Below are positions 1 through 64,000 of a stretch of 64,000 nucleotides of DNA, in pieces (the first letter of the stretch is position 1; every line of letters starts with the position of its first letter). Both the position numbers and the translations under genes were made by a program. The notes under the pieces are model-generated. The model was not told the DNA's origin and ran no database searches. It worked only from the letters and a program-made list of their open reading frames with translations. The DNA lies in contig NZ_JQBR01000010.1 in NCBI RefSeq assembly GCF_001438655.1, positions 1 through 64,000 on the forward strand, read 5' to 3'. Source of the stretch: Pediococcus cellicola (GTDB lineage Bacteria; Bacillota; Bacilli; Lactobacillales; Lactobacillaceae).

Positions 1-3000
1 GTATAGCCAATCAACTCGCCTGTTGTCTTATCAATAACCGCTCCACGTGTATATTTAGTTGTTTGGGTAACTTTAGTTGGTGCCTTTGGCGCATTTGGAT
101 CATCACTGGCAGCTACTTCATAACTAATTTCTCGACTGACACTTTGTGTCAAATCTGCTTCCGTAATCGTTGGCATCTTTGGCCCATCTGGATTAGCTGG
201 ATCCACTGGATCACTTGGATTGGTTGGTGTGGTTACGGTGACTCCATTAAAACTGTAAACAACATTAATACTTGTATTTGTATCAGTTAACGTTATTTCG
301 TCAGCCCCGGAAACATATGTGTAATGATCGATCATCTTTTGTTCAGGTGTTACTTTATCACCTACATAATAACCGGTTCCACCAATAGTTCCATCTTCAA
401 CACCATCAATTGCATTTCCTTGCTCATCAACATAATGAACTGTGACTACCCCAGCTGCTTCACGTGCACTGTATACAAATGCAACTGAGTTATCACTATC
501 AGAATCGCCTACAATAATCGTTGTCGAATTTTTTCCACTATCATTACCAGTGATAGAGTATCCCTTTTGGATATCTGGTGTGATAACAATCTCATCACCA
601 AATTTAGCAGCAATAGAACCATTTGTTGCATAACAGCCCGTTATTGAATCTCCCCCATTAACTGTATAAGCAAATCCAGTATCACCAATATTACCAGTAG
701 CTGTCACGGTGACCGTTTCATCATTAGCCACATAAGTGATGGTAATATCATCGGGAACTGTAGGAGTAGACAAAGTAGCACTATCAAAATCACTAGAATC
801 AACGGGACTATAACTCCCGTCATCATTTTTCTTAACAGGAGTAGTGCCAATCATTGCGGTAAAGCCTGTAATGGCAGCAATAGCAACATTCTTAACGCTT
901 TGAAGAGTGTATGCTGTCTCGTTTGTGACAGCATTTGTCACTGTCGCATAGGTTGCCGTTTGGGTAACATCTTCAGGCGTAGCAGAACCGGCACCTTCAA
1001 AGTGTACAGTCCTATTCACAGTAAAAGAACCATAAGTTAACTTGGGATTAACTTCCATATAAGGTTGAGTAGTCGCAGAAGGAACTGTCGAGTCTAAAGT
1101 AGCAGATGCAAAACTTAGAACGCCTGTTGTTGGCGAAACATTGAAGTTAAGACCAGTCGAAGTTGCTGTAATAACCCCACTTGCAGGATCACCACTCTCC
1201 ACATATTTGTCCGAATCTAAAACATGTATAAGTGTGGAAACTGGTTGACCGGAGATTGCAGGACCATCATAACTTATCTTATCAGTTGCTGCATCATAAC
1301 TTATAGTACCTTCACCGACATCAGTAAATGAACCATCAGTATTTTTAGTGAAGAACTCCGTCTTGAATGAAAAACTCTCCGGTGCATAATAGATAGTTAA
1401 GGTCGTTTTATCCTTATCCACATACGTGCCTGTAAGAGAACCAGTTTTATCAACATCAAGTTTAAACACATTAACTTGATTTAAAATGTCACTGCTAATT
1501 GTATCTTTCTCTACACCAGACACATAGTTAACCGTCAAATAGTCACTCGGAGTAACTTTGTATGTTCCACCGGTTACTCCCTTGAGTGTTGCACTGTCAC
1601 CAAGTTGTTCACCAGTTGCTTCGTTAATGTACTTAACAGTAATTGCTTGTGGGACTGCTGTATAAACAAAATTAGCAGTGTTATTTGGACTAATAGTATC
1701 ATCGATATTCTTATCATCTACTGTAATAGTCTTAGTTATCTCACTTTTATCTGTTCCAGTTAAAGAATATCCAGCCACCGTTAACGGCGTAATGACTACT
1801 ACATCCCCAACATCTGCATCTATTAAAGCTGAACCATCAGTATACTCTCCTGTTTGAACTGCACCGTCATTTACTGTGTACGTAAAATCAGTACCATCTG
1901 GAGCGCCAGTCTCAGTAACCTGAACTTGGGCCGCAACTTCATCAGCTGTATAAACGACATCCACAACACCACCATCAACAACTGGAACATCGGGTATTGC
2001 ATCAGTATCTGCATAAGTTGGTTTTGTATACCCATTCACATCGGGAATCTTTGTCGTATCAATATCTTGTCCAGGAGTCCCTGAGGCTGTTACAGCATTC
2101 GCAATACTCGTATAGATCGGAGCACCCGTTGTTGCATCAGTACCACTTTGATAAACTGGTTGAATCGTATAGTCTACTGGTGTCGTTGCAAATGTAAATG
2201 TTACCGTGCCACCCGAAGCCTCATAAGGAATCGTGTATGATTGAGTCGTCTTATCATAATTAACAGTAGTCGTATCAGCACCAACCACTACATAACCGGT
2301 ATTATTTGTTTTCGCTGAAATAGTCAAAGTCTGGCCTGCATCCAAGTCGAATGTAACATCCGCAGCCTTCACACCAGTTCCAGTAGAAACAACAGTTCCG
2401 TTTTCATAAGTAATTGTATAATCATAGGTTGCGTCAGGATTTGCATTCACGAAATCCGCAGTTTCTGTACCGGCAGTTTGATCTGTATTTGTATAAGGTA
2501 CATTCAAAATTCCACCATTTTCAGGAACATACAATTTCAGACCGTTCAACTCATCTTGAGTTGGTGTTTTATATCCTAACACATCTGGCAAAGTTGTCGC
2601 AGATACCACAGAACCTGGTGTTCCTTCAATATCACCAGAAACCGTTCCAATATTTTTATCGATCGTATTAATCACATTGCCGTCAGCATCTTTAATCGTC
2701 ACTCGTGAAACTGGTTGAACCTGATAAGCAACTTGACTAGCATCATTCGAATTTAGTGCAGAATTATAGAAAGCAACTAAGTAAGCAATTGTCTGTGCAC
2801 TCGTCTGAGTCTGATCATCATGAGGGTTGGCATCTGTTGAACCAGCATCATCAGTGGTTAAATCAACGACAGCCGCTGCTGACGTTTTTTTATCTGCATT
2901 ATAGACTTGTATTGACCCATCACCTGTAACAGCATCTTTGCTGGCACGTGTCCATACAGCATTCAAAAAGTCATCATTATCGGTGTAACTTGATGACTGA

Positions 3001-5150
3001 ATTCCTGTACCTGCAGCTTTGTCTTGCAATCCAGCCTCGTAGAATGGATAAATATAATGATAGGCATCCCAAATTCCCTGCTGATACATTTGTGTTTCAG
3101 TATCAGTTGTAAGGGTATTTGTAGTTGTTAAATTTAAGACCTTTGTTTCAAAGTCATTAATATCAATTTGGGATGGATCCGTAATATCCTTCATATAGCT
3201 AACAAATGCATCAGTATCATCATACATTGCTTGGATACCTTCAAATTTACCAAGCATTGCAGTTCCATAGAGAACTTTAACAAGTGCCTCTGAATAGGCT
3301 ACATATAGATTGTTGAACAGTGAGAAATTCTTAAATCCAATACCATTACCATTTAAGGTACTATCGTTGTATGTTAGAGTGTTTCCATCGGTCGTCTTAG
3401 TTCGGTCAAACGCACCAACATAACGACCAAGAAAGCCACCAGATCCTGAATCCGTTAGTGTAAGTAAGTAATTTGTTTGATACAGCATCTTAATATGAGA
3501 AACAATACTCGTTAAATCAAACGTACCATCAATAGTCATCAAATCTTTGGCAGTCTGATAATTATCAGCACCTATTTGACTCAGAATTGAATCCAGACTC
3601 GTGTAATCTGTCAAGGCCGTAGTATCAGAAACTGTATCGATGGCTGGTAAAACAGTTTTTATTACATATGCTTCGGCACCTGGAACAATGGCTCCAATAT
3701 AAAGTGAAACAATAGTGTTCACAAAATCAGAAAAGTTTTTAACTTCTGTTGTATCGGTGAACGGAATCTTCCAATAATTTCCCGCAGTACCAGTAGCTGC
3801 AGACGGGTTTTTAAATTCGTTCCCGCCAGATGTACTGACAGGTGATGATGTTCCAGCCGGATAAAAGGTGTGAAGAACGAAATCAGATGCCTGAGAAATT
3901 AACTGTGTCACATCCGAATTCTGACTTGCTGTATAAGCAGTTTGAGCTAAGGTTGCCAATTGTGCGGTACTTAAACCTTGCAAATAATCAATTAAATTGT
4001 TGACATAACTATCGTCAGAACCCAAAAAATAGTAGTAGTCAAAGGCGGCGGCATTGGCTTCAGCCTCTTTATCAGACTCGGAACCCGAACCATCAAACGT
4101 CTTTAATAAACTCAGTAGTCTATAATTCCCTTTATTATCGTTATACAATCCTTGGAAATAGCTATCTATTTCATCGAGTGTGGCCGCTTTACCATTTAAC
4201 ATACCAGTTCCAACAGCAGTCATCCATTCAAAATCACCCATAGTTACGGCATTTGCAATATTATACATGGCGTCATTGAAGACATCACCGCTTGAATCTC
4301 CGTCCCATGTTTTCGGACCTGTTTCCGCTGCAGCCTTAGCCGTAATCTCAACCGCACTCTTCAGTTGGGCGTCATCAATTGCTTGTTGTACCAAGGCCAC
4401 ATCATCGTAATCGGATGGTAACGCAATTAAGATGGTACCATCACTTTGCACGGTGACATCTGTACTTTCAGGTAATGCATCACTTAATGTGGCTATTTTT
4501 TCTTGATCTGTTTCACTAGTCACGGCTTCTGAACTAGCAACGCGAGGAGCCACGCGCGAATTTGCCGAACTAGCAGCACTCGTCGTGGTTTTTGAGGTAG
4601 CACTTGAAACATTGCTTGTCTGAAAAACAGCACTTGACGTATTAGTCATATCGCTAGTAGCAGTTTCGTCAGTCGCAGAACTCAATGCCTGTGTATCAGT
4701 CGCCGAAGTGGTCTGTGTATTGCTGTTTGAACTCGAAGCCGCTACTGAACTAACAGCAGATGAACTCGTATTTTCACTGGCACTTTGACTTGAACTCGTA
4801 TCGCTACTTACTGAACTACTTGTCGCAGCAGCGGAACTCGTTGTCTCCGCACTGTTTGAGGCAACAGCTGCCTTCGTAGTCGTATTAGTTGCAGACGAAT
4901 TATTTTGAGAAGTGGCCTCACTTTGGCTTGCAGCGGAACTCGCAAGTGCCGTAGATGAAGAACTATCTGCAGTTGTATCGGCAGACACAACTGGGGAGTT
5001 TAAATAGACACCCGCCCCAAAAATTAGAACAGTGATCCCGGCGAAAAACCAGTTTCGGCCAGCCTTATACATCTTAAAACGTTCTTTTCGTTGCGCACTA
5101 TCCTGTAGCAGCTTTTGTCGCTTTTTATTTTGTTGCGAATTACTTAACAT
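1..5150 (-). CDS. Giant serine-rich, MucBP-repeat surface adhesin (N-terminal part, C-terminus beyond window)
   Basis: The frame is open from the ATG at 5150 to base 1, so about 1716 codons are seen and the C-terminus (probably more repeats and a wall anchor) is missing. The start follows GGAGGAGCAAT. Residues 26-34 read KMYKAGRNW, a KxYKxGKxW-type signal with Arg for the second Lys, followed by a hydrophobic stretch and a likely cleavage near VVSADT (residue 57). Residues ~58-205 are Ser/Thr/Ala-rich, as in glycosylated linkers. A long, probably helical region follows (~235-780). After it come beta-rich repeats: two IQPV/GTPG/GY modules, two copies of an unnamed ~95-aa module each followed by a MucBP-like segment (ITVKYINEATGEQLGD and VTVHYVDEQGNAIDG), and a Mub-B2-like segment at the window edge. 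Likely role (inference): adhesion to mucus or host glycans. KxYKxGKxW proteins often use the accessory SecA2/SecY2 export system, which is not in this window. Confidence 0.9.
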   Translation of the reverse strand, partial: MLSNSQQNKKRQKLLQDSAQRKERFKMYKAGRNWFFAGITVLIFGAGVYLNSPVVSADTTADSSSSTALASSAASQSEATSQNNSSATNTTTKAAVASNSAETTSSAAATSSSVSSDTSSSQSASENTSSSAVSSVAASSSNSNTQTTSATDTQALSSATDETATSDMTNTSSAVFQTSNVSSATSKTTTSAASSANSRVAPRVASSEAVTSETDQEKIATLSDALPESTDVTVQSDGTILIALPSDYDDVALVQQAIDDAQLKSAVEITAKAAAETGPKTWDGDSSGDVFNDAMYNIANAVTMGDFEWMTAVGTGMLNGKAATLDEIDSYFQGLYNDNKGNYRLLSLLKTFDGSGSESDKEAEANAAAFDYYYFLGSDDSYVNNLIDYLQGLSTAQLATLAQTAYTASQNSDVTQLISQASDFVLHTFYPAGTSSPVSTSGGNEFKNPSAATGTAGNYWKIPFTDTTEVKNFSDFVNTIVSLYIGAIVPGAEAYVIKTVLPAIDTVSDTTALTDYTSLDSILSQIGADNYQTAKDLMTIDGTFDLTSIVSHIKMLYQTNYLLTLTDSGSGGFLGRYVGAFDRTKTTDGNTLTYNDSTLNGNGIGFKNFSLFNNLYVAYSEALVKVLYGTAMLGKFEGIQAMYDDTDAFVSYMKDITDPSQIDINDFETKVLNLTTTNTLTTDTETQMYQQGIWDAYHYIYPFYEAGLQDKAAGTGIQSSSYTDNDDFLNAVWTRASKDAVTGDGSIQVYNADKKTSAAAVVDLTTDDAGSTDANPHDDQTQTSAQTIAYLVAFYNSALNSNDASQVAYQVQPVSRVTIKDADGNVINTIDKNIGTVSGDIEGTPGSVVSATTLPDVLGYKTPTQDELNGLKLYVPENGGILNVPYTNTDQTAGTETADFVNANPDATYDYTITYENGTVVSTGTGVKAADVTFDLDAGQTLTISAKTNNTGYVVVGADTTTVNYDKTTQSYTIPYEASGGTVTFTFATTPVDYTIQPVYQSGTDATTGAPIYTSIANAVTASGTPGQDIDTTKIPDVNGYTKPTYADTDAIPDVPVVDGGVVDVVYTADEVAAQVQVTETGAPDGTDFTYTVNDGAVQTGEYTDGSALIDADVGDVVVITPLTVAGYSLTGTDKSEITKTITVDDKNIDDTISPNNTANFVYTAVPQAITVKYINEATGEQLGDSATLKGVTGGTYKVTPSDYLTVNYVSGVEKDTISSDILNQVNVFKLDVDKTGSLTGTYVDKDKTTLTIYYAPESFSFKTEFFTKNTDGSFTDVGEGTISYDAATDKISYDGPAISGQPVSTLIHVLDSDKYVESGDPASGVITATSTGLNFNVSPTTGVLSFASATLDSTVPSATTQPYMEVNPKLTYGSFTVNRTVHFEGAGSATPEDVTQTATYATVTNAVTNETAYTLQSVKNVAIAAITGFTAMIGTTPVKKNDDGSYSPVDSSDFDSATLSTPTVPDDITITYVANDETVTVTATGNIGDTGFAYTVNGGDSITGCYATNGSIAAKFGDEIVITPDIQKGYSITGNDSGKNSTTIIVGDSDSDNSVAFVYSAREAAGVVTVHYVDEQGNAIDGVEDGTIGGTGYYVGDKVTPEQKMIDHYTYVSGADEITLTDTNTSINVVYSFNGVTVTTPTNPSDPVDPANPDGPKMPTITEADLTQSVSREISYEVAASDDPNAPKAPTKVTQTTKYTRGAVIDKTTGELIGY

Positions 5151-5192
5151 ATTGCTCCTCCAATCTATCATTCAATAAATAATTGCAAATAC

Positions 5193-5212
5193 TTGTAACC
5201 GCTTCGATTATA
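5193..5212 (-). promoter_or_regulatory. Adhesin promoter -10 with overlapping cre-like element
   Basis: On the minus strand TATAAT (5212-5207) has a weak -35 (TTCACT) 17 bases upstream. Directly downstream, 5193-5208 reads TTGTAACCGCTTCGAT on the plus strand. This matches the CcpA cre consensus WTGNAANCGNWWNCAW at all but one defined position. It would cover the transcription start, a typical place for catabolite repression. The site is a pattern match only. Confidence 0.4.
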
Positions 5213-5539
5213 ACACCTTTTTAGAAAAGAGTGAATGAAAAATAGGGCAAAAGCAAACCTACTTTTCACCGTCAACTTCACTAGCAACCAATTATATGTC
5301 TTAGAGCCCAAGATATATCAGGTTTATTCATTGCTATTCCTATAACACATAAAATTTTTAATACCATTATTTCATTTTTGGCTAAATTACATTCATGTAT
5401 GCCTTTATAACTGCATTTTCATACAAAAAAGTAAGTTAAAATAGGATAAATTCGTTTGTATCCCAGTTCTAGGACATTTGGAGTACCAACCGTTTTTTTA
5501 ATTTACCACCAACAATCCAGTATTTGATGATTTTTTCAG

Positions 5540-5572
5540 AAAAAAAAGAAAACTCAAATTGCGAGTTTCCTT
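5540..5572 (-). terminator. Rho-independent terminator of typA
   Basis: On the minus strand GGAAACTC and GAGTTTTC pair around a 7-base loop and run into eight T. It lies just past the typA stop. Confidence 0.8.
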
Positions 5573-5586
5573 TTCAAACTAATTTT

Positions 5587-7431
5587 CTATTTTTTTGAAG
5601 CTGTCTTACGACGTTTAGCCTCTTTTTCACGTTCGTTCGTATTCAAAATTTGTTTACGTAAGCGCACATGATCTGGTGTAATTTCACAATACTCATCCTC
5701 GTTGATGAATTCCAAGGATTCTTCAAGTGTTAAATGAGTTGGCGTCTTAATTTTAGCCATATCATCAGAACCAGCAGCACGAACATTGGTCTGGTTTTTA
5801 CCACGTGTAATATTGACGGAAATGTCATTTTCACGACTATTTTGGCCGACAATCATTCCTTCGTAAACTTCTGTACCTGGATCTACGAAGATCGTTCCAC
5901 GGCTTTCAATCCCCATGATGGCATAAGTGGTGGCTTTACCAGTATTAATTGAAACCAAAGTTCCGTTACGACGACCTGGGTTCCAGTTCTTGATCACTGG
6001 CATGTACTTTGCAAAGGTGTGGTTCATAATCCCATACCCACGTGTCATGGACAAGAAACCAGTTGAATAGCCAATCAAACCACGAGTTGGTGCTAAGAAA
6101 GTTAATCGTGTTTGACCATTATCCGTGGTCTCCATGTTTTGCATCTCGCCTTTACGTTGTGACAAACTATCAATGATTGAACCCGTATATTCATCGGGAG
6201 TATCGATCTGGACACTTTCGAAAGGCTCGCATAATTGACCGTCCACTTCCTTATAGATAACTTCTGGACGGGAAGCCTGTAATTCAAAGCCTTCACGACG
6301 CAAAGTTTCAATTAAAATGGACAAATGTAATTCTCCACGGCCAGACACAATCCAAGCACCTGGATCATCTGTGTCATCAACCCGTAAAGAAACATCGGTA
6401 TGCAATTCTGATTTCAAACGTTGTTCCAACTGACGTGATGTCACAAACTTACCTTCACGACCTGCAAATGGCGAATCATTAGTTCTGAAAGTCATTTGCA
6501 ACGTTGGCTCATCAATTCGCAATAACGGTAAAGCTTCCTGGTGTTCTGGGTCAGCCACAGTTTCCCCAACGAAAATGTCTTCCATACCAGAAACGGCAAT
6601 CAAATCGCCAGCTTTAGCTTCATTAATTTCCAAACGTTTCAAACCAAAGAAACCAAATAACTTAGTGACACGGAAGTTCTTAACACTACCATCAAGTTTC
6701 AAAACTGAAACGTTGTCGCCTACCTTGATTTTGCCTCGGAAAATACGACCAATACCAACACGACCAACAAAGTCGTTATAATCTAACATGGCGACTTGGA
6801 ACTGTAAAGGTTCGTCACTATTGTCAATTGGTGCTGGAATTGTCTTCACAATGGTATCAAATAAAGGCTTCATAGTGTGTTCCTGATCAGCAGGATCACT
6901 TGAATAACTAGATGTTCCATTCAAAGCACTTGCATAGACAACTGGGAAATCTAATTGATCCTCTTGGGCACCTAATTCAATGAAGAGATCCAAGACTTCA
7001 TCAACAACTTCTTCAGGACGAGCACCAGGACGGTCAATTTTGTTAATGACTACGATTGGTGTTAAGTGCTGTTCCAAAGCCTTTTTAAGTACAAATCGGG
7101 TTTGGGGCATTGTCCCTTCAAATGCGTCAACAACTAACAAGACACCATCAACCATGCGCATGATACGTTCAACTTCACCACCGAAGTCAGCATGTCCTGG
7201 AGTATCCAAAATGTTAATTTGTTTGTCGCCGTATTTAACAGCTGTATTCTTAGAAAGAATCGTAATGCCTCGCTCACGTTCAATCGCATTGGTGTCCATA
7301 GCCCGATCCTCAATATGGGTATGTTCGTCCAATGTATCTGATTGCTTTAGCATTTCGTTCACCAAAGTGGTCTTACCATGGTCAACATGGGCAATAATTG
7401 CGATGTTTCGAATATCATCTCGTCGTTTCAA
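5587..7431 (-). CDS. typA: Ribosome-associated GTPase TypA/BipA
   Basis: A 614-aa translational GTPase, full length for TypA/BipA, which acts on the ribosome in stress and cold adaptation and in 50S assembly. The GTPase motifs are clear: AHVDHGKTT at residues 14-22, DTPGHADF near 76 and NKIDRPGA near 130, followed by EF-G-like domains and the TypA-specific C-terminal domain with a basic tail (KEAKRRKTASKK). The start is a TTG at 7431, eight bases after AGGAG. It lies downstream of suhB on the same strand with a 63-base gap, so it is probably read through from the UPF0223-suhB promoter. Confidence 0.97.
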   Translation of the reverse strand: MKRRDDIRNIAIIAHVDHGKTTLVNEMLKQSDTLDEHTHIEDRAMDTNAIERERGITILSKNTAVKYGDKQINILDTPGHADFGGEVERIMRMVDGVLLVVDAFEGTMPQTRFVLKKALEQHLTPIVVINKIDRPGARPEEVVDEVLDLFIELGAQEDQLDFPVVYASALNGTSSYSSDPADQEHTMKPLFDTIVKTIPAPIDNSDEPLQFQVAMLDYNDFVGRVGIGRIFRGKIKVGDNVSVLKLDGSVKNFRVTKLFGFFGLKRLEINEAKAGDLIAVSGMEDIFVGETVADPEHQEALPLLRIDEPTLQMTFRTNDSPFAGREGKFVTSRQLEQRLKSELHTDVSLRVDDTDDPGAWIVSGRGELHLSILIETLRREGFELQASRPEVIYKEVDGQLCEPFESVQIDTPDEYTGSIIDSLSQRKGEMQNMETTDNGQTRLTFLAPTRGLIGYSTGFLSMTRGYGIMNHTFAKYMPVIKNWNPGRRNGTLVSINTGKATTYAIMGIESRGTIFVDPGTEVYEGMIVGQNSRENDISVNITRGKNQTNVRAAGSDDMAKIKTPTHLTLEESLEFINEDEYCEITPDHVRLRKQILNTNEREKEAKRRKTASKK

Positions 7432-7494
7432 AAGTGTTTCTCCTTTTCCTGGGTATCTCCATAAAAAAACTGCAACTAGTTTGTCACAGTCAGA

Positions 7495-8274
7495 CTACCT
7501 AATCATATTTACTATATCTTTATGTGTATCTTTAGTCGATACTAATACGTCATTTGATGATAGCATATCAACAGGGGTGCCGTCAACCTTTGTCACGCAA
7601 AGTTCCAACTGTTCAGCAAGAATTTTACCAGCTGCGAAGTCCCAAGGCATTAAATGGGAAATATACCCATTTTGTTTACCGGTCAAAACCTGAATAAACT
7701 CAATACCTGCACTACCAATAATCCGCACACCAGAACTAGCCGCATCAATAGCCTGCAAATGGTATTTATCGTGCACGAGCATCGGACCACTGACCCCTAG
7801 CAAGCCATCCCGTAAGCTTATATTTGGGGGAGATTCAAGTCTGCGTTCGTTTGCAAACACACCCAGCTTAGGACCACCACCATAAATTATATTACGCATG
7901 ACATCCATAATATAGCCAAGGACTCCAACGCCGTCAATGTAGAGGCTGATCATCATGGCGAAATTATCACGTTGTTTGACAAAGTTTAGCGTGCCATCCA
8001 GCGGATCGATAATCCACACATGCCCCTTCATATCCGTCACGTGGTCACCTGATCCCTCTTCACCTAAGATCTTAGCCTGTGGATCAAACGCCCGAATTGC
8101 AGCTACCAGTCGTTTCTCATTGGCCTTATCTATGTTTGTAACTAGATCTTTACGACTTGTTTTTTCAGAGACTGATAGTGGGTCATGGAGATCTGCGATG
8201 ACTGTTTGGCGGACATCACTAAGCCAGCCACGAATCAACTGATCAGTCTGTTTTAATTTTTCTCTTTCACTCAT
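7495..8274 (-). CDS. suhB: Inositol monophosphatase family protein (SuhB-like)
   Basis: A 259-aa member of the Mg-dependent, Li-sensitive phosphatase family. Metal-binding motifs are visible: GEEGSGDH (about residues 71-78), then WIIDPLDGTLNF (about 87-98), and a C-terminal MPWDFAAGKIL segment that corresponds to the WDxAAG motif. The family hydrolyses inositol phosphates and, in some members, fructose-1,6-bisphosphate or phosphoadenosine phosphate; the substrate here is not known. Its ATG starts four bases after the UPF0223 stop, with AGGTGA as ribosome site, so the two genes are translationally linked. Confidence 0.9.
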   Translation of the reverse strand: MSEREKLKQTDQLIRGWLSDVRQTVIADLHDPLSVSEKTSRKDLVTNIDKANEKRLVAAIRAFDPQAKILGEEGSGDHVTDMKGHVWIIDPLDGTLNFVKQRDNFAMMISLYIDGVGVLGYIMDVMRNIIYGGGPKLGVFANERRLESPPNISLRDGLLGVSGPMLVHDKYHLQAIDAASSGVRIIGSAGIEFIQVLTGKQNGYISHLMPWDFAAGKILAEQLELCVTKVDGTPVDMLSSNDVLVSTKDTHKDIVNMIR

Positions 8275-8277
8275 AAT

Positions 8278-8562
8278 TCACCTTTTTACTAATGGTCCGA
8301 CTCTTTTCTTTGATGTCGTTTGTGCAGCTTTAACTGCGATATACATATCGAAACCAGAACTTTTTAAAAATTTTTTTGTTAATTGTTTCTCTTCGGCTTT
8401 GCTTTTGACAATTTGTTTAAAGTCATGATACTGATTCAAAAACAACTGGCGATCAATGCCATTCACAAAAGCCGTTTCAACCGCCGTATAGAACGCCACC
8501 ACGGTAGTAATGTCCTCGATTTCCCATTCCGGTTCCAAAGGGTATGCATAATTTAATTCCAT
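8278..8562 (-). CDS. UPF0223 family protein
   Basis: A 94-aa acidic protein of the UPF0223 family (opening MELNYAYPLEPEWEIEDI), which is conserved in Bacillota next to suhB and typA; its function is unknown. The ATG at 8562 has AGAGG eight bases upstream; a GTG one codon earlier is too close to that site. It is the first gene of a UPF0223-suhB-typA unit and is divergent from def. Confidence 0.85.
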   Translation of the reverse strand: MELNYAYPLEPEWEIEDITTVVAFYTAVETAFVNGIDRQLFLNQYHDFKQIVKSKAEEKQLTKKFLKSSGFDMYIAVKAAQTTSKKRVGPLVKR

Positions 8563-8659
8563 CACAAGATCCTCTTTTCACACTCAGCTAGGTACAGTTT
8601 ACCCCTTTTTAGATGTGTTTAAAAATGTTATCACTCGGTTTTATTAATTACAAGTATGG

Positions 8660-8688
8660 TAAAATAATTTTGAAGAAACATTTGGAGG
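8660..8688 (+). promoter_or_regulatory. def promoter -10 and ribosome site
   Basis: An extended -10 (TGG-TAAAAT, hexamer 8660-8665) lies 32 bases before the chosen def start. No good -35 is visible. GGAGG at 8684-8688 fixes the start at the TTG 8697, eight bases on; the next ATG (8706) would be 17 bases away. Confidence 0.55.
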
Positions 8689-8696
8689 TTTTTAAC

Positions 8697-9254
8697 TTGA
8701 TAAAAATGAAAGATATCACCCGTGATGGTGCCCCTGTTTTACGGACCCGCGCTCAAAAAGCCACTTTCCCGTTAACTGATGACCAACAAAAATTGGCAGA
8801 TGACATGATGGCATATTTGATTAATAGCCAAGATCCAGAAATTGCCGAAAAATACCACTTACGTGCTGGCGTCGGACTAGCCGCCCCACAAGTTGGCGTT
8901 TCCTTACAAATGGCAGCTGTTTTGGTTCCTGGTGAAAAGGACCAGGCACCCCTTTTCAAGGAAGTGCTTGTGAACCCAGTGATTGTTAGTGAATCTGTTC
9001 AAGTCGCCGCACTTGAAGAAGGTGAAGGCTGTCTCTCTGTTGATAAAGAGATCCCTGGCTATGTACCACGGCATGACCGCATTACCATCAAATATCAAAC
9101 GGTGGATGGTGAAGACAAAAAGATTCGCTTGAAAGATTATCCAGCTATTGTTTGCCAACACGAAATCGATCACTTAAAGGGTACTCTTTTTTATGATCAC
9201 ATCAATAAACAAGAACCCTTCAAGATTTCCGACGATGCTGTGATTATTGGTTAA
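8697..9254 (+). CDS. def: Peptide deformylase (type II)
   Basis: Removes the formyl group from the N-terminal methionine of nascent proteins; a metalloenzyme. All three signatures are present: GVGLAAPQ (motif 1), EGCLS (motif 2, metal-binding Cys) and HEIDH (motif 3, two metal-binding His and catalytic Glu). The long insert between motifs 1 and 2 fits the Gram-positive type II class. From the TTG start the protein is 185 aa and begins [11 protein letters not shown], in line with lactobacillus orthologs; an upstream ATG at 8613 would add 28 unlikely residues. The gene has its own promoter and terminator. Confidence 0.95.
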
Positions 9255-9284
9255 ACTTCAGCTTGCAAATCATGAATAACCAAG

Positions 9285-9333
9285 AAACGAGGCTTAAGTA
9301 CAAATTCACATGTACTTGAGCCTCGTTTTTTAC
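9285..9333. terminator. Bidirectional terminator between def and the convergent membrane protein
   Basis: A long stem (AACGAGGCTTAAGTACA against TGTACTTGAGCCTCGTT) with an 8-base loop has T on the plus side and A on the left, so it can serve both converging genes. Confidence 0.85.
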
Positions 9334-9809
9334 TCTACTTTTCTCAAATCTTCAATATACTCTCGTGTGGGTTCATTGACCACATTGGCCACATCCACAT
9401 GTAGGGCATCATGATACAACCAAATATCGGTGACATAGAAAACTGGGTATTCATACTTACTAGCAATGTGCTCTTTTCGTGCATACGCTTCAATCAATTC
9501 ATTAATCCGGATGCGCAGCGATTCCAATTGATCTTTTTTTAGGTCTGTGTGACCAAATGAAAATTCAAAAGCCAAAACGCCACGGCCCCATATATCAGAA
9601 ACTAGCTTAGGTACAGCATTAGGCTCATTTGGCTCAACAATTTTCTTTGCTACTAACATTTCAGCAACGCTTACCATTGCTTGGTTCACAGCTTTTTTGC
9701 TGGCAGACTGAACCACTAACAGAGCTCGCTTACGTTTCCAACGACGTACGAGATATCCCGCGATTAAGGCAATGATAAGAAGTAAAATCACAATCTTTAA
9801 AATAATCAT
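9330..9809 (-). CDS. Membrane-anchored protein of unknown function
   Basis: 159 aa. An N-terminal membrane segment (residues ~3-21, MIILKIVILLLIIALIAGY) is followed by a basic stop-transfer patch (RRWKRKRA) and a soluble, probably cytoplasmic domain of about 130 residues rich in charged residues. I do not recognise the family. The ATG at 9809 has GGAG seven bases upstream; longer upstream starts lack a ribosome site. It stands alone, convergent with def, with rpoY divergent on the other side. A position between def and rpoY suggests a conserved housekeeping accessory protein, but that is inference. Confidence 0.7.
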   Translation of the reverse strand: MIILKIVILLLIIALIAGYLVRRWKRKRALLVVQSASKKAVNQAMVSVAEMLVAKKIVEPNEPNAVPKLVSDIWGRGVLAFEFSFGHTDLKKDQLESLRIRINELIEAYARKEHIASKYEYPVFYVTDIWLYHDALHVDVANVVNEPTREYIEDLRKVE

Positions 9810-9865
9810 CGTCCAGCTCCTTACTTTGTACCCCCATTTTAGCATAATTTCCAGCATGAATCGCT

Positions 9866-9962
9866 TGATAGCCGTCCGATTCTATACTTCAAGCGGTCGG
9901 TATGCTAAAATAGTCTTGTTAGTCATTAGTGGCGCCTGCTTTTAGCTGGCAGGCCAACAAAC
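9866..9962 (+). promoter_or_regulatory. rpoY promoter and structured leader
   Basis: An extended -10, TGC-TAAAAT (hexamer 9906-9911), precedes rpoY. CGCTTGA and TCAAGCG form an inverted repeat just upstream (about 9871-9896). In the leader, GCCTGC and GCAGGC pair across about 10 bases (roughly 9934-9955). The -35 is not convincing. Confidence 0.5.
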
Positions 9963-9990
9963 TTTAAATTTTTTCAAAGGAGCACATACT

Positions 9991-10203
9991 ATGATCTTTA
10001 AAGTCCTATACCAAACATCTGCAGAAACAACACCCAAGCGGGAGACAACTGAATCGCTTTATCTCGAAGCTGAGACAAAAGAAGATGCCATCCAACTAGT
10101 TGAAAACAACACGGATTACAACATTGAATTTGTTGAACCACTTGAAGGAAAAGCCTTGGAGTACGAACAACAAAGCGTAAATTACAAGTTAACTACCTTT
10201 TAG
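9991..10203 (+). CDS. rpoY: RNA polymerase epsilon subunit RpoY (DUF1447)
   Basis: A 70-aa acidic protein matching the epsilon subunit of Bacillota RNA polymerase (B. subtilis YkzG/RpoY) over its whole length: MIFKVLYQ at the start and IEFVEPLEGKALEYEQQS near the end, with the family's YEQQS motif. It binds core RNA polymerase. In many Bacillota rpoY lies directly upstream of rnjA (RNase J1), but here it is monocistronic, closed by a strong terminator with an oppositely oriented gene beyond. AAGGAG lies 7-8 bases before the ATG. Confidence 0.93.
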   Translation: MIFKVLYQTSAETTPKRETTESLYLEAETKEDAIQLVENNTDYNIEFVEPLEGKALEYEQQSVNYKLTTF

Positions 10204-10219
10204 TTAGCCTTGTCCATTA

Positions 10220-10273
10220 AAGAGTCACAGACTGCCAAACAAAGATGTTTGGATAGTCTGTGGCTCTTTTTTT
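10220..10273 (+). terminator. Rho-independent terminator of rpoY
   Basis: GAGTCACAGACT pairs with AGTCTGTGGCTC (one G-T pair), with an inner CCAAACA/TGTTTGG extension, followed by seven T. Confidence 0.9.
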
Positions 10274-10281
10274 ATTCAAAA

Positions 10282-10313
10282 ACAAAAAAACATCGGTACC
10301 AAAGTACCGATGT
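10282..10313 (-). terminator. Rho-independent terminator of the LysM-NlpC/P60 gene
   Basis: On the minus strand ACATCGGTAC and GTACCGATGT form a perfect 10-bp stem with a 4-base loop, followed by seven T. Confidence 0.9.
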
Positions 10314-10327
10314 CAATTGATTTTAAA

Positions 10328-11728
10328 TTATTTAACTGTTCCTGCAAAGCTTGGAGCAAAGTAACTGCTGATTGTTTCGATATCAACATTTTGACCAGGC
10401 TGTGGTGCAGCAACGTATTGGTTATTACCAATATAAATGGCAACGTGATAAGTAGCGCCCTTGGCACCCCAGAATAATAGGTCTCCAGGTTGAGCTGCAG
10501 ATACAGACTTTTGTGTAACTGAACTTTCAAGAGATACCGTGTAATGTGGTAAGCTAACGCCTTCTGCATGTTCGAAAACATAAGCAACTAATCCAGAACA
10601 ATCCATTCCACTCAAGCTTGAACCACCCCAAACATATGGGATATTGGCATTTGCCAATTTAACAGCCAAACTCACAACAGAACCGGAAGTCAAATTACTA
10701 TTCGTGGTGGTTGAAGTCTTCTGAGTTGTCGTAGCACTGCTGGCAGTTGCTTTGCTTGCTGTAGAAGAAGCTGTTACTGTCTTAGGCGCAGTTGCAGAGC
10801 TAGCTGCAGCGACGGTGCTTGCTTGACTAGAAGCTGCATAAACCGTCTTCTTTGCTGCTGTGCTTACCTGCTTAGGTGCAGTTGAGGCAGCACTTGAAGT
10901 TGCTTGTGCAACAACCGCTTTACTTGAACTTTCACTAGCTGGTGCCTGACTTGCAGGTGCTTGTGAAACGGCACTAGATGAAACTGCAGAAGAAGCACTT
11001 GAAGTACTTGTGCTAGCAACAGACTGGCTACTTGCTGAACTAGCACTAACTGCATCACTAGTTGCACTGACTTCACTGGAAACACTTTGAGAACTTGGTG
11101 CAACACTTGAGTCTTGACTAGCTGAACTTGCAACAGTGGCGCTAGTTGCCGTTTTAGCTTGGCTTGAGCTTTCAACTGAAGCTGAAGCAACTGAACTTTG
11201 CGCTACAGTTGAAGCTGCTGAACTTTGTGCAGTTGAGGCAGGTGCTTTATATTGAACCGTAGCTGCTGAACTAGAAACTTTAGCAGCATCACTCCCAGCA
11301 ACGGGAACCTTCAATTTTTGGCCGACCAAAATCAAGTTGCTAGTCAAGTTGTTAGCTTTCTTAATAGCTGCAACTGAAACACCATGATCCTGGCTGATCT
11401 GCCAGAGACTGTCACCGCTCTTAGCCGTAACCGTTATGTACGCTTGAGAACTTACTTTACTTTCCTTTTCAACTTGAGTACCAGGAATTTCAAGCTGTTG
11501 GCCAACAAAGATTAAATGTGATTTTTGATCAATTTTATTTAGAGTTTCAATACTTTTAATTGAAACGTTATATTTTTGTGCAAAGCTCCAAACAGTATCA
11601 TTTTTAGCAACCTTAACTGAATCAGCATTAACACTTTGTGTAGCTCCAGCAACGAACAAACCAGCCGCTCCAGCAACACCCGCTAGAACTACCTTTGCCT
11701 TCTTAGAATTACTGTGTGATTTAACCAT
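10328..11728 (-). CDS. Secreted LysM-NlpC/P60 peptidoglycan endopeptidase
   Basis: A 466-aa wall hydrolase. A signal peptide (residues 1-~36, ending in NAD) is followed by two LysM modules (about 37-85 and 100-145, each with a GxxLxIP or GQKLKVP end) that bind peptidoglycan. A long Ser/Ala/Thr/Gln linker spans about 150-350 and a C-terminal NlpC/P60 domain follows. The catalytic Cys is in MDCSGLVAYVF and the His in YHVAIYIG. Such enzymes cut the stem peptide (typically D-Glu to Lys or DAP) and separate daughter cells. The ATG at 11728 is eight bases after AGGAG; the GTG three codons earlier overlaps that site. The linker is low complexity, so alternate-frame ORFs inside it are not genes. It has its own terminator and a WalR-like site upstream. 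Confidence 0.93.
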   Translation of the reverse strand: MVKSHSNSKKAKVVLAGVAGAAGLFVAGATQSVNADSVKVAKNDTVWSFAQKYNVSIKSIETLNKIDQKSHLIFVGQQLEIPGTQVEKESKVSSQAYITVTAKSGDSLWQISQDHGVSVAAIKKANNLTSNLILVGQKLKVPVAGSDAAKVSSSAATVQYKAPASTAQSSAASTVAQSSVASASVESSSQAKTATSATVASSASQDSSVAPSSQSVSSEVSATSDAVSASSASSQSVASTSTSSASSAVSSSAVSQAPASQAPASESSSKAVVAQATSSAASTAPKQVSTAAKKTVYAASSQASTVAAASSATAPKTVTASSTASKATASSATTTQKTSTTTNSNLTSGSVVSLAVKLANANIPYVWGGSSLSGMDCSGLVAYVFEHAEGVSLPHYTVSLESSVTQKSVSAAQPGDLLFWGAKGATYHVAIYIGNNQYVAAPQPGQNVDIETISSYFAPSFAGTVK

Positions 11729-11989
11729 ATACCCCACTCCTTTAATTCATTTTCTAAAGCTATAAATACTCATTTTTTAAGACTTAGTATAATCTTATAG
11801 AATTTACTAGCTGTATTGTATCACGAAGTTTTTTAAAAAAATACCCCTTTTATGCATATATTTTTCAACCTAAATTAAAGAAAGCATGTGAAAGCTTGCT
11901 GCTAAAGTTGTTAAGGTATCCGTTTTCCTTAAAAGAAATTTAAACTTTTTTTTAGCAAAAGATCTAACAGAACGCCTGTTTTGGCTAGT

Positions 11990-12006
11990 GTTACAAACGT
12001 GTTACA
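11990..12006 (-). promoter_or_regulatory. WalR (YycF)-type binding site candidate
   Basis: On the minus strand the site reads TGTAAC-ACGTT-TGTAAC, an exact fit to the WalR consensus TGTWAH-N5-TGTWAH. Because of its symmetry the shifted plus-strand reading TGTTAC-AAACG-TGTTAC (11989-12005) fits as well. WalRK controls cell-wall hydrolases in Bacillota, which suits the adjacent LysM-NlpC/P60 gene. The site is some 170 bases upstream of the best -10, further than usual. Confidence 0.55.
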
Positions 12007-12070
12007 GTTTTTTGCCATTATGACAAACACCCGTAACATTAGCTTGTTTTAGCAAATTATTCCAATAAAC

Positions 12071-12117
12071 TTTTTATGTATAAAAAAATTCGTTTTATTT
12101 ATTTTTATGTATAAAAA
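12071..12117. repeat. Two copies of a 16-bp AT-rich palindrome, 31 bp apart
   Basis: TTTTTATGTATAAAAA occurs at 12071-12086 and 12102-12117. Each has 7-bp arms around a central GT. The bases after each copy are similar (ATTCGTTTTA and ATTCATTTAC), so the unit is about 24 bp. Start-to-start distance is 31 bp, close to three helical turns. Confidence 0.6.
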
Positions 12118-12152
12118 TTCATTTACTGATTTAGAAAGCTTCTTAAAATTTT

Positions 12153-12190
12153 CGAAAAAAAGAGTGAATTCAACTTGTGAATTCACTCTT
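12153..12190 (-). terminator. Rho-independent terminator of the fructose operon
   Basis: On the minus strand AGAGTGAATTCA and TGAATTCACTCT form a perfect 12-bp stem followed by seven T. Confidence 0.9.
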
Positions 12191-12197
12191 CGAACTT

Positions 12198-14135
12198 TTA
12201 TTTTGTAACTTGTTTACGAGCTGGTCGCCAAATTCCAAGAATTGTACCGGCAACGACAGCACCAATCACAAGCGCTAACACATAGAACATCCAGTGGGTC
12301 GCCAACGGTGTTACCCAAAGACCACCATGAGGAGCAGGGACACTTACATGCCAGAGCTGTGTCAAACCGCCACCAATTGCGGCCCCAATGACACTAGAAA
12401 CAATGACATGTAACGGGTCAGCTGTTGCAAATGGAATGACACCTTCTGTAATAAAGGAAATTCCCAAAACCCAGTTGGAGATTCCTGCTTGGCGTTCCTG
12501 TTCTGTAAACTTCTTTGGCCAGACTGCAGTGGCAATCGCAGTGGCTAATGGTGGCACCATGCCGCCAACCATAACAGCAGCCATCAACTTGCCATCTCCA
12601 GTTGAAGTATACGCTGCAATTGCAAATGTATACGCCGCCTTGTTGAAAGGACCTCCCATGTCGATCGCCATCATGCCACCGAGAATGGTACCTAGCAACA
12701 CTTCATTTCCGGTTCCCATACCATTTAAGACGTGGGTAATCCAGGCATTTACTGCTGCAAAGATTGGATTAATGATAAAGAACATGGCCAATCCAACAAT
12801 TAAAAGACTAATAATCGGATAAAGAAGCATTGGTTTTAAGCCTTCCAAACTTTTGGGAACACCTTTGAAGACTTTTTTAAGCCAGTTAACGACAACACCG
12901 GCCAGAAAACCAGCAATTAGGCCGCCAATAAAACCAGAAACACTGGTCGTTTTTAAGACATTAGCCGCGGCCGTATTGGCCATGAAGCCACCAACAATTC
13001 CGGGCATTAACGCGGGTAAATCGCCAATGGATTCGGCGATGTACCCTGCTAAAATTGGAACTAAGAAAGCAAACGCCCAATTACCAAGTTGGTTAGTAAA
13101 TGTAAAGTAAATACTATTTGAGCCTGCAAAGCGTTCAATAATGAATGAGAACGCCATGATAATCCCACCACCAACAACGAATGGCAGCATGTGTGACACA
13201 CCGTTCATTAAATCTTTATAGATTTCATTCCAGAAGCTGCCGCCTTGCGTATCATTACCAGCACTTTCTTGATCACCAGTCGCACGGTAAACAGGTGCGT
13301 TACCAGCTTCAATTTGGTCTAGTAATTCATCAGACTTATTAATGCCGTCAATAACAGGACGATTCAAAAGCTTCTTACCATCAAATCGGTTCATTTCAAC
13401 TTTTTTATCTGCCGTAATCACAACACCATCAGCTCGGGCAATATCATCAGCCGTTAAGCGATGTTTAACTCCTTCAGAGCCGTTTGTTTCTACTTTAATT
13501 TCAATATTTTTCTCTTTAGCAGATTTCAGTAGTGCAGCTTCTGCCATGTACGTATGTGCAATTCCGTTTGGACAAGCAGAAACGGCAACAATATATGGTC
13601 GTTTCTCGTCACTGGTCACTTTTGTATCAGCTTTTTTCTTGGCTTCTGCCTCAGCATCTGCTTTATCTTGAGCCTCTTTAGCTGACTGGGCATCTGCAAA
13701 TAACTGCTGAACCTCATCTGGTGTCTTGGCTTGTTTAAGTTGGGCAACCAAATCTGGATTAATCAAAAGACTTGATAATGCTGCCAGTGCCTGAAGATGG
13801 GTATTATTAGCCCCTTCTGGCGCAGCAATCATGAAGAATAAGTGGACCGGTTGGGCATCTAAAGCGTCAAAATCAACCCCCTGTTCACTTTTGGCAAACA
13901 GAACGGTGGCGCGTTTGACGGCTTTATCCTTGGCATGGGGCATAGCGATCCCATCACCAATACCAGTCGTTGATTCTTGTTCTCGTTTGATGATATCAGC
14001 TTTATAGAGTGCTTCATCATCAATAATGCCCTGCTCAAAGTATTTATGTACCATCTCATTAATGGCGTCATCTTTATTTTGAGCCTTTAAATCCATGATC
14101 ATCACATCTTTGAGGAGTAGATCGCGAATATCCAT
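12198..14135 (-). CDS. fruA: Fructose-specific PTS permease EIIABC
   Basis: A 645-aa membrane protein that imports fructose as fructose-1-phosphate. Domain order is EIIA (residues ~1-150, phospho-His in GIAMPHAKD near 67), a Lys/Ala-rich linker, EIIB (~178-275, phospho-Cys in VSACPNGIAHT near 184) and EIIC (~300-640, many membrane helices). It is the last gene of fruR-fruK-fruA, 15 bases after fruK, and is followed by a strong terminator. Its product feeds FruK. Confidence 0.96.
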   Translation of the reverse strand: MDIRDLLLKDVMIMDLKAQNKDDAINEMVHKYFEQGIIDDEALYKADIIKREQESTTGIGDGIAMPHAKDKAVKRATVLFAKSEQGVDFDALDAQPVHLFFMIAAPEGANNTHLQALAALSSLLINPDLVAQLKQAKTPDEVQQLFADAQSAKEAQDKADAEAEAKKKADTKVTSDEKRPYIVAVSACPNGIAHTYMAEAALLKSAKEKNIEIKVETNGSEGVKHRLTADDIARADGVVITADKKVEMNRFDGKKLLNRPVIDGINKSDELLDQIEAGNAPVYRATGDQESAGNDTQGGSFWNEIYKDLMNGVSHMLPFVVGGGIIMAFSFIIERFAGSNSIYFTFTNQLGNWAFAFLVPILAGYIAESIGDLPALMPGIVGGFMANTAAANVLKTTSVSGFIGGLIAGFLAGVVVNWLKKVFKGVPKSLEGLKPMLLYPIISLLIVGLAMFFIINPIFAAVNAWITHVLNGMGTGNEVLLGTILGGMMAIDMGGPFNKAAYTFAIAAYTSTGDGKLMAAVMVGGMVPPLATAIATAVWPKKFTEQERQAGISNWVLGISFITEGVIPFATADPLHVIVSSVIGAAIGGGLTQLWHVSVPAPHGGLWVTPLATHWMFYVLALVIGAVVAGTILGIWRPARKQVTK

Positions 14136-14150
14136 GTGAATCCCTTCTTT

Positions 14151-15062
14151 CTAAAATTCTTCAATCTTGATTTGTGGTAATACTTCCTCAATCTTGGCTT
14201 TGGTTGCAATGTCAGCAGAAAATGCCGTAGCACTCCCACAAGCAAGACCGTATCGGAAACTCTCCATCGCATCATGAGTCGCATCAAAGGTCCCAGCAAA
14301 ACCAGCAAGCATAGAATCACCAGCACCAACTGAATTTTGAACCGTTCCCTTAGGTGCAGCACTTCGGTAACAATGGTCTGGCGTAACTAGCATTCCGCCA
14401 TCACCAGCCATCGAAATCATGACGTGCTGTGCACCCATTTCGATTAGCTTTTGCCCATAGGTTTTGATTTTTTCAAGACTATCAAGTTCCACATGGAATA
14501 AGTCAGCTAATTCATGATTATTAGGTTTTACGACTACCGGATGCGTTGGCAATGTTTTTTTCAAAGCTTCACCAGTTGTGTCAACCGCGTATTCTGCACC
14601 ACGTTCCTTCACCTTTTGAATCAAATCAAAATAGAAGGTCTGGGGCAAACTACTTGGTACGCTTCCAGAGAAAATCACCATATCGTCAGCCTTTAACTGG
14701 TCAAATTGATCCAAAAAGGCTTGCTTTTCATCAGCCGCAATTGCGGGTCCCGCAGCATTCAGCTCCGTTTCCTGCTCAGCCTTTAGTTTGACATTAATTC
14801 TGGTATCTGCCGCAATTTTAGTAAAATGACTCTCAATGTGAAGTTCACGGAGCTTATCATGAACAAATTCACCCGTGAAGCCTCCTAAAAATCCCCATGC
14901 TTGATTCGGATAAGCCAACTCACTTAGAATTCTTGAGACATTAATCCCTTTGCCACCGGGAAACTTAAATGTCGTCTCCAATCGGTTTACTTCACCAAGA
15001 TTTAAGTTGGGCAATTGAATCACGTAATCAATTGACGGATTCAAAGTCACCGTGTAAATCAT
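14151..15062 (-). CDS. fruK: 1-phosphofructokinase
   Basis: A 303-aa PfkB-family kinase that converts fructose-1-phosphate to fructose-1,6-bisphosphate. It has the PfkB N-terminal motif GGKGINVSRIL (about residues 37-47) and the C-terminal catalytic motif SVGAGDSMLAGF (about 248-259, catalytic Asp in GAGD). Its ATG overlaps the fruR stop by four bases (ATGA), so the two are translationally coupled. Tagatose-6-phosphate kinase is the alternative within the family, but the operon with fruA favours FruK. Confidence 0.95.
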   Translation of the reverse strand: MIYTVTLNPSIDYVIQLPNLNLGEVNRLETTFKFPGGKGINVSRILSELAYPNQAWGFLGGFTGEFVHDKLRELHIESHFTKIAADTRINVKLKAEQETELNAAGPAIAADEKQAFLDQFDQLKADDMVIFSGSVPSSLPQTFYFDLIQKVKERGAEYAVDTTGEALKKTLPTHPVVVKPNNHELADLFHVELDSLEKIKTYGQKLIEMGAQHVMISMAGDGGMLVTPDHCYRSAAPKGTVQNSVGAGDSMLAGFAGTFDATHDAMESFRYGLACGSATAFSADIATKAKIEEVLPQIKIEEF

Positions 15063-15820
15063 TTTTCTGCCTCCATAATTTCTCCAATTTGCTCAAAACG
15101 TTGTAATACTTCGCTGTCCTGTTCATCTGTAATCAAAATACCAGCTTCTAAATCTGCTACTTTAGCAAACGAAACTTCATTTAGTTTACTGGTATCAGCT
15201 AAAAAATAACCCACTTCACTTTGCATCAAAACCGCGCGTTTAACGGCCGCTTCATTAGGATCAGGCGTTGTAAACCCAAATTTAGGGTGAACACCATTAA
15301 CGCCCATAAATGCACGGTTAAAGCGAAAGTTCTTAATTGTTTCAACCACGTCAGCGCCAACAATCGCTTTAGTCGTATTCTTGAGTTCGCCGCCCACCAA
15401 GTACGTCTTAATATTGATATCGGCCAATTGTGAGGCTAACTGCACACCATTTGTGACCACCAAAACAGACCGCAAATTGGCCATATATGGAATCATCGCC
15501 TGTGTAGAAGTCCCGGCATCTAAGTAAATGACTTCATCAGCTTCAATTTGGTCTACTGCCAATTTAGCAATTTTTTGCTTACCTTGAACGTTTTTGGACG
15601 CTTTCTCTAAAACGCCAGGTTCGTTTTGCAACGTCGTAATGGCTTTAGCACCACCGTGAATACGGACGAGTTTTCCTTGATCCTCAAGTTCTTGAAGATC
15701 ACGTCTTACTGTTGAAATTGAACAATCTAGCAGTTGTACTAACTCCTGTAGCTTAACAATACCGGATTTTTTCAGCTGCTCTAAAATTGCATTTTGCCTT
15801 TCTTCTGTAAGCACTTTCAT
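15059..15820 (-). CDS. fruR: DeoR-family repressor of the fructose operon
   Basis: A 253-aa DeoR-type regulator. The N-terminal helix-turn-helix carries the family motif ISTVRRDLQELEDQGKLVRIHGGA (about residues 35-58), and the C-terminal sugar-phosphate sensor domain has YLDAGTST near 99-106. It probably represses its own operon and responds to fructose-1-phosphate. It is the first gene, with direct-repeat operator candidates over its promoter. Confidence 0.92.
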   Translation of the reverse strand: MKVLTEERQNAILEQLKKSGIVKLQELVQLLDCSISTVRRDLQELEDQGKLVRIHGGAKAITTLQNEPGVLEKASKNVQGKQKIAKLAVDQIEADEVIYLDAGTSTQAMIPYMANLRSVLVVTNGVQLASQLADINIKTYLVGGELKNTTKAIVGADVVETIKNFRFNRAFMGVNGVHPKFGFTTPDPNEAAVKRAVLMQSEVGYFLADTSKLNEVSFAKVADLEAGILITDEQDSEVLQRFEQIGEIMEAEK

Positions 15821-15836
15821 TTCACCTGCCTATAGT

Positions 15837-15875
15837 AATATATCATTCAATTCAATCAAAATCAATCATAAAACG
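15837..15875 (-). promoter_or_regulatory. fruRKA promoter with DeoR-type operator repeats
   Basis: On the minus strand TTGATT (15865-15860), a 17-base spacer and TATATT (15842-15837) form a good sigma-A promoter. The -35 and spacer carry repeated TGATTGA/TTGATTGAA/TTGAATGA words spaced about 8-10 bases apart, the style of operator used by DeoR-family sugar repressors such as LacR and FruR. Confidence 0.6.
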
Positions 15876-15919
15876 TCAAATTCTTCAAAAAAATCGTTTA
15901 TTTTATATAAAAATTCTAG

Positions 15920-16975
15920 TTAATTATCAATTTCTGAATGGATACTTTGTTTGATAGTTTGCGGGCGTTTTTCGCGAACGTGCACACCCAATACATCAAT
16001 GAAGAATGCCACAATCGGAATTCCCACAATTAATCCCCATGTTCCAAAAATTTCTTCACTAACAATTAAAGTGACAAATGTCACAAAAATTGGCAGTGCA
16101 GTGGCATTGGCCATTAAGCGTGGATGTAAGAAATAAGACTCAAAGGCGTGAATGACTATTACCAATAGCAAAACTTCTAAAACTGTCACGAAGCCATTCA
16201 CCGAAAAACCAATAATCGAAAGTGGAATTAAGGAAATCAAGACGCCCGCAACAGGGATCAGCCCCAAAACAAACACAATCAAGGCCAATACCAAGAGGCT
16301 CGGCATCCCAATCAACCATAGTCCCAGTGTCATTAAGACTGTATTAATTGAACAAATAATCAGCTGGGTTTCAATCACAGTCCCCAAAATGGTAATAAAT
16401 TTCGCAGCAAGCGTGTAAATATTAATGAAAACCTGTTGATAGCGACTATGCAAAAAAGCATGTCCAAAATGTTTTAGATGTGTATAGGTCAAATTAAAAA
16501 TAAAACTTAAAAAAACCGCCAAAACAACGTGTTCAATGCCACGTCCCACATGTCCTAGCTTAACCAGCCCACTTACAGCAAGTTCTGAGCCGTGTTTTAA
16601 GATAGAAGAATTATGAATTCCCTTTTGCAACCAAGCGTACACTTGTTTATCGAAAACTGGGTGTTTATCAATGGTAGATTCAATCATTTTAGGTAGGCCA
16701 CTAAACTGATCTGCTAGTAATGGCGCAGCTACGACCACCACCATCACAAACAACCCAATGGCCACAATGTAAAGTAGCACCGTTACCATTGGTTGATTCA
16801 AAGGGAGAAACTTGCGCAGGTTACGCGTCCCAACATGCCCTAGAAATGAAAATATCACCACAAATAAAATTAATGATAAAAATGGCTTCAAAAAAAATAA
16901 GATCACAATAATGATAGCTAACGTGGTATATAACGCCACATCATCCCGTTTAAAAAAGTTCACAATACGATCCAA
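15920..16975 (-). CDS. AI-2E family membrane transporter (first of two)
   Basis: 351 aa from a TTG start that follows GGAGGG by seven bases; longer starts exist but lack a ribosome site. About eight membrane segments with the family pattern are seen, including the C-terminal half with GLIPVAGVLISLIPLSI and SEEIFGTWGLIVGIPIVAFF. AI-2E family members are permease-like proteins, some tied to autoinducer-2 export or Na+/H+ exchange; the substrate here is unknown. It stands alone between the prs terminator and fruR. A second, more distant member lies at 48401-49549. Confidence 0.87.
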   Translation of the reverse strand: MDRIVNFFKRDDVALYTTLAIIIVILFFLKPFLSLILFVVIFSFLGHVGTRNLRKFLPLNQPMVTVLLYIVAIGLFVMVVVVAAPLLADQFSGLPKMIESTIDKHPVFDKQVYAWLQKGIHNSSILKHGSELAVSGLVKLGHVGRGIEHVVLAVFLSFIFNLTYTHLKHFGHAFLHSRYQQVFINIYTLAAKFITILGTVIETQLIICSINTVLMTLGLWLIGMPSLLVLALIVFVLGLIPVAGVLISLIPLSIIGFSVNGFVTVLEVLLLVIVIHAFESYFLHPRLMANATALPIFVTFVTLIVSEEIFGTWGLIVGIPIVAFFIDVLGVHVREKRPQTIKQSIHSEIDN

Positions 16976-17060
16976 ATGACATCCCTCCAAAATAGTTGGT
17001 TTTAACATAACATGAACCGTCAAAGAATCAAACCGACTCTCGACAAATTTTACTTTAAAA

Positions 17061-17113
17061 TATAAAAACCTCCCCAAATACTTTCAATTAAGCTAAGAAA
17101 GTATTTCGGAAGG
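17061..17113 (-). terminator. Rho-independent terminator of prs
   Basis: On the minus strand CCTTCCG-AAATACTTTC pairs with GAAAGTATTT-GGGGAGG, followed by TTTTTATA. Confidence 0.85.
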
Positions 17114-17129
17114 CTTCGATTAAATTCGG

Positions 17130-18110
17130 TTAATCTTTAATTGAGCTTCTGAATAACGGCTCTAAAGGCTCGTTATTGTGAATCATTTTAATGGCATTAC
17201 CCACTAAGGGCCCTACCGACATTTGAACTAATTTGGCAAACCTTTTGGATTCATCAATCCGAATTGAATCAGTCACCACAACTTTTTCTAATTGAGAGTT
17301 TTGGAGAATTTCAGGTGCATTCTTTGAAAAAATAGCATGGGTGGCACACCCATATACTTTTGTGGCTCCCGCATTCTTCAAAGCCGTCGCCGAAATTGTA
17401 ATTCTTGTTCCGGTATCAATCATATCATCTACCACGATGCAGGTCTTACCTTCAACTTCTCCAATAATTTCGGTTGGAATTTCATCAAGTGATTCACTTG
17501 ACTCCACGTTACGATTATCAATAATCGCAATTGGAGTTCCCAAAAGTTCCGCCATTGTTCGGGCACGTGAAACGCCAGCATGATCTGGTGAAACAACCAC
17601 CAAGTTGTCCGTAATTTGATGATCTGTGAAGTAACTAGCCAATAATGGTGCCGCTACTAAATGATCTACTGGAACATCAAAGAATCCTTGAATTTGGGCA
17701 GCGTGCAGATCAATCGAGACGACCCGGGTGATTTTGTCCATTTCCAAAAGATCCGCAATTAATTTAGCAGTAATGGGTTCTCTTGAACGTGCTTTACGAT
17801 CTTGACGTGAATATCCATAATAAGGGATCACCACGTTAATCTGGCTTGCACTGGCACGACGCAACGCATCCACCATAATCAGTAATTCCAGCAACATATC
17901 GTTTACGGGTTCTGAGATGGACTGAATGACGTACACCTCATCTCCCCGAATACTTTCATCAATATTGACCTGTATTTCGCCGTCACTAAAGTGCTTAACG
18001 GTGGCTTTTCCTAACGTAACCCCTGCTTCGCGTGCAATTTTTTCAGCTAGTGGGCGGTTCGAATTTAACGCAAATATTTTCATGCGTTGTTTAGCACTAT
18101 CTGCTGTCAT
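17130..18110 (-). CDS. prs: Ribose-phosphate pyrophosphokinase (PRPP synthetase)
   Basis: 326 aa from the ATG at 18110, eight bases or fewer after GGAGG; the ATG four codons earlier overlaps that site. The enzyme makes PRPP from ribose-5-phosphate and ATP for nucleotide, His, Trp and NAD synthesis. Motifs: the flexible catalytic loop [17 protein letters not shown], the DHAGVSRA segment and the PRPP-binding loop [12 protein letters not shown]. It is monocistronic with a strong terminator. Many lactobacilli carry two prs genes; this one is intact. Confidence 0.95.
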
Positions 18111-18184
18111 GACATCCTCCATTAAAAACTCTCAAATTTATCTCGTTACTATTATCGCAGTCTCTGAGAAAAAGCGCAATACCT

Positions 18185-20680
18185 TTAAGCCTTCATAAAG
18201 CTCGCTGGTGTAATCCCTTGCATACCGATCATCGGATCAATTTCTTTATTCAGTACTTTCTGAATAGTCAACTCATTGTCCGGCACATGTACTTCTTGCT
18301 TCGGTTGGGAAACAGGCGTCTCGGTTTCTTGAGAGAGTTCCTCTTTTGTTGCTTGGACTTTGTTAACAGTCGTTTGACCGGATATCACGGTAATCAACCG
18401 TTGCGTTAGGGTTGTTTTCCGGTTAACCGCTAAATTGTTGACGCAACGTTCAAAAGCTGTTTGATCCCCTAGCAAGATAAGCAAAGATTCTGCACGCGAA
18501 ACAGCCGTGTACAACAAGTTTCGCTGCAACATACGTGCGTACTGCTGAACCATAGGTAAAATAACCATTTTAAACTCACTACCCTGTGACTTATGGATGG
18601 AGGTGCAATAGGCTAGCGTAATCTGCAACCAATCTTTACGCGTATACGCCACCTCATTTTCATCAAAATCAATCACCAGTTTATCCTGCTTATCAGTATT
18701 ACCCTTATCTTTAGCTAAAATAATCCCTTTGACGATCCCCATATCCCCATTAAACACATTATTTTCTGGAACATTCACAAGCTGTAACACCTTGTCTCCA
18801 ATGCGAAAATGTTGTCCGCGGAATTCCACTTCTTTTGTTCGGGCTGATTTTTTGGGATTCAAAATTTTCTGTAAGGATTCGTTCAGCCGATCAATCCCGG
18901 CAATGCCACGATACATAGGCGCTAAAACTTGAATATCTTGTGACGTGAACCCCTTTTGTTCTGCCTTTTTAACGACCTGTGTGATCACACTATCAACCTG
19001 ATTGGGTGCACAGGCAATAAAGGAGCGATCTTTTTGATTTTGCGTAAAGTCATCCGGTAAATGACCTTCCTTGATGGCATGTGCTAAGGGTACAATGCTG
19101 GACTCATCATCCTGACGATAAATTTTAGTCAGTTCTATTTTGGGAATCATTTCACTTTTGAGCAAATCATTGAAAATTTGTCCAGCCCCCACTGAAGGTA
19201 ACTGGTCTTTATCACCTACCAAGATCACTTTCATGTGATCAGGGATCGCACGGACTAGGGTACTAAACAAGGCGGTATCAACCATGGACATTTCATCCAC
19301 AATCAACAAGCCACCATCAAGATCTTTGGTTTCCTGATCCGGATTAGTTTCTCGTCCCGTGAGCCCCAACATGCGGTGAATAGTACTAGCAGGTAAGCCC
19401 GTGACTTCACTCATGCGTTTTGCAGCTCTACCAGTAGGTGCGGCTAACAATATCGGAAATGGCGTATCATGATAGTCATTAACATCTAACGATAATTCAT
19501 TTAAGCTGGCAAACGCTTTTACAATTCCATTAATAATAGTCGTTTTGCCTGTTCCAGGACCACCGGTTAACAGAAATAGTTTGGCTTGCATCGCTTTTAA
19601 CAAGGCCTCACGCTGCGAGTCATCATATGTAATGCGAAATTGTTTTTGTGCGAAATCGATTGCGTGTTGAATTTCGGGTTGTTTAAAAGAATGGCTTTCA
19701 TGCGCATCTTGTAAACGTTTGATGTGCTCTGCAATTTGCCACTCCGCCTCAAACAGACGTTTTAAATAGATACGTTTTTCTTCTCCCACAACCTTACCTA
19801 ACTTTGCTAAATTCAAGAGCTCATCAGCTACTTTTTGTGGATCAATGGCTTGGTTACGACTCCCCTCCAGTAAGGCTAACGTCGCTTTTAGCAATGCTGA
19901 AGCGTCTGTATACGTGTCGCCATTTTCTCGACTTAAGTCACTTAACGCCGTCAAAATGGCACCATCGATCCTTGCTGGCGCATCAAATTCGATCCCCAAC
20001 GTTTCGGCAATTTGGTCTGCTTTTTTGAATCCAATACCGTCAATATCTTCAATCAGCTGGTACGGATTCTTGTGCAAGACTTCCAACGTATCCTGTCGAT
20101 AATGGTTATAGATACTAGCAGCTAATTGGCTCCCAAATCCGTAACCGTTTAAGCCGATAATAATTTGCTCCATCCCATTATTTTCTTTGAGTTTGGCAAT
20201 TAAGTTAGCCGCAATTTCTTTTTTCAAATGGAGTGGCTGCAAGACACTGGTGTCTTGAATAATTTTATCAATAGCATCGGTTCCCAGTAAGGCGACAATT
20301 TTTTCGGCCGTTTTTTGGCCCACGCCTTTAAATTCATCACCAGCTAAATAAGCAATTAAGCCTTCTTTTGTCGTGGGAGTGGCATTTTCATAGTTGATGG
20401 CCTGAAACTGGGTGCCGTATTTCGGATGCGTCACCGTTTTCCCGACAAAACGATAGGCCTGTTCCTCTTTAATATCGGCAAAACTGCCCGTGACAACAAT
20501 CTCGTCTTCATGCCAATCAATATTAGTTTCACTAACTTTAACTAACAATACCTTATAGAAACTGTCTGGACTGGAAAAAAAGACGGCGGAAACTTTTCCC
20601 ACCACAAATGGACGCTCAGATACCCCACTCTTTGACTCATTCGGCTCCTCATCAAATAAATTAAGCGATTCGCTTTGCAT
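18185..20680 (-). CDS. recD2: RecD2-type SF1B DNA helicase
   Basis: An 831-aa 5'-3' helicase of the RecD2 (YrrC) type found in bacteria without RecBC association, linked to DNA repair and replication stress. An N-terminal OB-like domain and helix-hairpin-helix segments (DEFKGVGQKTAEKIVALLG near 114-132; DIDGIGFKKADQIAE near 214) precede the ATPase core. Walker A is LTGGPGTGKTTI near residue 370, Walker B is VDEMSMVDTA, and the C-terminal motif is YTAVSRAESLLILLG. The ATG overlaps the stop of the upstream TPR gene by one base. Its C-terminal tail (about 80 residues) is variable. Confidence 0.94.
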   Translation of the reverse strand: MQSESLNLFDEEPNESKSGVSERPFVVGKVSAVFFSSPDSFYKVLLVKVSETNIDWHEDEIVVTGSFADIKEEQAYRFVGKTVTHPKYGTQFQAINYENATPTTKEGLIAYLAGDEFKGVGQKTAEKIVALLGTDAIDKIIQDTSVLQPLHLKKEIAANLIAKLKENNGMEQIIIGLNGYGFGSQLAASIYNHYRQDTLEVLHKNPYQLIEDIDGIGFKKADQIAETLGIEFDAPARIDGAILTALSDLSRENGDTYTDASALLKATLALLEGSRNQAIDPQKVADELLNLAKLGKVVGEEKRIYLKRLFEAEWQIAEHIKRLQDAHESHSFKQPEIQHAIDFAQKQFRITYDDSQREALLKAMQAKLFLLTGGPGTGKTTIINGIVKAFASLNELSLDVNDYHDTPFPILLAAPTGRAAKRMSEVTGLPASTIHRMLGLTGRETNPDQETKDLDGGLLIVDEMSMVDTALFSTLVRAIPDHMKVILVGDKDQLPSVGAGQIFNDLLKSEMIPKIELTKIYRQDDESSIVPLAHAIKEGHLPDDFTQNQKDRSFIACAPNQVDSVITQVVKKAEQKGFTSQDIQVLAPMYRGIAGIDRLNESLQKILNPKKSARTKEVEFRGQHFRIGDKVLQLVNVPENNVFNGDMGIVKGIILAKDKGNTDKQDKLVIDFDENEVAYTRKDWLQITLAYCTSIHKSQGSEFKMVILPMVQQYARMLQRNLLYTAVSRAESLLILLGDQTAFERCVNNLAVNRKTTLTQRLITVISGQTTVNKVQATKEELSQETETPVSQPKQEVHVPDNELTIQKVLNKEIDPMIGMQGITPASFMKA

Positions 20681-21375
20681 TAGTCCTCATCCTTTTTTTC
20701 TGGTTTAGCATCCCTTGTCTGAATAAATCGTTCGATATCAGCTAATCTTTTTTGACCCTTTTCAAAATAATCTGGGTCATACTCTCGAGCCTTTCTAAAG
20801 TATTCTGGTTGTCTTTCACCGTTGGCCAAGGCAATTAGGCCGCGTTCAAATTGATATTTGCCGTTTTTTTCATCTGCATGCAGTGCTTGGTCATAGTAGA
20901 TTCCTGCATTTTTGAAATCACCAAGTGCCAAAAAGATCTCACCAATCATCCCATTAATTGTTGGATCTTGCTGGTGCTTTGTCTGCGCTGTTAAGGCAAA
21001 CGCCAAAGCCGTCTTGTAATCATGACTTGCCATATAGGTCTGCGCCATCATTAAATATGCATCACTCTTTAATCCAGCATCTTGAACGACCTGAAATTGA
21101 GCCAAAGCCTTCTGATATTCACCAGCTTCGTAATAGGTATTTCCTAACCCATAATGCAATAAATTCTGCGCCGATTTATTTGTTGCAAATCGTCCGAGGG
21201 CTTTCATATAAAGCTCTTCAGCCTGCTCGAAACTATTGGCCTGAGTTAAAAAAACGCCTAGGTTATAGTAACGTTTGAAATCATCTGGCTTGGCATCAAT
21301 GGCTTTTACCAAGGCCGATGCTGCCTGTTGTGCTTTTTGTTTTGCCGCCTGTCGTTTAGAATCTTCTACTGTCAT
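20680..21375 (-). CDS. Tetratricopeptide repeat protein
   Basis: 231 aa. At least four TPR-like helical pairs are seen between residues ~25 and 190 (for example YYNLGVFLTQANSFEQAEELY, AYLMMAQTYMASHDYKTALAF and FLALGDFKNAGIYYDQAL), ending in a charged, Lys/Glu-rich tail. TPR proteins are scaffolds; no enzyme domain is present. The ATG at 21375 follows GAGGGG by five bases. It sits between the phosphatase gene and recD2 with no real gaps, as in other Bacillota where a TPR gene precedes yrrC/recD2. Confidence 0.88.
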   Translation of the reverse strand: MTVEDSKRQAAKQKAQQAASALVKAIDAKPDDFKRYYNLGVFLTQANSFEQAEELYMKALGRFATNKSAQNLLHYGLGNTYYEAGEYQKALAQFQVVQDAGLKSDAYLMMAQTYMASHDYKTALAFALTAQTKHQQDPTINGMIGEIFLALGDFKNAGIYYDQALHADEKNGKYQFERGLIALANGERQPEYFRKAREYDPDYFEKGQKRLADIERFIQTRDAKPEKKDED

Positions 21376-21383
21376 AGTTCCCC

Positions 21384-22058
21384 TCAAATTGTGTCCGTTG
21401 GATCAGCTGTACGTGCAATATAACTTGTATCATTCCACTTGATCAATGAAAATGTTTTGCCTAAATCTTCAGTTTCCAAGATTGTGGTACTCGTATTAGA
21501 GAGTCCCCCACGTTTGCGTAAATCATGTAAATCAGCGCCCAATAAAGAATTAACCAAGGCATTCAGGGCAGCTCCATGACTGACAATTAAGATATTGTCC
21601 GTGGGATCGCGATAAATATCCGTAATACGATGAATCGTGGGCATCATACGGGCAATCACCTGCTGAAACGTCTCACCGTGAATCGTACTGGGATCATAAC
21701 GATCTGGATGGTTCTGAAAATCGTCAAATTCATGGGGATATTTGTGGGCAACATCCGTAAATTTCATGCCTTCCATTTTGCCTAAATTGAATTCGCGTAA
21801 GCGGCTAGCAATGGTTAATGGGGTGGGATGCCCCTGCAAGGTGTCCAACGTGTGTTGCAAAGTACTTCCCGTAACTCTTGCTCGGCGAACCGGACTGACA
21901 TAAATATGACGAAAAGCTGTCAAACTTAGATGATGGGCTAATGCATCAATCTCTTCATAACTTTCTTTTAAAAGGGGCGAATCACCTTTAGCACCTTGAT
22001 AACGTCCTTCTTGATTCCATTCAGTTTTTCCGTGACGGATAAAATATAATTTTGTCAA
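21384..22058 (-). CDS. Histidine phosphatase (phosphoglycerate mutase-like) family protein
   Basis: 224 aa from a TTG start behind AAGGAAG; it then begins MTKLYFIRHGKTEWNQEGR, as expected for the family. The phospho-accepting His is in the FIRHGKTEWN motif, and a second catalytic His is in VSHGAALNALV. The family covers 2,3-bisphosphoglycerate-dependent mutases and assorted phosphatases (GpmB/PhoE type). This length and sequence fit a broad-specificity phosphatase rather than glycolytic Gpm. First gene of a unit with the TPR gene and recD2. Confidence 0.88.
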   Translation of the reverse strand: MTKLYFIRHGKTEWNQEGRYQGAKGDSPLLKESYEEIDALAHHLSLTAFRHIYVSPVRRARVTGSTLQHTLDTLQGHPTPLTIASRLREFNLGKMEGMKFTDVAHKYPHEFDDFQNHPDRYDPSTIHGETFQQVIARMMPTIHRITDIYRDPTDNILIVSHGAALNALVNSLLGADLHDLRKRGGLSNTSTTILETEDLGKTFSLIKWNDTSYIARTADPTDTI

Positions 22059-22115
22059 TTTTCTCTTCCTTCTCATCTTTCGCTAAAACCATTATGCCAG
22101 TCTGACGCCTAAAAT

Positions 22116-22150
22116 TCAAAAAATCGTCTGCTCAATAAGCAAACGATTTT
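22116..22150 (-). terminator. Rho-independent terminator of mnmA
   Basis: On the minus strand AATCGTTTGCT pairs with AGCAGACGATT around TATTG, followed by a run of T. Confidence 0.8.
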
Positions 22151-22162
22151 ATCGAAAATGTA

Positions 22163-23385
<1,223 letters not shown>

Positions 23386-23483
23386 AAAAGGATTTTCAAC
23401 TTTCAAAAATGACTCTTCCATTAATAGCTTATTTTGATAGCGCCTATCATCCTCTGCATGAATTCACAGAACTACCCATTATA

Positions 23484-23548
23484 AAGTAAAAAGACGATGT
23501 TTCCATGCTCAAAGATGGCACTAATTCCTAAGCAAAAACATCGTCAAA
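23484..23548 (-). terminator. Rho-independent terminator behind the DUF1831 gene
   Basis: On the minus strand GACGATGTTT pairs perfectly with AAACATCGTC across a long loop that holds a small inner hairpin, followed by five T. Confidence 0.75.
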
Positions 23549-23570
23549 TTATTTTTTTACGTGAACACTA

Positions 23571-23912
23571 TTAAGCTTTCACAAAAACTTTACGTGCAAT
23601 CATATCATCTAAGATGTAATGATACTGTTCAACAAGCGGTTGGTCATTTTCTTTATTAAAGATATTTACCCGTTTTAACCCGTTGGCAGTTGTCACTGAC
23701 ATTTTGAACCCACTGAGATCCTTAGCAAAGATAATGCGTAACTTATTTCCTTGTTTATAAGGGGAAGTAGGATCTAACGAACGCTCAAAAATAAAGTTTC
23801 CACCATTAGAAAGAATGAAACCAAGATCACGTAACGTGTATTTTTTAACCTCAGGACTCATTTTATAAGTATCTGTATCACCGTCTACTTTTACTTCTGT
23901 TGTAAATGCCAT
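23571..23912 (-). CDS. DUF1831 family protein
   Basis: A 113-aa protein of the DUF1831 family, found in Lactobacillales next to cysteine desulfurase genes. It opens MAFTTEVKVDGDTDTYKM and no catalytic motif stands out. Its ATG overlaps the desulfurase stop by one base, which indicates coupled translation. A role as partner or adaptor in sulfur transfer is inference from context. Confidence 0.85.
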   Translation of the reverse strand: MAFTTEVKVDGDTDTYKMSPEVKKYTLRDLGFILSNGGNFIFERSLDPTSPYKQGNKLRIIFAKDLSGFKMSVTTANGLKRVNIFNKENDQPLVEQYHYILDDMIARKVFVKA

Positions 23913-25075
23913 TATTTAACACCCTCCTTAGTCTTTAACCGTTGGATAATTTGAACCAAATTATCTACTAAATAAGCGACGTCATCTTGAGTATTATATT
24001 TTCCAAAACTAATTCGAATTGATTCACCAATTCGTGGGGAATCTTCCCCATACATCGCAATTAAAACATGTGACGGTTCCAAACTGCCCGCTGTACATGC
24101 GGAGCCGCCTGAGACAGCAATGCCATTTAGGTCCAAATTGGTTTGCATGACATATGTTGAAACCCCTTTAATCCACAGGTTAAAGACATGCTGTAAATTA
24201 TTGGGATCTAAGGACCCATTAACCTCAAAATCAATGTTTGCTTGTTGCAGACCGTCTACAATTTGTTGTTTGAAAGCTTGATACTTTTCTTGTAAAGCTG
24301 CCTTACTAGCCGGAGTCAAAAGAGATACAGCTTTCGCAAAACCTGCAATACCGGGTACATTTTCGGTACCGGCACGCCTTTTATCCTCCTGTTCGCCGCC
24401 CTTAAGAAAACTTGGAAAATTGATCCCATCTCGTTTATACAAAAAGCCTAAAAACTTGGGCCCATTCAATTTATGTGCAGAGGTGGACATCAAATCAATA
24501 TGATCTCGTTTAACATCAATATCTAATAGGCCATACGCTTGAACGGCGTCGGTATGAAACCACGCTTGATGATCTTTCAACAATTCCCCAATTTCATGAA
24601 TTGGCATGTGGCTACCAACTTCATTATTGCCAGTCATGACCGAAACTAGAATGGTATCATCGCGTAAAGCTGCCTTTAGGTCATCCATATTGATTAATCC
24701 ATTTTGGTCAACTGGTAAATAGGTCACGTCATATCCAATTGACTCTAGATAAGCCATTGGTTTTAAAACCGCTGGATGTTCAATCGCTGTAGTAATGATG
24801 TGTTTTCCTAATTTTTTTCGAGCAATAGCTGTTTGCACAATGGCCGTATTATCGCTTTCGGTACCACCACTCGTAAAAATAATTTCATCCTCATTTGCAT
24901 TGATGCTATCTGCAATTACCTGACGGCTTTGGTCAAGGACACTTCTTGCCTTTCTTCCAAATGCGTGGGTACTCGAAGCATTTCCAAAATCTTGGCTCAT
25001 TTCGGCACTTATTTTTTCAACTACCTCTGGAGCCATTGGGGTAGTAGCTGCATTATCAAAATAAACTTGCTTCAT
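23912..25075 (-). CDS. Cysteine desulfurase (NifS/IscS class)
   Basis: A 387-aa PLP enzyme that moves sulfur from cysteine to an active-site Cys persulfide. The PLP Lys is in TSAHKLNGPKF near residue 199, and the catalytic Cys is in SGGSACTAGSLEPSH near 324, a class I arrangement. It opens MKQVYFDNAATTPM. With DUF1831 and mnmA downstream, it most likely supplies sulfur for tRNA 2-thiolation, in the manner of B. subtilis YrvO. Iron-sulfur cluster assembly remains possible. Confidence 0.95.
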   Translation of the reverse strand: MKQVYFDNAATTPMAPEVVEKISAEMSQDFGNASSTHAFGRKARSVLDQSRQVIADSINANEDEIIFTSGGTESDNTAIVQTAIARKKLGKHIITTAIEHPAVLKPMAYLESIGYDVTYLPVDQNGLINMDDLKAALRDDTILVSVMTGNNEVGSHMPIHEIGELLKDHQAWFHTDAVQAYGLLDIDVKRDHIDLMSTSAHKLNGPKFLGFLYKRDGINFPSFLKGGEQEDKRRAGTENVPGIAGFAKAVSLLTPASKAALQEKYQAFKQQIVDGLQQANIDFEVNGSLDPNNLQHVFNLWIKGVSTYVMQTNLDLNGIAVSGGSACTAGSLEPSHVLIAMYGEDSPRIGESIRISFGKYNTQDDVAYLVDNLVQIIQRLKTKEGVK

Positions 25076-25105
25076 TACTCATTCTCCTGTCAAAAATAGA
25101 CTTAA

Positions 25106-25792
25106 TTAAGCTTCAAACAAAGCTAACAACATTTTTGCAGAACGTTTGCCGGCATCGATAATGAAATCATCGAATGAAACGCCTGCATCTTCATCACCGA
25201 CATCAGACATTGCCCGAATGACAACAAACGGCACGTTAAACTGATGTGCAACTTGGCCGATGGCACAGCCTTCCATCTCGCAGCAAAGGGCATCCGGAAA
25301 ATTATTTAGAATGGTTTGAATTTTTTCAGTACTGCTAATAAACTGGTCACCAGTAACAATGAGCCCTTTTTTGATCTTTAGCCCTGTTTTAACGCCAGCC
25401 TGACTAATGTCCTCGATAAGACCTTTATCTGCATCAAATCGTGCGGGTTGTCCTGGCAGTTGGCCAAGGGCATAGCCAAACGCAGTGGCATCCACATCAT
25501 GGTAAAGCGTCTGAGTGGAGACGACCACATCACCAACCGCTAAATCTTTACCAATGCCACCTGCTGAACCAGAATGAATAAGCGCATCAACCTTAAAGTT
25601 GGTAACCAACAAGGCCGCCGTAATTCCAGCTTCCACTTTACCTATTCCTGAACGAACTAAGACAACTTCCGTCTTATGAATGGTCCCTTCATAAAAAGTG
25701 ATGCCATTAATTTTAGTCTCTTTCTCAATACTTAAAGCACTGTGCAAGCTTTTGATTTCTTCATCCATTGCACAAATCACACCATATTTCAT
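25106..25792 (-). CDS. mtnN: 5'-methylthioadenosine/S-adenosylhomocysteine nucleosidase
   Basis: 228 aa, the usual length. Removes adenine from MTA and SAH in the methyl cycle and upstream of LuxS. Motifs: GSAGGIG (ribose site), CEMEGCAIGQVA (substrate-binding Met-Glu) and the catalytic Asp in RAMSDVGDEDAG. It is third in a run of short-spaced genes csp-nudF-91 aa-mtnN-desulfurase, ten bases after the small membrane protein. Confidence 0.95.
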   Translation of the reverse strand: MKYGVICAMDEEIKSLHSALSIEKETKINGITFYEGTIHKTEVVLVRSGIGKVEAGITAALLVTNFKVDALIHSGSAGGIGKDLAVGDVVVSTQTLYHDVDATAFGYALGQLPGQPARFDADKGLIEDISQAGVKTGLKIKKGLIVTGDQFISSTEKIQTILNNFPDALCCEMEGCAIGQVAHQFNVPFVVIRAMSDVGDEDAGVSFDDFIIDAGKRSAKMLLALFEA

Positions 25793-25801
25793 TTGTTATC
25801 C

Positions 25802-26077
25802 TCATTTCACAAAAAATAATATTAAATACACAATTATAATGGCAATTACAAGGCCAAAAATAATCCAGTTAAGTCGGCGTGCAAGATTACGCCCCTTTCG
25901 TTCAGCCGTACTACGAACTTCAGGTTGCACCTCGTCTTGTTCATCTGCATGTTTACGAGCGTACTCTTTTTCAACTTGGACACGCTTGCGATCACGCTGG
26001 ACAAAACGTTGATTTTCCGCCTGTTTTTGGCGTTGATAATCTTCCCGGGTTAACCCATCTTGTTGCTCATCCTTCAC
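25802..26077 (-). CDS. Small C-terminally anchored membrane protein of unknown function
   Basis: 91 aa. Residues 1-68 are strongly charged and probably helical (many Gln, Lys, Arg and Glu; QRQKQAENQRFVQRDRKRVQ). The last ~22 residues form one membrane segment (WIIFGLVIAIIIVYLILFF). No family is recognised with certainty, though similar small proteins occur at this place in other lactobacilli as far as I recall. Tight spacing to the Nudix gene and to mtnN puts it in the same transcript. Confidence 0.75.
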   Translation of the reverse strand: MKDEQQDGLTREDYQRQKQAENQRFVQRDRKRVQVEKEYARKHADEQDEVQPEVRSTAERKGRNLARRLNWIIFGLVIAIIIVYLILFFVK

Positions 26078-26087
26078 AGCTTCTCAC

Positions 26088-26630
26088 CTACTTGTTGTTT
26101 AAGGTTTGCCAATAGTAAATGGCTAACACCGTCTTCGCATCTTCAATTGAACCATCAGCAATGCCAGCCAAAGCTTCATCAAGGGATAGCTCCAATAATT
26201 GCAAATTTTCATCCGCGTCCTGTGGCAGCTTTGTGGTAACAGGTTGCAAATCTGTTGCCATATATAACGTCATATATTCATTAGCAAACCCGGGTGTGGA
26301 ATAAAATCCAGCCACTCGTTTCAAACTATTCGCCTGATAACGAGTCTCTTCATTCAATTCTCGAATGGCCGTTACTTCTGCTGATTCCCCATTTTCAACT
26401 TTACCAGCCGGAATTTCTAAAGTCACCTTTTTTACCGGTGCACGCCATTGTTTTTCAAAAATGGCCTTATTCTCTTTAGTAATAGCCAAAACACCAATGG
26501 CATCTTGATGTAACACAACATCCCGATTAGCTAAGTCACCATTAGGTAGTTTGACCGTTTGCTGGTAAACATCAATAATTGCCCCGTGATAACGAGGCTC
26601 ATTTTTTACAACCTTTTCTTCAAAATCCAT
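26088..26630 (-). CDS. nudF: Nudix hydrolase, probable ADP-ribose pyrophosphatase
   Basis: 180 aa. The Nudix box GKVENGESAEVTAIRELNEE (about residues 76-95) is intact, and the layout follows the ADP-ribose pyrophosphatase subgroup (IPAGKVE, then a VAGFYSTPGFANE segment beyond the box). It would hydrolyse ADP-ribose to AMP and ribose-5-phosphate. It follows the cold-shock gene by 11 bases. Confidence 0.9.
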   Translation of the reverse strand: MDFEEKVVKNEPRYHGAIIDVYQQTVKLPNGDLANRDVVLHQDAIGVLAITKENKAIFEKQWRAPVKKVTLEIPAGKVENGESAEVTAIRELNEETRYQANSLKRVAGFYSTPGFANEYMTLYMATDLQPVTTKLPQDADENLQLLELSLDEALAGIADGSIEDAKTVLAIYYWQTLNNK

Positions 26631-26641
26631 ATTAACATCCT

Positions 26642-26896
26642 CTAGTTTTCGTGTTTATCTGCATTTATTATTGGCGTTTCCGAAGAATTTTGATCGTCAA
26701 TGACACTGACCTTAACCGCCTGGAGGCCTTTAGCACCTTGCACAACCATTAAAGAAACCTGGTCGCCTGCTTTCAAGACCCTAAATCCTTCTCCTTCAAT
26801 AGCAGAATAATGGACGAATACTTCTGTACCATCATCCAATACAATGAACCCAAAACCTCTATTTTCATCAAAACTCTTGACCGTTCCGTGTTCCAT
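26642..26896 (-). CDS. Cold-shock-domain protein
   Basis: 84 aa: a CspA-type domain plus ~18 extra C-terminal residues. RNA-binding motifs RNP1 (GFGFI) and RNP2 (VFVHY) are present. It opens MEHGTVKSFDENRGFGFI. The ATG at 26896 is preceded by GGAGTGGACAGA; a GTG three codons earlier overlaps the ribosome site. It is less Gly-rich than classical CspA and heads an operon with metabolic genes, so it may be a constitutive rather than cold-induced member. Confidence 0.9.
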   Translation of the reverse strand: MEHGTVKSFDENRGFGFIVLDDGTEVFVHYSAIEGEGFRVLKAGDQVSLMVVQGAKGLQAVKVSVIDDQNSSETPIINADKHEN

Positions 26897-26953
26897 TCTG
26901 TCCACTCCCCACTTGTCAATTCATTATCCCATTTTCAGAGTGCTTCTTTTAAT

Positions 26954-26982
26954 ATCATACTGATAATTAATAAAAAAGTAAA
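26954..26982 (-). promoter_or_regulatory. Promoter of the csp-nudF-mtnN-desulfurase operon
   Basis: On the minus strand TTTACT (26982-26977), 17 bases, TATGAT (26959-26954). It starts about 55 bases before the csp ATG. Confidence 0.65.
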
Positions 26983-27012
26983 TTGTAAACCGTTTTTGCT
27001 GTTCATAAATAA

Positions 27013-27074
27013 TCAAAAAAACAATCTAAAACAGGCCGATTGCATTTTCATGTAACCTTCTGTTCTAGATTGTT
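27013..27074 (-). terminator. Rho-independent terminator of ileS
   Basis: On the minus strand ACAATCTAGAACAG pairs with CTGTTTTAGATTGT across a 25-base loop, followed by six T. Confidence 0.8.
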
Positions 27075-27088
27075 TTGTAACATATGCT

Positions 27089-29884
27089 TTAGGCTTCTAA
27101 ACCTGTTTCAATCGTTTCTGGATAGTTTTCACGCACAATTTTAGCACAACGTGCACAAAGTTGTGGGTAGGCAGCATCCGTGCCCACGTCCGTCTTCGTC
27201 ATTCGGCAGCGTGCACAAACTTCGCCCTGTGCAACTTCAACTTTGACAGCCATGCCATTGAACTGATCAGCATCTGCTGGTGCTTCGCTAAGGTCAGCGA
27301 TGTCTAATTTGGAAACAATTAGCAATAGCCGGACATCCGTATGCAAATCGTCTAGCAATTGTTTTGTTGCTTGATCTACATACAAATGAACAGCGGCTTC
27401 CATCGATTTTCCAATCATTTTACTATCGCGGGCCTCTTCCAATGTCTTAAGCACATTAGAACGAACATTCTTAAACTGCTCCCAGTTATCAAAAATAACG
27501 TCTTGATTTTCAAACTGTTGTGCCTTTGGCATTTCAGAAAGCTGCACAAACGCTTCTGGTTCTTTCAGATATGGCCAAACTTCTTCAGTTGTATGTGGCA
27601 AAATTGGTGTCAAAAGCTTCGTCAAACCAACCAAAATTTCATAGAAAACAGTTTGCATAGAACGACGGGTGACACTCTTTTCAGAATCAATATAAACCAC
27701 ATCTTTAGCAAAATCGAGGTAAAAGGCTGACAGATCGGTAATTACAAAGTTCATAACACGTTTATAAATATTTAAGAAATCATAAGCTTCATAATCATCA
27801 TGCAGCGTTTGTACCAATTTGTTGTATTTAATCAACATATACTTATCAGCAGATTGCAAATCTTGATAAGCAACTTTATCCACTTTTGGATCATAATCTG
27901 TAGTATTAGCCAATAAGTAACGTAAAGTATTACGCAACTTTTTGTAGCTATCAGAGATCTTACTGAAGTTGTCCATAGAGACCCGTACATCAGAAGAAGA
28001 ATCTACTGAAGCTACCCACAAGCGGACAATTTCAGCTCCCATCTTTTTGATCACTTCATTTGGTGCAACAGCATTTCCCAGGGATTTACTCATCTTATGC
28101 CCTTGAGCGTTCAAGGTAAAGCCCTGTGAAACGACTTGCTTGTATGGGGCTTTACCAGAAACAGCGACACTGGTAATCAAACTTGAATTGAACCAGCCAC
28201 GATACTGGTCTGAGCCTTCCAAATACAGATCGGCAGGATAAGTGAGATAATCACGTTCGGCTAACACCCCTTGATGAGAGGAACCCGAGTCAAACCAGAC
28301 GTCCATAATGTCAGTTTCTTTGGTGAACTTTCCATTTGGAGAATGTTCACTTGTAAAACCATCTGGCAATAATTCCTTGGCTTCACGGTCAAACCAAATA
28401 TCGGAACCGTACTTTTCAAACAGATCTGCAACATGATTAATCGTTTCTTTCGTCATGATTGCTTCCCCATCTTCACCATAAAAGATTGGTAATGGCACGC
28501 CCCAAACACGTTGGCGTGAGATGACCCAGTCACCGCGATCACGAATCATGTTATAAAGTCGTTTTTGACCCCAATCCGGTGAAAACTTAACATCATCAAT
28601 TGCTGCCAAGATTTGGCTACGGATTTTATCAACAGACGCAAACCACTGTGGTGTGGCACGGAAAATAACTGGTTTTTTCGTCCGCCAATCAAATGGGTAA
28701 CTATGCTTATATGGCATGTAATCCAGCAACAAATTCGCAGCCTTTAACTTATCTAATGCAATTTGGTTCGCATCTTCATAGAAAACACCGTTAAAATCGT
28801 CGCCAGCCTCTTCCGTCATGTACCCTTGGTCATTAACGGGTACTAAAATATCTAAGCCATATTGCATGCCGACACGGAAGTCATCTTCACCAAAACCAGG
28901 TGCCGTGTGAACCAAACCAGTTCCGGCATCTAAAGTAACAAAATCACCCAACATAACTACCAATTTGCGATCTGGATAGAAAGGATGTTGTGTCAAGACA
29001 CGGTCTAAATCAGCACCTTTAACTGTTTTAAGTGTTTTAACGTCTTCCCAACCGAACTTTTCTGCAACGTTATTGACTAACTCTGCAGCAATCACAAATT
29101 TTCTTGTTTCCCCTTGGGGTTGCACAACTGAATATTCAAAGCTGGCATCAATTGTCACACCTTCAGAAGCAGGAATGGTCCAAGGTGTTGTTGTCCAAAC
29201 CACTAAATAGGTATCTGTATCTAAAACACCTTTGCCATCGACAACTTGTTCAGCAAAGAAAGCAGATGGAGAAGTGACATCATGATATTCGACTTCGGCT
29301 TCCGCCATCGCTGATTCTGAAGACCAAGACCAAAATACAGGCTTTTTACCCTTATAAATCAAGCCTTGTTCTGCCATTTTACCGAATGTCCGAACTTCTT
29401 GAGCTTCGAATTCTGGTTTTAAGGTTAAATATGGATTGTCCCATTCGCCAGCCACACCGAGTCGTTTGAAATCAGCTTTCTGCAAGGCAACTTGCTTCAA
29501 TGCATATTCCCGACAAAGCTTGCGAAATTCACTAGTGGACATCTTTTTACGATCGTAACCCTCTTTGGTTAACTGTTGTTCGATAGGTAATCCATGAGTA
29601 TCCCATCCTGGCACGTAAGGGGCACGATAACCAGACATAGATTTATAACGTACAATCATGTCCTTTGAAATTTTATTCATCGCATGGCCCATGTGGATAT
29701 TTCCATTTGCATATGGTGGTCCATCATGTAAAACAAAACTAGGTTTTCCCTCGTTTAATTTTTGCCGTTGCTCATAAACTTTATTTTCTTCCCATACTTG
29801 TTCTCTTTTGGCTTCGTTTACTGGTAAATTACCACGCATCTTGAATTTAGTTTTGCCCAAATTCAATGTGTCTTTAACTCGCAT
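27089..29884 (-). CDS. ileS: Isoleucyl-tRNA synthetase
   Basis: A 931-aa class I synthetase of the normal bacterial length. The HIGH-type motif is [14 protein letters not shown] (near residues 56-69), KMSKS is in [10 protein letters not shown] near 597, and the C-terminal zinc finger is [12 protein letters not shown]...CARC. It charges tRNA-Ile and edits valine. Regulation by an isoleucine T-box leader is visible directly upstream. It follows divIVA, the usual place in Bacillota. Confidence 0.98.
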
Positions 29885-29911
29885 GTCTGATCACTCCTCA
29901 TAATTTTATAT

Positions 29912-30142
29912 AAAAAAAGACCTCGTCTTAAGGGACGAAGTCTTCGTGGTACCACCCAAATTCAAAAATGAAATTAATCCATTTTCCTTAAACTTAATAA
30001 CGGCTTTGCAACCGACCAAATCTAATTGAATTCAACTTGGCACCTCTGAGATGATATTGTTAATGGAATCTGATTAGCCTCTCACCAAATCGCTAACTCG
30101 CTGCCAGTTGACCACCCACAATGTGTTCTCTTCATAGAAATT
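29912..30142 (-). promoter_or_regulatory. T-box riboswitch leader of ileS (isoleucine)
   Basis: On the minus strand the leader carries the conserved T-box sequence GGGTGGTACCACG (29957-29945), then a terminator stem AGACTTCGTC/GACGAGGTCT and seven T (29943-29912). In the stem I region AATATCATCTC (30058-30048) offers an AUC isoleucine specifier. Uncharged tRNA-Ile would stabilise the antiterminator and switch ileS on. It begins right behind the divIVA stop; I did not fold it in full. Confidence 0.9.
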
Positions 30143-30937
30143 CTATTCACTTTTTGCGTTAACATGAAGACCAGATTCTTCTGAACTAGCCTTGGCATCA
30201 TCAGGGAAAACAACCACTGTTTCATGAGATGTCTCTTGCTCATCAGCTGAACTTGCTTGTGGCTGAACAACTGTTGTCTCAGAAGTTGCAGATTTATCAG
30301 CTTCTGAACTCGGTTCAACTGCAGGTGTAATATCTTCAGGATCCTCTTCATCATCTGAGTTTACACTTGCCGCCTTCATCTTGTCAAGTGTTCCTGTATG
30401 CAACATGGCGTCTTTCAAATCACTGACTTGCACATCCTGATCTTCTTTTAAAAGACTATCCCATTCACTACCATTAATCATCTGCAATTGTGAATCAACC
30501 AAAACTTGAACCCGTTGACGATATAGGCGCGCGTTTTTGCGCAACTCATTAGTTGCTAATATAAGTTTTTTAGCCTTTTCAGCTTGTTCATCAATAACAG
30601 CTTCAGCACTCACCCGGGCCTTTTGAATCACACCATCCGCCTGTTTTTGTGCTTCTTCAGCTGTAAGTTCAGCTTCGCGCTTGGAACTACTTTTAACCTT
30701 ATCAGCAGCATCTTGTGCAACTAAAATAGATTTGTTAAGCGCTTCTTTCATATCATCGAAGTATTCCAGCTTTGTTTCTGCATTTTCAACTTCTTTTTGT
30801 AAGGCTGAAATTTTGTCTAATGCCTGTCGATATTCAATGGCAACTTGTTGTAAAAACTCATCAACTTCATTTGGATTATATCCGCGCATTTTATTCGAAA
30901 ACTGTTTATTTTGAATATCTACCGGATCTAAAGACAT
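30143..30937 (-). CDS. divIVA: Cell-division protein DivIVA
   Basis: 264 aa. The conserved membrane-binding N-terminus (MSLDPVDIQNKQFSNKMRGYNPNEVDEFL, residues 1-29) is followed by a coiled coil to about residue 170 (with the KVKSSSKREAELTAEEAQKQADGVI part), then an acidic, Ser/Thr-rich tail that is longer than in B. subtilis. It binds negatively curved membrane at septum and poles and recruits partners. Last gene of the dcw cluster. Confidence 0.95.
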   Translation of the reverse strand: MSLDPVDIQNKQFSNKMRGYNPNEVDEFLQQVAIEYRQALDKISALQKEVENAETKLEYFDDMKEALNKSILVAQDAADKVKSSSKREAELTAEEAQKQADGVIQKARVSAEAVIDEQAEKAKKLILATNELRKNARLYRQRVQVLVDSQLQMINGSEWDSLLKEDQDVQVSDLKDAMLHTGTLDKMKAASVNSDDEEDPEDITPAVEPSSEADKSATSETTVVQPQASSADEQETSHETVVVFPDDAKASSEESGLHVNAKSE

Positions 30938-30950
30938 ACTGATTCCTCCA

Positions 30951-31742
30951 TCATTTTTTCTTTTTACTATTAATAATTGAAATTAAAATACGTGTTTTGC
31001 CCTTTTTTGTTTGTCCCTCAACCTCGTCCAAACGAATTCGCCCATATCCGCGAACAGAAATCATATCATTTGCGACCAATTCAAAGTCTGGTCGTTGATG
31101 TAACTTCCAATTTAATGTCACTTTACGTTCTTCAAGCAATAATTTGGCATGATTACGCGATAAGTGAAACCCTTCCGCAACTAAGGAATCAATTCTTAAA
31201 GAAGCAACCGTCGTGCCAACTGATTCCCAGTCATTTTCAGGTTCCACAACAGCGTCTAGGCTTTGATCTAGTAAACGAACTTTAATATTACCGATTTTTG
31301 TAACCTGTGTTAAAAAGAAATCTACCATTTCGGTTTTCACAAAGAACTGCCAAGTTTGTCCATCCGTAATAATGTCGCCAAAAGTACCTCTTTCAACACC
31401 CATATTAGCGAGTGTTCCGAGAACATTACGATGATGAATGGTGGCGAATTTAATTGGGTATTGGATTTCTAACAATGTGATATTAAAGTCGGTTTTTTCT
31501 GGCACAAAATAATCTGGGAAAATAATTGTTCGACTCATTTCGGCATTCGGATAGCCACCAAAACTTTGTGCTTTGATGTCATCAAGGCGGTTAACTAACG
31601 TGGTTAAGATGAAACGTTCTCTTGGATTAAGAAAGTTCGTCAGCACAAAGCGATTTTGATCACGTACTTCTTGAATCCAACCAGTCGCCTCTTCCACAAA
31701 TGGCGCCTCTTCTGGACGAAAATGTTGTGTAATATTGTCCAT
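30951..31742 (-). CDS. ylmH: S4-domain RNA-binding protein YlmH
   Basis: 263 aa. The C-terminal ~70 residues are an S4 RNA-binding domain (SLVAEGFHLSRNHAKLLLEERKV near 182-204). The N-terminal part is the YlmH-specific domain. YlmH binds ribosomes or tRNA-like RNA in recent work on the family, with a proposed role in rescue of stalled 50S subunits; its old link to division is by gene position. It lies between yggT and divIVA as in most Bacillota. Confidence 0.92.
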   Translation of the reverse strand: MDNITQHFRPEEAPFVEEATGWIQEVRDQNRFVLTNFLNPRERFILTTLVNRLDDIKAQSFGGYPNAEMSRTIIFPDYFVPEKTDFNITLLEIQYPIKFATIHHRNVLGTLANMGVERGTFGDIITDGQTWQFFVKTEMVDFFLTQVTKIGNIKVRLLDQSLDAVVEPENDWESVGTTVASLRIDSLVAEGFHLSRNHAKLLLEERKVTLNWKLHQRPDFELVANDMISVRGYGRIRLDEVEGQTKKGKTRILISIINSKKKK

Positions 31743-31812
31743 TTTTAATACCCCTTAAAAAGATGCTAGACAGCCCATACACGTCAAGCGATTGAAGCCC
31801 CGTCAAAAAATC

Positions 31813-32073
31813 TCAGTAGAAAAATCTACTAAGCGCTGCGACACCATACTGGGCCATCTCAAGAACAACGAGGGCCAAGATTGGCGAAAAATCCAGTCCA
31901 AAAATTGGTGGAATAAACTGGAAGATTTTCAGGTACGGCACACAAATTTTTGCCAGCCATTGCCCTAATTTAGTTTGATAGGCACCTGGAAACCAGGACA
32001 TCAAAACAAAAACAAAAATTAATAACATGTATAACTGAATAAGTCTACTTAAAATTGAAAATAAAAAGATCAA
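31813..32073 (-). CDS. YggT family membrane protein
   Basis: 86 aa from a TTG start seven bases after AGGAG. Two hydrophobic segments (residues ~4-27 and ~55-75) with the family's SWFPGA motif between. The YggT family is common next to sepF and has an unknown role, possibly in membrane or osmotic homeostasis. It follows sepF by four bases. Confidence 0.88.
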   Translation of the reverse strand: MIFLFSILSRLIQLYMLLIFVFVLMSWFPGAYQTKLGQWLAKICVPYLKIFQFIPPIFGLDFSPILALVVLEMAQYGVAALSRFFY

Positions 32074-32077
32074 ATGT

Positions 32078-32497
32078 TTACTCCTTATTTAGATCATCAT
32101 TACTTAGATCACCATTTTGAATGTTTGCATACAAACTACCATTAATTTCAAAACTGTTAGGGGTGCACAAAAAGATTTGTGTCCCCACTTCTTCAATCGA
32201 ACCATCAATTGCAAACAACGTCCCTGATAGGAAATCTACAATCCGTTTTGTTTGCGTATCATCAATACGCTCAAAATTTAGAATAACCGCTTGTCCGGCA
32301 ATCAACTGCTTGGCTGCCTCCTTAGCATCACTAAAGATCCGCGGTTCAAATAGTGCAATCTTACTCTTGGAATCTGAAATGTTATCCATGGGAATCACCT
32401 TATTGTCAGTCGTTATTTGTGAATTTTCTTGAGAAGCAGGCGTATGCTGCTCATCTTCCAATCCAAATAATTTATTAAATCGATCACTCAATGCCAT
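32078..32497 (-). CDS. sepF: Cell-division protein SepF
   Basis: 139 aa. An N-terminal amphipathic membrane anchor (MALSDRFNKLFG) is followed by a linker and the SepF core (IALFEPRIFSDAKEAAKQLI and VDFLSGTLFAIDGSIEEVG). It forms rings that tether FtsZ to the membrane, overlapping the role of FtsA. GGAGG lies eight bases before the ATG. Confidence 0.95.
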   Translation of the reverse strand: MALSDRFNKLFGLEDEQHTPASQENSQITTDNKVIPMDNISDSKSKIALFEPRIFSDAKEAAKQLIAGQAVILNFERIDDTQTKRIVDFLSGTLFAIDGSIEEVGTQIFLCTPNSFEINGSLYANIQNGDLSNDDLNKE

Positions 32498-32532
32498 ACA
32501 GACCGCCTCCTAATAATGACGCTGTATCAAAG

Positions 32533-32565
32533 AACTGGGACAAAACAGCTGTCTTGTTCCCAGTC
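32533..32565 (-). terminator. Hairpin between ftsZ and sepF (possible attenuator)
   Basis: On the minus strand ACTGGGA and TCCCAGT close a stem with further pairing of ACAAGACAGC and GCTGTTTTGT inside. Only TTCTTT follows, so termination would be partial. It may set the ftsZ to sepF ratio. Confidence 0.55.
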
Positions 32566-32584
32566 CTTATGAATTGGTATTCAA

Positions 32585-33871
32585 TTATTTACGACGACGT
32601 TTGAAGAATGGTGGTGTGTCTACACCCTTACCGTCATCATTATCTGAATCGTTAAAAACATTGAAATCTTTCTTTTCAATATCCTTAAATTCGTTATCGT
32701 CTTCTACAGAAGTTGGACGAACACCATTTGAGTTAGTTTGACGTAATTGCCAATCACCAAACGGATCATCCTTCTTTGCAGCCTTGTCTTCAACTTTAGG
32801 AGCTGGATTACTTGGTTGTGTTTCTGTAAAAGAAGGCGTTGTACTTGTAACATTGTTTGAGCTAGCATCAAAGCTAGTTCTTGCAGTTGCACGATGCAAA
32901 GGACGCTCGTTTTTCTTCTTATCAATTCCAGTTGCAATAACCGTAACGCGAACTTCATCCTTCATATTTTCGTCAATTGAAGTACCGAAAATAATATTAA
33001 CATCATCAGTAGCTGCTTTAGCCACAATTTCTGAAGCGGCTTGTGCTTCAAATAAGGAAAGATCTGGTCCCCCAGTGATGTTCAAAAGAACTTGTTCAGC
33101 ACCGTCAATTGAAACTTCTAATAATGGAGAAGAGATGGCTTTCTTAGTTGCTTCTTCGGTACGATTCTCGCCATTTGCAGAACCAATTCCCATCAAAGCA
33201 GAACCTTGGTTAGACATAACGGTTTTCACATCGGCAAAGTCAAGGTTTACGTATCCTGGTGACGTAATTAAATCAGAAATACCTTGAACCCCTTGACGTA
33301 AAACATTATCAGCTTCACTGAACGCTTCCATCATTGGTGTCTTTTTATCAACCATTTCTAACAAACGATTGTTTGCAATAATGATTAAAGTGTCTACGTG
33401 TTCTTTCATTTGTGCCACACCTTCTGCGGCAAAACGAGCACGTTTAGGACCCTCAAAACTAAATGGACGTGTCACAACGCCAACTGTCAATGCACCAGTT
33501 TCTTTAGCAATCTTTGAAACCAGTGGTGCAGCACCTGTACCAGTACCGCCACCCATGCCGGCTGTGACAAAGACCATATCAGCGCCTTCTAATGCAGAGG
33601 AAATGGTTTGTTCACTTTCCTGAGCTGCTTTTGACCCAACTTCTGGCGTTGAACCTGCACCTAATCCTTTAGTCAATTTCGGTCCTAATTGAATTTTTGT
33701 ATCAGCTTTTGATTGTTTAAGTGCTTGAACATCAGTGTTTGCAACGATAAATTCAACACCTTTAACACCTTCAGCAATCATCCGATTAACGGCGTTACCG
33801 CCACCGCCACCAACACCGATTACTTTGATGTTTGCACCAGCATTTTGTTTGTCATCCATTGTAAATTCCAT
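32585..33871 (-). CDS. ftsZ: Cell-division GTPase FtsZ
   Basis: 428 aa. The tubulin-like core has the signature [10 protein letters not shown] near residue 107 and the T7-loop-type [11 protein letters not shown] region. A variable acidic linker follows, then the conserved C-terminal peptide [11 protein letters not shown] that contacts FtsA and SepF. The ATG at 33871 is nine bases after GGAGG; the reading frame could extend to 33904 but this lacks a site and overlaps ftsA. It forms the Z ring. Confidence 0.98.
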
Positions 33872-33896
33872 CCCTTTTTTCCTCCATAATTTTAAG

Positions 33897-35249
33897 TTAG
33901 TCAAAGAATTCGCTAAACCAACGTTTGATACTTGCCATCAGCCCGCTAAATGAGAACGAAGATTCCTTTTTAGACTTTGCCTTTTTAACAGACTGCTGTG
34001 TTGACGGTCGGTCGTTAGCTGTATTTTCATAAGTATCTTCAGTAGTTGGTTCATCCGCAAATGTTTGTTGTTCAGGAACTTTACGAGTCCCAGCAACCAT
34101 TGCACTTTTGGCTAAGACATCCACTTCACTTAATGAAGCTTCATAATTCAACAATGCATAGGCTTGTGCAAAGGCAGGATGTCGCAGTCCCATTGGTTCA
34201 GGTACATACAACCTCACATTTGTTCCAAAGATATCCGCTGCTAAGCTTTGAATTCCTGGAATAGCGGCCGCACCTCCTGTGATCACGACGCCACCTGGCA
34301 TATCCAATGCATCAATGTTCTCAAGATGATTATAAGCGTTGTTTAAGATTTGTTCTAGTCTCGCTTCAATGATTTCTGCTAAATATTTTTCGGTAATTTG
34401 TGAAGGCGCAGATTGCCCAACAACTTCTACCGGAAATCCATCTTCGCTCGCACCATCCGCAAACGCATAACCATACTCGCGTTTTAATTTCTCAGCATTA
34501 CTTAATGACGTATTCAAAACAACTGAAATATCTTTGGTGACAAACTGACCGCCCTCTTGATCAACATATGTATATTTCAAGTGATGATCATGAACGATTG
34601 CGGTTGTGGTTTGTCCCGCACCCATATCGATTAAGATCGTACCAAAATCCTGTTCACCATCATTTAGGACTGTTCTTCCCAGTGCTAAAGGATTTAAGAC
34701 CAAATCAGAAAGGTGCAATCCCGCTTGTTGAATGGCCCGTTTGGTGTTATGAATAATTGTTTTTGGCCCAGTCAGAACGGTGCCGTTCATTTCTAACCGA
34801 ACCCCAACCATACCGCGGGGATCTTTAATCCCATCAAAGCCATCAACAACAAACTCATCTGGTAACACATCAATAACTTCTTGTTCTGGTGGTAAACTGT
34901 GAACCGACGCTGCATTAGCAACGTTAATAACATCTTGATTTGTAATCTCACGAGAGGTCTCGGCGATTGCAATCATACCACGACAAGGTTCAATTTTTAA
35001 CAAATTAGCTGGAATACCAGCAACTACTTCATGAATCTTTAAATTTGCTTTATTTTCTGCAACTGAAATTGCTCTTTTAATCGCTGCCGAAGCTTTGTCA
35101 ATATCAACAATGACACCACGATTCATTCCATCAGAGCGTTCACTTCCCACTCCAATAACACTCATTTGCCCATTTACATATTCAGCAACAATGACTTTTA
35201 TTGAGGTGGTTCCTATATCAAGTCCAACATAAATTCCTGAATTATCCAT
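33897..35249 (-). CDS. ftsA: Cell-division protein FtsA
   Basis: A 450-aa actin-like ATPase that anchors FtsZ to the membrane. Actin-fold motifs are [15 protein letters not shown] (phosphate 1) and [15 protein letters not shown] (phosphate 2); the C-terminal amphipathic helix ([16 protein letters not shown]) is the membrane tether. It lies directly before ftsZ and has GGAGG ahead of the ATG. Confidence 0.97.
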
Positions 35250-35399
35250 AATAAAGGAACCTCCTAAACATACCCTATTTTAGACCTTTGTATATACTCT
35301 CAAGTTTACCATAACTTCAATGTATTTAAATAGCAAATTCTTGTAAAAAAATGCGTAAATAACATTAAAATTGAAAAAAGATAATAAATTTTACTTTTT

Positions 35400-36371
35400 T
35401 TACTCTTGTCCTGTCTGGTTGGTTGTGCTGACACTACTGGAAGCACTTACCACATTTGATTCTCTACTGGTCAGCTGAGAACTTGAGGAATTTGTTCGAC
35501 TTACAGTTGATGAACTGGCCGAACTTGAAGTTTGCTGACTTTCCTTAGACCTATTTTTAAATGGATAAGAGTAGGCCCCCACTTCTAAATCAATAACCCC
35601 TTTTTGTTTCATAGCTGCAGCCATTTGTGGATAATATTGCATTTTTTCAGCAAAACTAGGCAACACTGCATACACTTCATTGCCATCATTCATGTAAAGA
35701 TGCAACCGGTTAGGATTATCTTTGCTGGGTACATAATCAATTTCTGAAATGCCTGTGCGCACAACATTAGGTAATTTTTTATACTGTGTTAACAATGCTT
35801 TCAATACCGACGCTTCATGAAATTTTTTAAAAACTGGGTAGTTACCGGACGGTTGTTGTTTTGCTTTATCAATAACCTTTCCGTTGTCTAAAATAGTGTA
35901 GTAAGTATTGTTCCTAAATACTAATCCAGCAATAGGATTTTCTTTGACGACCACCTTTAGTTTATTCCAACCTTGACGTGAAACCTGGTAGCGAAGCAAT
36001 TGAGGCTGTTTTTTATAAACCTGATCAGATCGATCCGATTTGCCAAACCAATACCTAAAAATCCAGTCATTTTTATTAACCTTACCCATTTTTAAAATCT
36101 GTGCGCGTGAAAATTGATGGTTTCCGACAACTTTTACGGATTGCACTTTACTTAAAGAGGAGCCCAAGTAGCCACCAACCAGCAATATAAGGAGTCCGCC
36201 CACGACTAACCACAAACGCATCTTGTGCCCAAAATGAAAAGAAGTTTTCGCTTTTGGCGTTGCACTTGTCTTAGCCGATTGCCTTTGAAGCTGCTGTGCC
36301 TTCTCCCAAGGGGTTAGTTCTTGCTTTTTTTGAGGAGTTTTCGTTTTCTTTTTTCCAAACACGATCGCCAC
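35400..36371 (-). CDS. divIB: Cell-division protein DivIB/FtsQ
   Basis: 323 aa. A charged cytoplasmic N-terminus (residues 1-~52), one membrane helix (LWLVVGGLLILLVGGYLG), a POTRA domain (VQSVKVVGNHQFSRAQILKM), the FtsQ beta domain and a Ser/Thr-rich C-terminal tail of ~60 residues. It regulates septal wall synthesis in the FtsL-DivIC-DivIB complex. The start is a GTG (36371); the next GTG three codons on has better spacing to GGGG and is an alternative. Confidence 0.92.
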   Translation of the reverse strand: MAIVFGKKKTKTPQKKQELTPWEKAQQLQRQSAKTSATPKAKTSFHFGHKMRLWLVVGGLLILLVGGYLGSSLSKVQSVKVVGNHQFSRAQILKMGKVNKNDWIFRYWFGKSDRSDQVYKKQPQLLRYQVSRQGWNKLKVVVKENPIAGLVFRNNTYYTILDNGKVIDKAKQQPSGNYPVFKKFHEASVLKALLTQYKKLPNVVRTGISEIDYVPSKDNPNRLHLYMNDGNEVYAVLPSFAEKMQYYPQMAAAMKQKGVIDLEVGAYSYPFKNRSKESQQTSSSASSSTVSRTNSSSSQLTSRESNVVSASSSVSTTNQTGQE

Positions 36372-36379
36372 CCCATTCT

Positions 36380-37474
36380 TTATTTTTTAATAACTGTTTG
36401 TAGAACATTGAGCAAATCGAAAGCTGCCCGCGGGCGTCCCATTGCTTTGGCAGCGACACTCATTTTTTGACGTTTTTTTCCATCCGTCATTAAAGCATCA
36501 ACTTTTTCTAAAAGTGATGCTCCCGTCAAATCTGCTTCGGTCAGCAATTCAGCCGCACCATTATTTACCAAACTTTTTGCATTTTTAGTTTGATGATCAT
36601 TTGTCACGTATGGACTAGGAACCAAAATGGACGGAATTCCTAAAGCCGTTATTTCAGCAATGCTTGTGGCTCCCGCCCGGCCTAAAATGGCTTGAAAGTT
36701 TGGCAACAATTCTGGCATCTGCTTAATATATGGTCGAATTACAATGTTTTGGCCAATTTCTTGTCCCCGTAGATCATCACTAATTTTCTGAAAATGAACA
36801 CGGCCGGTCACAAACAAAACTTGATAATCACGCTTTTTCAATTCTGGTAATGCAGCCACAGTTGCGGAATTAATGCGTTCTGCGCCCCGGCTACCACCGA
36901 AAATTAATAATGTGGGTTGATCCGGCTTTAAGCCATATTTACTTAAAGCATCATTGGGTTTCATTGAAGCCACTTGAGTTGCGCGTGGATTACCCGTAAA
37001 CACGACCTTTTTAGCTGGGAATTGAGCGCGAGCATCTTCAAAAGATATCCCAATTTTAGTCACAAAGTAACTCAAAAACTTATTTGTTACCCCAACCACA
37101 CTATTTTGTTCGTGAATCACGGTCGGAATTCCTTGTAGGCTGGCTGCAAAAACAACTGCCCCACTGACATAACCGCCAGTCCCCACGACAACATCTGGAT
37201 GGAAATCCTTAATCATTTTATGTGCATCTGCAACACTTTTTATAAATAATCCAATCGTTTTGAAATTTTGTAAGGAAAGGGATCTCTTAAAGCCTTGAAT
37301 CCGAATAGTTTTAAATGCAATGCCCTGGTCAGGTACAATGCGACTTTCCAATCCTTTTTCCGTACCAACGTAGAGTACTTCTGAATCTGGATTTTTTTCT
37401 TTCAATGCTTCAATCAGAGCTAATGCAGGATAAATATGACCGCCAGTTCCACCACCTGAAATCATCAAACGCAT
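36380..37474 (-). CDS. murG: Lipid II synthase MurG
   Basis: A 364-aa glycosyltransferase that adds GlcNAc to lipid I on the inner membrane face. The N-terminal loop [12 protein letters not shown] (residues 7-18) and the C-terminal donor-site segment [15 protein letters not shown] are intact. Two bases separate it from murD. No murB lies between murG and divIB, as is usual in lactobacilli. Confidence 0.97.
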
Positions 37475-37476
37475 GA

Positions 37477-38853
37477 TTAAGCCTTCTTTCCTTGTTGCAG
37501 GTTGTTTACCGCCGTAATAAATTCATCCCCACGAATCTCAAAGTTAGGATACTGATCCCAACTCGCATTAGCTGGTGACAAGAGCACAATATCATTTTCT
37601 GTGCTTTGTTGGTAAGCCATTGGTACGGCATCTTTAATTTTATCGGCAAATTTAATCACCGGCACGCCTGCAGTTTTAGCAGCATCTGCAAGTAACTGAC
37701 TAGTTTGACCAACCAATATAATTGCTTTGACATGTGCTTTAAAATCAGGTACTAATCTTTCAAAAGTATAACCTCGATCAAGCCCACCTGCAATTAAAAC
37801 CACAGGTCGTTTGAAAGAGCGCAACGCCACTTGAGTCGCCTCAATATCAGTTGCCTTAGAATCATTATAGAAATCACGTTGTTCAAACGTTGTCACGTAC
37901 TGCACACGATGTTTTACACCACCAAAGGTTTTTAAAACCGATACAATTGCTTCATTTGGCGTGCCACTAATTTTAGCAACTGCAATCGCCGCTAATGCAT
38001 TTTCGACATTCTGGACACCTGGCACCTTAATATCGTCAACCGCAATAATTTTCTCACCTTTAAAGTAAAGAAAATCGCCTTGTTGGTAAGCTCCGTTTGT
38101 TGATAGTCCCTTTCTTGAAAAAGGAATAACCTGCGCATTTGTCTGCTGACTCAACTTTTGCCATTCTTCATTGTCCCAATTGATAACAAGATAATCTTGC
38201 GCCGTTTGATTTTTGGTAATGTGCATCTTATCACGAACATAATTTTCTCGGCTACCATGCCAATCAAGATGATTCGAAAAAATATTGGTAATGACTGCAA
38301 TATGTGGTCTTAAGGTCGAAATGCTTGCGAGCATAAAGCTAGAGAGCTCTGTCACCATCACATCATCATCCTGCACTTTTTGGACAACTGTTGTAGCTGG
38401 GATCCCAATATTTCCAGCTAAATACGCATGTCCTGCGCCACTATTCTTGTCTAACATGAGTTGAATTAAAGTGGTTGTCGTGGTTTTCCCATTGCTTCCG
38501 GTAATTCCAATTAATTCACCACTTAAAACTTGATAAGCTAATTCTGGTTCTGAAATAACCGGAATTTTTTTAGATAACGCACCCTTAATAATTGGATTCG
38601 TGTATGGAATACCTGGGTTCTTAACAATTAATGCAAAACCCTCATCCAATAAAGTGAGTGGATGGCCGCCCGTCACAACCTTGATACCATCCTCCAATAA
38701 GGCTTGTGCATCCGGATTTTCATCAAATGGTTTCGCATCATTAACCGTTACTAATGCTCCCAGCTTTTGAAGCAGTTTGGCTGCACTCACACCACTTTTT
38801 GCTAATCCCAAAACTAATATTTTCTTATCTTGATAGTTCGTAATATCCTTCAT
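37477..38853 (-). CDS. murD: UDP-N-acetylmuramoylalanine-D-glutamate ligase MurD
   Basis: 458 aa. Mur-ligase ATP loop [13 protein letters not shown] near residues 114-126, then [11 protein letters not shown] and [10 protein letters not shown] of the central and C-terminal domains. It adds D-Glu to UDP-MurNAc-Ala in the cytoplasm. Located between mraY and murG in the dcw order. Confidence 0.97.
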
Positions 38854-38892
38854 GATTCGTTTCCCTTCAAAACTTAAATTTTCATCAAATGG

Positions 38893-39861
38893 TTACTTTA
38901 AAATACCAACCAAAGCGATCACCGCTCCGATTAACCCGACAGTCCAAAACACAAGATCAATTTTCCATTCGCTCCATCCTAACATTTCAAAATGATGGTG
39001 GATAGGACTCATTTTAAAGATCCGATGCCCTGTCAACTTAAAGGACAGCACTTGTAAAATGACACTTGCTGTTTCACAAACAAACACAATCCCAATCAAA
39101 AGCAATGCCACTTCATGATGCACTAGAATGGATACCGCTGCCAGAGCACCGCCCAATGCCAGCGAACCCATATCTCCCATAAAAATTCGTGCTGGTTTAT
39201 GGTTGAAGAGAAAGAAACCAACTAAAGCACCAATAATTGCCAAACAAAAAATCAAAACGTCAAACTGATTTTGAACCGCTGCAATAATTGCATACGCTCC
39301 GAATGCAATGATGGCAAGCCCGCTTACCAGACCATCTAAGCCATCGGATAAGTTAACCGCATTTGAAAACCCAGTTAGCCAAAAGACAACAAATAGCACA
39401 AACCAAATCCCTAAATGCCAATCTCCAAAACCAGGAATACTTAAAACTTGAGCAAATCCTTCATGAACATAGACGGCATAAAAGATAACCGCACCAATAA
39501 TTTGACCTAGAAACTTCTGCCAAGCTTTTAGGCCTTCATTTTGTTTCTTCATTAACTTGATGCTGTCATCCCAAAAACCAAGCACACCATACATAATCAA
39601 AATAAAGATCAAAATTAACCCTGTTGCGTTCAATTGATGGCTAATGATTTCAAACAGTAAACTACTGATACTGATTGCGATAATGAAAATCAAGCCCCCC
39701 ATGGTCGGTGTGCCTGACTTTTTTTCGTGCCATTTGGGTCCTTCTTCACGAATCATCTGGCCTTCATTACGTTCCCGAAAATAATTAATAAAGGACGGCA
39801 TTGCCAGTACGGTAATGAAAAAGCTGACCAGTGCAGTTCCAATTTGCTCTAATGCATTCAT
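38893..39861 (-). CDS. mraY: Phospho-N-acetylmuramoyl-pentapeptide transferase MraY
   Basis: A 322-aa polytopic enzyme (about ten membrane helices) that makes lipid I from UDP-MurNAc-pentapeptide and undecaprenyl phosphate. Catalytic motifs: the Asp in [12 protein letters not shown] near residues 169-180 and the HHHFEMLGW loop near the C-terminus, with GTPTMGG near 50. It follows pbp2B by 23 bases. Confidence 0.97.
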
Positions 39862-39884
39862 ATCTATACTCCATTCTCTTTCTC

Positions 39885-42059
39885 TTACTTTTCTTTCAAC
39901 TTAACCGTTAATGTTTGACCACTTTGAATCAGAGCGCCACTCTTAATGGACTGAGACTTCACAAATCCTGTGCCAGAAAAATCAGCTTGCAACCCCACTA
40001 ATTTTGTTAATTTCAAGACATCATTTCTGGACCATCCAGACAGATTGGGCATCTTCATTTGTCCACTAGTAACCAGAATCACACGTTGTCCGGCCAACAT
40101 TTCTGTATTGGCTACTGGTAATTGCTGACTAACCGTATCACCACTGCCAAGAACCGTGGTCGCAATATTTTTCTTACCAAGTTCTTTGGTAGCTTCTGTC
40201 GCAGATTGCCCAATGACATTGTCAATCTTAATTTTTCCAGATAACTGATTCTTAGCCGTAGCTGGATTTTCACCTAAGGCCTGTTTCATGACCGGCCCAA
40301 AAATCTCGTTCAACAACTGAGTTGCCGTTTTGGTCCCCGGCAGAGTTGGTTGTTTCATTGTAATATACATAATATATTTGGGCTTGTTTGCTGGCACCAT
40401 CCCGACAACAGAATAAAGGTAGCTATCATCGCCATTTAAGTAGGTACCTCCGGATCCAACGACTTGTGCAGTTCCTGTCTTGGCGGCTACACGGTAACCT
40501 GAAATTTTAAAGTCTTGACCAATTCCGTAATGCTTATACACAACATCTTGCATCAAGCCACGAACCTTTTTTGCAGTCGAACTTTTAATCGGATGCCCAA
40601 CCGTCTTCGTTTTCATTTTGTAAACAACTTTACCATCAGTATCAACAACTTTTTTGATGAACTGAGGTTTTATCATCTTACCATTATTTGCAATCGCCGT
40701 GAATCCCTGCAGCATTTGCATGTTAGTCACATCAATTCCCTGGCCAAAAGCCGTGTCAGCCTGATCAATCGGATAACTGAATTGCATATTTCCTTTGGCT
40801 TCTCCATTAAGCCCAGAATTAGTACTCTTTAGAAAATGAAATTTATTAATGTATTTTTTCCAGGTTGCTGCTCCCATTTTTCGCTCCAAATGGGCCATCG
40901 CTACGTTACTTGAACGCGCAAATCCTTCCTCATAGGTAATTAAGCCCCACCCAGAAGTTTGCCAATCAGGGACGATTTGTCCATCAATGGTATACGTTCC
41001 TGACTTATATCTTTCCTTTGCATTAAAATGACCGCTATTAATGGCTGCTGCCGTTGTAAAAACTTTCATCGTTGATCCAGGTTCAAATGTATCTTGCACA
41101 ATCGCATTATTCCAAGACTTGCTAATCCCACTTTTGGTAGTGGGGTTAAAGGTTGGTCGTTGTGACGTCGCTAAAATGGCTCCGGTTTTGGCATTGAGAA
41201 TAGTAGCTGTCATTGATTTGGCATGTACTTGCCCTTGCACTTTAGACATCTCAGATTCAAGGAGCGTTTGTAAACGTGTATCCAGCGTGGTATACACATT
41301 TTCCCCATTAATCGCTGCTTTTTCTTCTTGTGAAGCGGGTAATTGATAACCAAACTTGTCTTTTTGAATAGAACGCTGCCCGTCACTACCTGTAAGTTGC
41401 TTATTAAAGGCACTTTCGATTCCCATTACGCCGTTTAACTGAGTAATATCAGAATTTTTCTTTTGTGTTTGCGACGTGATTCCAATCAAATTAGATGCAA
41501 AAATTCCGTTAGGATATAAACGTGCCTCTGATTGAATGAAGTTAATTCCCGTCAACTTGTATGATTCAATTTTTTCTTTTGTGGCAACAGAAAGATTTTT
41601 CCCTGCGGTTCCAAACTCCACCTGAAAAGATTTTCCGTTACTAGGATTAAGTGCCTTAAACACTTTATTCTCACTAATAGGCAAATACTTTGCCAACACT
41701 TTAGCTGTTTTTCGTTTATTTGTGACGTAAAGCGGCTTTTTATTTGCACCAACTTGTGATTTATCCAGCACAGCATAAATTGAATACGTACTTGTATCTT
41801 CCGCAATTGGCTGTCCAGATGCATCCAGAATTGAGCCTCGTTGCGCTTTTAAAACTTTATTATCTGTATACAAACGACGGGCCTGTGAACTCAAATTGAT
41901 GTGTTCTACAGTCCCGCCAATTGCAATATAGGAAAAGCGTAGAATCAAGATAACAAAGAGGGCAATTGCTATGAAAAAAAGCCACTGACCGAACGCTCTT
42001 CGATTTTGGCTTGATTTATTATTGTCGTTTTCTTTTGAACGTTTTTCTTTATTGTTCAT
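39885..42059 (-). CDS. pbp2B: Division transpeptidase PBP2B/PBP2X (FtsI) with two PASTA domains
   Basis: 724 aa. N-terminal membrane anchor (about residues 27-47), dimerisation/pedestal domain, transpeptidase with SxxK (PGSTMK near 327), SxN (RSSNVA near 385) and KTG (AAKTGTAQ near 525), and two C-terminal PASTA domains (from ~600). It crosslinks septal peptidoglycan with FtsW. Two PASTA units match the PBP2X type. Its ATG overlaps the ftsL stop by four bases. Confidence 0.96.
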
Positions 42060-42445
42060 TTATTAACATTCCTTATATTCTGAGTTGTCAAGCTTAATCC
42101 AAACTGTTTGGCAATCTTGTTCAAACGGGTTCGGCTGGAAAGCTGATTAACTTCTTGCTTTAAATTACTATTATCAGAAGTTATCTTTGTGACCTGCGCC
42201 TGCGAGCTTGAAAGATTGTGTTCAGCACTTGATAATGCAATTTTACCAGAAATTACAAAAATCATTAAGCCTGTCAAAATTATACCGCAGAATGTTATCA
42301 ATATTTTTTCGAATTTTGAAAATGGCAAAGACTTTGGAATTACAACCGTTTTTGCCTTATGTAATGTTTCCTCCTTAAGATCCGGTATACGCCGCTTTAC
42401 CGGTTTACTCGCTGGAAATGCTTCTGCTAAATTGTTTTGTGCCAT
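42056..42445 (-). CDS. ftsL: Cell-division protein FtsL
   Basis: 129 aa: a basic cytoplasmic N-terminus (residues 1-~48), one membrane helix (ILITFCGIILTGLMIFVIS) and a short extracellular coiled coil (SSSQAQVTKITSDNSNLKQEV). FtsL partners with DivIC and DivIB to activate septal wall synthesis. Sequence is poorly conserved, so the name rests on architecture and its place between rsmH and pbp2B. The ribosome site is weak (TAGGGACTGA). Confidence 0.92.
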   Translation of the reverse strand: MAQNNLAEAFPASKPVKRRIPDLKEETLHKAKTVVIPKSLPFSKFEKILITFCGIILTGLMIFVISGKIALSSAEHNLSSSQAQVTKITSDNSNLKQEVNQLSSRTRLNKIAKQFGLSLTTQNIRNVNK

Positions 42446-42457
42446 TAAAATCAGTCC

Positions 42458-43405
42458 CTATTTTATTTTTTCAATAACGCGAAGTCTTGCGCTGTGAGCA
42501 CGATGATTTTGTGTAAGTTCGTCTTTGCTTGGCAAAATGGGTTTTCGTGTGACTAATTTAAAATGTGGTTCAAGTTCCTTTGGAATGACTGGCAGGCCTG
42601 GAGGAAGTTCAGGCAAATTAGCATTTTCTTTAAAAATATTTTTAACGAGGCGATCCTCTAAAGACTGAAACGTAATAACACTTACACGGCCGTCAACCTT
42701 TAATAAATCTAAAGCCTGTTCTAGTGAGGTCTCCAAGACGCCCAATTCATTGTTAACCGCAATCCGGATAGCCTGGAAAACTCTTTTAGCCGGATGACCA
42801 CCTGTCCTTCTTGCAGCTGCTGGAATTGCCTTTTTGATAATCTCTACTAGTTCTCCCGTCGTCTCAATGGGAGCAATATCACGTCTACGTTCAATCTCTC
42901 GAGCAACCTGTTTTGAATAACGTTCCTCACCATAGCGGAAAAATATTTTGACCAAGTTTTCATAAGACCACTCATTCACCACTATCTGGGCCGTTAACTC
43001 AGCTGACTGGTCCATCCGCATATCTAGCGGAGCGTCGTGCTGGTAACTAAACCCTCTTTTGGCATCATCTAATTGTGGCGAAGATACACCCAAATCATAC
43101 ACAATGCCATCAACTTCTGAAATGCCGTACGCATTTAAGTCTTTTTTGATATTTTTAAAATTATCTTCAATAAATGTAACTTGCTTACGATCTAAGTACG
43201 TTTTTAAGTGGGTTTGATTATATTCAATCGCTGCCACATCTTGATCAAAGGCATACAAATGTCCCTTTTCGCTTAATTGGCTCAAAATTAATTGACTATG
43301 GCCACCGCCACCAAGTGTACAGTCAACATATATGCCATCCGGATCAATTTTTAATTCATCAACTGCTTGACTCAGTAACACCGTCGTGTGTTGAAATTCA
43401 CTCAT
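42458..43405 (-). CDS. rsmH: 16S rRNA (cytosine-1402-N4)-methyltransferase RsmH (MraW)
   Basis: A 315-aa SAM-dependent methyltransferase. It opens [15 protein letters not shown] and has the SAM loop [14 protein letters not shown] near 28-41, then [18 protein letters not shown] and [15 protein letters not shown], all signatures of RsmH. It methylates C1402 in the ribosomal P site. It starts 11 bases after mraZ. Confidence 0.97.
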
Positions 43406-43416
43406 TTTTCATACTC

Positions 43417-43848
43417 CTACAGGCCAAAATCAATTAAATTTTCGGCAATATCGTCAAAATTTTCCTCAGTATCTGCGGTAACTTCATTCCATTGGGCTTC
43501 ATCCCAAATTTCAAATCGGTTAGATACACCAACTAAAACACATTTTTTTGTCAATTTTGCATGTTCTCGTAATTGTTTAGGAATGTTAATTCGTCCTTGT
43601 TTATCAAAATTACATTGCGTCGCATCCGCAAATAAAAATCTAACAAATGCTCGGTTGTTACGTTTATTTAACGGTAATTTTTTGAGATTATCCTGAATAT
43701 GTTGCCACTCCGTTAATGGATAGCCAAACAAACAGCCATCTAACCCCCGTGTGATTACAAAATCAGTTCCCAGGTCCTCTCTAAACTTGGCCGGCACAAT
43801 TAGTCGTCCTTTTGAATCAAGTGAATGCTGATATTCGCCCATGAACAT
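43417..43848 (-). CDS. mraZ: Transcriptional regulator MraZ
   Basis: 143 aa with two tandem SpoVT/AbrB-like DNA-binding halves, each with the DxxGR core: [16 protein letters not shown] (residues ~8-23) and [16 protein letters not shown] (~77-92). MraZ forms ring-shaped oligomers that bind direct repeats upstream of its own operon and repress or tune dcw expression. First gene of the cluster; three candidate binding repeats lie upstream. Confidence 0.96.
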
Positions 43849-43881
43849 CCTAATTGCCCCTTTCCTTCCGATTACAAATTC

Positions 43882-43911
43882 AGTTTACCACTTTGTACCA
43901 CTACCTACCAC
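43882..43911 (-). promoter_or_regulatory. mraZ promoter with MraZ-box repeats
   Basis: On the minus strand GTGGTA occurs three times at an exact 10-base period (43911-43906, 43901-43896, 43891-43886). The last copy overlaps an extended -10, TGG-TAAACT (hexamer 43887-43882). Three TGGxx repeats separated by five bases is the operator layout described for MraZ in E. coli. Confidence 0.7.
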
Positions 43912-44111
43912 CAATTTTAAAAACATTTTTGAAATGCTTAATTTTTGAAAAAAATAAATAGATTAAGCGGTTTTTTAGATTAGCTAAAATCGATTACAAA
44001 ACCCATTATAACAAGATTTATAAACGTAATGCGAGTTAAGTGGTTAAATGGTGGGGATTTTTTTTAGAATTTCAAAAAAAGAAGGCTAATTTTGGGGGAT
44101 TAGAAAAAAAT

Positions 44112-44140
44112 TTGAAAAGTTAAAATTAACACGTTAGAAT
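44112..44140 (+). promoter_or_regulatory. Promoter of the DUF4044 microprotein gene
   Basis: TTGAAA (44112-44117), a 17-base spacer and TAGAAT (44135-44140): a near-consensus sigma-A promoter 31 bases before the ATG. Confidence 0.75.
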
Positions 44141-44171
44141 AGTGTGTAACATTTCAGAAAGTGGTGCCAGT

Positions 44172-44291
44172 ATGAAGAAAAAGAAAAGTACGTTCCAAAA
44201 GGTTACGATGATTGTTGTTTGGATCATGATTATCACAATGGTTGGTTCAGTTGTTTTAACTGCCCTATCTTCACTTAATTTATTGGGTTAA
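44172..44291 (+). CDS. DUF4044 family single-span membrane microprotein
   Basis: A 39-aa protein that begins MKKKKSTFQKVTMIVVWIM and ends in SSLNLLG. Five Lys residues in the first 11 precede one membrane helix (about residues 12-32). It fits the DUF4044 family of Lactobacillales; the function is unknown. A strong promoter 5' and a strong terminator 3' support a real monocistronic gene. The ribosome site (GAAAGTGGTG) is weak. It is divergent from mraZ, so it could be a small division or envelope factor, which is inference. Confidence 0.82.
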   Translation: MKKKKSTFQKVTMIVVWIMIITMVGSVVLTALSSLNLLG

Positions 44292-44346
44292 AAAAATCAC
44301 AAGTTTGATTACCTTATTTTAGGGTAATCAAACTTGTGATTTTTTA
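44290..44346. terminator. Bidirectional terminator between DUF4044 gene and ftsK
   Basis: A perfect 19-bp stem (AATCACAAGTTTGATTACC and its complement) with a 9-base loop has A on the left and T on the right, so it serves both converging genes. Confidence 0.9.
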
Positions 44347-44349
44347 TAG

Positions 44350-46671
44350 CTAATCTTCTTTTTTAGTAAAAACCTGCCGTGGTTTACTACCTTCTTGAGG
44401 GCCAACCACACCATTAGCTTCTAACTGGTCAATAATTCTTGCGGCACGATTGTACCCAATTCTGAATCGCCGCTGTAACATAGATGTACTTGCTTTTTGG
44501 AGTTCTGTCACCAAGGCCACAGCCTGATCATACAACTCGTCTTTTTCATCCACACTAGCTTGCTCATCAGCTTGTGCCTCTTCATCCGTCACAATCAAGG
44601 ATTCATCATAAGCAGCTTTTTGTTGGTGTTTTACAAAGTTGACTACAGCTTTAACATCTTTATCCGAAATAAAAGCTCCTTGAACACGCTCCGGTTTGCT
44701 TTTTCCCATTGGATAATACAACATGTCACCACGTCCCAATAGTTTTTCGGCTCCATTTGAATCAATAATGGTCCGTGAGTCTGTACCACTCGCAACTGCA
44801 AACGCAATTCGTGAAGGAACATTAGCTTTAATTAATCCGGTAACAACATCCACTGAGGGTCGTTGTGTAGCGATGATCATGTGAATTCCAGCAGCACGCG
44901 CCAATTGTGCCAAACGAATAATCGCATCTTCAACTGCATTTTGTGCAACCATCATCAAATCTGCTAATTCATCAACCACAACCACGATATAAGGAAGATG
45001 CGGACGATTTTTACCATCTTTCTGATTTTCTTCACTAATATATTGATTATAAGTTTTTATATTTTTTTGACCACTTTCAGCAAAGAGGTCATAACGATGT
45101 TGCATCTCTGCCACCACTTTATGCAGTGCCCGCGCTGCTTTTTTAGGATCAGTCACAACAGGCGTAAGCAAATGAGGAATATCTTTGTAGATGCCCAATT
45201 CAACCTTCTTTGGATCAATCAAAATAAACTTAACCTGGTCCGGTCTTGCGTTCATTAGTAAGCTAGTGATGATCACGTTAATCATGACTGACTTACCACT
45301 ACCTGTTGCCCCGGCAATAAGCAAATGCTGCATACGAACTAAATCTGCCAAAACTAAATTACCAGAAACATCACGGCCAATTGGCACCTGCAAAATTGCA
45401 TCTGGATGTGACGGTTGCGCTTCAATAATGTCTCGGAATGATACGGTCGCAATTTCTGTGTTAGGCACCTCAATTCCGATTAAGGATTTTCCTGGAATCG
45501 GCGCTTCTATCCGAATATCTTTTGCAGCCAATGCTAATGCAATATCATCAGCCAAACCCACAATTTTGCTCACTTTCACCCCAATATCAGGATGTAATTC
45601 GTATTCAGTTACAGATGGACCCAAACTCACACTTTTGACAGTAGCTTTAACACCAAAGCTAGTTAAAGTTTGTTGTAAAATTTTCGTATTTTTTTGAATA
45701 GTCTTGTACTCCTGACTTTGATCCGTTTGTGGGATTGTCGTCAAAAGACTGGACTTCGGTAACTGATAATCCGGATTAGCCAAAGTCTCGGTATTTTGAA
45801 ATGCCGTTTCTTTGACCTCCTCAGCCTTGGGTTGTACATGATTTTGCTCTTGCTCCGAGGCCACACGAATCGATGGCTCACGCGGCGTTTTAGTGACCGG
45901 CTTTTGTGAAGCCATTAGCTCAGGCCCAGTCATCTTAATTTCAGGCTCGACGGGAGTTTTCTTGATTTCTTGACGTTTTTTTTCAGATTTGATTTGTGTG
46001 TGCGCGTGCTGCTGCCATTTGGCTTGAACGAAGCGTTTTCCCTGCTCAAATCCATTTTGCGCCAGCTTCACCAAGTTACCAGCAAACACTGCAATCATCT
46101 GCAAAATTTTATCGACCGGGATCCCAAAGAAAACCGCAATCCCAAATACGATAAGCAACCAGCCCAAAAACAAGCTACCAATTTCGGCAAACCCGAAATC
46201 CGTTACTGTATAGAGCACGCTACCAATTAAGCCACCGCCCACAGGCTCGCCAATTGAGGCATAACGAAAAGCATCAGCTAGCGCATGCCATGTCGTCACA
46301 ATAAAATGATTATGTTGGTTACTTTGTTCAAAGAAGCGTGTGGTTACAATCAAAATGGCACCTAAATAAACCAAACTGCCGCCCAATATGTAGTGAAAAA
46401 ATCCCTTCAGCTTTGGTTCTTTGCCTGTGAAAAGCAAAACTAAACCATACAGGCCAAACAAAAGAATCAAAAATTGAAAAGTATCACCGACCAACAACCG
46501 AAATACGTTAGCAACTAAAACGCCAACGTAACCCACTGAAAAATAACCGATTAACGCCAGTAAAACAAAAATACCGCCTAAGAAGTATTTTGACTGAAAG
46601 AACTTTTGCCAATCACCTTTTTTCGCATATTTTTTTCTGCGATGCGTTGTTTTCTTCCTTTTGGTTGCCAA
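44350..46671 (-). CDS. ftsK: DNA translocase FtsK/SpoIIIE
   Basis: 773 aa from a TTG start six bases after GGAGGG. A Lys/Arg-rich N-terminus is followed by four membrane helices (to ~residue 190), a linker, and the RecA-like motor with Walker A GATGSGKS near 450, Walker B VVVVDELADLMM and ATQRPSVDVVTG. A C-terminal gamma winged helix reads MLQRRFRIGYNRAARIID. It pumps chromosome DNA through the closing septum, the gamma domain recognising polar sequences. Confidence 0.96.
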   Translation of the reverse strand: MATKRKKTTHRRKKYAKKGDWQKFFQSKYFLGGIFVLLALIGYFSVGYVGVLVANVFRLLVGDTFQFLILLFGLYGLVLLFTGKEPKLKGFFHYILGGSLVYLGAILIVTTRFFEQSNQHNHFIVTTWHALADAFRYASIGEPVGGGLIGSVLYTVTDFGFAEIGSLFLGWLLIVFGIAVFFGIPVDKILQMIAVFAGNLVKLAQNGFEQGKRFVQAKWQQHAHTQIKSEKKRQEIKKTPVEPEIKMTGPELMASQKPVTKTPREPSIRVASEQEQNHVQPKAEEVKETAFQNTETLANPDYQLPKSSLLTTIPQTDQSQEYKTIQKNTKILQQTLTSFGVKATVKSVSLGPSVTEYELHPDIGVKVSKIVGLADDIALALAAKDIRIEAPIPGKSLIGIEVPNTEIATVSFRDIIEAQPSHPDAILQVPIGRDVSGNLVLADLVRMQHLLIAGATGSGKSVMINVIITSLLMNARPDQVKFILIDPKKVELGIYKDIPHLLTPVVTDPKKAARALHKVVAEMQHRYDLFAESGQKNIKTYNQYISEENQKDGKNRPHLPYIVVVVDELADLMMVAQNAVEDAIIRLAQLARAAGIHMIIATQRPSVDVVTGLIKANVPSRIAFAVASGTDSRTIIDSNGAEKLLGRGDMLYYPMGKSKPERVQGAFISDKDVKAVVNFVKHQQKAAYDESLIVTDEEAQADEQASVDEKDELYDQAVALVTELQKASTSMLQRRFRIGYNRAARIIDQLEANGVVGPQEGSKPRQVFTKKED

Positions 46672-46707
46672 AAATTTCCCTCCTTTCTTCAAAGAATAAT
46701 AAAAATT

Positions 46708-47220
46708 TTATTTTAATTTATCATTGTCGTAATGATGAACCCGTTGTAAATTCGGAAAATTTTGCTGTCGTAAAGCTTCATAGATTACGATTGCAACACT
46801 ATTTGACAAATTAAGTGCCCGAATATGATCATCATCTTGCGGAATACGAATTGCCTTTTCTGGGTATTGACGCATAAACGGCTCTGGTAACCCCGTTGTT
46901 TCTTTACCAAACAAAAAATAATGATCCTGTTGATCATCACGATAATCAACATCCGTATAATCATGATCAGCAAATTTAGATACTAAATACAAGTAATCTA
47001 GATTAGGTACGGAATCAATAAATGCTGGTAAATTTTCGTGATATACCAGATCTACATCCTTCCAATAGTCTAATCCGGCGCGTTTCAGATGCTTGTCGTC
47101 CACAGAAAATCCTAAAGGTTTAATTAAATGAAGTACAGTATCAGTTCCTGCACAAGTCCGTGCAATATTACCCGTATTGGCAGGCATTAACGGTTCAAAA
47201 AGTACAATGTGATTTGCCAT
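46708..47220 (-). CDS. trmL: tRNA (cytidine/uridine-34-2'-O)-methyltransferase TrmL (SPOUT family)
   Basis: 170 aa. SPOUT motifs: NTGNIARTCAG (near residues 16-26), LFGKETTGLPEPF and IRALNLSNSVAIVIYEALRQ, the knot that binds SAM. It 2'-O-methylates the wobble base of leucine tRNAs. Older annotations call this group rRNA methylase (SpoU/CspR). The ATG at 47220 is used because the family starts MANHIVLFEP. It lies behind a compact RNA element with a terminator. Confidence 0.92.
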   Translation of the reverse strand: MANHIVLFEPLMPANTGNIARTCAGTDTVLHLIKPLGFSVDDKHLKRAGLDYWKDVDLVYHENLPAFIDSVPNLDYLYLVSKFADHDYTDVDYRDDQQDHYFLFGKETTGLPEPFMRQYPEKAIRIPQDDDHIRALNLSNSVAIVIYEALRQQNFPNLQRVHHYDNDKLK

Positions 47221-47261
47221 TTTTAGTCCCACTCTCATAATTTAATAACTACTCAAAAGTA

Positions 47262-47290
47262 ATCATACTGCTATAACTTTGTCCAAACAA
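47262..47290 (-). promoter_or_regulatory. Candidate trmL promoter
   Basis: On the minus strand TTGTTT (47290-47285), 17 bases, TATGAT (47267-47262). The -35 lies directly behind the T-run of the upstream RNA terminator, so trmL can be expressed even if that terminator is efficient. Confidence 0.55.
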
Positions 47291-47398
47291 CAAAAAAAGC
47301 GTAGATACTCGGTGTAGGCACGGCGAGCTTCTACGTTAGATGAAGTACAACTTGCTAACTGCCAACGATTTCTCGATGTCACCTAGCAACCGATTTCT
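47287..47398 (-). ncRNA. Candidate small RNA or leader element between rlmA and trmL
   Basis: A ~110-base unit with its own promoter and terminator. Hairpin 1 spans about 47389-47351: TTGCTA/TAGCAA outer stem and a CGA-GAAA-TCG cap, a GNRA loop. Hairpin 2 (47336-47301) pairs CGTAGAAGCTCG with CGAGTATCTACG and is followed by seven T. Two hairpins with the second a terminator, located before an RNA methyltransferase gene in Lactobacillales, resembles the published 23S-methyl RNA motif; I cannot test this match here. No ribosome site or ORF is present in the unit. Confidence 0.65.
47292..47336 (-). terminator. Terminator hairpin closing the rlmA-trmL intergenic RNA
   Basis: CGTAGA-AGCTCG and CGAGTA-TCTACG pair at 10 of 12 positions, with GTG-CCTA-CAC closing the loop, followed by seven T on the minus strand. 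Confidence 0.88.
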
Positions 47399-47404
47399 TA
47401 TAGA

Positions 47405-47433
47405 ATGTTAACACCAAAAAGTAATTTTTGCAA
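47405..47433 (-). promoter_or_regulatory. Promoter of the rlmA-trmL intergenic RNA
   Basis: On the minus strand TTGCAA (47433-47428), exactly 17 bases, TAACAT (47410-47405). It sits between the rlmA stop (47453) and the first hairpin, so it would start an RNA near 47398. Confidence 0.65.
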
Positions 47434-47452
47434 ATTTTCAAATTGGTGTAAC

Positions 47453-48298
47453 TTAAGCAACCACGCCTTTTAGCAAGGTTACATCTACCGAAATATGAGT
47501 TAAACCTGAATTTTTTGCTTTTTCAATGGTGGCTTGACTAGCTCCCCAATGTAATGGTGTCATCTGAATTAAATCAGGAAGAAGTTGCGGTGAGAATTCG
47601 AAAGTATAGCGGATACGCTTGTTTTCAGAATTGGGGAAATGTTTTTCAAAGAGTTCCACAACCTGATCATTCTCATAGGCGGCATGTTGACTCGATTGAT
47701 CGTACAGCAAGTGACGTAACTCCACCAAATAATCGGCATTAGGCACTACTTTAAGCACCTGTGCACCAGGCTTTAATACGCGATGAAATTCAGCATATGC
47801 TGACGGTGAAAATAAATCTAAAATAGTTGTAAACGAATCGTTGTTAAATGGCAAGTTAGCAAGATCTGCTACGCAAAAGAAAGCAGGACTCATTAATTGC
47901 GTAGCCAAATTGATACCTGCGGTCGAAATATCAAAACCAATGGCAGTTGGCGCTTGTAAAAAAGAAAGTGTTTTTTGTAAGGGGGTTCCCTCTCCGGATC
48001 CCACATCCAGCACAATTTCATCAGCCTGCATATTTTGTGCAAAGACCTGGCAAATTGGATCGAATAACCCAGCAGTTAGAATTCGTCGTCTTGAAGCTAG
48101 CATTTCTGCATCGTATTCACTTTTCACTGCATGATTCAAAAAATAAAGGGTTCCTTTTTTGGCAATATCAATACTATGTTGATTTGGGCAACGGACACTC
48201 CCATTCTCAACCGTTACAAAACCTTGCTGACAAACAGGGCACCGAAACAAGTTTAGGTGTTGTTTAACAAACTGAATCGCTTTTTCTCTTTTTTTCAA
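47453..48298 (-). CDS. rlmA: 23S rRNA (guanine) methyltransferase RlmA
   Basis: 281 aa from a TTG start nine bases after GGGGAG. The N-terminal zinc finger (FRCPVCQQGF and VRCPNQHSID, residues ~18-42) and a Rossmann SAM domain with VLDVGSGEGTP near 96-106 define the RlmA family. Gram-positive members methylate G748 in helix 35 of 23S rRNA (RlmA-II/TlrB type), E. coli RlmA G745; the Bacillota type is assumed here. Confidence 0.9.
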   Translation of the reverse strand: MKKREKAIQFVKQHLNLFRCPVCQQGFVTVENGSVRCPNQHSIDIAKKGTLYFLNHAVKSEYDAEMLASRRRILTAGLFDPICQVFAQNMQADEIVLDVGSGEGTPLQKTLSFLQAPTAIGFDISTAGINLATQLMSPAFFCVADLANLPFNNDSFTTILDLFSPSAYAEFHRVLKPGAQVLKVVPNADYLVELRHLLYDQSSQHAAYENDQVVELFEKHFPNSENKRIRYTFEFSPQLLPDLIQMTPLHWGASQATIEKAKNSGLTHISVDVTLLKGVVA

Positions 48299-48353
48299 CT
48301 TGTTGAGCTCCCCTTTTAATTTTTAATGATTATTTTAAATATACCATGCCAAA

Positions 48354-48399
48354 ATAAAAAAAAGCCAATTTTCTAAAGATTTCCAGAAAATCGGCTTTC
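48354..48399 (-). terminator. Rho-independent terminator behind the second AI-2E gene
   Basis: On the minus strand AAAGCCGATTTTCT pairs with AGAAAATTGGCTTT around GGAAATCTTT, followed by more T. Confidence 0.85.
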
Positions 48400-48400
48400 T

Positions 48401-49549
48401 TCATTCTCCACCATCTTCATAGCCACCGTTTTGACGTTTATACCACCGAAAAAGATGCGTTAAAATCACTTTAGAAACTGCATACACAGGGATCCCAAAG
48501 ATAACACCTAACACACCAAACATACGTCCAGAAGCAAGCAACACGATCAAAATGGTGACCGGATGAATTCCAAGATTGGTTCCTAAAATTAATGGCGAAA
48601 TCAAACGGCCCTCAATCGTCTGTTCAACGGCAAATACAATCAAGACTTTAACTAGCATCCAAGGTGAAATAAATGCGGCAAGCACAATAGAAGGAATCAT
48701 TGCAAGGAATGAACCCAAATATGGAATTAAGTTAAGGACACCAGCGACAATTCCTAACGTTAAGGCAAACTTGAGACCAGCAATTGCATAACCTACAAAA
48801 AACATCACTGCCACACAGAATGCTACAATCAATTGACCACGGATATAGCCACTTAACTTACCATTAATTTCTCCTAAAGTCGCAATGAACCCTGCACGTT
48901 TACGAATTGGAAGAAAATGGGCCAAATATTTTGGTAGTCGATGCCCATCTTTCAGCAAATAAAAAAGAATAAAGGGCATGGTAATAATTCCTACAATAAT
49001 CTTCGTAATTAAACTGATCACACCACTTACTGAACTAAACGTTTGATTAGCAAAGGAGCTTGCCCACTTTGAAAACGAATTTGTGGTTGTTTTGCTGATT
49101 TCATCAAACTCTTTTTGAAACTGGCCTAAACGCGGATCGTTTAACCAAGCCTCTAATTGATTGACCAAATGATTCCAGTACGACGGCCAATTGTTCAAAA
49201 AATCTGTGGCCTGGTTACGAATAACCGGGATCAGTGCCACAATTCCCCATACCACTAAAAGGATGACCACCACGAACAAAGCACTAATTGTCCACACACG
49301 ATTGATGTGATATTTTTTTTCAAGTCGGTCAACTAGTGGGTTGAATAAGTAAAATAAAACACCTGCTAAAACCACCGGAAGTGCCACAATGTCGGCAAAA
49401 TCACTTACTGGTTGAAAAAACCAAGTCACTTTGGAAAATGTCCAAATAATTAATAAGCACAAGAGGACAATCATTAAATTAACGACAACGCGATTATTTA
49501 GAACTAATTTTGAAAACCAGCTTCGCCAAGCTTCTTTTGTTGTTTTCAA
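48401..49549 (-). CDS. AI-2E family membrane transporter (second)
   Basis: 382 aa from a TTG start behind GGTGA. The N-terminal helices, a long extracytoplasmic loop (about residues 110-175) and the C-terminal bundle with GVLNLIPYLGSFLAMIPSIV and GVLGVIFGIPVYAVSKVIL fit the AI-2E family. The IPYLGSFL/IP motif is typical. Substrate unknown. It follows the small EIIA-Gut-like gene by 17 bases and the two are probably cotranscribed. Confidence 0.88.
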   Translation of the reverse strand: MKTTKEAWRSWFSKLVLNNRVVVNLMIVLLCLLIIWTFSKVTWFFQPVSDFADIVALPVVLAGVLFYLFNPLVDRLEKKYHINRVWTISALFVVVILLVVWGIVALIPVIRNQATDFLNNWPSYWNHLVNQLEAWLNDPRLGQFQKEFDEISKTTTNSFSKWASSFANQTFSSVSGVISLITKIIVGIITMPFILFYLLKDGHRLPKYLAHFLPIRKRAGFIATLGEINGKLSGYIRGQLIVAFCVAVMFFVGYAIAGLKFALTLGIVAGVLNLIPYLGSFLAMIPSIVLAAFISPWMLVKVLIVFAVEQTIEGRLISPLILGTNLGIHPVTILIVLLASGRMFGVLGVIFGIPVYAVSKVILTHLFRWYKRQNGGYEDGGE

Positions 49550-49566
49550 AAAATCACCACCGCTCT

Positions 49567-49923
49567 TTAAAAAATATAAGTTATTTTATCACCAACTGAA
49601 AAGCCGGGGAACTTTTCCGGTGATAAGTAGATCGCACTTTGTAAAGGTGTGTCTGGTACGGGCTCAAAACATAAAGTGGCATGACCCACTCCGCTTAAAT
49701 TGGCATTTACCAACTTACCACAAAATGTAATTTCATATTCATGCTCACGAATCCGAATACGAGCCCCGCGTTTTAAGTTAAATTTAGGCGCTTTTTGATC
49801 AAACTTTTGAATAAGCGCCACGTCTTTTAAACTGTTTGTGGCTTCTGGACCAAATAAAATGACCAAGGGATCATTTTCGACAATGGAATTTTTACCAATT
49901 GCAACAATTTCAGATGTTATCAT
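49567..49923 (-). CDS. Orphan PTS glucitol/sorbitol EIIA-like protein lacking the phosphorylation His
   Basis: 118 aa, full length for the EIIA-Gut (GutA/SrlB) family. Family landmarks are visible: IVAIGKNSI near the start, GARIRIREHEYEITFCG in the middle and LSGVGHATLCFE. In E. coli SrlB the phosphorylated His43 lies in a FIHCH segment; here the matching stretch is LIQKF (Gln at residue 39), so phosphotransfer by that residue is not possible. No EIIB/EIIC or sorbitol dehydrogenase gene is nearby; it is paired with an AI-2E permease. It is probably a repurposed binding or regulatory protein. Confidence 0.8.
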   Translation of the reverse strand: MITSEIVAIGKNSIVENDPLVILFGPEATNSLKDVALIQKFDQKAPKFNLKRGARIRIREHEYEITFCGKLVNANLSGVGHATLCFEPVPDTPLQSAIYLSPEKFPGFSVGDKITYIF

Positions 49924-50064
49924 TTACTATCCTCTCCTCATGATTAATGGTTGCTTACATTGTAGCATAGTCATCTTCGAGATATAAAGAAAATGGAAGC
50001 GTGCCCATGACTGCAAAAAACTGTGCTATACTTTTTTATTAGAGATCACAAGGAGGTCCTTATA

Positions 50065-51096
50065 TTGAAAGAATCATTTTTTATTGGCACATATACTAAA
50101 AAGACAAGTCATGGCGTTTACAAAATGACTTTAGATACAGAGAAAAAATCTTTAGACCACTTAGAATTAGTTGCTGAACTAGGCAATCCTACCTATTTGG
50201 CAAAATCTAAACGTCAATTCCTTTATACGGTTGACCAAAAAGGCGAAAACGGCGGTGTGGGTGTCGTCGACCTTAACCAGGATCCCGCAAAAGTTGTGCA
50301 ACATGCGGTGACACCAGGCAATTCACCTGCCTATGTAGCTGTTGATGAAGCACGGCAATTGCTTTACAGCTCTAACTATCACTTAGCAACCGTCACAGTA
50401 TACAAAATTCAAGCTGATGGTACCTTGCAACAAACAGATGTGGTCACTCACTCAGGAAAAGGGCCCAAACCTGAACAGGCTGACGGTGCTCACGTACACT
50501 TTAGTGATTTAACTCCTGACAATCGTCTTGTTGTTTGCGATTTGGGAACCGATGAAGTATACACTTACGACGTTTCAAAAACCGGTCAGCTTTCTGAAGT
50601 GGCGCGTTATAAGACAGCGCCAGGATTTGGCCCTCGCCATATTGTCTTTGCTCCCCAAGGCACTAAAGCTTATTTAGCAGGTGAATTAGGAAGTGGCGTT
50701 GATGTTTTAGATTACGATGCAAAAACTGGCAAGTTCAGCCGTGTTCAATCTATCAGTACCATCCCCTCAACATGGGATAAACATAACGGTGCTGCCGCCA
50801 TTAAAATTAGCCGTGATGGTCACTTCCTTTATGTTTCTAATCGAGGCTATGATTCACTAGCCGTATTTGAAATCAATCAAGATGGCACCTTAAATCTAAT
50901 CCAAAACATTTCGGTAGAAGGTAGTTTTCCTAGAGACTTTGCCTTAGATCCAAGTGAAGAATTTGTGGTTTGTGTAAATCAGAACACGGACAACGCAACC
51001 TTATTTGCACGCTCACTAAAAACTGGTAAACTGAGCTTATTACAAAAGGACGTTGCTGTTCCCGAGGGAGTTTGTGTTTTGTTTAACCAAAAGTAA
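50065..51096 (+). CDS. Lactonase family (6-phosphogluconolactonase-type) beta-propeller protein
   Basis: 343 aa from a TTG start eight bases after AGGAGG. The sequence has the seven-blade lactonase pattern (FFIGTYTKKTSHGVY, SPAYVAVDEARQLLYSSNY, GPRHIVFAPQGTKAYLAGE, HFLYVSNRGYDSLAVFEI). The family (YbhE/Pgl) hydrolyses 6-phosphogluconolactone in the oxidative pentose phosphate route. It is on the plus strand, 18 bases ahead of cutC. An extended -10 (TGC-TATACT near 50024-50032) lies upstream. Confidence 0.88.
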   Translation: MKESFFIGTYTKKTSHGVYKMTLDTEKKSLDHLELVAELGNPTYLAKSKRQFLYTVDQKGENGGVGVVDLNQDPAKVVQHAVTPGNSPAYVAVDEARQLLYSSNYHLATVTVYKIQADGTLQQTDVVTHSGKGPKPEQADGAHVHFSDLTPDNRLVVCDLGTDEVYTYDVSKTGQLSEVARYKTAPGFGPRHIVFAPQGTKAYLAGELGSGVDVLDYDAKTGKFSRVQSISTIPSTWDKHNGAAAIKISRDGHFLYVSNRGYDSLAVFEINQDGTLNLIQNISVEGSFPRDFALDPSEEFVVCVNQNTDNATLFARSLKTGKLSLLQKDVAVPEGVCVLFNQK

Positions 51097-51114
51097 GCAA
51101 TAAGGAGTTCTCAC

Positions 51115-51756
51115 ATGATTATAAAAGAAGTGGCTGTAGAAAATTTTACCAAAATTCCGGATGCAATTCGCGCAGGTGCTAGTCGCATTGAGCTTTGTGA
51201 CAACTTAGCCGTCGGTGGTACCACCGTTAGCAAAGGTGTGATGGCTGAAACTCAAAAGTATGCGGGTGAACATCATGTGCCCGTTATGGCAATGATTCGA
51301 CCTCGTGGTGGTAATTTTGTTTATACGGATACTGAATTAAAAATTATGGAAGCTGATGTTTTTCAAGCTCAAGAATTAGGCGTTGATGGCGTTGTTTTTG
51401 GTGTCCTAACCAAACAAGGTGATCTAGATACAGACGCACTAGAAATGTTGATTGCAGCAGCTGGGGGTATGCAAATTACTTTTCACATGGCATTTGATGC
51501 GATTCCCCAAGATAAGCAAGCCACTGCCATTGATTGGCTCGCAAATGCTGGTGTAGACCGCATTTTGACCCATGGTGGTGAGTTAAGCACACCCATAGCT
51601 GCAAACTATGAACACCTAAAACAAACGATTGCTTATGCAAACCACCGATTGATCATTTTACCCGGCGGTGGCATCACCGCCCAAAATCTGGCCGAAGTTA
51701 CGGAAACTCTTAAAGTTAAAGAAGCACACGGAACTAAAATCGTTGGACGGCTCTAA
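51115..51756 (+). CDS. cutC: CutC family protein
   Basis: 213 aa. TIM-barrel CutC family with the typical IKEVAVENF start, AGASRIELCDNLAVGGTTVS and HMAFDAI motifs. CutC was first linked to copper tolerance in E. coli; the direct role remains uncertain. Probably cotranscribed with the lactonase gene and closed by a terminator. A CopB-type ATPase gene lies 11 kb away, with no sign of co-regulation. Confidence 0.92.
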   Translation: MIIKEVAVENFTKIPDAIRAGASRIELCDNLAVGGTTVSKGVMAETQKYAGEHHVPVMAMIRPRGGNFVYTDTELKIMEADVFQAQELGVDGVVFGVLTKQGDLDTDALEMLIAAAGGMQITFHMAFDAIPQDKQATAIDWLANAGVDRILTHGGELSTPIAANYEHLKQTIAYANHRLIILPGGGITAQNLAEVTETLKVKEAHGTKIVGRL

Positions 51757-51784
51757 GCCATAAAAATAATATTTACACTAAATA

Positions 51785-51831
51785 AGCTCCCAGTACTGGA
51801 TTGTAATCCAATACTGAGGGCCTATTTTTTG
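51785..51831 (+). terminator. Rho-independent terminator of cutC
   Basis: CTCCCAGTACTGGATT pairs with AATCCAATACTGAGGG, followed by CCTATTTTTT. Confidence 0.8.
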
Positions 51832-51884
51832 CATACTTTATTCAATTCAGGATCCACAAATCATTATTGCGAGGTCAATTCTCT

Positions 51885-53237
51885 CTAATGAATAAACATC
51901 TGCAAAAAATATTGTGCGATACTGAAATAAATTAAAACACTCGTTAAATCACTAAGTGTCGAGATAAATGGTCCGCTGGCTACAGCAGGATCTACCCCAA
52001 TCTTTTCCATCCCAATTGGAATTAGGCTACCGGCTAAATTTGCCACGAAAATAGCACTTGCCATCGCTATGCCCACAATGCCGCCAAGAACTAAATCGTG
52101 TTTCCAAATTCCCACCATTAGCCACACACAAAGACCAGTTACCACACCAATAATGACACCAGTCGCGATTTCGTTTAATAACAGTCGCCAAATTTTAAGA
52201 TGACTATTCATAGCTAAGCGACGAACCGCCACCGCCAGGCTTTGGGTACCTGCGTTTCCTGCCGTTCCCGTAATCAGGGAAATAAAAACGGCCAATACAC
52301 TCACCTGAGCCAGCAAGCCTTCAAAATGGTTAATTAAAGTGGCCGTAATCATCCCCATGAAAAGTAGTGTGATCAACCACGGAAGTCGCTTAAAGGCCGT
52401 TTTAAACGGGTTACGTGTCACATCTTGTGTATCAACACCAGCTAAATGTGAATAGTCTTCTGCGGACTCCTCATCAATAACGTCGATGATATCATCAACC
52501 GTAATAATTCCCACGATTTTTTCACTTTGATTTACAACTGGAATCGCCACGAAATTGTAATCACGCACTTGCTCTGCAATCTGCGCTTGGTCTTCATTGA
52601 CATCCACGGCTAAAACACGTGACGTCATAATTGTGGCAATGGCTTCCTCGTCAGAGTGCGTGATCAGATCACGTACTGACAAAACGCCAACTAAAATGCC
52701 ATAATCATCAGTCACATAAATATACGTAATAATTTCGGCTTCCTGTGCCCCTTGTTTAACCTGTTGCATGGCCTTTCCGACTGTAAGATTCTGATTGATT
52801 GCAATAAATTCAGTGGTCATTAAGGAACCGGCTGTCTGATCCTCATAATGAATTAAATTGCGAACTTTATTAGCATCCTCTGCCCGTAGTAAATTCAAGT
52901 ATTTACGTCGTGCCAGCGGTCGCATATCAGCCAAGATATCCACAACGTTATCAGTGTACATCTCAGTCAACAGCCGCGCCGCGTATGCTGGGGGCATCTC
53001 ATCTAAGTATTTGCCAGCTTCAACTGGATCTTCTTCGGTATCATCGAAAACATTTGCAAGTTCTTCTGGAGTTAGAAAGGTATAAACCAGTTTTCGTTGG
53101 GACAAATCGAATTCTGCAAAAAGTTGACTTTGCTCGTAACCATGTAAACTCAAAAACAGTTTACGAAACCTTTTTCGACTATTTTTGTTTAAAAGCGTTT
53201 CAAGTTCAACTTCAATGTTTTCTAATTCTTCCGTCAT
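51885..53237 (-). CDS. mgtE: Magnesium transporter MgtE
   Basis: 450 aa. N domain (residues ~1-130), paired CBS domains (~133-255, TAGSLMTTEFIAI at the start) and five C-terminal membrane helices with the pore segment (TGTAGNAGTQSLAVAVRRLA). The CBS and N domains gate the channel by sensing cytoplasmic Mg2+. No M-box leader is visible in the 20 bases to the upstream rluD-like gene, so it is part of that operon. Confidence 0.94.
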   Translation of the reverse strand: MTEELENIEVELETLLNKNSRKRFRKLFLSLHGYEQSQLFAEFDLSQRKLVYTFLTPEELANVFDDTEEDPVEAGKYLDEMPPAYAARLLTEMYTDNVVDILADMRPLARRKYLNLLRAEDANKVRNLIHYEDQTAGSLMTTEFIAINQNLTVGKAMQQVKQGAQEAEIITYIYVTDDYGILVGVLSVRDLITHSDEEAIATIMTSRVLAVDVNEDQAQIAEQVRDYNFVAIPVVNQSEKIVGIITVDDIIDVIDEESAEDYSHLAGVDTQDVTRNPFKTAFKRLPWLITLLFMGMITATLINHFEGLLAQVSVLAVFISLITGTAGNAGTQSLAVAVRRLAMNSHLKIWRLLLNEIATGVIIGVVTGLCVWLMVGIWKHDLVLGGIVGIAMASAIFVANLAGSLIPIGMEKIGVDPAVASGPFISTLSDLTSVLIYFSIAQYFLQMFIH

Positions 53238-53256
53238 GATTTACCCCTCCATTACC

Positions 53257-54162
53257 TTAAAGATTGCGAATTTCTTGTTCCAAATATGCTGCGAAGTCTT
53301 TTGGTAAAGGTGCCATCACCGTAATTTGTTGATTTAAAAATGGATTATAAAATGAAACCGACGCACAATGTAACGCTTGTCGTTGCATATAGCCACTGCC
53401 AGAACCACCGTATAAAACGTCACCCACTAATGGATGCCTTAGCCCTGCAAAGTGAACTCTAATTTGATGTGTTCTGCCCGTATGCAACCGTACTTTAATT
53501 AAAGTAGCTTGTCGAAGTGATTTACTCACCCAGTACTCAGTTACCGAACGACGTCCCTGACCACTTTCAGCAATTTGACGTCTTATAAAAGAACTTGGAT
53601 CACGGTTAATTGGCAAATCAATCACGCCATGACGCTGATTCAAATGACCACTCACCACTGCGACATAGCTCTTTTTCAATTGTCGTGCCTTTAATTGTTT
53701 ATCTAAAACAGAATGTGCGAAATGGTGTTTCGCAAAAATAACCAAACCGGAAGTATCTCGATCAAGCCTCGTCACCACATGAGTGACTTGGCTTTCATAG
53801 TTCTGGCGTTGGTAATAGCCCTTCACACGATTGACCAAAGTATCATTCGGATACAAATGCGATGGCACAGTAGCTAAATAGGCCGGCTTGTTAACGACCA
53901 AAAAATGCGCATCTTCATAACAGATATCAATGGGGCCATCGGACGCGCTCACATGGTCATTTGCAATTTCAGGAGGTAGCGTTAATGTCACTAAATCACC
54001 AGTCACTACTTCTGCTAAAACACGTACTGGTTCATGGTTTCGTTCAATTTGACCACCGTGAAATTTAATTCCCTTCAACAAGGTCCGTGAAACACCCTTT
54101 TGATACAAAAAAGTTCGGATCTTCTCCGGACTTTCTACCTTTACTTGCCAACTAATCTTCAT
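53257..54162 (-). CDS. RluD-family RNA pseudouridine synthase
   Basis: 301 aa from the ATG at 54162, which overlaps the end of nadK by 11 bases; further upstream starts lie inside nadK. An S4-like N-terminal segment is followed by the catalytic motif THVVTRLDRDTSGLVIFAK (catalytic Asp in RLDRDTSG) and GRTHQIRVHFAGLRHPLVGD. It resembles B. subtilis YjbO, at the same place in the synteny block. The RNA target is not known from sequence. Confidence 0.92.
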   Translation of the reverse strand: MKISWQVKVESPEKIRTFLYQKGVSRTLLKGIKFHGGQIERNHEPVRVLAEVVTGDLVTLTLPPEIANDHVSASDGPIDICYEDAHFLVVNKPAYLATVPSHLYPNDTLVNRVKGYYQRQNYESQVTHVVTRLDRDTSGLVIFAKHHFAHSVLDKQLKARQLKKSYVAVVSGHLNQRHGVIDLPINRDPSSFIRRQIAESGQGRRSVTEYWVSKSLRQATLIKVRLHTGRTHQIRVHFAGLRHPLVGDVLYGGSGSGYMQRQALHCASVSFYNPFLNQQITVMAPLPKDFAAYLEQEIRNL

Positions 54163-54958
54163 TACCATCACCAATAAACGCATTTCTGACACGGTTCCAA
54201 AATCCCGTATGTCGATATTTCGCAAAATTAATTTTTTGTTCTCCAATTCGGTACTCGATTTGTTCAATTGGCGTATTAAATACATTCACTTGATCTGCTG
54301 TAAAATTAAAATTACCGCCGTGAGCCGGACGAATGGTAATCCATTCGTCCGGTGCTAGGATGATAGACGCACCTAAAGTTCGGAACACACGATTATTAAT
54401 AGAGGCAATCTCAGCCATTTGTAGCACCTCAAGTTGCGGATGTACAACCGCGCCACCTACTGAACGGTTATAAGCTGTTGATCCCGTTGGTGTGGAAATA
54501 CAAAGTCCATCTCCACGAAAACGTTCAAACAACTTATCCTTCAAGTAGACATCTGCAACTAATGTTGACGAGACCTTTTTAATAGTGGACTCGTTCACCG
54601 CATGATAACGCTTCGGACGAGTCTCACCAACAAACAGCACGTCTGCGTCTAAGATTGGATAACTGATACATTCGCCGTTATCTGCTTTAATAGCTTTAAT
54701 TAAATCGTCTAGCTCATAGTCACGCCAGTCCGTATAAAATCCCAAATGTCCCGTGTGCACACCGATAAACCGAATGTGTGCCAGTTGACTTTGGTAGTAT
54801 TGAAAGGCAGATAACAATGTGCCATCGCCACCTACCGACACCACAATATCTGGTTGTGCATTATCAACGGTAATTTGATTTTCTTGTAATTTTTTTGTCA
54901 GTTGATCGGCAACATTTTGTGCGTTATTCGCACGTGTACTATAAACTGCTACTTTCAT
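54152..54958 (-). CDS. nadK: NAD kinase
   Basis: 268 aa. NAD kinase motifs GGDGTLLSAF (residues ~44-53) and the conserved STPTGSTAYNRSVGGAVVHP near 155-174. It makes NADP from NAD using ATP or polyphosphate. It starts five bases after relQ and overlaps the rluD-like gene, so the three are translationally linked. Confidence 0.96.
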   Translation of the reverse strand: MKVAVYSTRANNAQNVADQLTKKLQENQITVDNAQPDIVVSVGGDGTLLSAFQYYQSQLAHIRFIGVHTGHLGFYTDWRDYELDDLIKAIKADNGECISYPILDADVLFVGETRPKRYHAVNESTIKKVSSTLVADVYLKDKLFERFRGDGLCISTPTGSTAYNRSVGGAVVHPQLEVLQMAEIASINNRVFRTLGASIILAPDEWITIRPAHGGNFNFTADQVNVFNTPIEQIEYRIGEQKINFAKYRHTGFWNRVRNAFIGDGNED

Positions 54959-54963
54959 TCTTA

Positions 54964-55614
54964 TCAGTCCTTATGTGATCCATACATATTATGATCTGAA
55001 CGCTCACGCGAAAACAACTTTTGTGCTTCTTGAATTTCTTCACGAATCTCTGACATTTCTTCATCCAAAGAAAACGCCGCTTCTGAAGCGCGCTGCAAAC
55101 GTTCACTTAATTCCTTAGGAAATTCACCCTGATATTTATAATTTAAAGAATGTTCAATCGTAGCCCAAAAATTCATGGCTAATGTGCGGATTTGAATTTC
55201 AGCTAAAATTTTCTTCTCTCCTGAAATCAACTGCACCGGATATTCGACAACGATATGATAAGAACGATACCCGCTAGGCTTTTCATTATTGATATAATCA
55301 CGTTCCTCAATAATAGTCATATCCGTGCGTTTTCGCAGTAAGTCCACCACTTGATAGATGTCTTCCACAAACTGGCACATCACACGGACACCCGCGATAT
55401 CTTGCATATCTTTTTCTAAACGATCTTCACGTACTTGACGGCGAACCATTTTTTCTTTAATACTTGAAACCGGTTTGACGCGTCCCGTAACAAATTCAAT
55501 GGGACTTTGTTGATCATGATTTTGAAATTGTTTGCGAATACCACGTAATTTAATTTTTAATTCATCAACAGTTTGTTTATATGGTAATAGGAATTGATCC
55601 CAATTAGTTATCAC
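54964..55614 (-). CDS. relQ: Small alarmone synthetase RelQ
   Basis: A 216-aa single-domain (p)ppGpp synthetase without hydrolase or TGS domains. RelA/SpoT synthetase motifs: DIAGVRVMCQFVEDIY (near 91-106), RDYINNEKPSGYRSYHIVVE and EIQIRTLAMNFWATIEHSLNYK, then a helical C-terminal tail used for tetramerisation. The start is GTG, nine bases after GAGG. It produces alarmones in wall and other stress. First gene of relQ-nadK-rluD-like-mgtE. Confidence 0.95.
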   Translation of the reverse strand: MITNWDQFLLPYKQTVDELKIKLRGIRKQFQNHDQQSPIEFVTGRVKPVSSIKEKMVRRQVREDRLEKDMQDIAGVRVMCQFVEDIYQVVDLLRKRTDMTIIEERDYINNEKPSGYRSYHIVVEYPVQLISGEKKILAEIQIRTLAMNFWATIEHSLNYKYQGEFPKELSERLQRASEAAFSLDEEMSEIREEIQEAQKLFSRERSDHNMYGSHKD

Positions 55615-55881
55615 GTCTCTTGCCTCACTTTACACAACACTAACTTTAATTTTAGCATAAAAGACCCGTTTAATCTGCTTGAAAGACCGTGCAAATTTTC
55701 ACACGTTTCCTACAGGCCATTTTTCTTTACCTTTCACCCATTTATGAGCTAAGATACAGCTGAAATCAAAATTAAGAAAACAATTTATTTGATATTTTTT
55801 CAAAATTTGGTAAAGTCAATACTGTTGTCTTTTAAAAAAAATAAAAAAACATATAAAAACGGTTTGTTGGAGGAAAGTCTA

Positions 55882-56496
55882 ATGCTTGATGTCTATTTGT
55901 TTGTAGCGCCATTAGGGAAACCTTGTATGCGCTCGGAAAAAGTGATGATGGAATTTGTCCATAACGTGGATCAAAAGGTGAGTTTCCAAATTATCCCTAT
56001 GTTAAATATGCAACTTGTTCAAGACTACCTGCATAGTAATGATAATCAGTCGTATGAAAACTATAACGCGTTGGCCGAAGACATGTATCATCTGATTTTG
56101 GACTATAAGGCCGCACTATTCCAATGTAAACGTGATGGACGGACGTTTTTGAAATTAATGCAAACTGAACTGAATCAAAAAGGTATCGTTTACTCTCAAA
56201 GCTTAGGTTCCGAAATTGCTAGGCAAGCTCATCTGGATTTAGAAATGTTTGAAGTCGACCGTCGTTCTCAATTAGCAAAAGACTCTTTTAAAGCTGATCA
56301 GCAAACCGCTTTAGAGATGAACGTCACTTCTTCGCCATCTGCTGTAATTTTCGACGACCAAGCTGATGAATGCGGGATTTTAGTTGAAAATTTTAGCGAT
56401 GATGTCTTGCAACAAATTTGTCAAGACACCGATTGTCCATTGTCCTCTTCAATTAGTTTCACCCATCCAACCATCTCATTTCCACATGTTTTATAA
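55882..56496 (+). CDS. spxH: SpxH (YjbH)-like ClpXP adaptor, DsbA/thioredoxin fold
   Basis: 204 aa from the ATG at 55882 behind GGAGG; the open frame upstream has no ribosome site. DsbA-like fold: MLDVYLFVAPLGKPC, a helical insert and a TSSPSAVIFDD segment that corresponds to the cis-Pro region. The CxxC of YjbH-type proteins is reduced to GKPC (second Cys only). In Bacillus the adaptor delivers Spx to ClpXP. It lies divergent from relQ and convergent with pepF, in the conserved spx-mecA-coiA-pepF-yjbH neighbourhood. Confidence 0.82.
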   Translation: MLDVYLFVAPLGKPCMRSEKVMMEFVHNVDQKVSFQIIPMLNMQLVQDYLHSNDNQSYENYNALAEDMYHLILDYKAALFQCKRDGRTFLKLMQTELNQKGIVYSQSLGSEIARQAHLDLEMFEVDRRSQLAKDSFKADQQTALEMNVTSSPSAVIFDDQADECGILVENFSDDVLQQICQDTDCPLSSSISFTHPTISFPHVL

Positions 56497-56511
56497 AATA
56501 TAGTTATTGTT

Positions 56512-56581
56512 CAAAAAGATAAAGGATTTCTCAACTGTCACGATATTCATCGTTATTGTTAAGAAATCCTTTATTTTTTAT
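56512..56581. terminator. Bidirectional terminator between spxH and pepF
   Basis: AAAGGATTTCTCAAC pairs with GTTAAGAAATCCTTT at nearly every position across a long loop. T follows on the plus strand and A precedes on the left. Confidence 0.8.
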
Positions 56582-58380
56582 AGTAGTGCTTCAAATTCAT
56601 TCAAACGTTTTTCAAACATCGCAAATGCATCTTCTAAATAGTCTGTTTTAGTCATATCGACCCCTGCTTTTTTCATCACATTTAATGGAAAATCTGAACT
56701 CCCAGACTTCAGATAATTCAGATATTTTTCACGAGCCTGTGATCGTTGACTAGTCATACCATTTGCTAGGGACGAAGCCGCTGCAAAGCCAGTTGCATAC
56801 TGATAAACATAATAATTATAGTAAAAATGTGGAATTCGTGTCCATTCAGACTTAATTTGCGGATCATTAATCACCGCATCCCCATAGTAACGATGATTCA
56901 GTTTACCATAAAAATCAGACATCATCTCCGCAGTCAAGGCCTCCCCGTTAGCATCTGCTTCATGAATAAACTGTTCAAATTCAGCAAACTGAGTCTGCCG
57001 ATAAACCGTACCCTTGAAGCCATCCAGATAATGATTCAACACATACAGTTTAATCTGGGGATCGTCATACTTATCTAACAAGAATTGTGTTAACAGATTT
57101 TCATTTGTGGTAGATGCAATTTCAGCCACAAAAATGGCATAGTCCCCATACTGATAAGGCTGATTATGAGTCGTGTAATAACTATGCATGCTGTGACCCA
57201 TCTCATGTACCAATGTAAACAAGTTTTCTAAGTCATCTTGCCAGTTCAGAAGCATAAAAGGATTCGTCCCATACACGCCAGAAGAATACGCGCCACTCCG
57301 TTTCCCCTGATTTTCAACAACATCAATCCAGCGGTTGTCAAAAGCTTCTTGAACATGGCTGACATAATCTTCACCTAAAATTTGTAAAGCCTGTTTGGCT
57401 TCTTTTTTTGCCTCGGAATAAGAATAGCTGAGTGGCGACTTTCCCGTGATAGGTGTATATAAATCATACATATGCAATTCTTTTAGATTTAAGATTTTTT
57501 TACGTAAACTGACATAGCGATGCAATAAGTCGAGATGACTATTCACTTCTGAAACTAAATTTGTATAAACCGTTTCGGGAATTGCATTTTGGCTCATTGC
57601 AGCTTGTCGTGCATCTTTAAAGCCACGAATTTGAGCGGTAAAATTATGAACTTTTACTTCACCGGATAGCGTGGCTGCAAACGTATTTCTAAATTGTTCA
57701 TAAACCGCATATAGTTGCTGAAAAGCTTGTTTGCGCACTTCCTGATCAGTTGACTGAAGCAAAGTTGCATACATGCCTTGTGACAACTGAACAGTTTCAC
57801 CTTCTGCATTCTTGACAAATGGAAACTTCAAATCTGAATTATCTAAAATTCCGAATATTTTTGAAGACGAATCGAAAATAGAGCTTGCGCCAGCCAATAA
57901 GGCTTCTTCCTTACTAGACAACACATGATTTTTTCTGAGTTGCAAAACCTCTAAGAAATGTGAATATGGCCTAAGAGCAGCATCTTCGGCCTGAAATTTG
58001 GCTAGTTTTTCTTCTGGAATGGCCAAAATTTCTGGATCAATCCAAGCTAGTTTGGCTGACACATTTGCCACAAAACTAGCAACCTGATCCATTAGGGCTT
58101 GGTTTTTATTATTGACAGTATCCTGATCATTTTTGAGTTCTGCGTACACATAAATGTGTTCTAAATCATTTTGAATTGCCAACTCCAATTGAATCACTTG
58201 AAGTAAACTGTCACTGCTCTCCTGCAATTTTCCTTTGAATTTAAGTACAGAAGAGATTTTGTTTTCTACCTGTTTCATAGCAGCATGAGCTGCAGCATCA
58301 TCTTTGAAAATAGTGGTTAAATCCCAAGTTAAGGCAACTGGGACTTCATCACGTTTAGGTAATTTTTTGATTTCTGTCAT
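56578..58380 (-). CDS. pepF: Oligoendopeptidase F (M3 family)
   Basis: A 600-aa zinc metallopeptidase of usual length. The HExxH zinc motif is HEMGHSMHSYY near residues 388-398, with the third ligand Glu in FVAEIASTTNE downstream. It cleaves peptides of about 7-17 residues in the cytoplasm. Upstream is coiA, 37 bases away. Confidence 0.96.
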   Translation of the reverse strand: MTEIKKLPKRDEVPVALTWDLTTIFKDDAAAHAAMKQVENKISSVLKFKGKLQESSDSLLQVIQLELAIQNDLEHIYVYAELKNDQDTVNNKNQALMDQVASFVANVSAKLAWIDPEILAIPEEKLAKFQAEDAALRPYSHFLEVLQLRKNHVLSSKEEALLAGASSIFDSSSKIFGILDNSDLKFPFVKNAEGETVQLSQGMYATLLQSTDQEVRKQAFQQLYAVYEQFRNTFAATLSGEVKVHNFTAQIRGFKDARQAAMSQNAIPETVYTNLVSEVNSHLDLLHRYVSLRKKILNLKELHMYDLYTPITGKSPLSYSYSEAKKEAKQALQILGEDYVSHVQEAFDNRWIDVVENQGKRSGAYSSGVYGTNPFMLLNWQDDLENLFTLVHEMGHSMHSYYTTHNQPYQYGDYAIFVAEIASTTNENLLTQFLLDKYDDPQIKLYVLNHYLDGFKGTVYRQTQFAEFEQFIHEADANGEALTAEMMSDFYGKLNHRYYGDAVINDPQIKSEWTRIPHFYYNYYVYQYATGFAAASSLANGMTSQRSQAREKYLNYLKSGSSDFPLNVMKKAGVDMTKTDYLEDAFAMFEKRLNEFEALL

Positions 58381-58417
58381 TTAACCTACCTCCTTAAATT
58401 AATCTTACTTTAGCATA

Positions 58418-59527
58418 CTACGCGCAAAAGTGCCGTAGTTTTTCTGATAAATCTGAATACCAATCAGGCTGCTGATTAATACGGTAACCGGCAGCTTCAC
58501 ACGTGATCCATTTCTCAGTTGCCAAGTAGTTCACCAAAAGTTTCACATTCATTTCTGTGCAGATTCGTGAATTTCTTATATTTGGAAATATCAAAGTTGC
58601 ATTTTGGTTTGCTTGTTCAAACCACCGTGAAAAGGTTTGATACGGCAACTTTTTCTTATAATTAGCCCGCAATTGAATTAAAAAGTAAATCTTGATTTCA
58701 AGCGGACTAGCTACACCAGTTGGTAAAGCAAAAAATGAATCATGAATCAGCCAGGGACAACCTGCTAAATTTAAGTGGTGGACATAGCAAAGACGCTGGA
58801 TTTGGCTTAAACGAGAATCGCAATAGCGTCCTAACAAACGTCGTTGTAGCTCTAGAGCTTCTTGATACCGATCTTTATTTTCTTTTTTGGGTACTGGGAG
58901 ATGCCCCAAAAAGAGTTGGTCAAACTTCATTTTAGATGGGACAAAACGATAAACCTGCCAATTTAATTTACCAAATAAGTCTTGGTGAAGGTGATGCCTG
59001 ACTAGAAATTCATCCCTTTTTGGATTATAAAATGACATAAATAGGTGGAGCTTTTTTTGAAAATAGGAAAATTTAGAAACTTGTTCCAAGGTGAGTCTCT
59101 TTTTTAAATACGTTGGTCCCAAAATCCACCAAACTTTATAGCCTTGACTGTGATAGCCCCGTGTACGTTCACATAAGCGTTCAAAAGAAATTGGGCTGCA
59201 TTGAAATTCAATAGCGGTCCAATGATGATGCCAATAAACCAAGATGTCTGGCCTTTGCTTTAGTTTGGGTAGATAGGCTTCTAGCTTAACTGCTAAATGA
59301 TTTTGACGACACCAATCAAAAACCCGTTGTTTTCCAGATAAATGAATTTGTGTTTCGCCCTCACTAAAAACATGACAACCATGTCCGGAAAGATGGGCAA
59401 AATGGGCAATGCGCACTTCCCCTTTCCGTAAAATGACACGTTGACCGCAGCCGGGACAGGTATAATTTTTTTGATGAAGTGCATCGACAGCTAAAACAGC
59501 TTGCCGACAGTCGTTTGCAACAAACAT
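58418..59527 (-). CDS. coiA: Competence protein CoiA
   Basis: 369 aa from the second ATG, which has better spacing to GGGGGG. N-terminal zinc-ribbon-like segment YTCPGCGQRVILRKG (near 20-35), then a nuclease-like core PDILVYWHHHWTAIEFQCSP (near 91-110). CoiA acts with RecA in DNA processing during transformation in streptococci. No comparable late-competence promoter element is recognised upstream. It is part of the conserved mecA-coiA-pepF order. Confidence 0.9.
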   Translation of the reverse strand: MFVANDCRQAVLAVDALHQKNYTCPGCGQRVILRKGEVRIAHFAHLSGHGCHVFSEGETQIHLSGKQRVFDWCRQNHLAVKLEAYLPKLKQRPDILVYWHHHWTAIEFQCSPISFERLCERTRGYHSQGYKVWWILGPTYLKKRLTLEQVSKFSYFQKKLHLFMSFYNPKRDEFLVRHHLHQDLFGKLNWQVYRFVPSKMKFDQLFLGHLPVPKKENKDRYQEALELQRRLLGRYCDSRLSQIQRLCYVHHLNLAGCPWLIHDSFFALPTGVASPLEIKIYFLIQLRANYKKKLPYQTFSRWFEQANQNATLIFPNIRNSRICTEMNVKLLVNYLATEKWITCEAAGYRINQQPDWYSDLSEKLRHFCA

Positions 59528-59576
59528 TTGCATCCCCCCTCATCAAAAAGATACGCAGGAATTTGTTTTAAAATCC

Positions 59577-59611
59577 AAAAAAAAATAGCACCCTGTCAGG
59601 TCCTATTTTTA
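59577..59611 (-). terminator. Terminator-like hairpin upstream of coiA
   Basis: On the minus strand AATAG-GACCTG and CAGGGTG-CTATT form a stem with mismatches, followed by nine T. It lies about 50 bases before coiA and is the second hairpin behind mecA. Confidence 0.65.
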
Positions 59612-59644
59612 AACGCTTTATTATCAGCAATTAGATGCTATCAA

Positions 59645-59673
59645 TATAAAAGCGTGAGAAAAGTCTTCTCACA
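59645..59673 (-). terminator. Rho-independent terminator of mecA
   Basis: On the minus strand GTGAGAA and TTCTCAC pair around GACTT, followed by GCTTTTATA, nine bases after the mecA stop. Confidence 0.75.
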
Positions 59674-59681
59674 TTAAATAC

Positions 59682-60395
59682 CTATGAAAAATAGTGTCTC
59701 GTTAATTCTAACGCACTTTGACTCATGATTTCTTTACCATGCTCATGCAACACATCTGCGGTCACATCCGCACTGTTCGCATACTCATAAGCAACGGCCA
59801 TTTCATCCTTGACCGTTTCAGGACTTGATTCATCTACGAAGAAGATCAAGTCTAAATAGTAATTTCCCTGATATTTAAAAAGATTCGATGCTGCATTTTC
59901 TAGACGCAAAACTCGCGCAATTTCCGGCAAACTCTCGAAATTTGGTAGTTTTAAAACAAATTCCTGCGTATGCGTGTCTGGATCATTTAAATAAGGTTCT
60001 AAGTCTGCGGGACTCGCATCTTTAGTTTTGTCTGCCTTTTTATGATCCTCACCATCATGTTGTACTAACTGATGTTTTATAAACTCTGAAACATCATCTT
60101 CATTATTGATATTAAACGTATTATTATCAGAACTTACTTTTGAATTTCCCTTCATATCAGCATTTTTACTAATAAAAAGCTCTAGTCCATTTCGGTTAGG
60201 TAATACTTGGAAAGTAACGGCATCGTTTTCTTGAAACTGGTGATCCGTATCAACTTCTTGTAAAATACTATAAAAGAAATCTTCTATTTGCTTATGACTA
60301 CCTAATAAATCTAGAACTGTAATACCACGTTCAGTTAAATCATCGTTGCCGATTAAAACTCGAATTGTGTCATCATTTATTCGTTCCATTTCCAT
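59682..60395 (-). CDS. mecA: Adaptor protein MecA
   Basis: 237 aa from the ATG at 60395 that gives MEMERINDDTIRVLIG, the family start. N-terminal substrate domain (residues 1-~85), an acidic linker with DDVSEFIKHQ, and the C-terminal ClpC-binding domain (~125-237, FKYQGNYYLDLIFF). MecA delivers substrates such as ComK to ClpCP and inhibits competence in Bacillus. It follows spxA with a separate ribosome site (GGGGGTG). Confidence 0.93.
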   Translation of the reverse strand: MEMERINDDTIRVLIGNDDLTERGITVLDLLGSHKQIEDFFYSILQEVDTDHQFQENDAVTFQVLPNRNGLELFISKNADMKGNSKVSSDNNTFNINNEDDVSEFIKHQLVQHDGEDHKKADKTKDASPADLEPYLNDPDTHTQEFVLKLPNFESLPEIARVLRLENAASNLFKYQGNYYLDLIFFVDESSPETVKDEMAVAYEYANSADVTADVLHEHGKEIMSQSALELTRHYFS

Positions 60396-60519
60396 TGTTT
60401 GCACCCCCAACCTTTCGTCACATTTTCTGTTGTGAGACACAACAGAACCCAATAAAAAAATTAGATTCATGGATATTATCCCACAAATCTAACTTTTTGC
60501 AATTAACCTGACTTTTATT

Positions 60520-60918
60520 TTACAAATCTGCCAAACGTTGTGCTTCACGAAGCTCATAAGCACGAACATCTCGTGGTAAGAAACGACGAATTTCGTCTTC
60601 GTTATACCCAACTTGTAACCGTTTCTCATCCAAAATAATTGGACGACGTAACAATCCAGGATTCTTTTGAATTAAATCGAAGAGTTTTTGTAAAGGTAAT
60701 TCGTCAAGATTGATATTTAATTTTTGAAATACTTTAGAACGTTTTGAAATGATTTCTTCCGTTCCATTTTCAGTCATTCTTAGAATTGATTTAATCTCAT
60801 CCATTGTCAATGGTTCGGAAAAAATATTGCGTTCTTCAAAAGGAATGTTGTTTTCTTTTAACCAAGCACGTGCTTTTCTGCAAGAAGTACAACTCGGTGA
60901 AGTATATAAAGTAACCAT
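60520..60918 (-). CDS. spxA: Transcriptional regulator Spx
   Basis: 132 aa, ArsC-like fold. The redox switch CxxC is at residues 10-13 ([15 protein letters not shown]) and the [23 protein letters not shown] segment matches Spx (RPI motif). Spx binds the RNA polymerase alpha C-terminal domain and controls the disulfide-stress response; it is degraded by ClpXP with SpxH. GGAGG lies seven bases before the ATG. Confidence 0.96.
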
Positions 60919-61257
60919 ATTTTTTCCTCCTTAGAAAATCGAACCAAATTATGCTTAACGTAAGCAAGTCCAACTTCTTTACAATGACCATTATAACCTG
61001 AATTTAACTTTAAAGCTATAGTTTTTTTAAATTTCTTCTTACTTTTTGTCAATTGTTAATGGACGTTTTTTATATTTTTGTCTATTTATCCTAATCAATA
61101 TAGCAAACTTTCCTAGATAGTTAATTTTCAATTGACCCTTTCTTAATTCATTTCTTATTCAATTCAATCATATTTTATAATATTAAAAAATTATAAAGAT
61201 ATAAAAAATGTCCAAAAAGTTAGTCAAGTTTTACCTATACCAATTAACCAATGTTCC
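60919..61257 (-). promoter_or_regulatory. Long upstream region of spxA with several promoter candidates
   Basis: These 339 AT-rich bases hold no gene. On the minus strand several -35/-10-like pairs are seen: TATAAT in GGTTATAATGG near 60994-60989; TTGACA near 61050 with TAAAAA 17 bases on; TTAACT-16-TATATT near 61120-61095; TTGACT-17-TTATAT near 61230-61205. B. subtilis spx also has several promoters. No terminator for the upstream metallo-hydrolase gene was recognised. Confidence 0.45.
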
Positions 61258-61998
61258 TCAAATTGTCAGTTCCAAAAGCTTTTTTGCATATCGCACATGA
61301 ACATTTGTTCCTGCACTTTGTTTAGCTTCTTCAACCAGTTGTTCTAAATCTCCGGTCTGTGGTAAGTGAGTCAATAACAATTTTTTTGTCTGTGCCAATT
61401 TTGCTAGTTTTCCGGATTCGGCTGAGGTCATGTGCCATTTTTTCCCCGTTTTGTTTGCATAAAAATTTGTATCCGTCATTAATAGGTCAGCTCGACTTGC
61501 AAAATCTGCCAATTCTGAAAAATAAGCTGTATCAGAAGTAAATACCATTACCTTGTCGGAATCCTTTTCCCGGATTCTTACCGCAAAGGCTGGGACCGGA
61601 TGATGTGTTTTAAGAAAAGAAATCTCAAATGGCCCTAAATCAAGTACATCTGCTTCACTATAGCTTTTTCCAATTGTAGCACCTGGCCAGGTTAGCGCTC
61701 CAAAATTTAGTGGATCTTGCGTATGCCCATAGATTGGCAGTAACGTTTGTTTCTTGTCCCCAGACTTCAATTGCCAAAGATATTGCAATACTCCAACATC
61801 CGCAGTGTGATCATGATGATAATGTGTTAACAACACTGCATCCAATTGCAAAGGATCTAAAACTTTTTCAAGGGTTAATAAGGCGTCACTACCGCAATCC
61901 AACAATAGATTGTAATTTTTTGATTGAATTAAATAAGCACTGGTCCCGTCACCATGCCATGGATAGCCACCATAATAACCTAAAACCGTTAATTTCAA
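61258..61998 (-). CDS. Metallo-beta-lactamase-fold hydrolase (YhfI-like)
   Basis: 246 aa from a TTG start after GGAG. The metal motif HYHHDH (LLTHYHHDHTADVG, near residues 59-72) and later LTHLPQTGD and TDTNFYANK fit the MBL fold, close to RNase Z-like and YhfI-type phosphodiesterase groups. It lacks the specific exosite of tRNase Z. The substrate is not predictable. It stands alone. Confidence 0.87.
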   Translation of the reverse strand: MKLTVLGYYGGYPWHGDGTSAYLIQSKNYNLLLDCGSDALLTLEKVLDPLQLDAVLLTHYHHDHTADVGVLQYLWQLKSGDKKQTLLPIYGHTQDPLNFGALTWPGATIGKSYSEADVLDLGPFEISFLKTHHPVPAFAVRIREKDSDKVMVFTSDTAYFSELADFASRADLLMTDTNFYANKTGKKWHMTSAESGKLAKLAQTKKLLLTHLPQTGDLEQLVEEAKQSAGTNVHVRYAKKLLELTI

Positions 61999-62109
61999 TT
62001 TAATTACTCCTTCCAAGCTGCTTTACTCAGCCTATTCTGTTCCGCCACTACCTATAACTTAACATATTTCGGAAAAAGAGGAAAACCTTTTCATAAATTC
62101 ACAGTAACA

Positions 62110-62136
62110 AGGTATAATAAGTTTGTAAACGATTGG
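62110..62136 (+). promoter_or_regulatory. Promoter and ribosome site of the 169-aa unknown gene
   Basis: TATAAT lies near 62113-62118 (GGTATAATAAG) with a poor -35 (TTCATA, 17 bases upstream). GGAGGG lies near 62135-62140, six to seven bases before the ATG at 62147. Confidence 0.55.
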
Positions 62137-62146
62137 AGGGATTCTC

Positions 62147-62656
62147 ATGATCAGTAAAATTTCATCTACTTTTGGCAGTTGGCCTGTTTTAAAACAAATT
62201 GAAAAAAATAACCCAGATCGTCATTTTGTGACCCTATCTAGCACTTCCATTCACAATGATTTACAGTTGCTCGACGTCTCTGGGAGACCTTCTGCTTTTG
62301 CAAATCCACTTACTTATCTCATTCAATTTCACAAAGGTAAATTGGAGTGGAATGGGTTTTACCGTTTTTCATTTATTACGCTCTCGAAAGAAGAAATTAA
62401 GGTATTTGATGCCAAAATCTCACAGCTAACAAATGCTAACCAGTTGCCTATCGGCTTAAACGATCTCTTTGTCCTTCAACCAGAAAAAAGGCCTAATGAA
62501 CGTGTTTTGCTCACAATCTGGCAGTTAGACTCCGACTACGCAATTTGGCGTCGCTCTGCAAGTTATGCACCATTTAAAATATACAGCGATAGTGGTGCTT
62601 ATAACTATCACGATGCTAATTACACCGCCTATCAGCTACACAGTTTAAGTTCATAA
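62147..62656 (+). CDS. Protein of unknown function
   Basis: 169 aa, soluble, no signal peptide or membrane helix. It opens MISKISSTFGSWPVLKQIEK and has several aromatic and basic residues, with SGAYNYHDANYTAY near the end. I do not recognise a family. A clear promoter, GGAGGG and a terminator support a real gene. It is flanked by a metallo-hydrolase and a copper ATPase, both on the other strand; neither suggests a role. Confidence 0.75.
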   Translation: MISKISSTFGSWPVLKQIEKNNPDRHFVTLSSTSIHNDLQLLDVSGRPSAFANPLTYLIQFHKGKLEWNGFYRFSFITLSKEEIKVFDAKISQLTNANQLPIGLNDLFVLQPEKRPNERVLLTIWQLDSDYAIWRRSASYAPFKIYSDSGAYNYHDANYTAYQLHSLSS

Positions 62657-62695
62657 TAAAAGCCCTAGAAATTTTTGATTTCTGGGGCTTTCTTG
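62657..62695. terminator. Bidirectional terminator between the unknown gene and copB
   Basis: AAAGCCCTAGAAAT pairs with ATTTCTGGGGCTTT across TTTTG, with A to the left and TTTCTT to the right. Confidence 0.75.
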
Positions 62696-62700
62696 CGGTG

Positions 62701-64000
62701 CTAATTTTTCAGTTTTAAAGTCATTGCGTTGATGGCAACGACAATCGTGCTCAACGACATAACGATCGCGCCAACCATTGGATCAAGCATAAATCCAATC
62801 GGTGCTAAAACACCAGCGGCCAAAGGAAGGGCAATTAAATTATAACCGGCTCCCCACCATAAGTTTTGCGTCATTTTTCGGCGTGTATTCTTCGCCAATT
62901 CAATAAAACTCACAATATCCATTGGATCGCTTTTTACCAAAACAACATCGGCTGAATCAATTGCCACGTCAGTTCCTGAGCCAATCGCAATCCCCAGGTC
63001 AGCCTTTGCCAAACTAGGTGCATCATTAACGCCATCGCCGACCATCATGACGTGATTCCCCTTTTCTTGATACTCACTAATAATTCGTTGTTTATCTTCC
63101 GGATGTAACTGAGCCTTAAAATTCTTAATTCCCAGTTTTTGTGCCACCACGGCGGCAGTTTGGGCATTATCTCCGGTTAGCATGACAGGCACAATTTTCA
63201 TACGTTTAAAATCATCTATGGCTTGTTTAGCACTTGGCTTAATCTGGTCACCTTCCGCAACCATCCCAATCACATGACTATTTTGCACTAAATAAGCAAT
63301 CGAATTTCCTGCATTTGCCCACTTTTCAAACGCGCTTTGATCAAACGCAATTCCATGTTCACTTAAATAGGTCGCTGAAGCAATCAGATAGGTTATTTCA
63401 TCCACTGTTCCCTGCAAACCGGCACCTGTTATCTGTTGGACATTATTTGCTTGCAACAACTCTAATTTTTTACGTTTGGCTTCATTTAAGATGCCCAATG
63501 CCATTGGATGACTTGATCCGGATTCTAAAGCCGCCATTAACTGGAGAACTCTTGACCCTGTATAATTTGATTGATAACTCTCGTAGTGATTTACTTTGAA
63601 AACACCTTCTGTCAAAGTACCCGTTTTGTCCATTAACACGTAGTTTACTTTTTTAACAGCTTCCATCGCATCCCGATTACGAATCAATAGACCATGATTG
63701 GCTGCTAACGCCGTACTACGAGCTGTAACCAAAGGAATAGCAAGGCCGAGGGCATGAGGACAGGCGATGATTAAAACTGTCACAGCGATTGACAAGCCCA
63801 TTGACACGTTCTCAATCATCAGCCAGGTGATGAAAGATACAATTCCAATGACCAAAGCTGCGTAAAAAAGCCAGCCTGCAACTCGATCTGCCATGTGCTC
63901 AACTCGCGATTTGTTTTGTTGCGCATCGGCCACTAACTTTTGAACCTGGGCTAAATAGCCTGACTTACCAGTTCCAGTGACCTTAAATTCAAAGGTACCT
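62701..64000 (-). CDS. copB: CopB-type P1B ATPase (5' part beyond window)
   Basis: The frame is open to base 64000, so the N-terminus is missing; at least 432 codons are seen. The metal-site motif in helix 6 is CPH (IIACPHALGLAIPLV), typical of the P1B-3/CopB group, as opposed to CPC in CopA. The phosphorylated Asp is in MDKTGTLTEG, the nucleotide-binding HP is in SSHPMALG, and the hinge is GDGVNDAPSLAKAD. Group members export copper or silver. A GTG inside the frame (63933) could be mistaken for a start, but the open frame continues upstream with P-type sequence. Confidence 0.93.
   Translation of the reverse strand, partial: GTFEFKVTGTGKSGYLAQVQKLVADAQQNKSRVEHMADRVAGWLFYAALVIGIVSFITWLMIENVSMGLSIAVTVLIIACPHALGLAIPLVTARSTALAANHGLLIRNRDAMEAVKKVNYVLMDKTGTLTEGVFKVNHYESYQSNYTGSRVLQLMAALESGSSHPMALGILNEAKRKKLELLQANNVQQITGAGLQGTVDEITYLIASATYLSEHGIAFDQSAFEKWANAGNSIAYLVQNSHVIGMVAEGDQIKPSAKQAIDDFKRMKIVPVMLTGDNAQTAAVVAQKLGIKNFKAQLHPEDKQRIISEYQEKGNHVMMVGDGVNDAPSLAKADLGIAIGSGTDVAIDSADVVLVKSDPMDIVSFIELAKNTRRKMTQNLWWGAGYNLIALPLAAGVLAPIGFMLDPMVGAIVMSLSTIVVAINAMTLKLKN

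Follow-up and report, generated by a model that had tools for sequence, protein, structure and literature searches.

A 23S-methyl family RNA of Pediococcus cellicola adjoining trmL, with comparative evidence pointing to a stand-alone small RNA

The minus-strand element located between an rlmA-like gene and trmL of Pediococcus cellicola, within the stretch of 64,000 nucleotides analysed here (the window), is a true member of the 23S-methyl RNA family (RF01065), and represents a new copy of an already described family. By cmscan, RF01065 matched positions 47392-47293 of the minus strand along model positions 1-102 with 56.7 bits against the cut-off of 50 (E = 2.9e-8 over 901 bases and 2.1e-6 over the whole window), and a single copy was identified in this genome. 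A likeness to the 23S-methyl motif had been pointed out from the sequence alone, together with the suggestion of an Rfam search, and the search confirmed it. Rfam types this family as Cis-reg; its layout is leader-like in some lineages and free-standing in Lactiplantibacillus. On balance, comparison among Lactobacillales makes it probable that the element is a stand-alone small RNA gene, the product of which would act in trans: as expected for a trans-acting small RNA, it carries its own promoter and its own terminator and is preserved where no cis target follows.

The unit begins with a promoter (47405-47433) composed of a -35 sequence TTGCAA (47433-47428) and a -10 sequence TAACAT (47410-47405) separated by a spacer of 17 nt, from which transcription is predicted to start at about 47398 and to give an RNA of about 107 nt ending near 47292; these and the following features all lie on the minus strand. 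The 5' end, AGAAATC (47392-47398), is single-stranded as judged from columns 1-6 of the alignment A2 (see below) and the identity among Lactiplantibacillus species, and is followed by hairpin 1 with its CGA-GAAA-UCG tip (47391-47350; sequence and covariation) and then by a single-stranded linker of 12 nt, recognized from invariant A2 columns, with the consensus GUACUUCAyUAA(C) (47349-47338). Hairpin 2 (47337-47298; 47292-47337 when the U-tract is included) forms an intrinsic terminator with the bulged apex CUCG-[CC]-GUG-CCUA-CAC-CGAG, in which the two-nucleotide bulge on the 5' side is placed at 47322-47323 by the alignment of 43 sequences, and a U-tract of seven residues follows the stem (47298-47292). 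A promoter scoring 9/12 or better was found 4-20 nt from the motif at 76 of the 128 loci, against 5.5% of shuffles, the -10 sequence ending 13-14 nt ahead of the motif at 69 of the 128, and TTGCA and GGTGTTA of the RNA promoter are kept across five Pediococcus. The sequence-only reading had proposed a minus-strand unit with this promoter, two hairpins and a strong terminator, and this part of it is upheld altogether by the sequence, the Rfam match, the covariation and the conserved promoter.

When folded as a single sequence, the element was no better than its shuffles (z = -1.19), and the case for structure therefore rests on comparison. In alignment A2, consisting of 28 full-length relatives of the same type, both sides were changed for 12 of the 18 pairs of hairpin 1, with 81% of cells paired, and for 7 of the 16 pairs of hairpin 2. 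None of 500 shuffles reached the covariation score, and the signal was destroyed when the pairing partners were slid; conservation and covariation of the hairpins among relatives, on which the earlier proposal had been made to depend, were thus both observed. Two positions of hairpin 1 stay mismatched, the majority of relatives having A.G and U.U there. When hairpin 2 alone was aligned over 43 diverse sequences (alignment A1, with R1 as the model of this hairpin), 12 of 17 pairs covaried and 96% were paired; R1 matched 47291-47339 of the minus strand with 55.8 bits. Conservation extends to unpaired segments, since A2 has near-invariant, unpaired letters both in the 5' end (GAAATCG) and in the linker (GUACUUCAyUAAC). 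Around the bulge of hairpin 2, the letters G-C-[C/A/U]-G-[U/A]-G ... C-[A/U]-C-C-G are invariant in the 43 sequences, the first bulge position being always C and the second C, A or U, not G; in one copy linked to a tRNA gene (L185), the middle pair of hairpin 2 is swapped to C-G. The GAAA tetraloop on hairpin 1, which had been given as a feature of the unit, is present here but only as a local trait, because GAGA is also found among Pediococcus relatives and unrelated loops in other genera.

RF01065 was present in 275 of 395 Lactobacillales genomes, and all 36 matches obtained from 399 genomes sampled across the class fell within Lactobacillales. Within Pediococcus, 8 of 12 genomes matched the Rfam model. 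Absence from the other four was rejected for three, in which R1 detected a diverged copy, while the fourth retains only a plain terminator. The bulged hairpin has been lost in one Pediococcus species (genome G004), and in one Pediococcus clade without rlmA at this position hairpin 1 is a short stem.

Downstream of the element in P. cellicola is trmL (46708-47238, minus strand, the start probably being ATG at 47220), for which the tRNA (Leu wobble) 2'-O-methyltransferase model TIGR00185 was the best match, at 184.6 bits, below the cut-off of 190.6. The upstream neighbour (47453-48298, minus strand) is an rlmA-like gene for a 23S rRNA G745/G748 methyltransferase, identified by matches of its product to PRK11088 (138.6 bits, below the cut-off of 303) and Zn_ribbon_RlmA. 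At 129 loci compared within Lactobacillales, the gene that follows is trmL in 97, queG in 16, and another gene or none in 16, and thus trmL or queG(-trmL) lies downstream in 113; the name queG rests on the sequence and not on a family search, and trmL comes after queG wherever the fetched stretch extends far enough. Both enzymes act on tRNA position 34, TrmL by 2'-O-methylation of tRNA-Leu and QueG in making queuosine. The RNA is followed in families f2, f5 and f7 by a queG-trmL operon, which encodes these two wobble-position enzymes. The gene rlmA is directly upstream in 96 of the 129 loci and is missing at many, Streptococcus included.

By its name, the 23S-methyl motif should precede a gene for a 23S rRNA methyltransferase. 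The P. cellicola element agrees with RF01065 in the full-length match above the cut-off, in the two hairpins of which the second is a terminator, in its occurrence in Lactobacillales, and in its position beside trmL and rlmA, but differs in that trmL or queG-trmL lies downstream instead of a 23S rRNA methyltransferase gene, rlmA being upstream. Since the downstream genes encode tRNA wobble-base enzymes and rlmA lies upstream and is often missing, the name '23S-methyl' is misleading. The sequence-only reading had assigned the right family, but its description as a motif upstream of rRNA methyltransferase genes does not apply to trmL, a gene for a tRNA enzyme. Two further departures from the family description are that the RNA is free-standing in Lactiplantibacillus in spite of the Cis-reg label, and that hairpin 2 recurs at the 3' ends of tRNA genes.

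The earlier proposal left the choice between a stand-alone small RNA and an attenuator of trmL. The former fits better, as Lactiplantibacillus keeps the RNA with no trmL following it, and as what is probably a promoter of trmL itself is conserved in Pediococcus. The RNA is kept in all of 21 Lactiplantibacillus species, in 19 of which it adjoins brnQ, a convergent gene on the opposite strand. Among the 21 species, the identity is 1.00 for the -35 (TTGCAT) and 0.98 for the -10 (TAAGAT), that is, hexamers 98-100% identical, and 1.00 for the 5' end, 0.97 for the linker and 0.99 for the terminator; that of the flanks is 0.52 upstream and 0.32 downstream of the conserved unit. In six Lactiplantibacillus genomes with both coordinates known, trmL is 2.4-4.2 kb from the RNA, and in five of the six (the sixth being L. 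plantarum) trmL is preceded by a promoter-like -10 and by no R1 module. Judging from this gene order, the RNA in these genomes cannot be a cis-attenuator of trmL. A gene is also inserted between the RNA and trmL in five genomes of other lineages. In Pediococcus, trmL probably has its own promoter after the terminator: the putative promoter TTGTTT-17-TATGAT (47262-47290, minus strand) lies right behind it, and in five Pediococcus species GTATGAT is identical and TTGTT is kept (TTGTTT/G). Its -35 is weak, and hence it was absent from the strict promoter scan.

The opposite reading, that transcription of trmL or queG-trmL is attenuated in cis, with a ligand or protein on hairpin 1 or on the bulged terminator setting read-through, is rather unlikely, even though several observations count for it and against a stand-alone RNA. 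These are the presence of trmL or queG(-trmL) as the next gene in 113 of the 129 loci, the Rfam type, the placement of the Streptococcus pyogenes homologue among 5' UTR RNAs, and a leader layout in 28 of 88 loci, where the trmL start codon is at most 40 nt, often 20-25 nt, past the U-tract; as there is no room for a promoter at these loci, trmL must be read through in the several lineages in which its start is 20-40 nt past the U-tract. That hairpin 1 is largely lost or shortened in some Pediococcus also weighs against the stand-alone RNA. Against attenuation stand the RNA and promoter near-invariant in Lactiplantibacillus, with trmL kilobases off behind convergent genes, the seemingly separate promoter of trmL in Pediococcus, and the result for a competing antiterminator: the one candidate pairing, in which the linker pairs with the 3' arm of hairpin 1, had 53.6% of cells paired and no two-sided change. 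This pairing fits the Enterococcus-type sequences, but was rejected for want of covariation in the Pediococcus type. The gap in energy between folds that include the terminator and folds that omit it was likewise discarded as a measure, its median of 14 kcal/mol giving no discrimination from the T-box control (14.6).

A T-box leader at 29928-30144 (minus strand; 101 bits, above the Rfam cut-off) is the only other Rfam match in the window. It resembles the 23S-methyl RNA in the leader-and-terminator layout near a translation-related gene; the latter differs in that no specifier or antiterminator was seen and no T-box match was obtained at its locus.

The two functions could also have been taken up in turn, an ancestral leader of the trmL operon having become a free small RNA where genes were inserted. 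The mixed architecture across Lactobacillales, with several decoupled lineages, agrees with such a history, but Lactiplantibacillus shows no visible relaxation of, or change in, the constraint on the sequence, which suggests an unchanged function, and we regard this alternative as improbable.

Published transcript data point both ways. The homologue of Enterococcus faecalis and E. faecium was called a small RNA and was validated by northern blot (PMC7724050), while RNA-seq of S. pyogenes gave the 5' UTR assignment above (PMC6431027). The Enterococcus RNAs, sRNA_111 and sRNA_106 (PMC7724050), belong to the same Rfam family as the P. cellicola element, but differ in the type of hairpin 1, which is UUUUUAUCAG...CUGAUAAAA in Enterococcus-like loci. 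The main texts of a Grad-seq paper (PMC10117718) and of a paper on pneumococcal cis-regulators (PMC10942264) do not mention the 23S-methyl RNA, and the papers found on the family name no binding partner and show no function for it.

The location between two RNA methyltransferase genes had led to the idea that the element mimics rRNA or tRNA structure and senses the amount of methyltransferase. This is very unlikely: against the 23S rRNA of the same genome, the longest identical stretch was 9 nt, where shuffles gave 7-11, and the longest duplex was 13, where shuffles gave 10-19, only 5 nt are common with helix 35, the target of RlmA, Streptococcus loci lack an adjacent rlmA, and nothing was found in support of sensing. 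That the element is merely the terminator of rlmA, as its position immediately downstream of rlmA in 96 of the 129 loci might suggest, is hardly credible in view of its own conserved promoter, the conserved hairpin 1 and the many loci without rlmA.

For the stand-alone small RNA, the following mode of action may be proposed. RNA polymerase would start between rlmA and the element, where the promoter lies, and the transcript of about 107 nt, as predicted from the sequence and the comparison, would be terminated at hairpin 2. The RNA would most probably work in trans, the free 5' end GAAAUCG and the linker ACUUCAyUAAC being the likely sites of contact with another RNA, and the bulged 3' hairpin a likely site for a protein, possibly the same protein that sees the hairpin at some tRNA 3' ends. 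Where trmL is directly behind the U-tract, leakage of the terminator would also feed trmL transcripts.

The hairpin 2 module does not serve as a terminator in general; it is rare and common to the RNA and certain tRNA genes, because R1 detected a single copy in most genomes and second copies come after certain tRNAs. In Lactobacillaceae, the second copies come after tRNA-Lys(CUU), as in P. cellicola itself, in which a terminator having the bulged apex of hairpin 2 lies behind tRNA-Lys(CUU) (G000:C16:209433-209483; 1403-1535 of locus L153). In genus g29 of family f2, the bulged terminator comes after tRNA-Gln(UUG) of a Glu-Thr-Tyr-Gln tRNA cluster (four loci). Weak R1 matches in four genomes of family f8 (36.9 bits), three of which sit after tRNA-Gly(UCC), have a similar stem with the bulge absent and were not counted. 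We tentatively suggest, from the sequence pattern, that the bulged hairpin (GC[C/A/U]G-N-G, loop, C-N-CCG) may be the recognition element of an undescribed Lactobacillales RNA-binding factor handling the 3' ends of selected tRNA transcripts (tRNA-Lys CUU and tRNA-Gln UUG) as well as that of the small RNA. If this is true, the factor would link the RNA adjacent to trmL or queG with tRNA supply.

To a family typed as a cis-regulator and named for an rRNA methyltransferase, the comparison adds three points: the RNA stands free in one genus or more, genes for enzymes of the tRNA wobble base adjoin it, and its 3' hairpin is met again behind tRNA genes. It thus offers another, testable identity, that of a strongly conserved free-standing small RNA. 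Lactiplantibacillus plantarum, in which the RNA and trmL are kilobases apart, provides a clean case for testing it.

Pattern matches on viral contigs were rejected as phage-borne RNAs, the good copies inspected following a tRNA-Lys-like 3' end. Five IMG/VR contigs of about 15 kb carry a tRNA-Lys-type 3' end and the bulged terminator near one end, and these copies resemble sites at which integrated elements attach.
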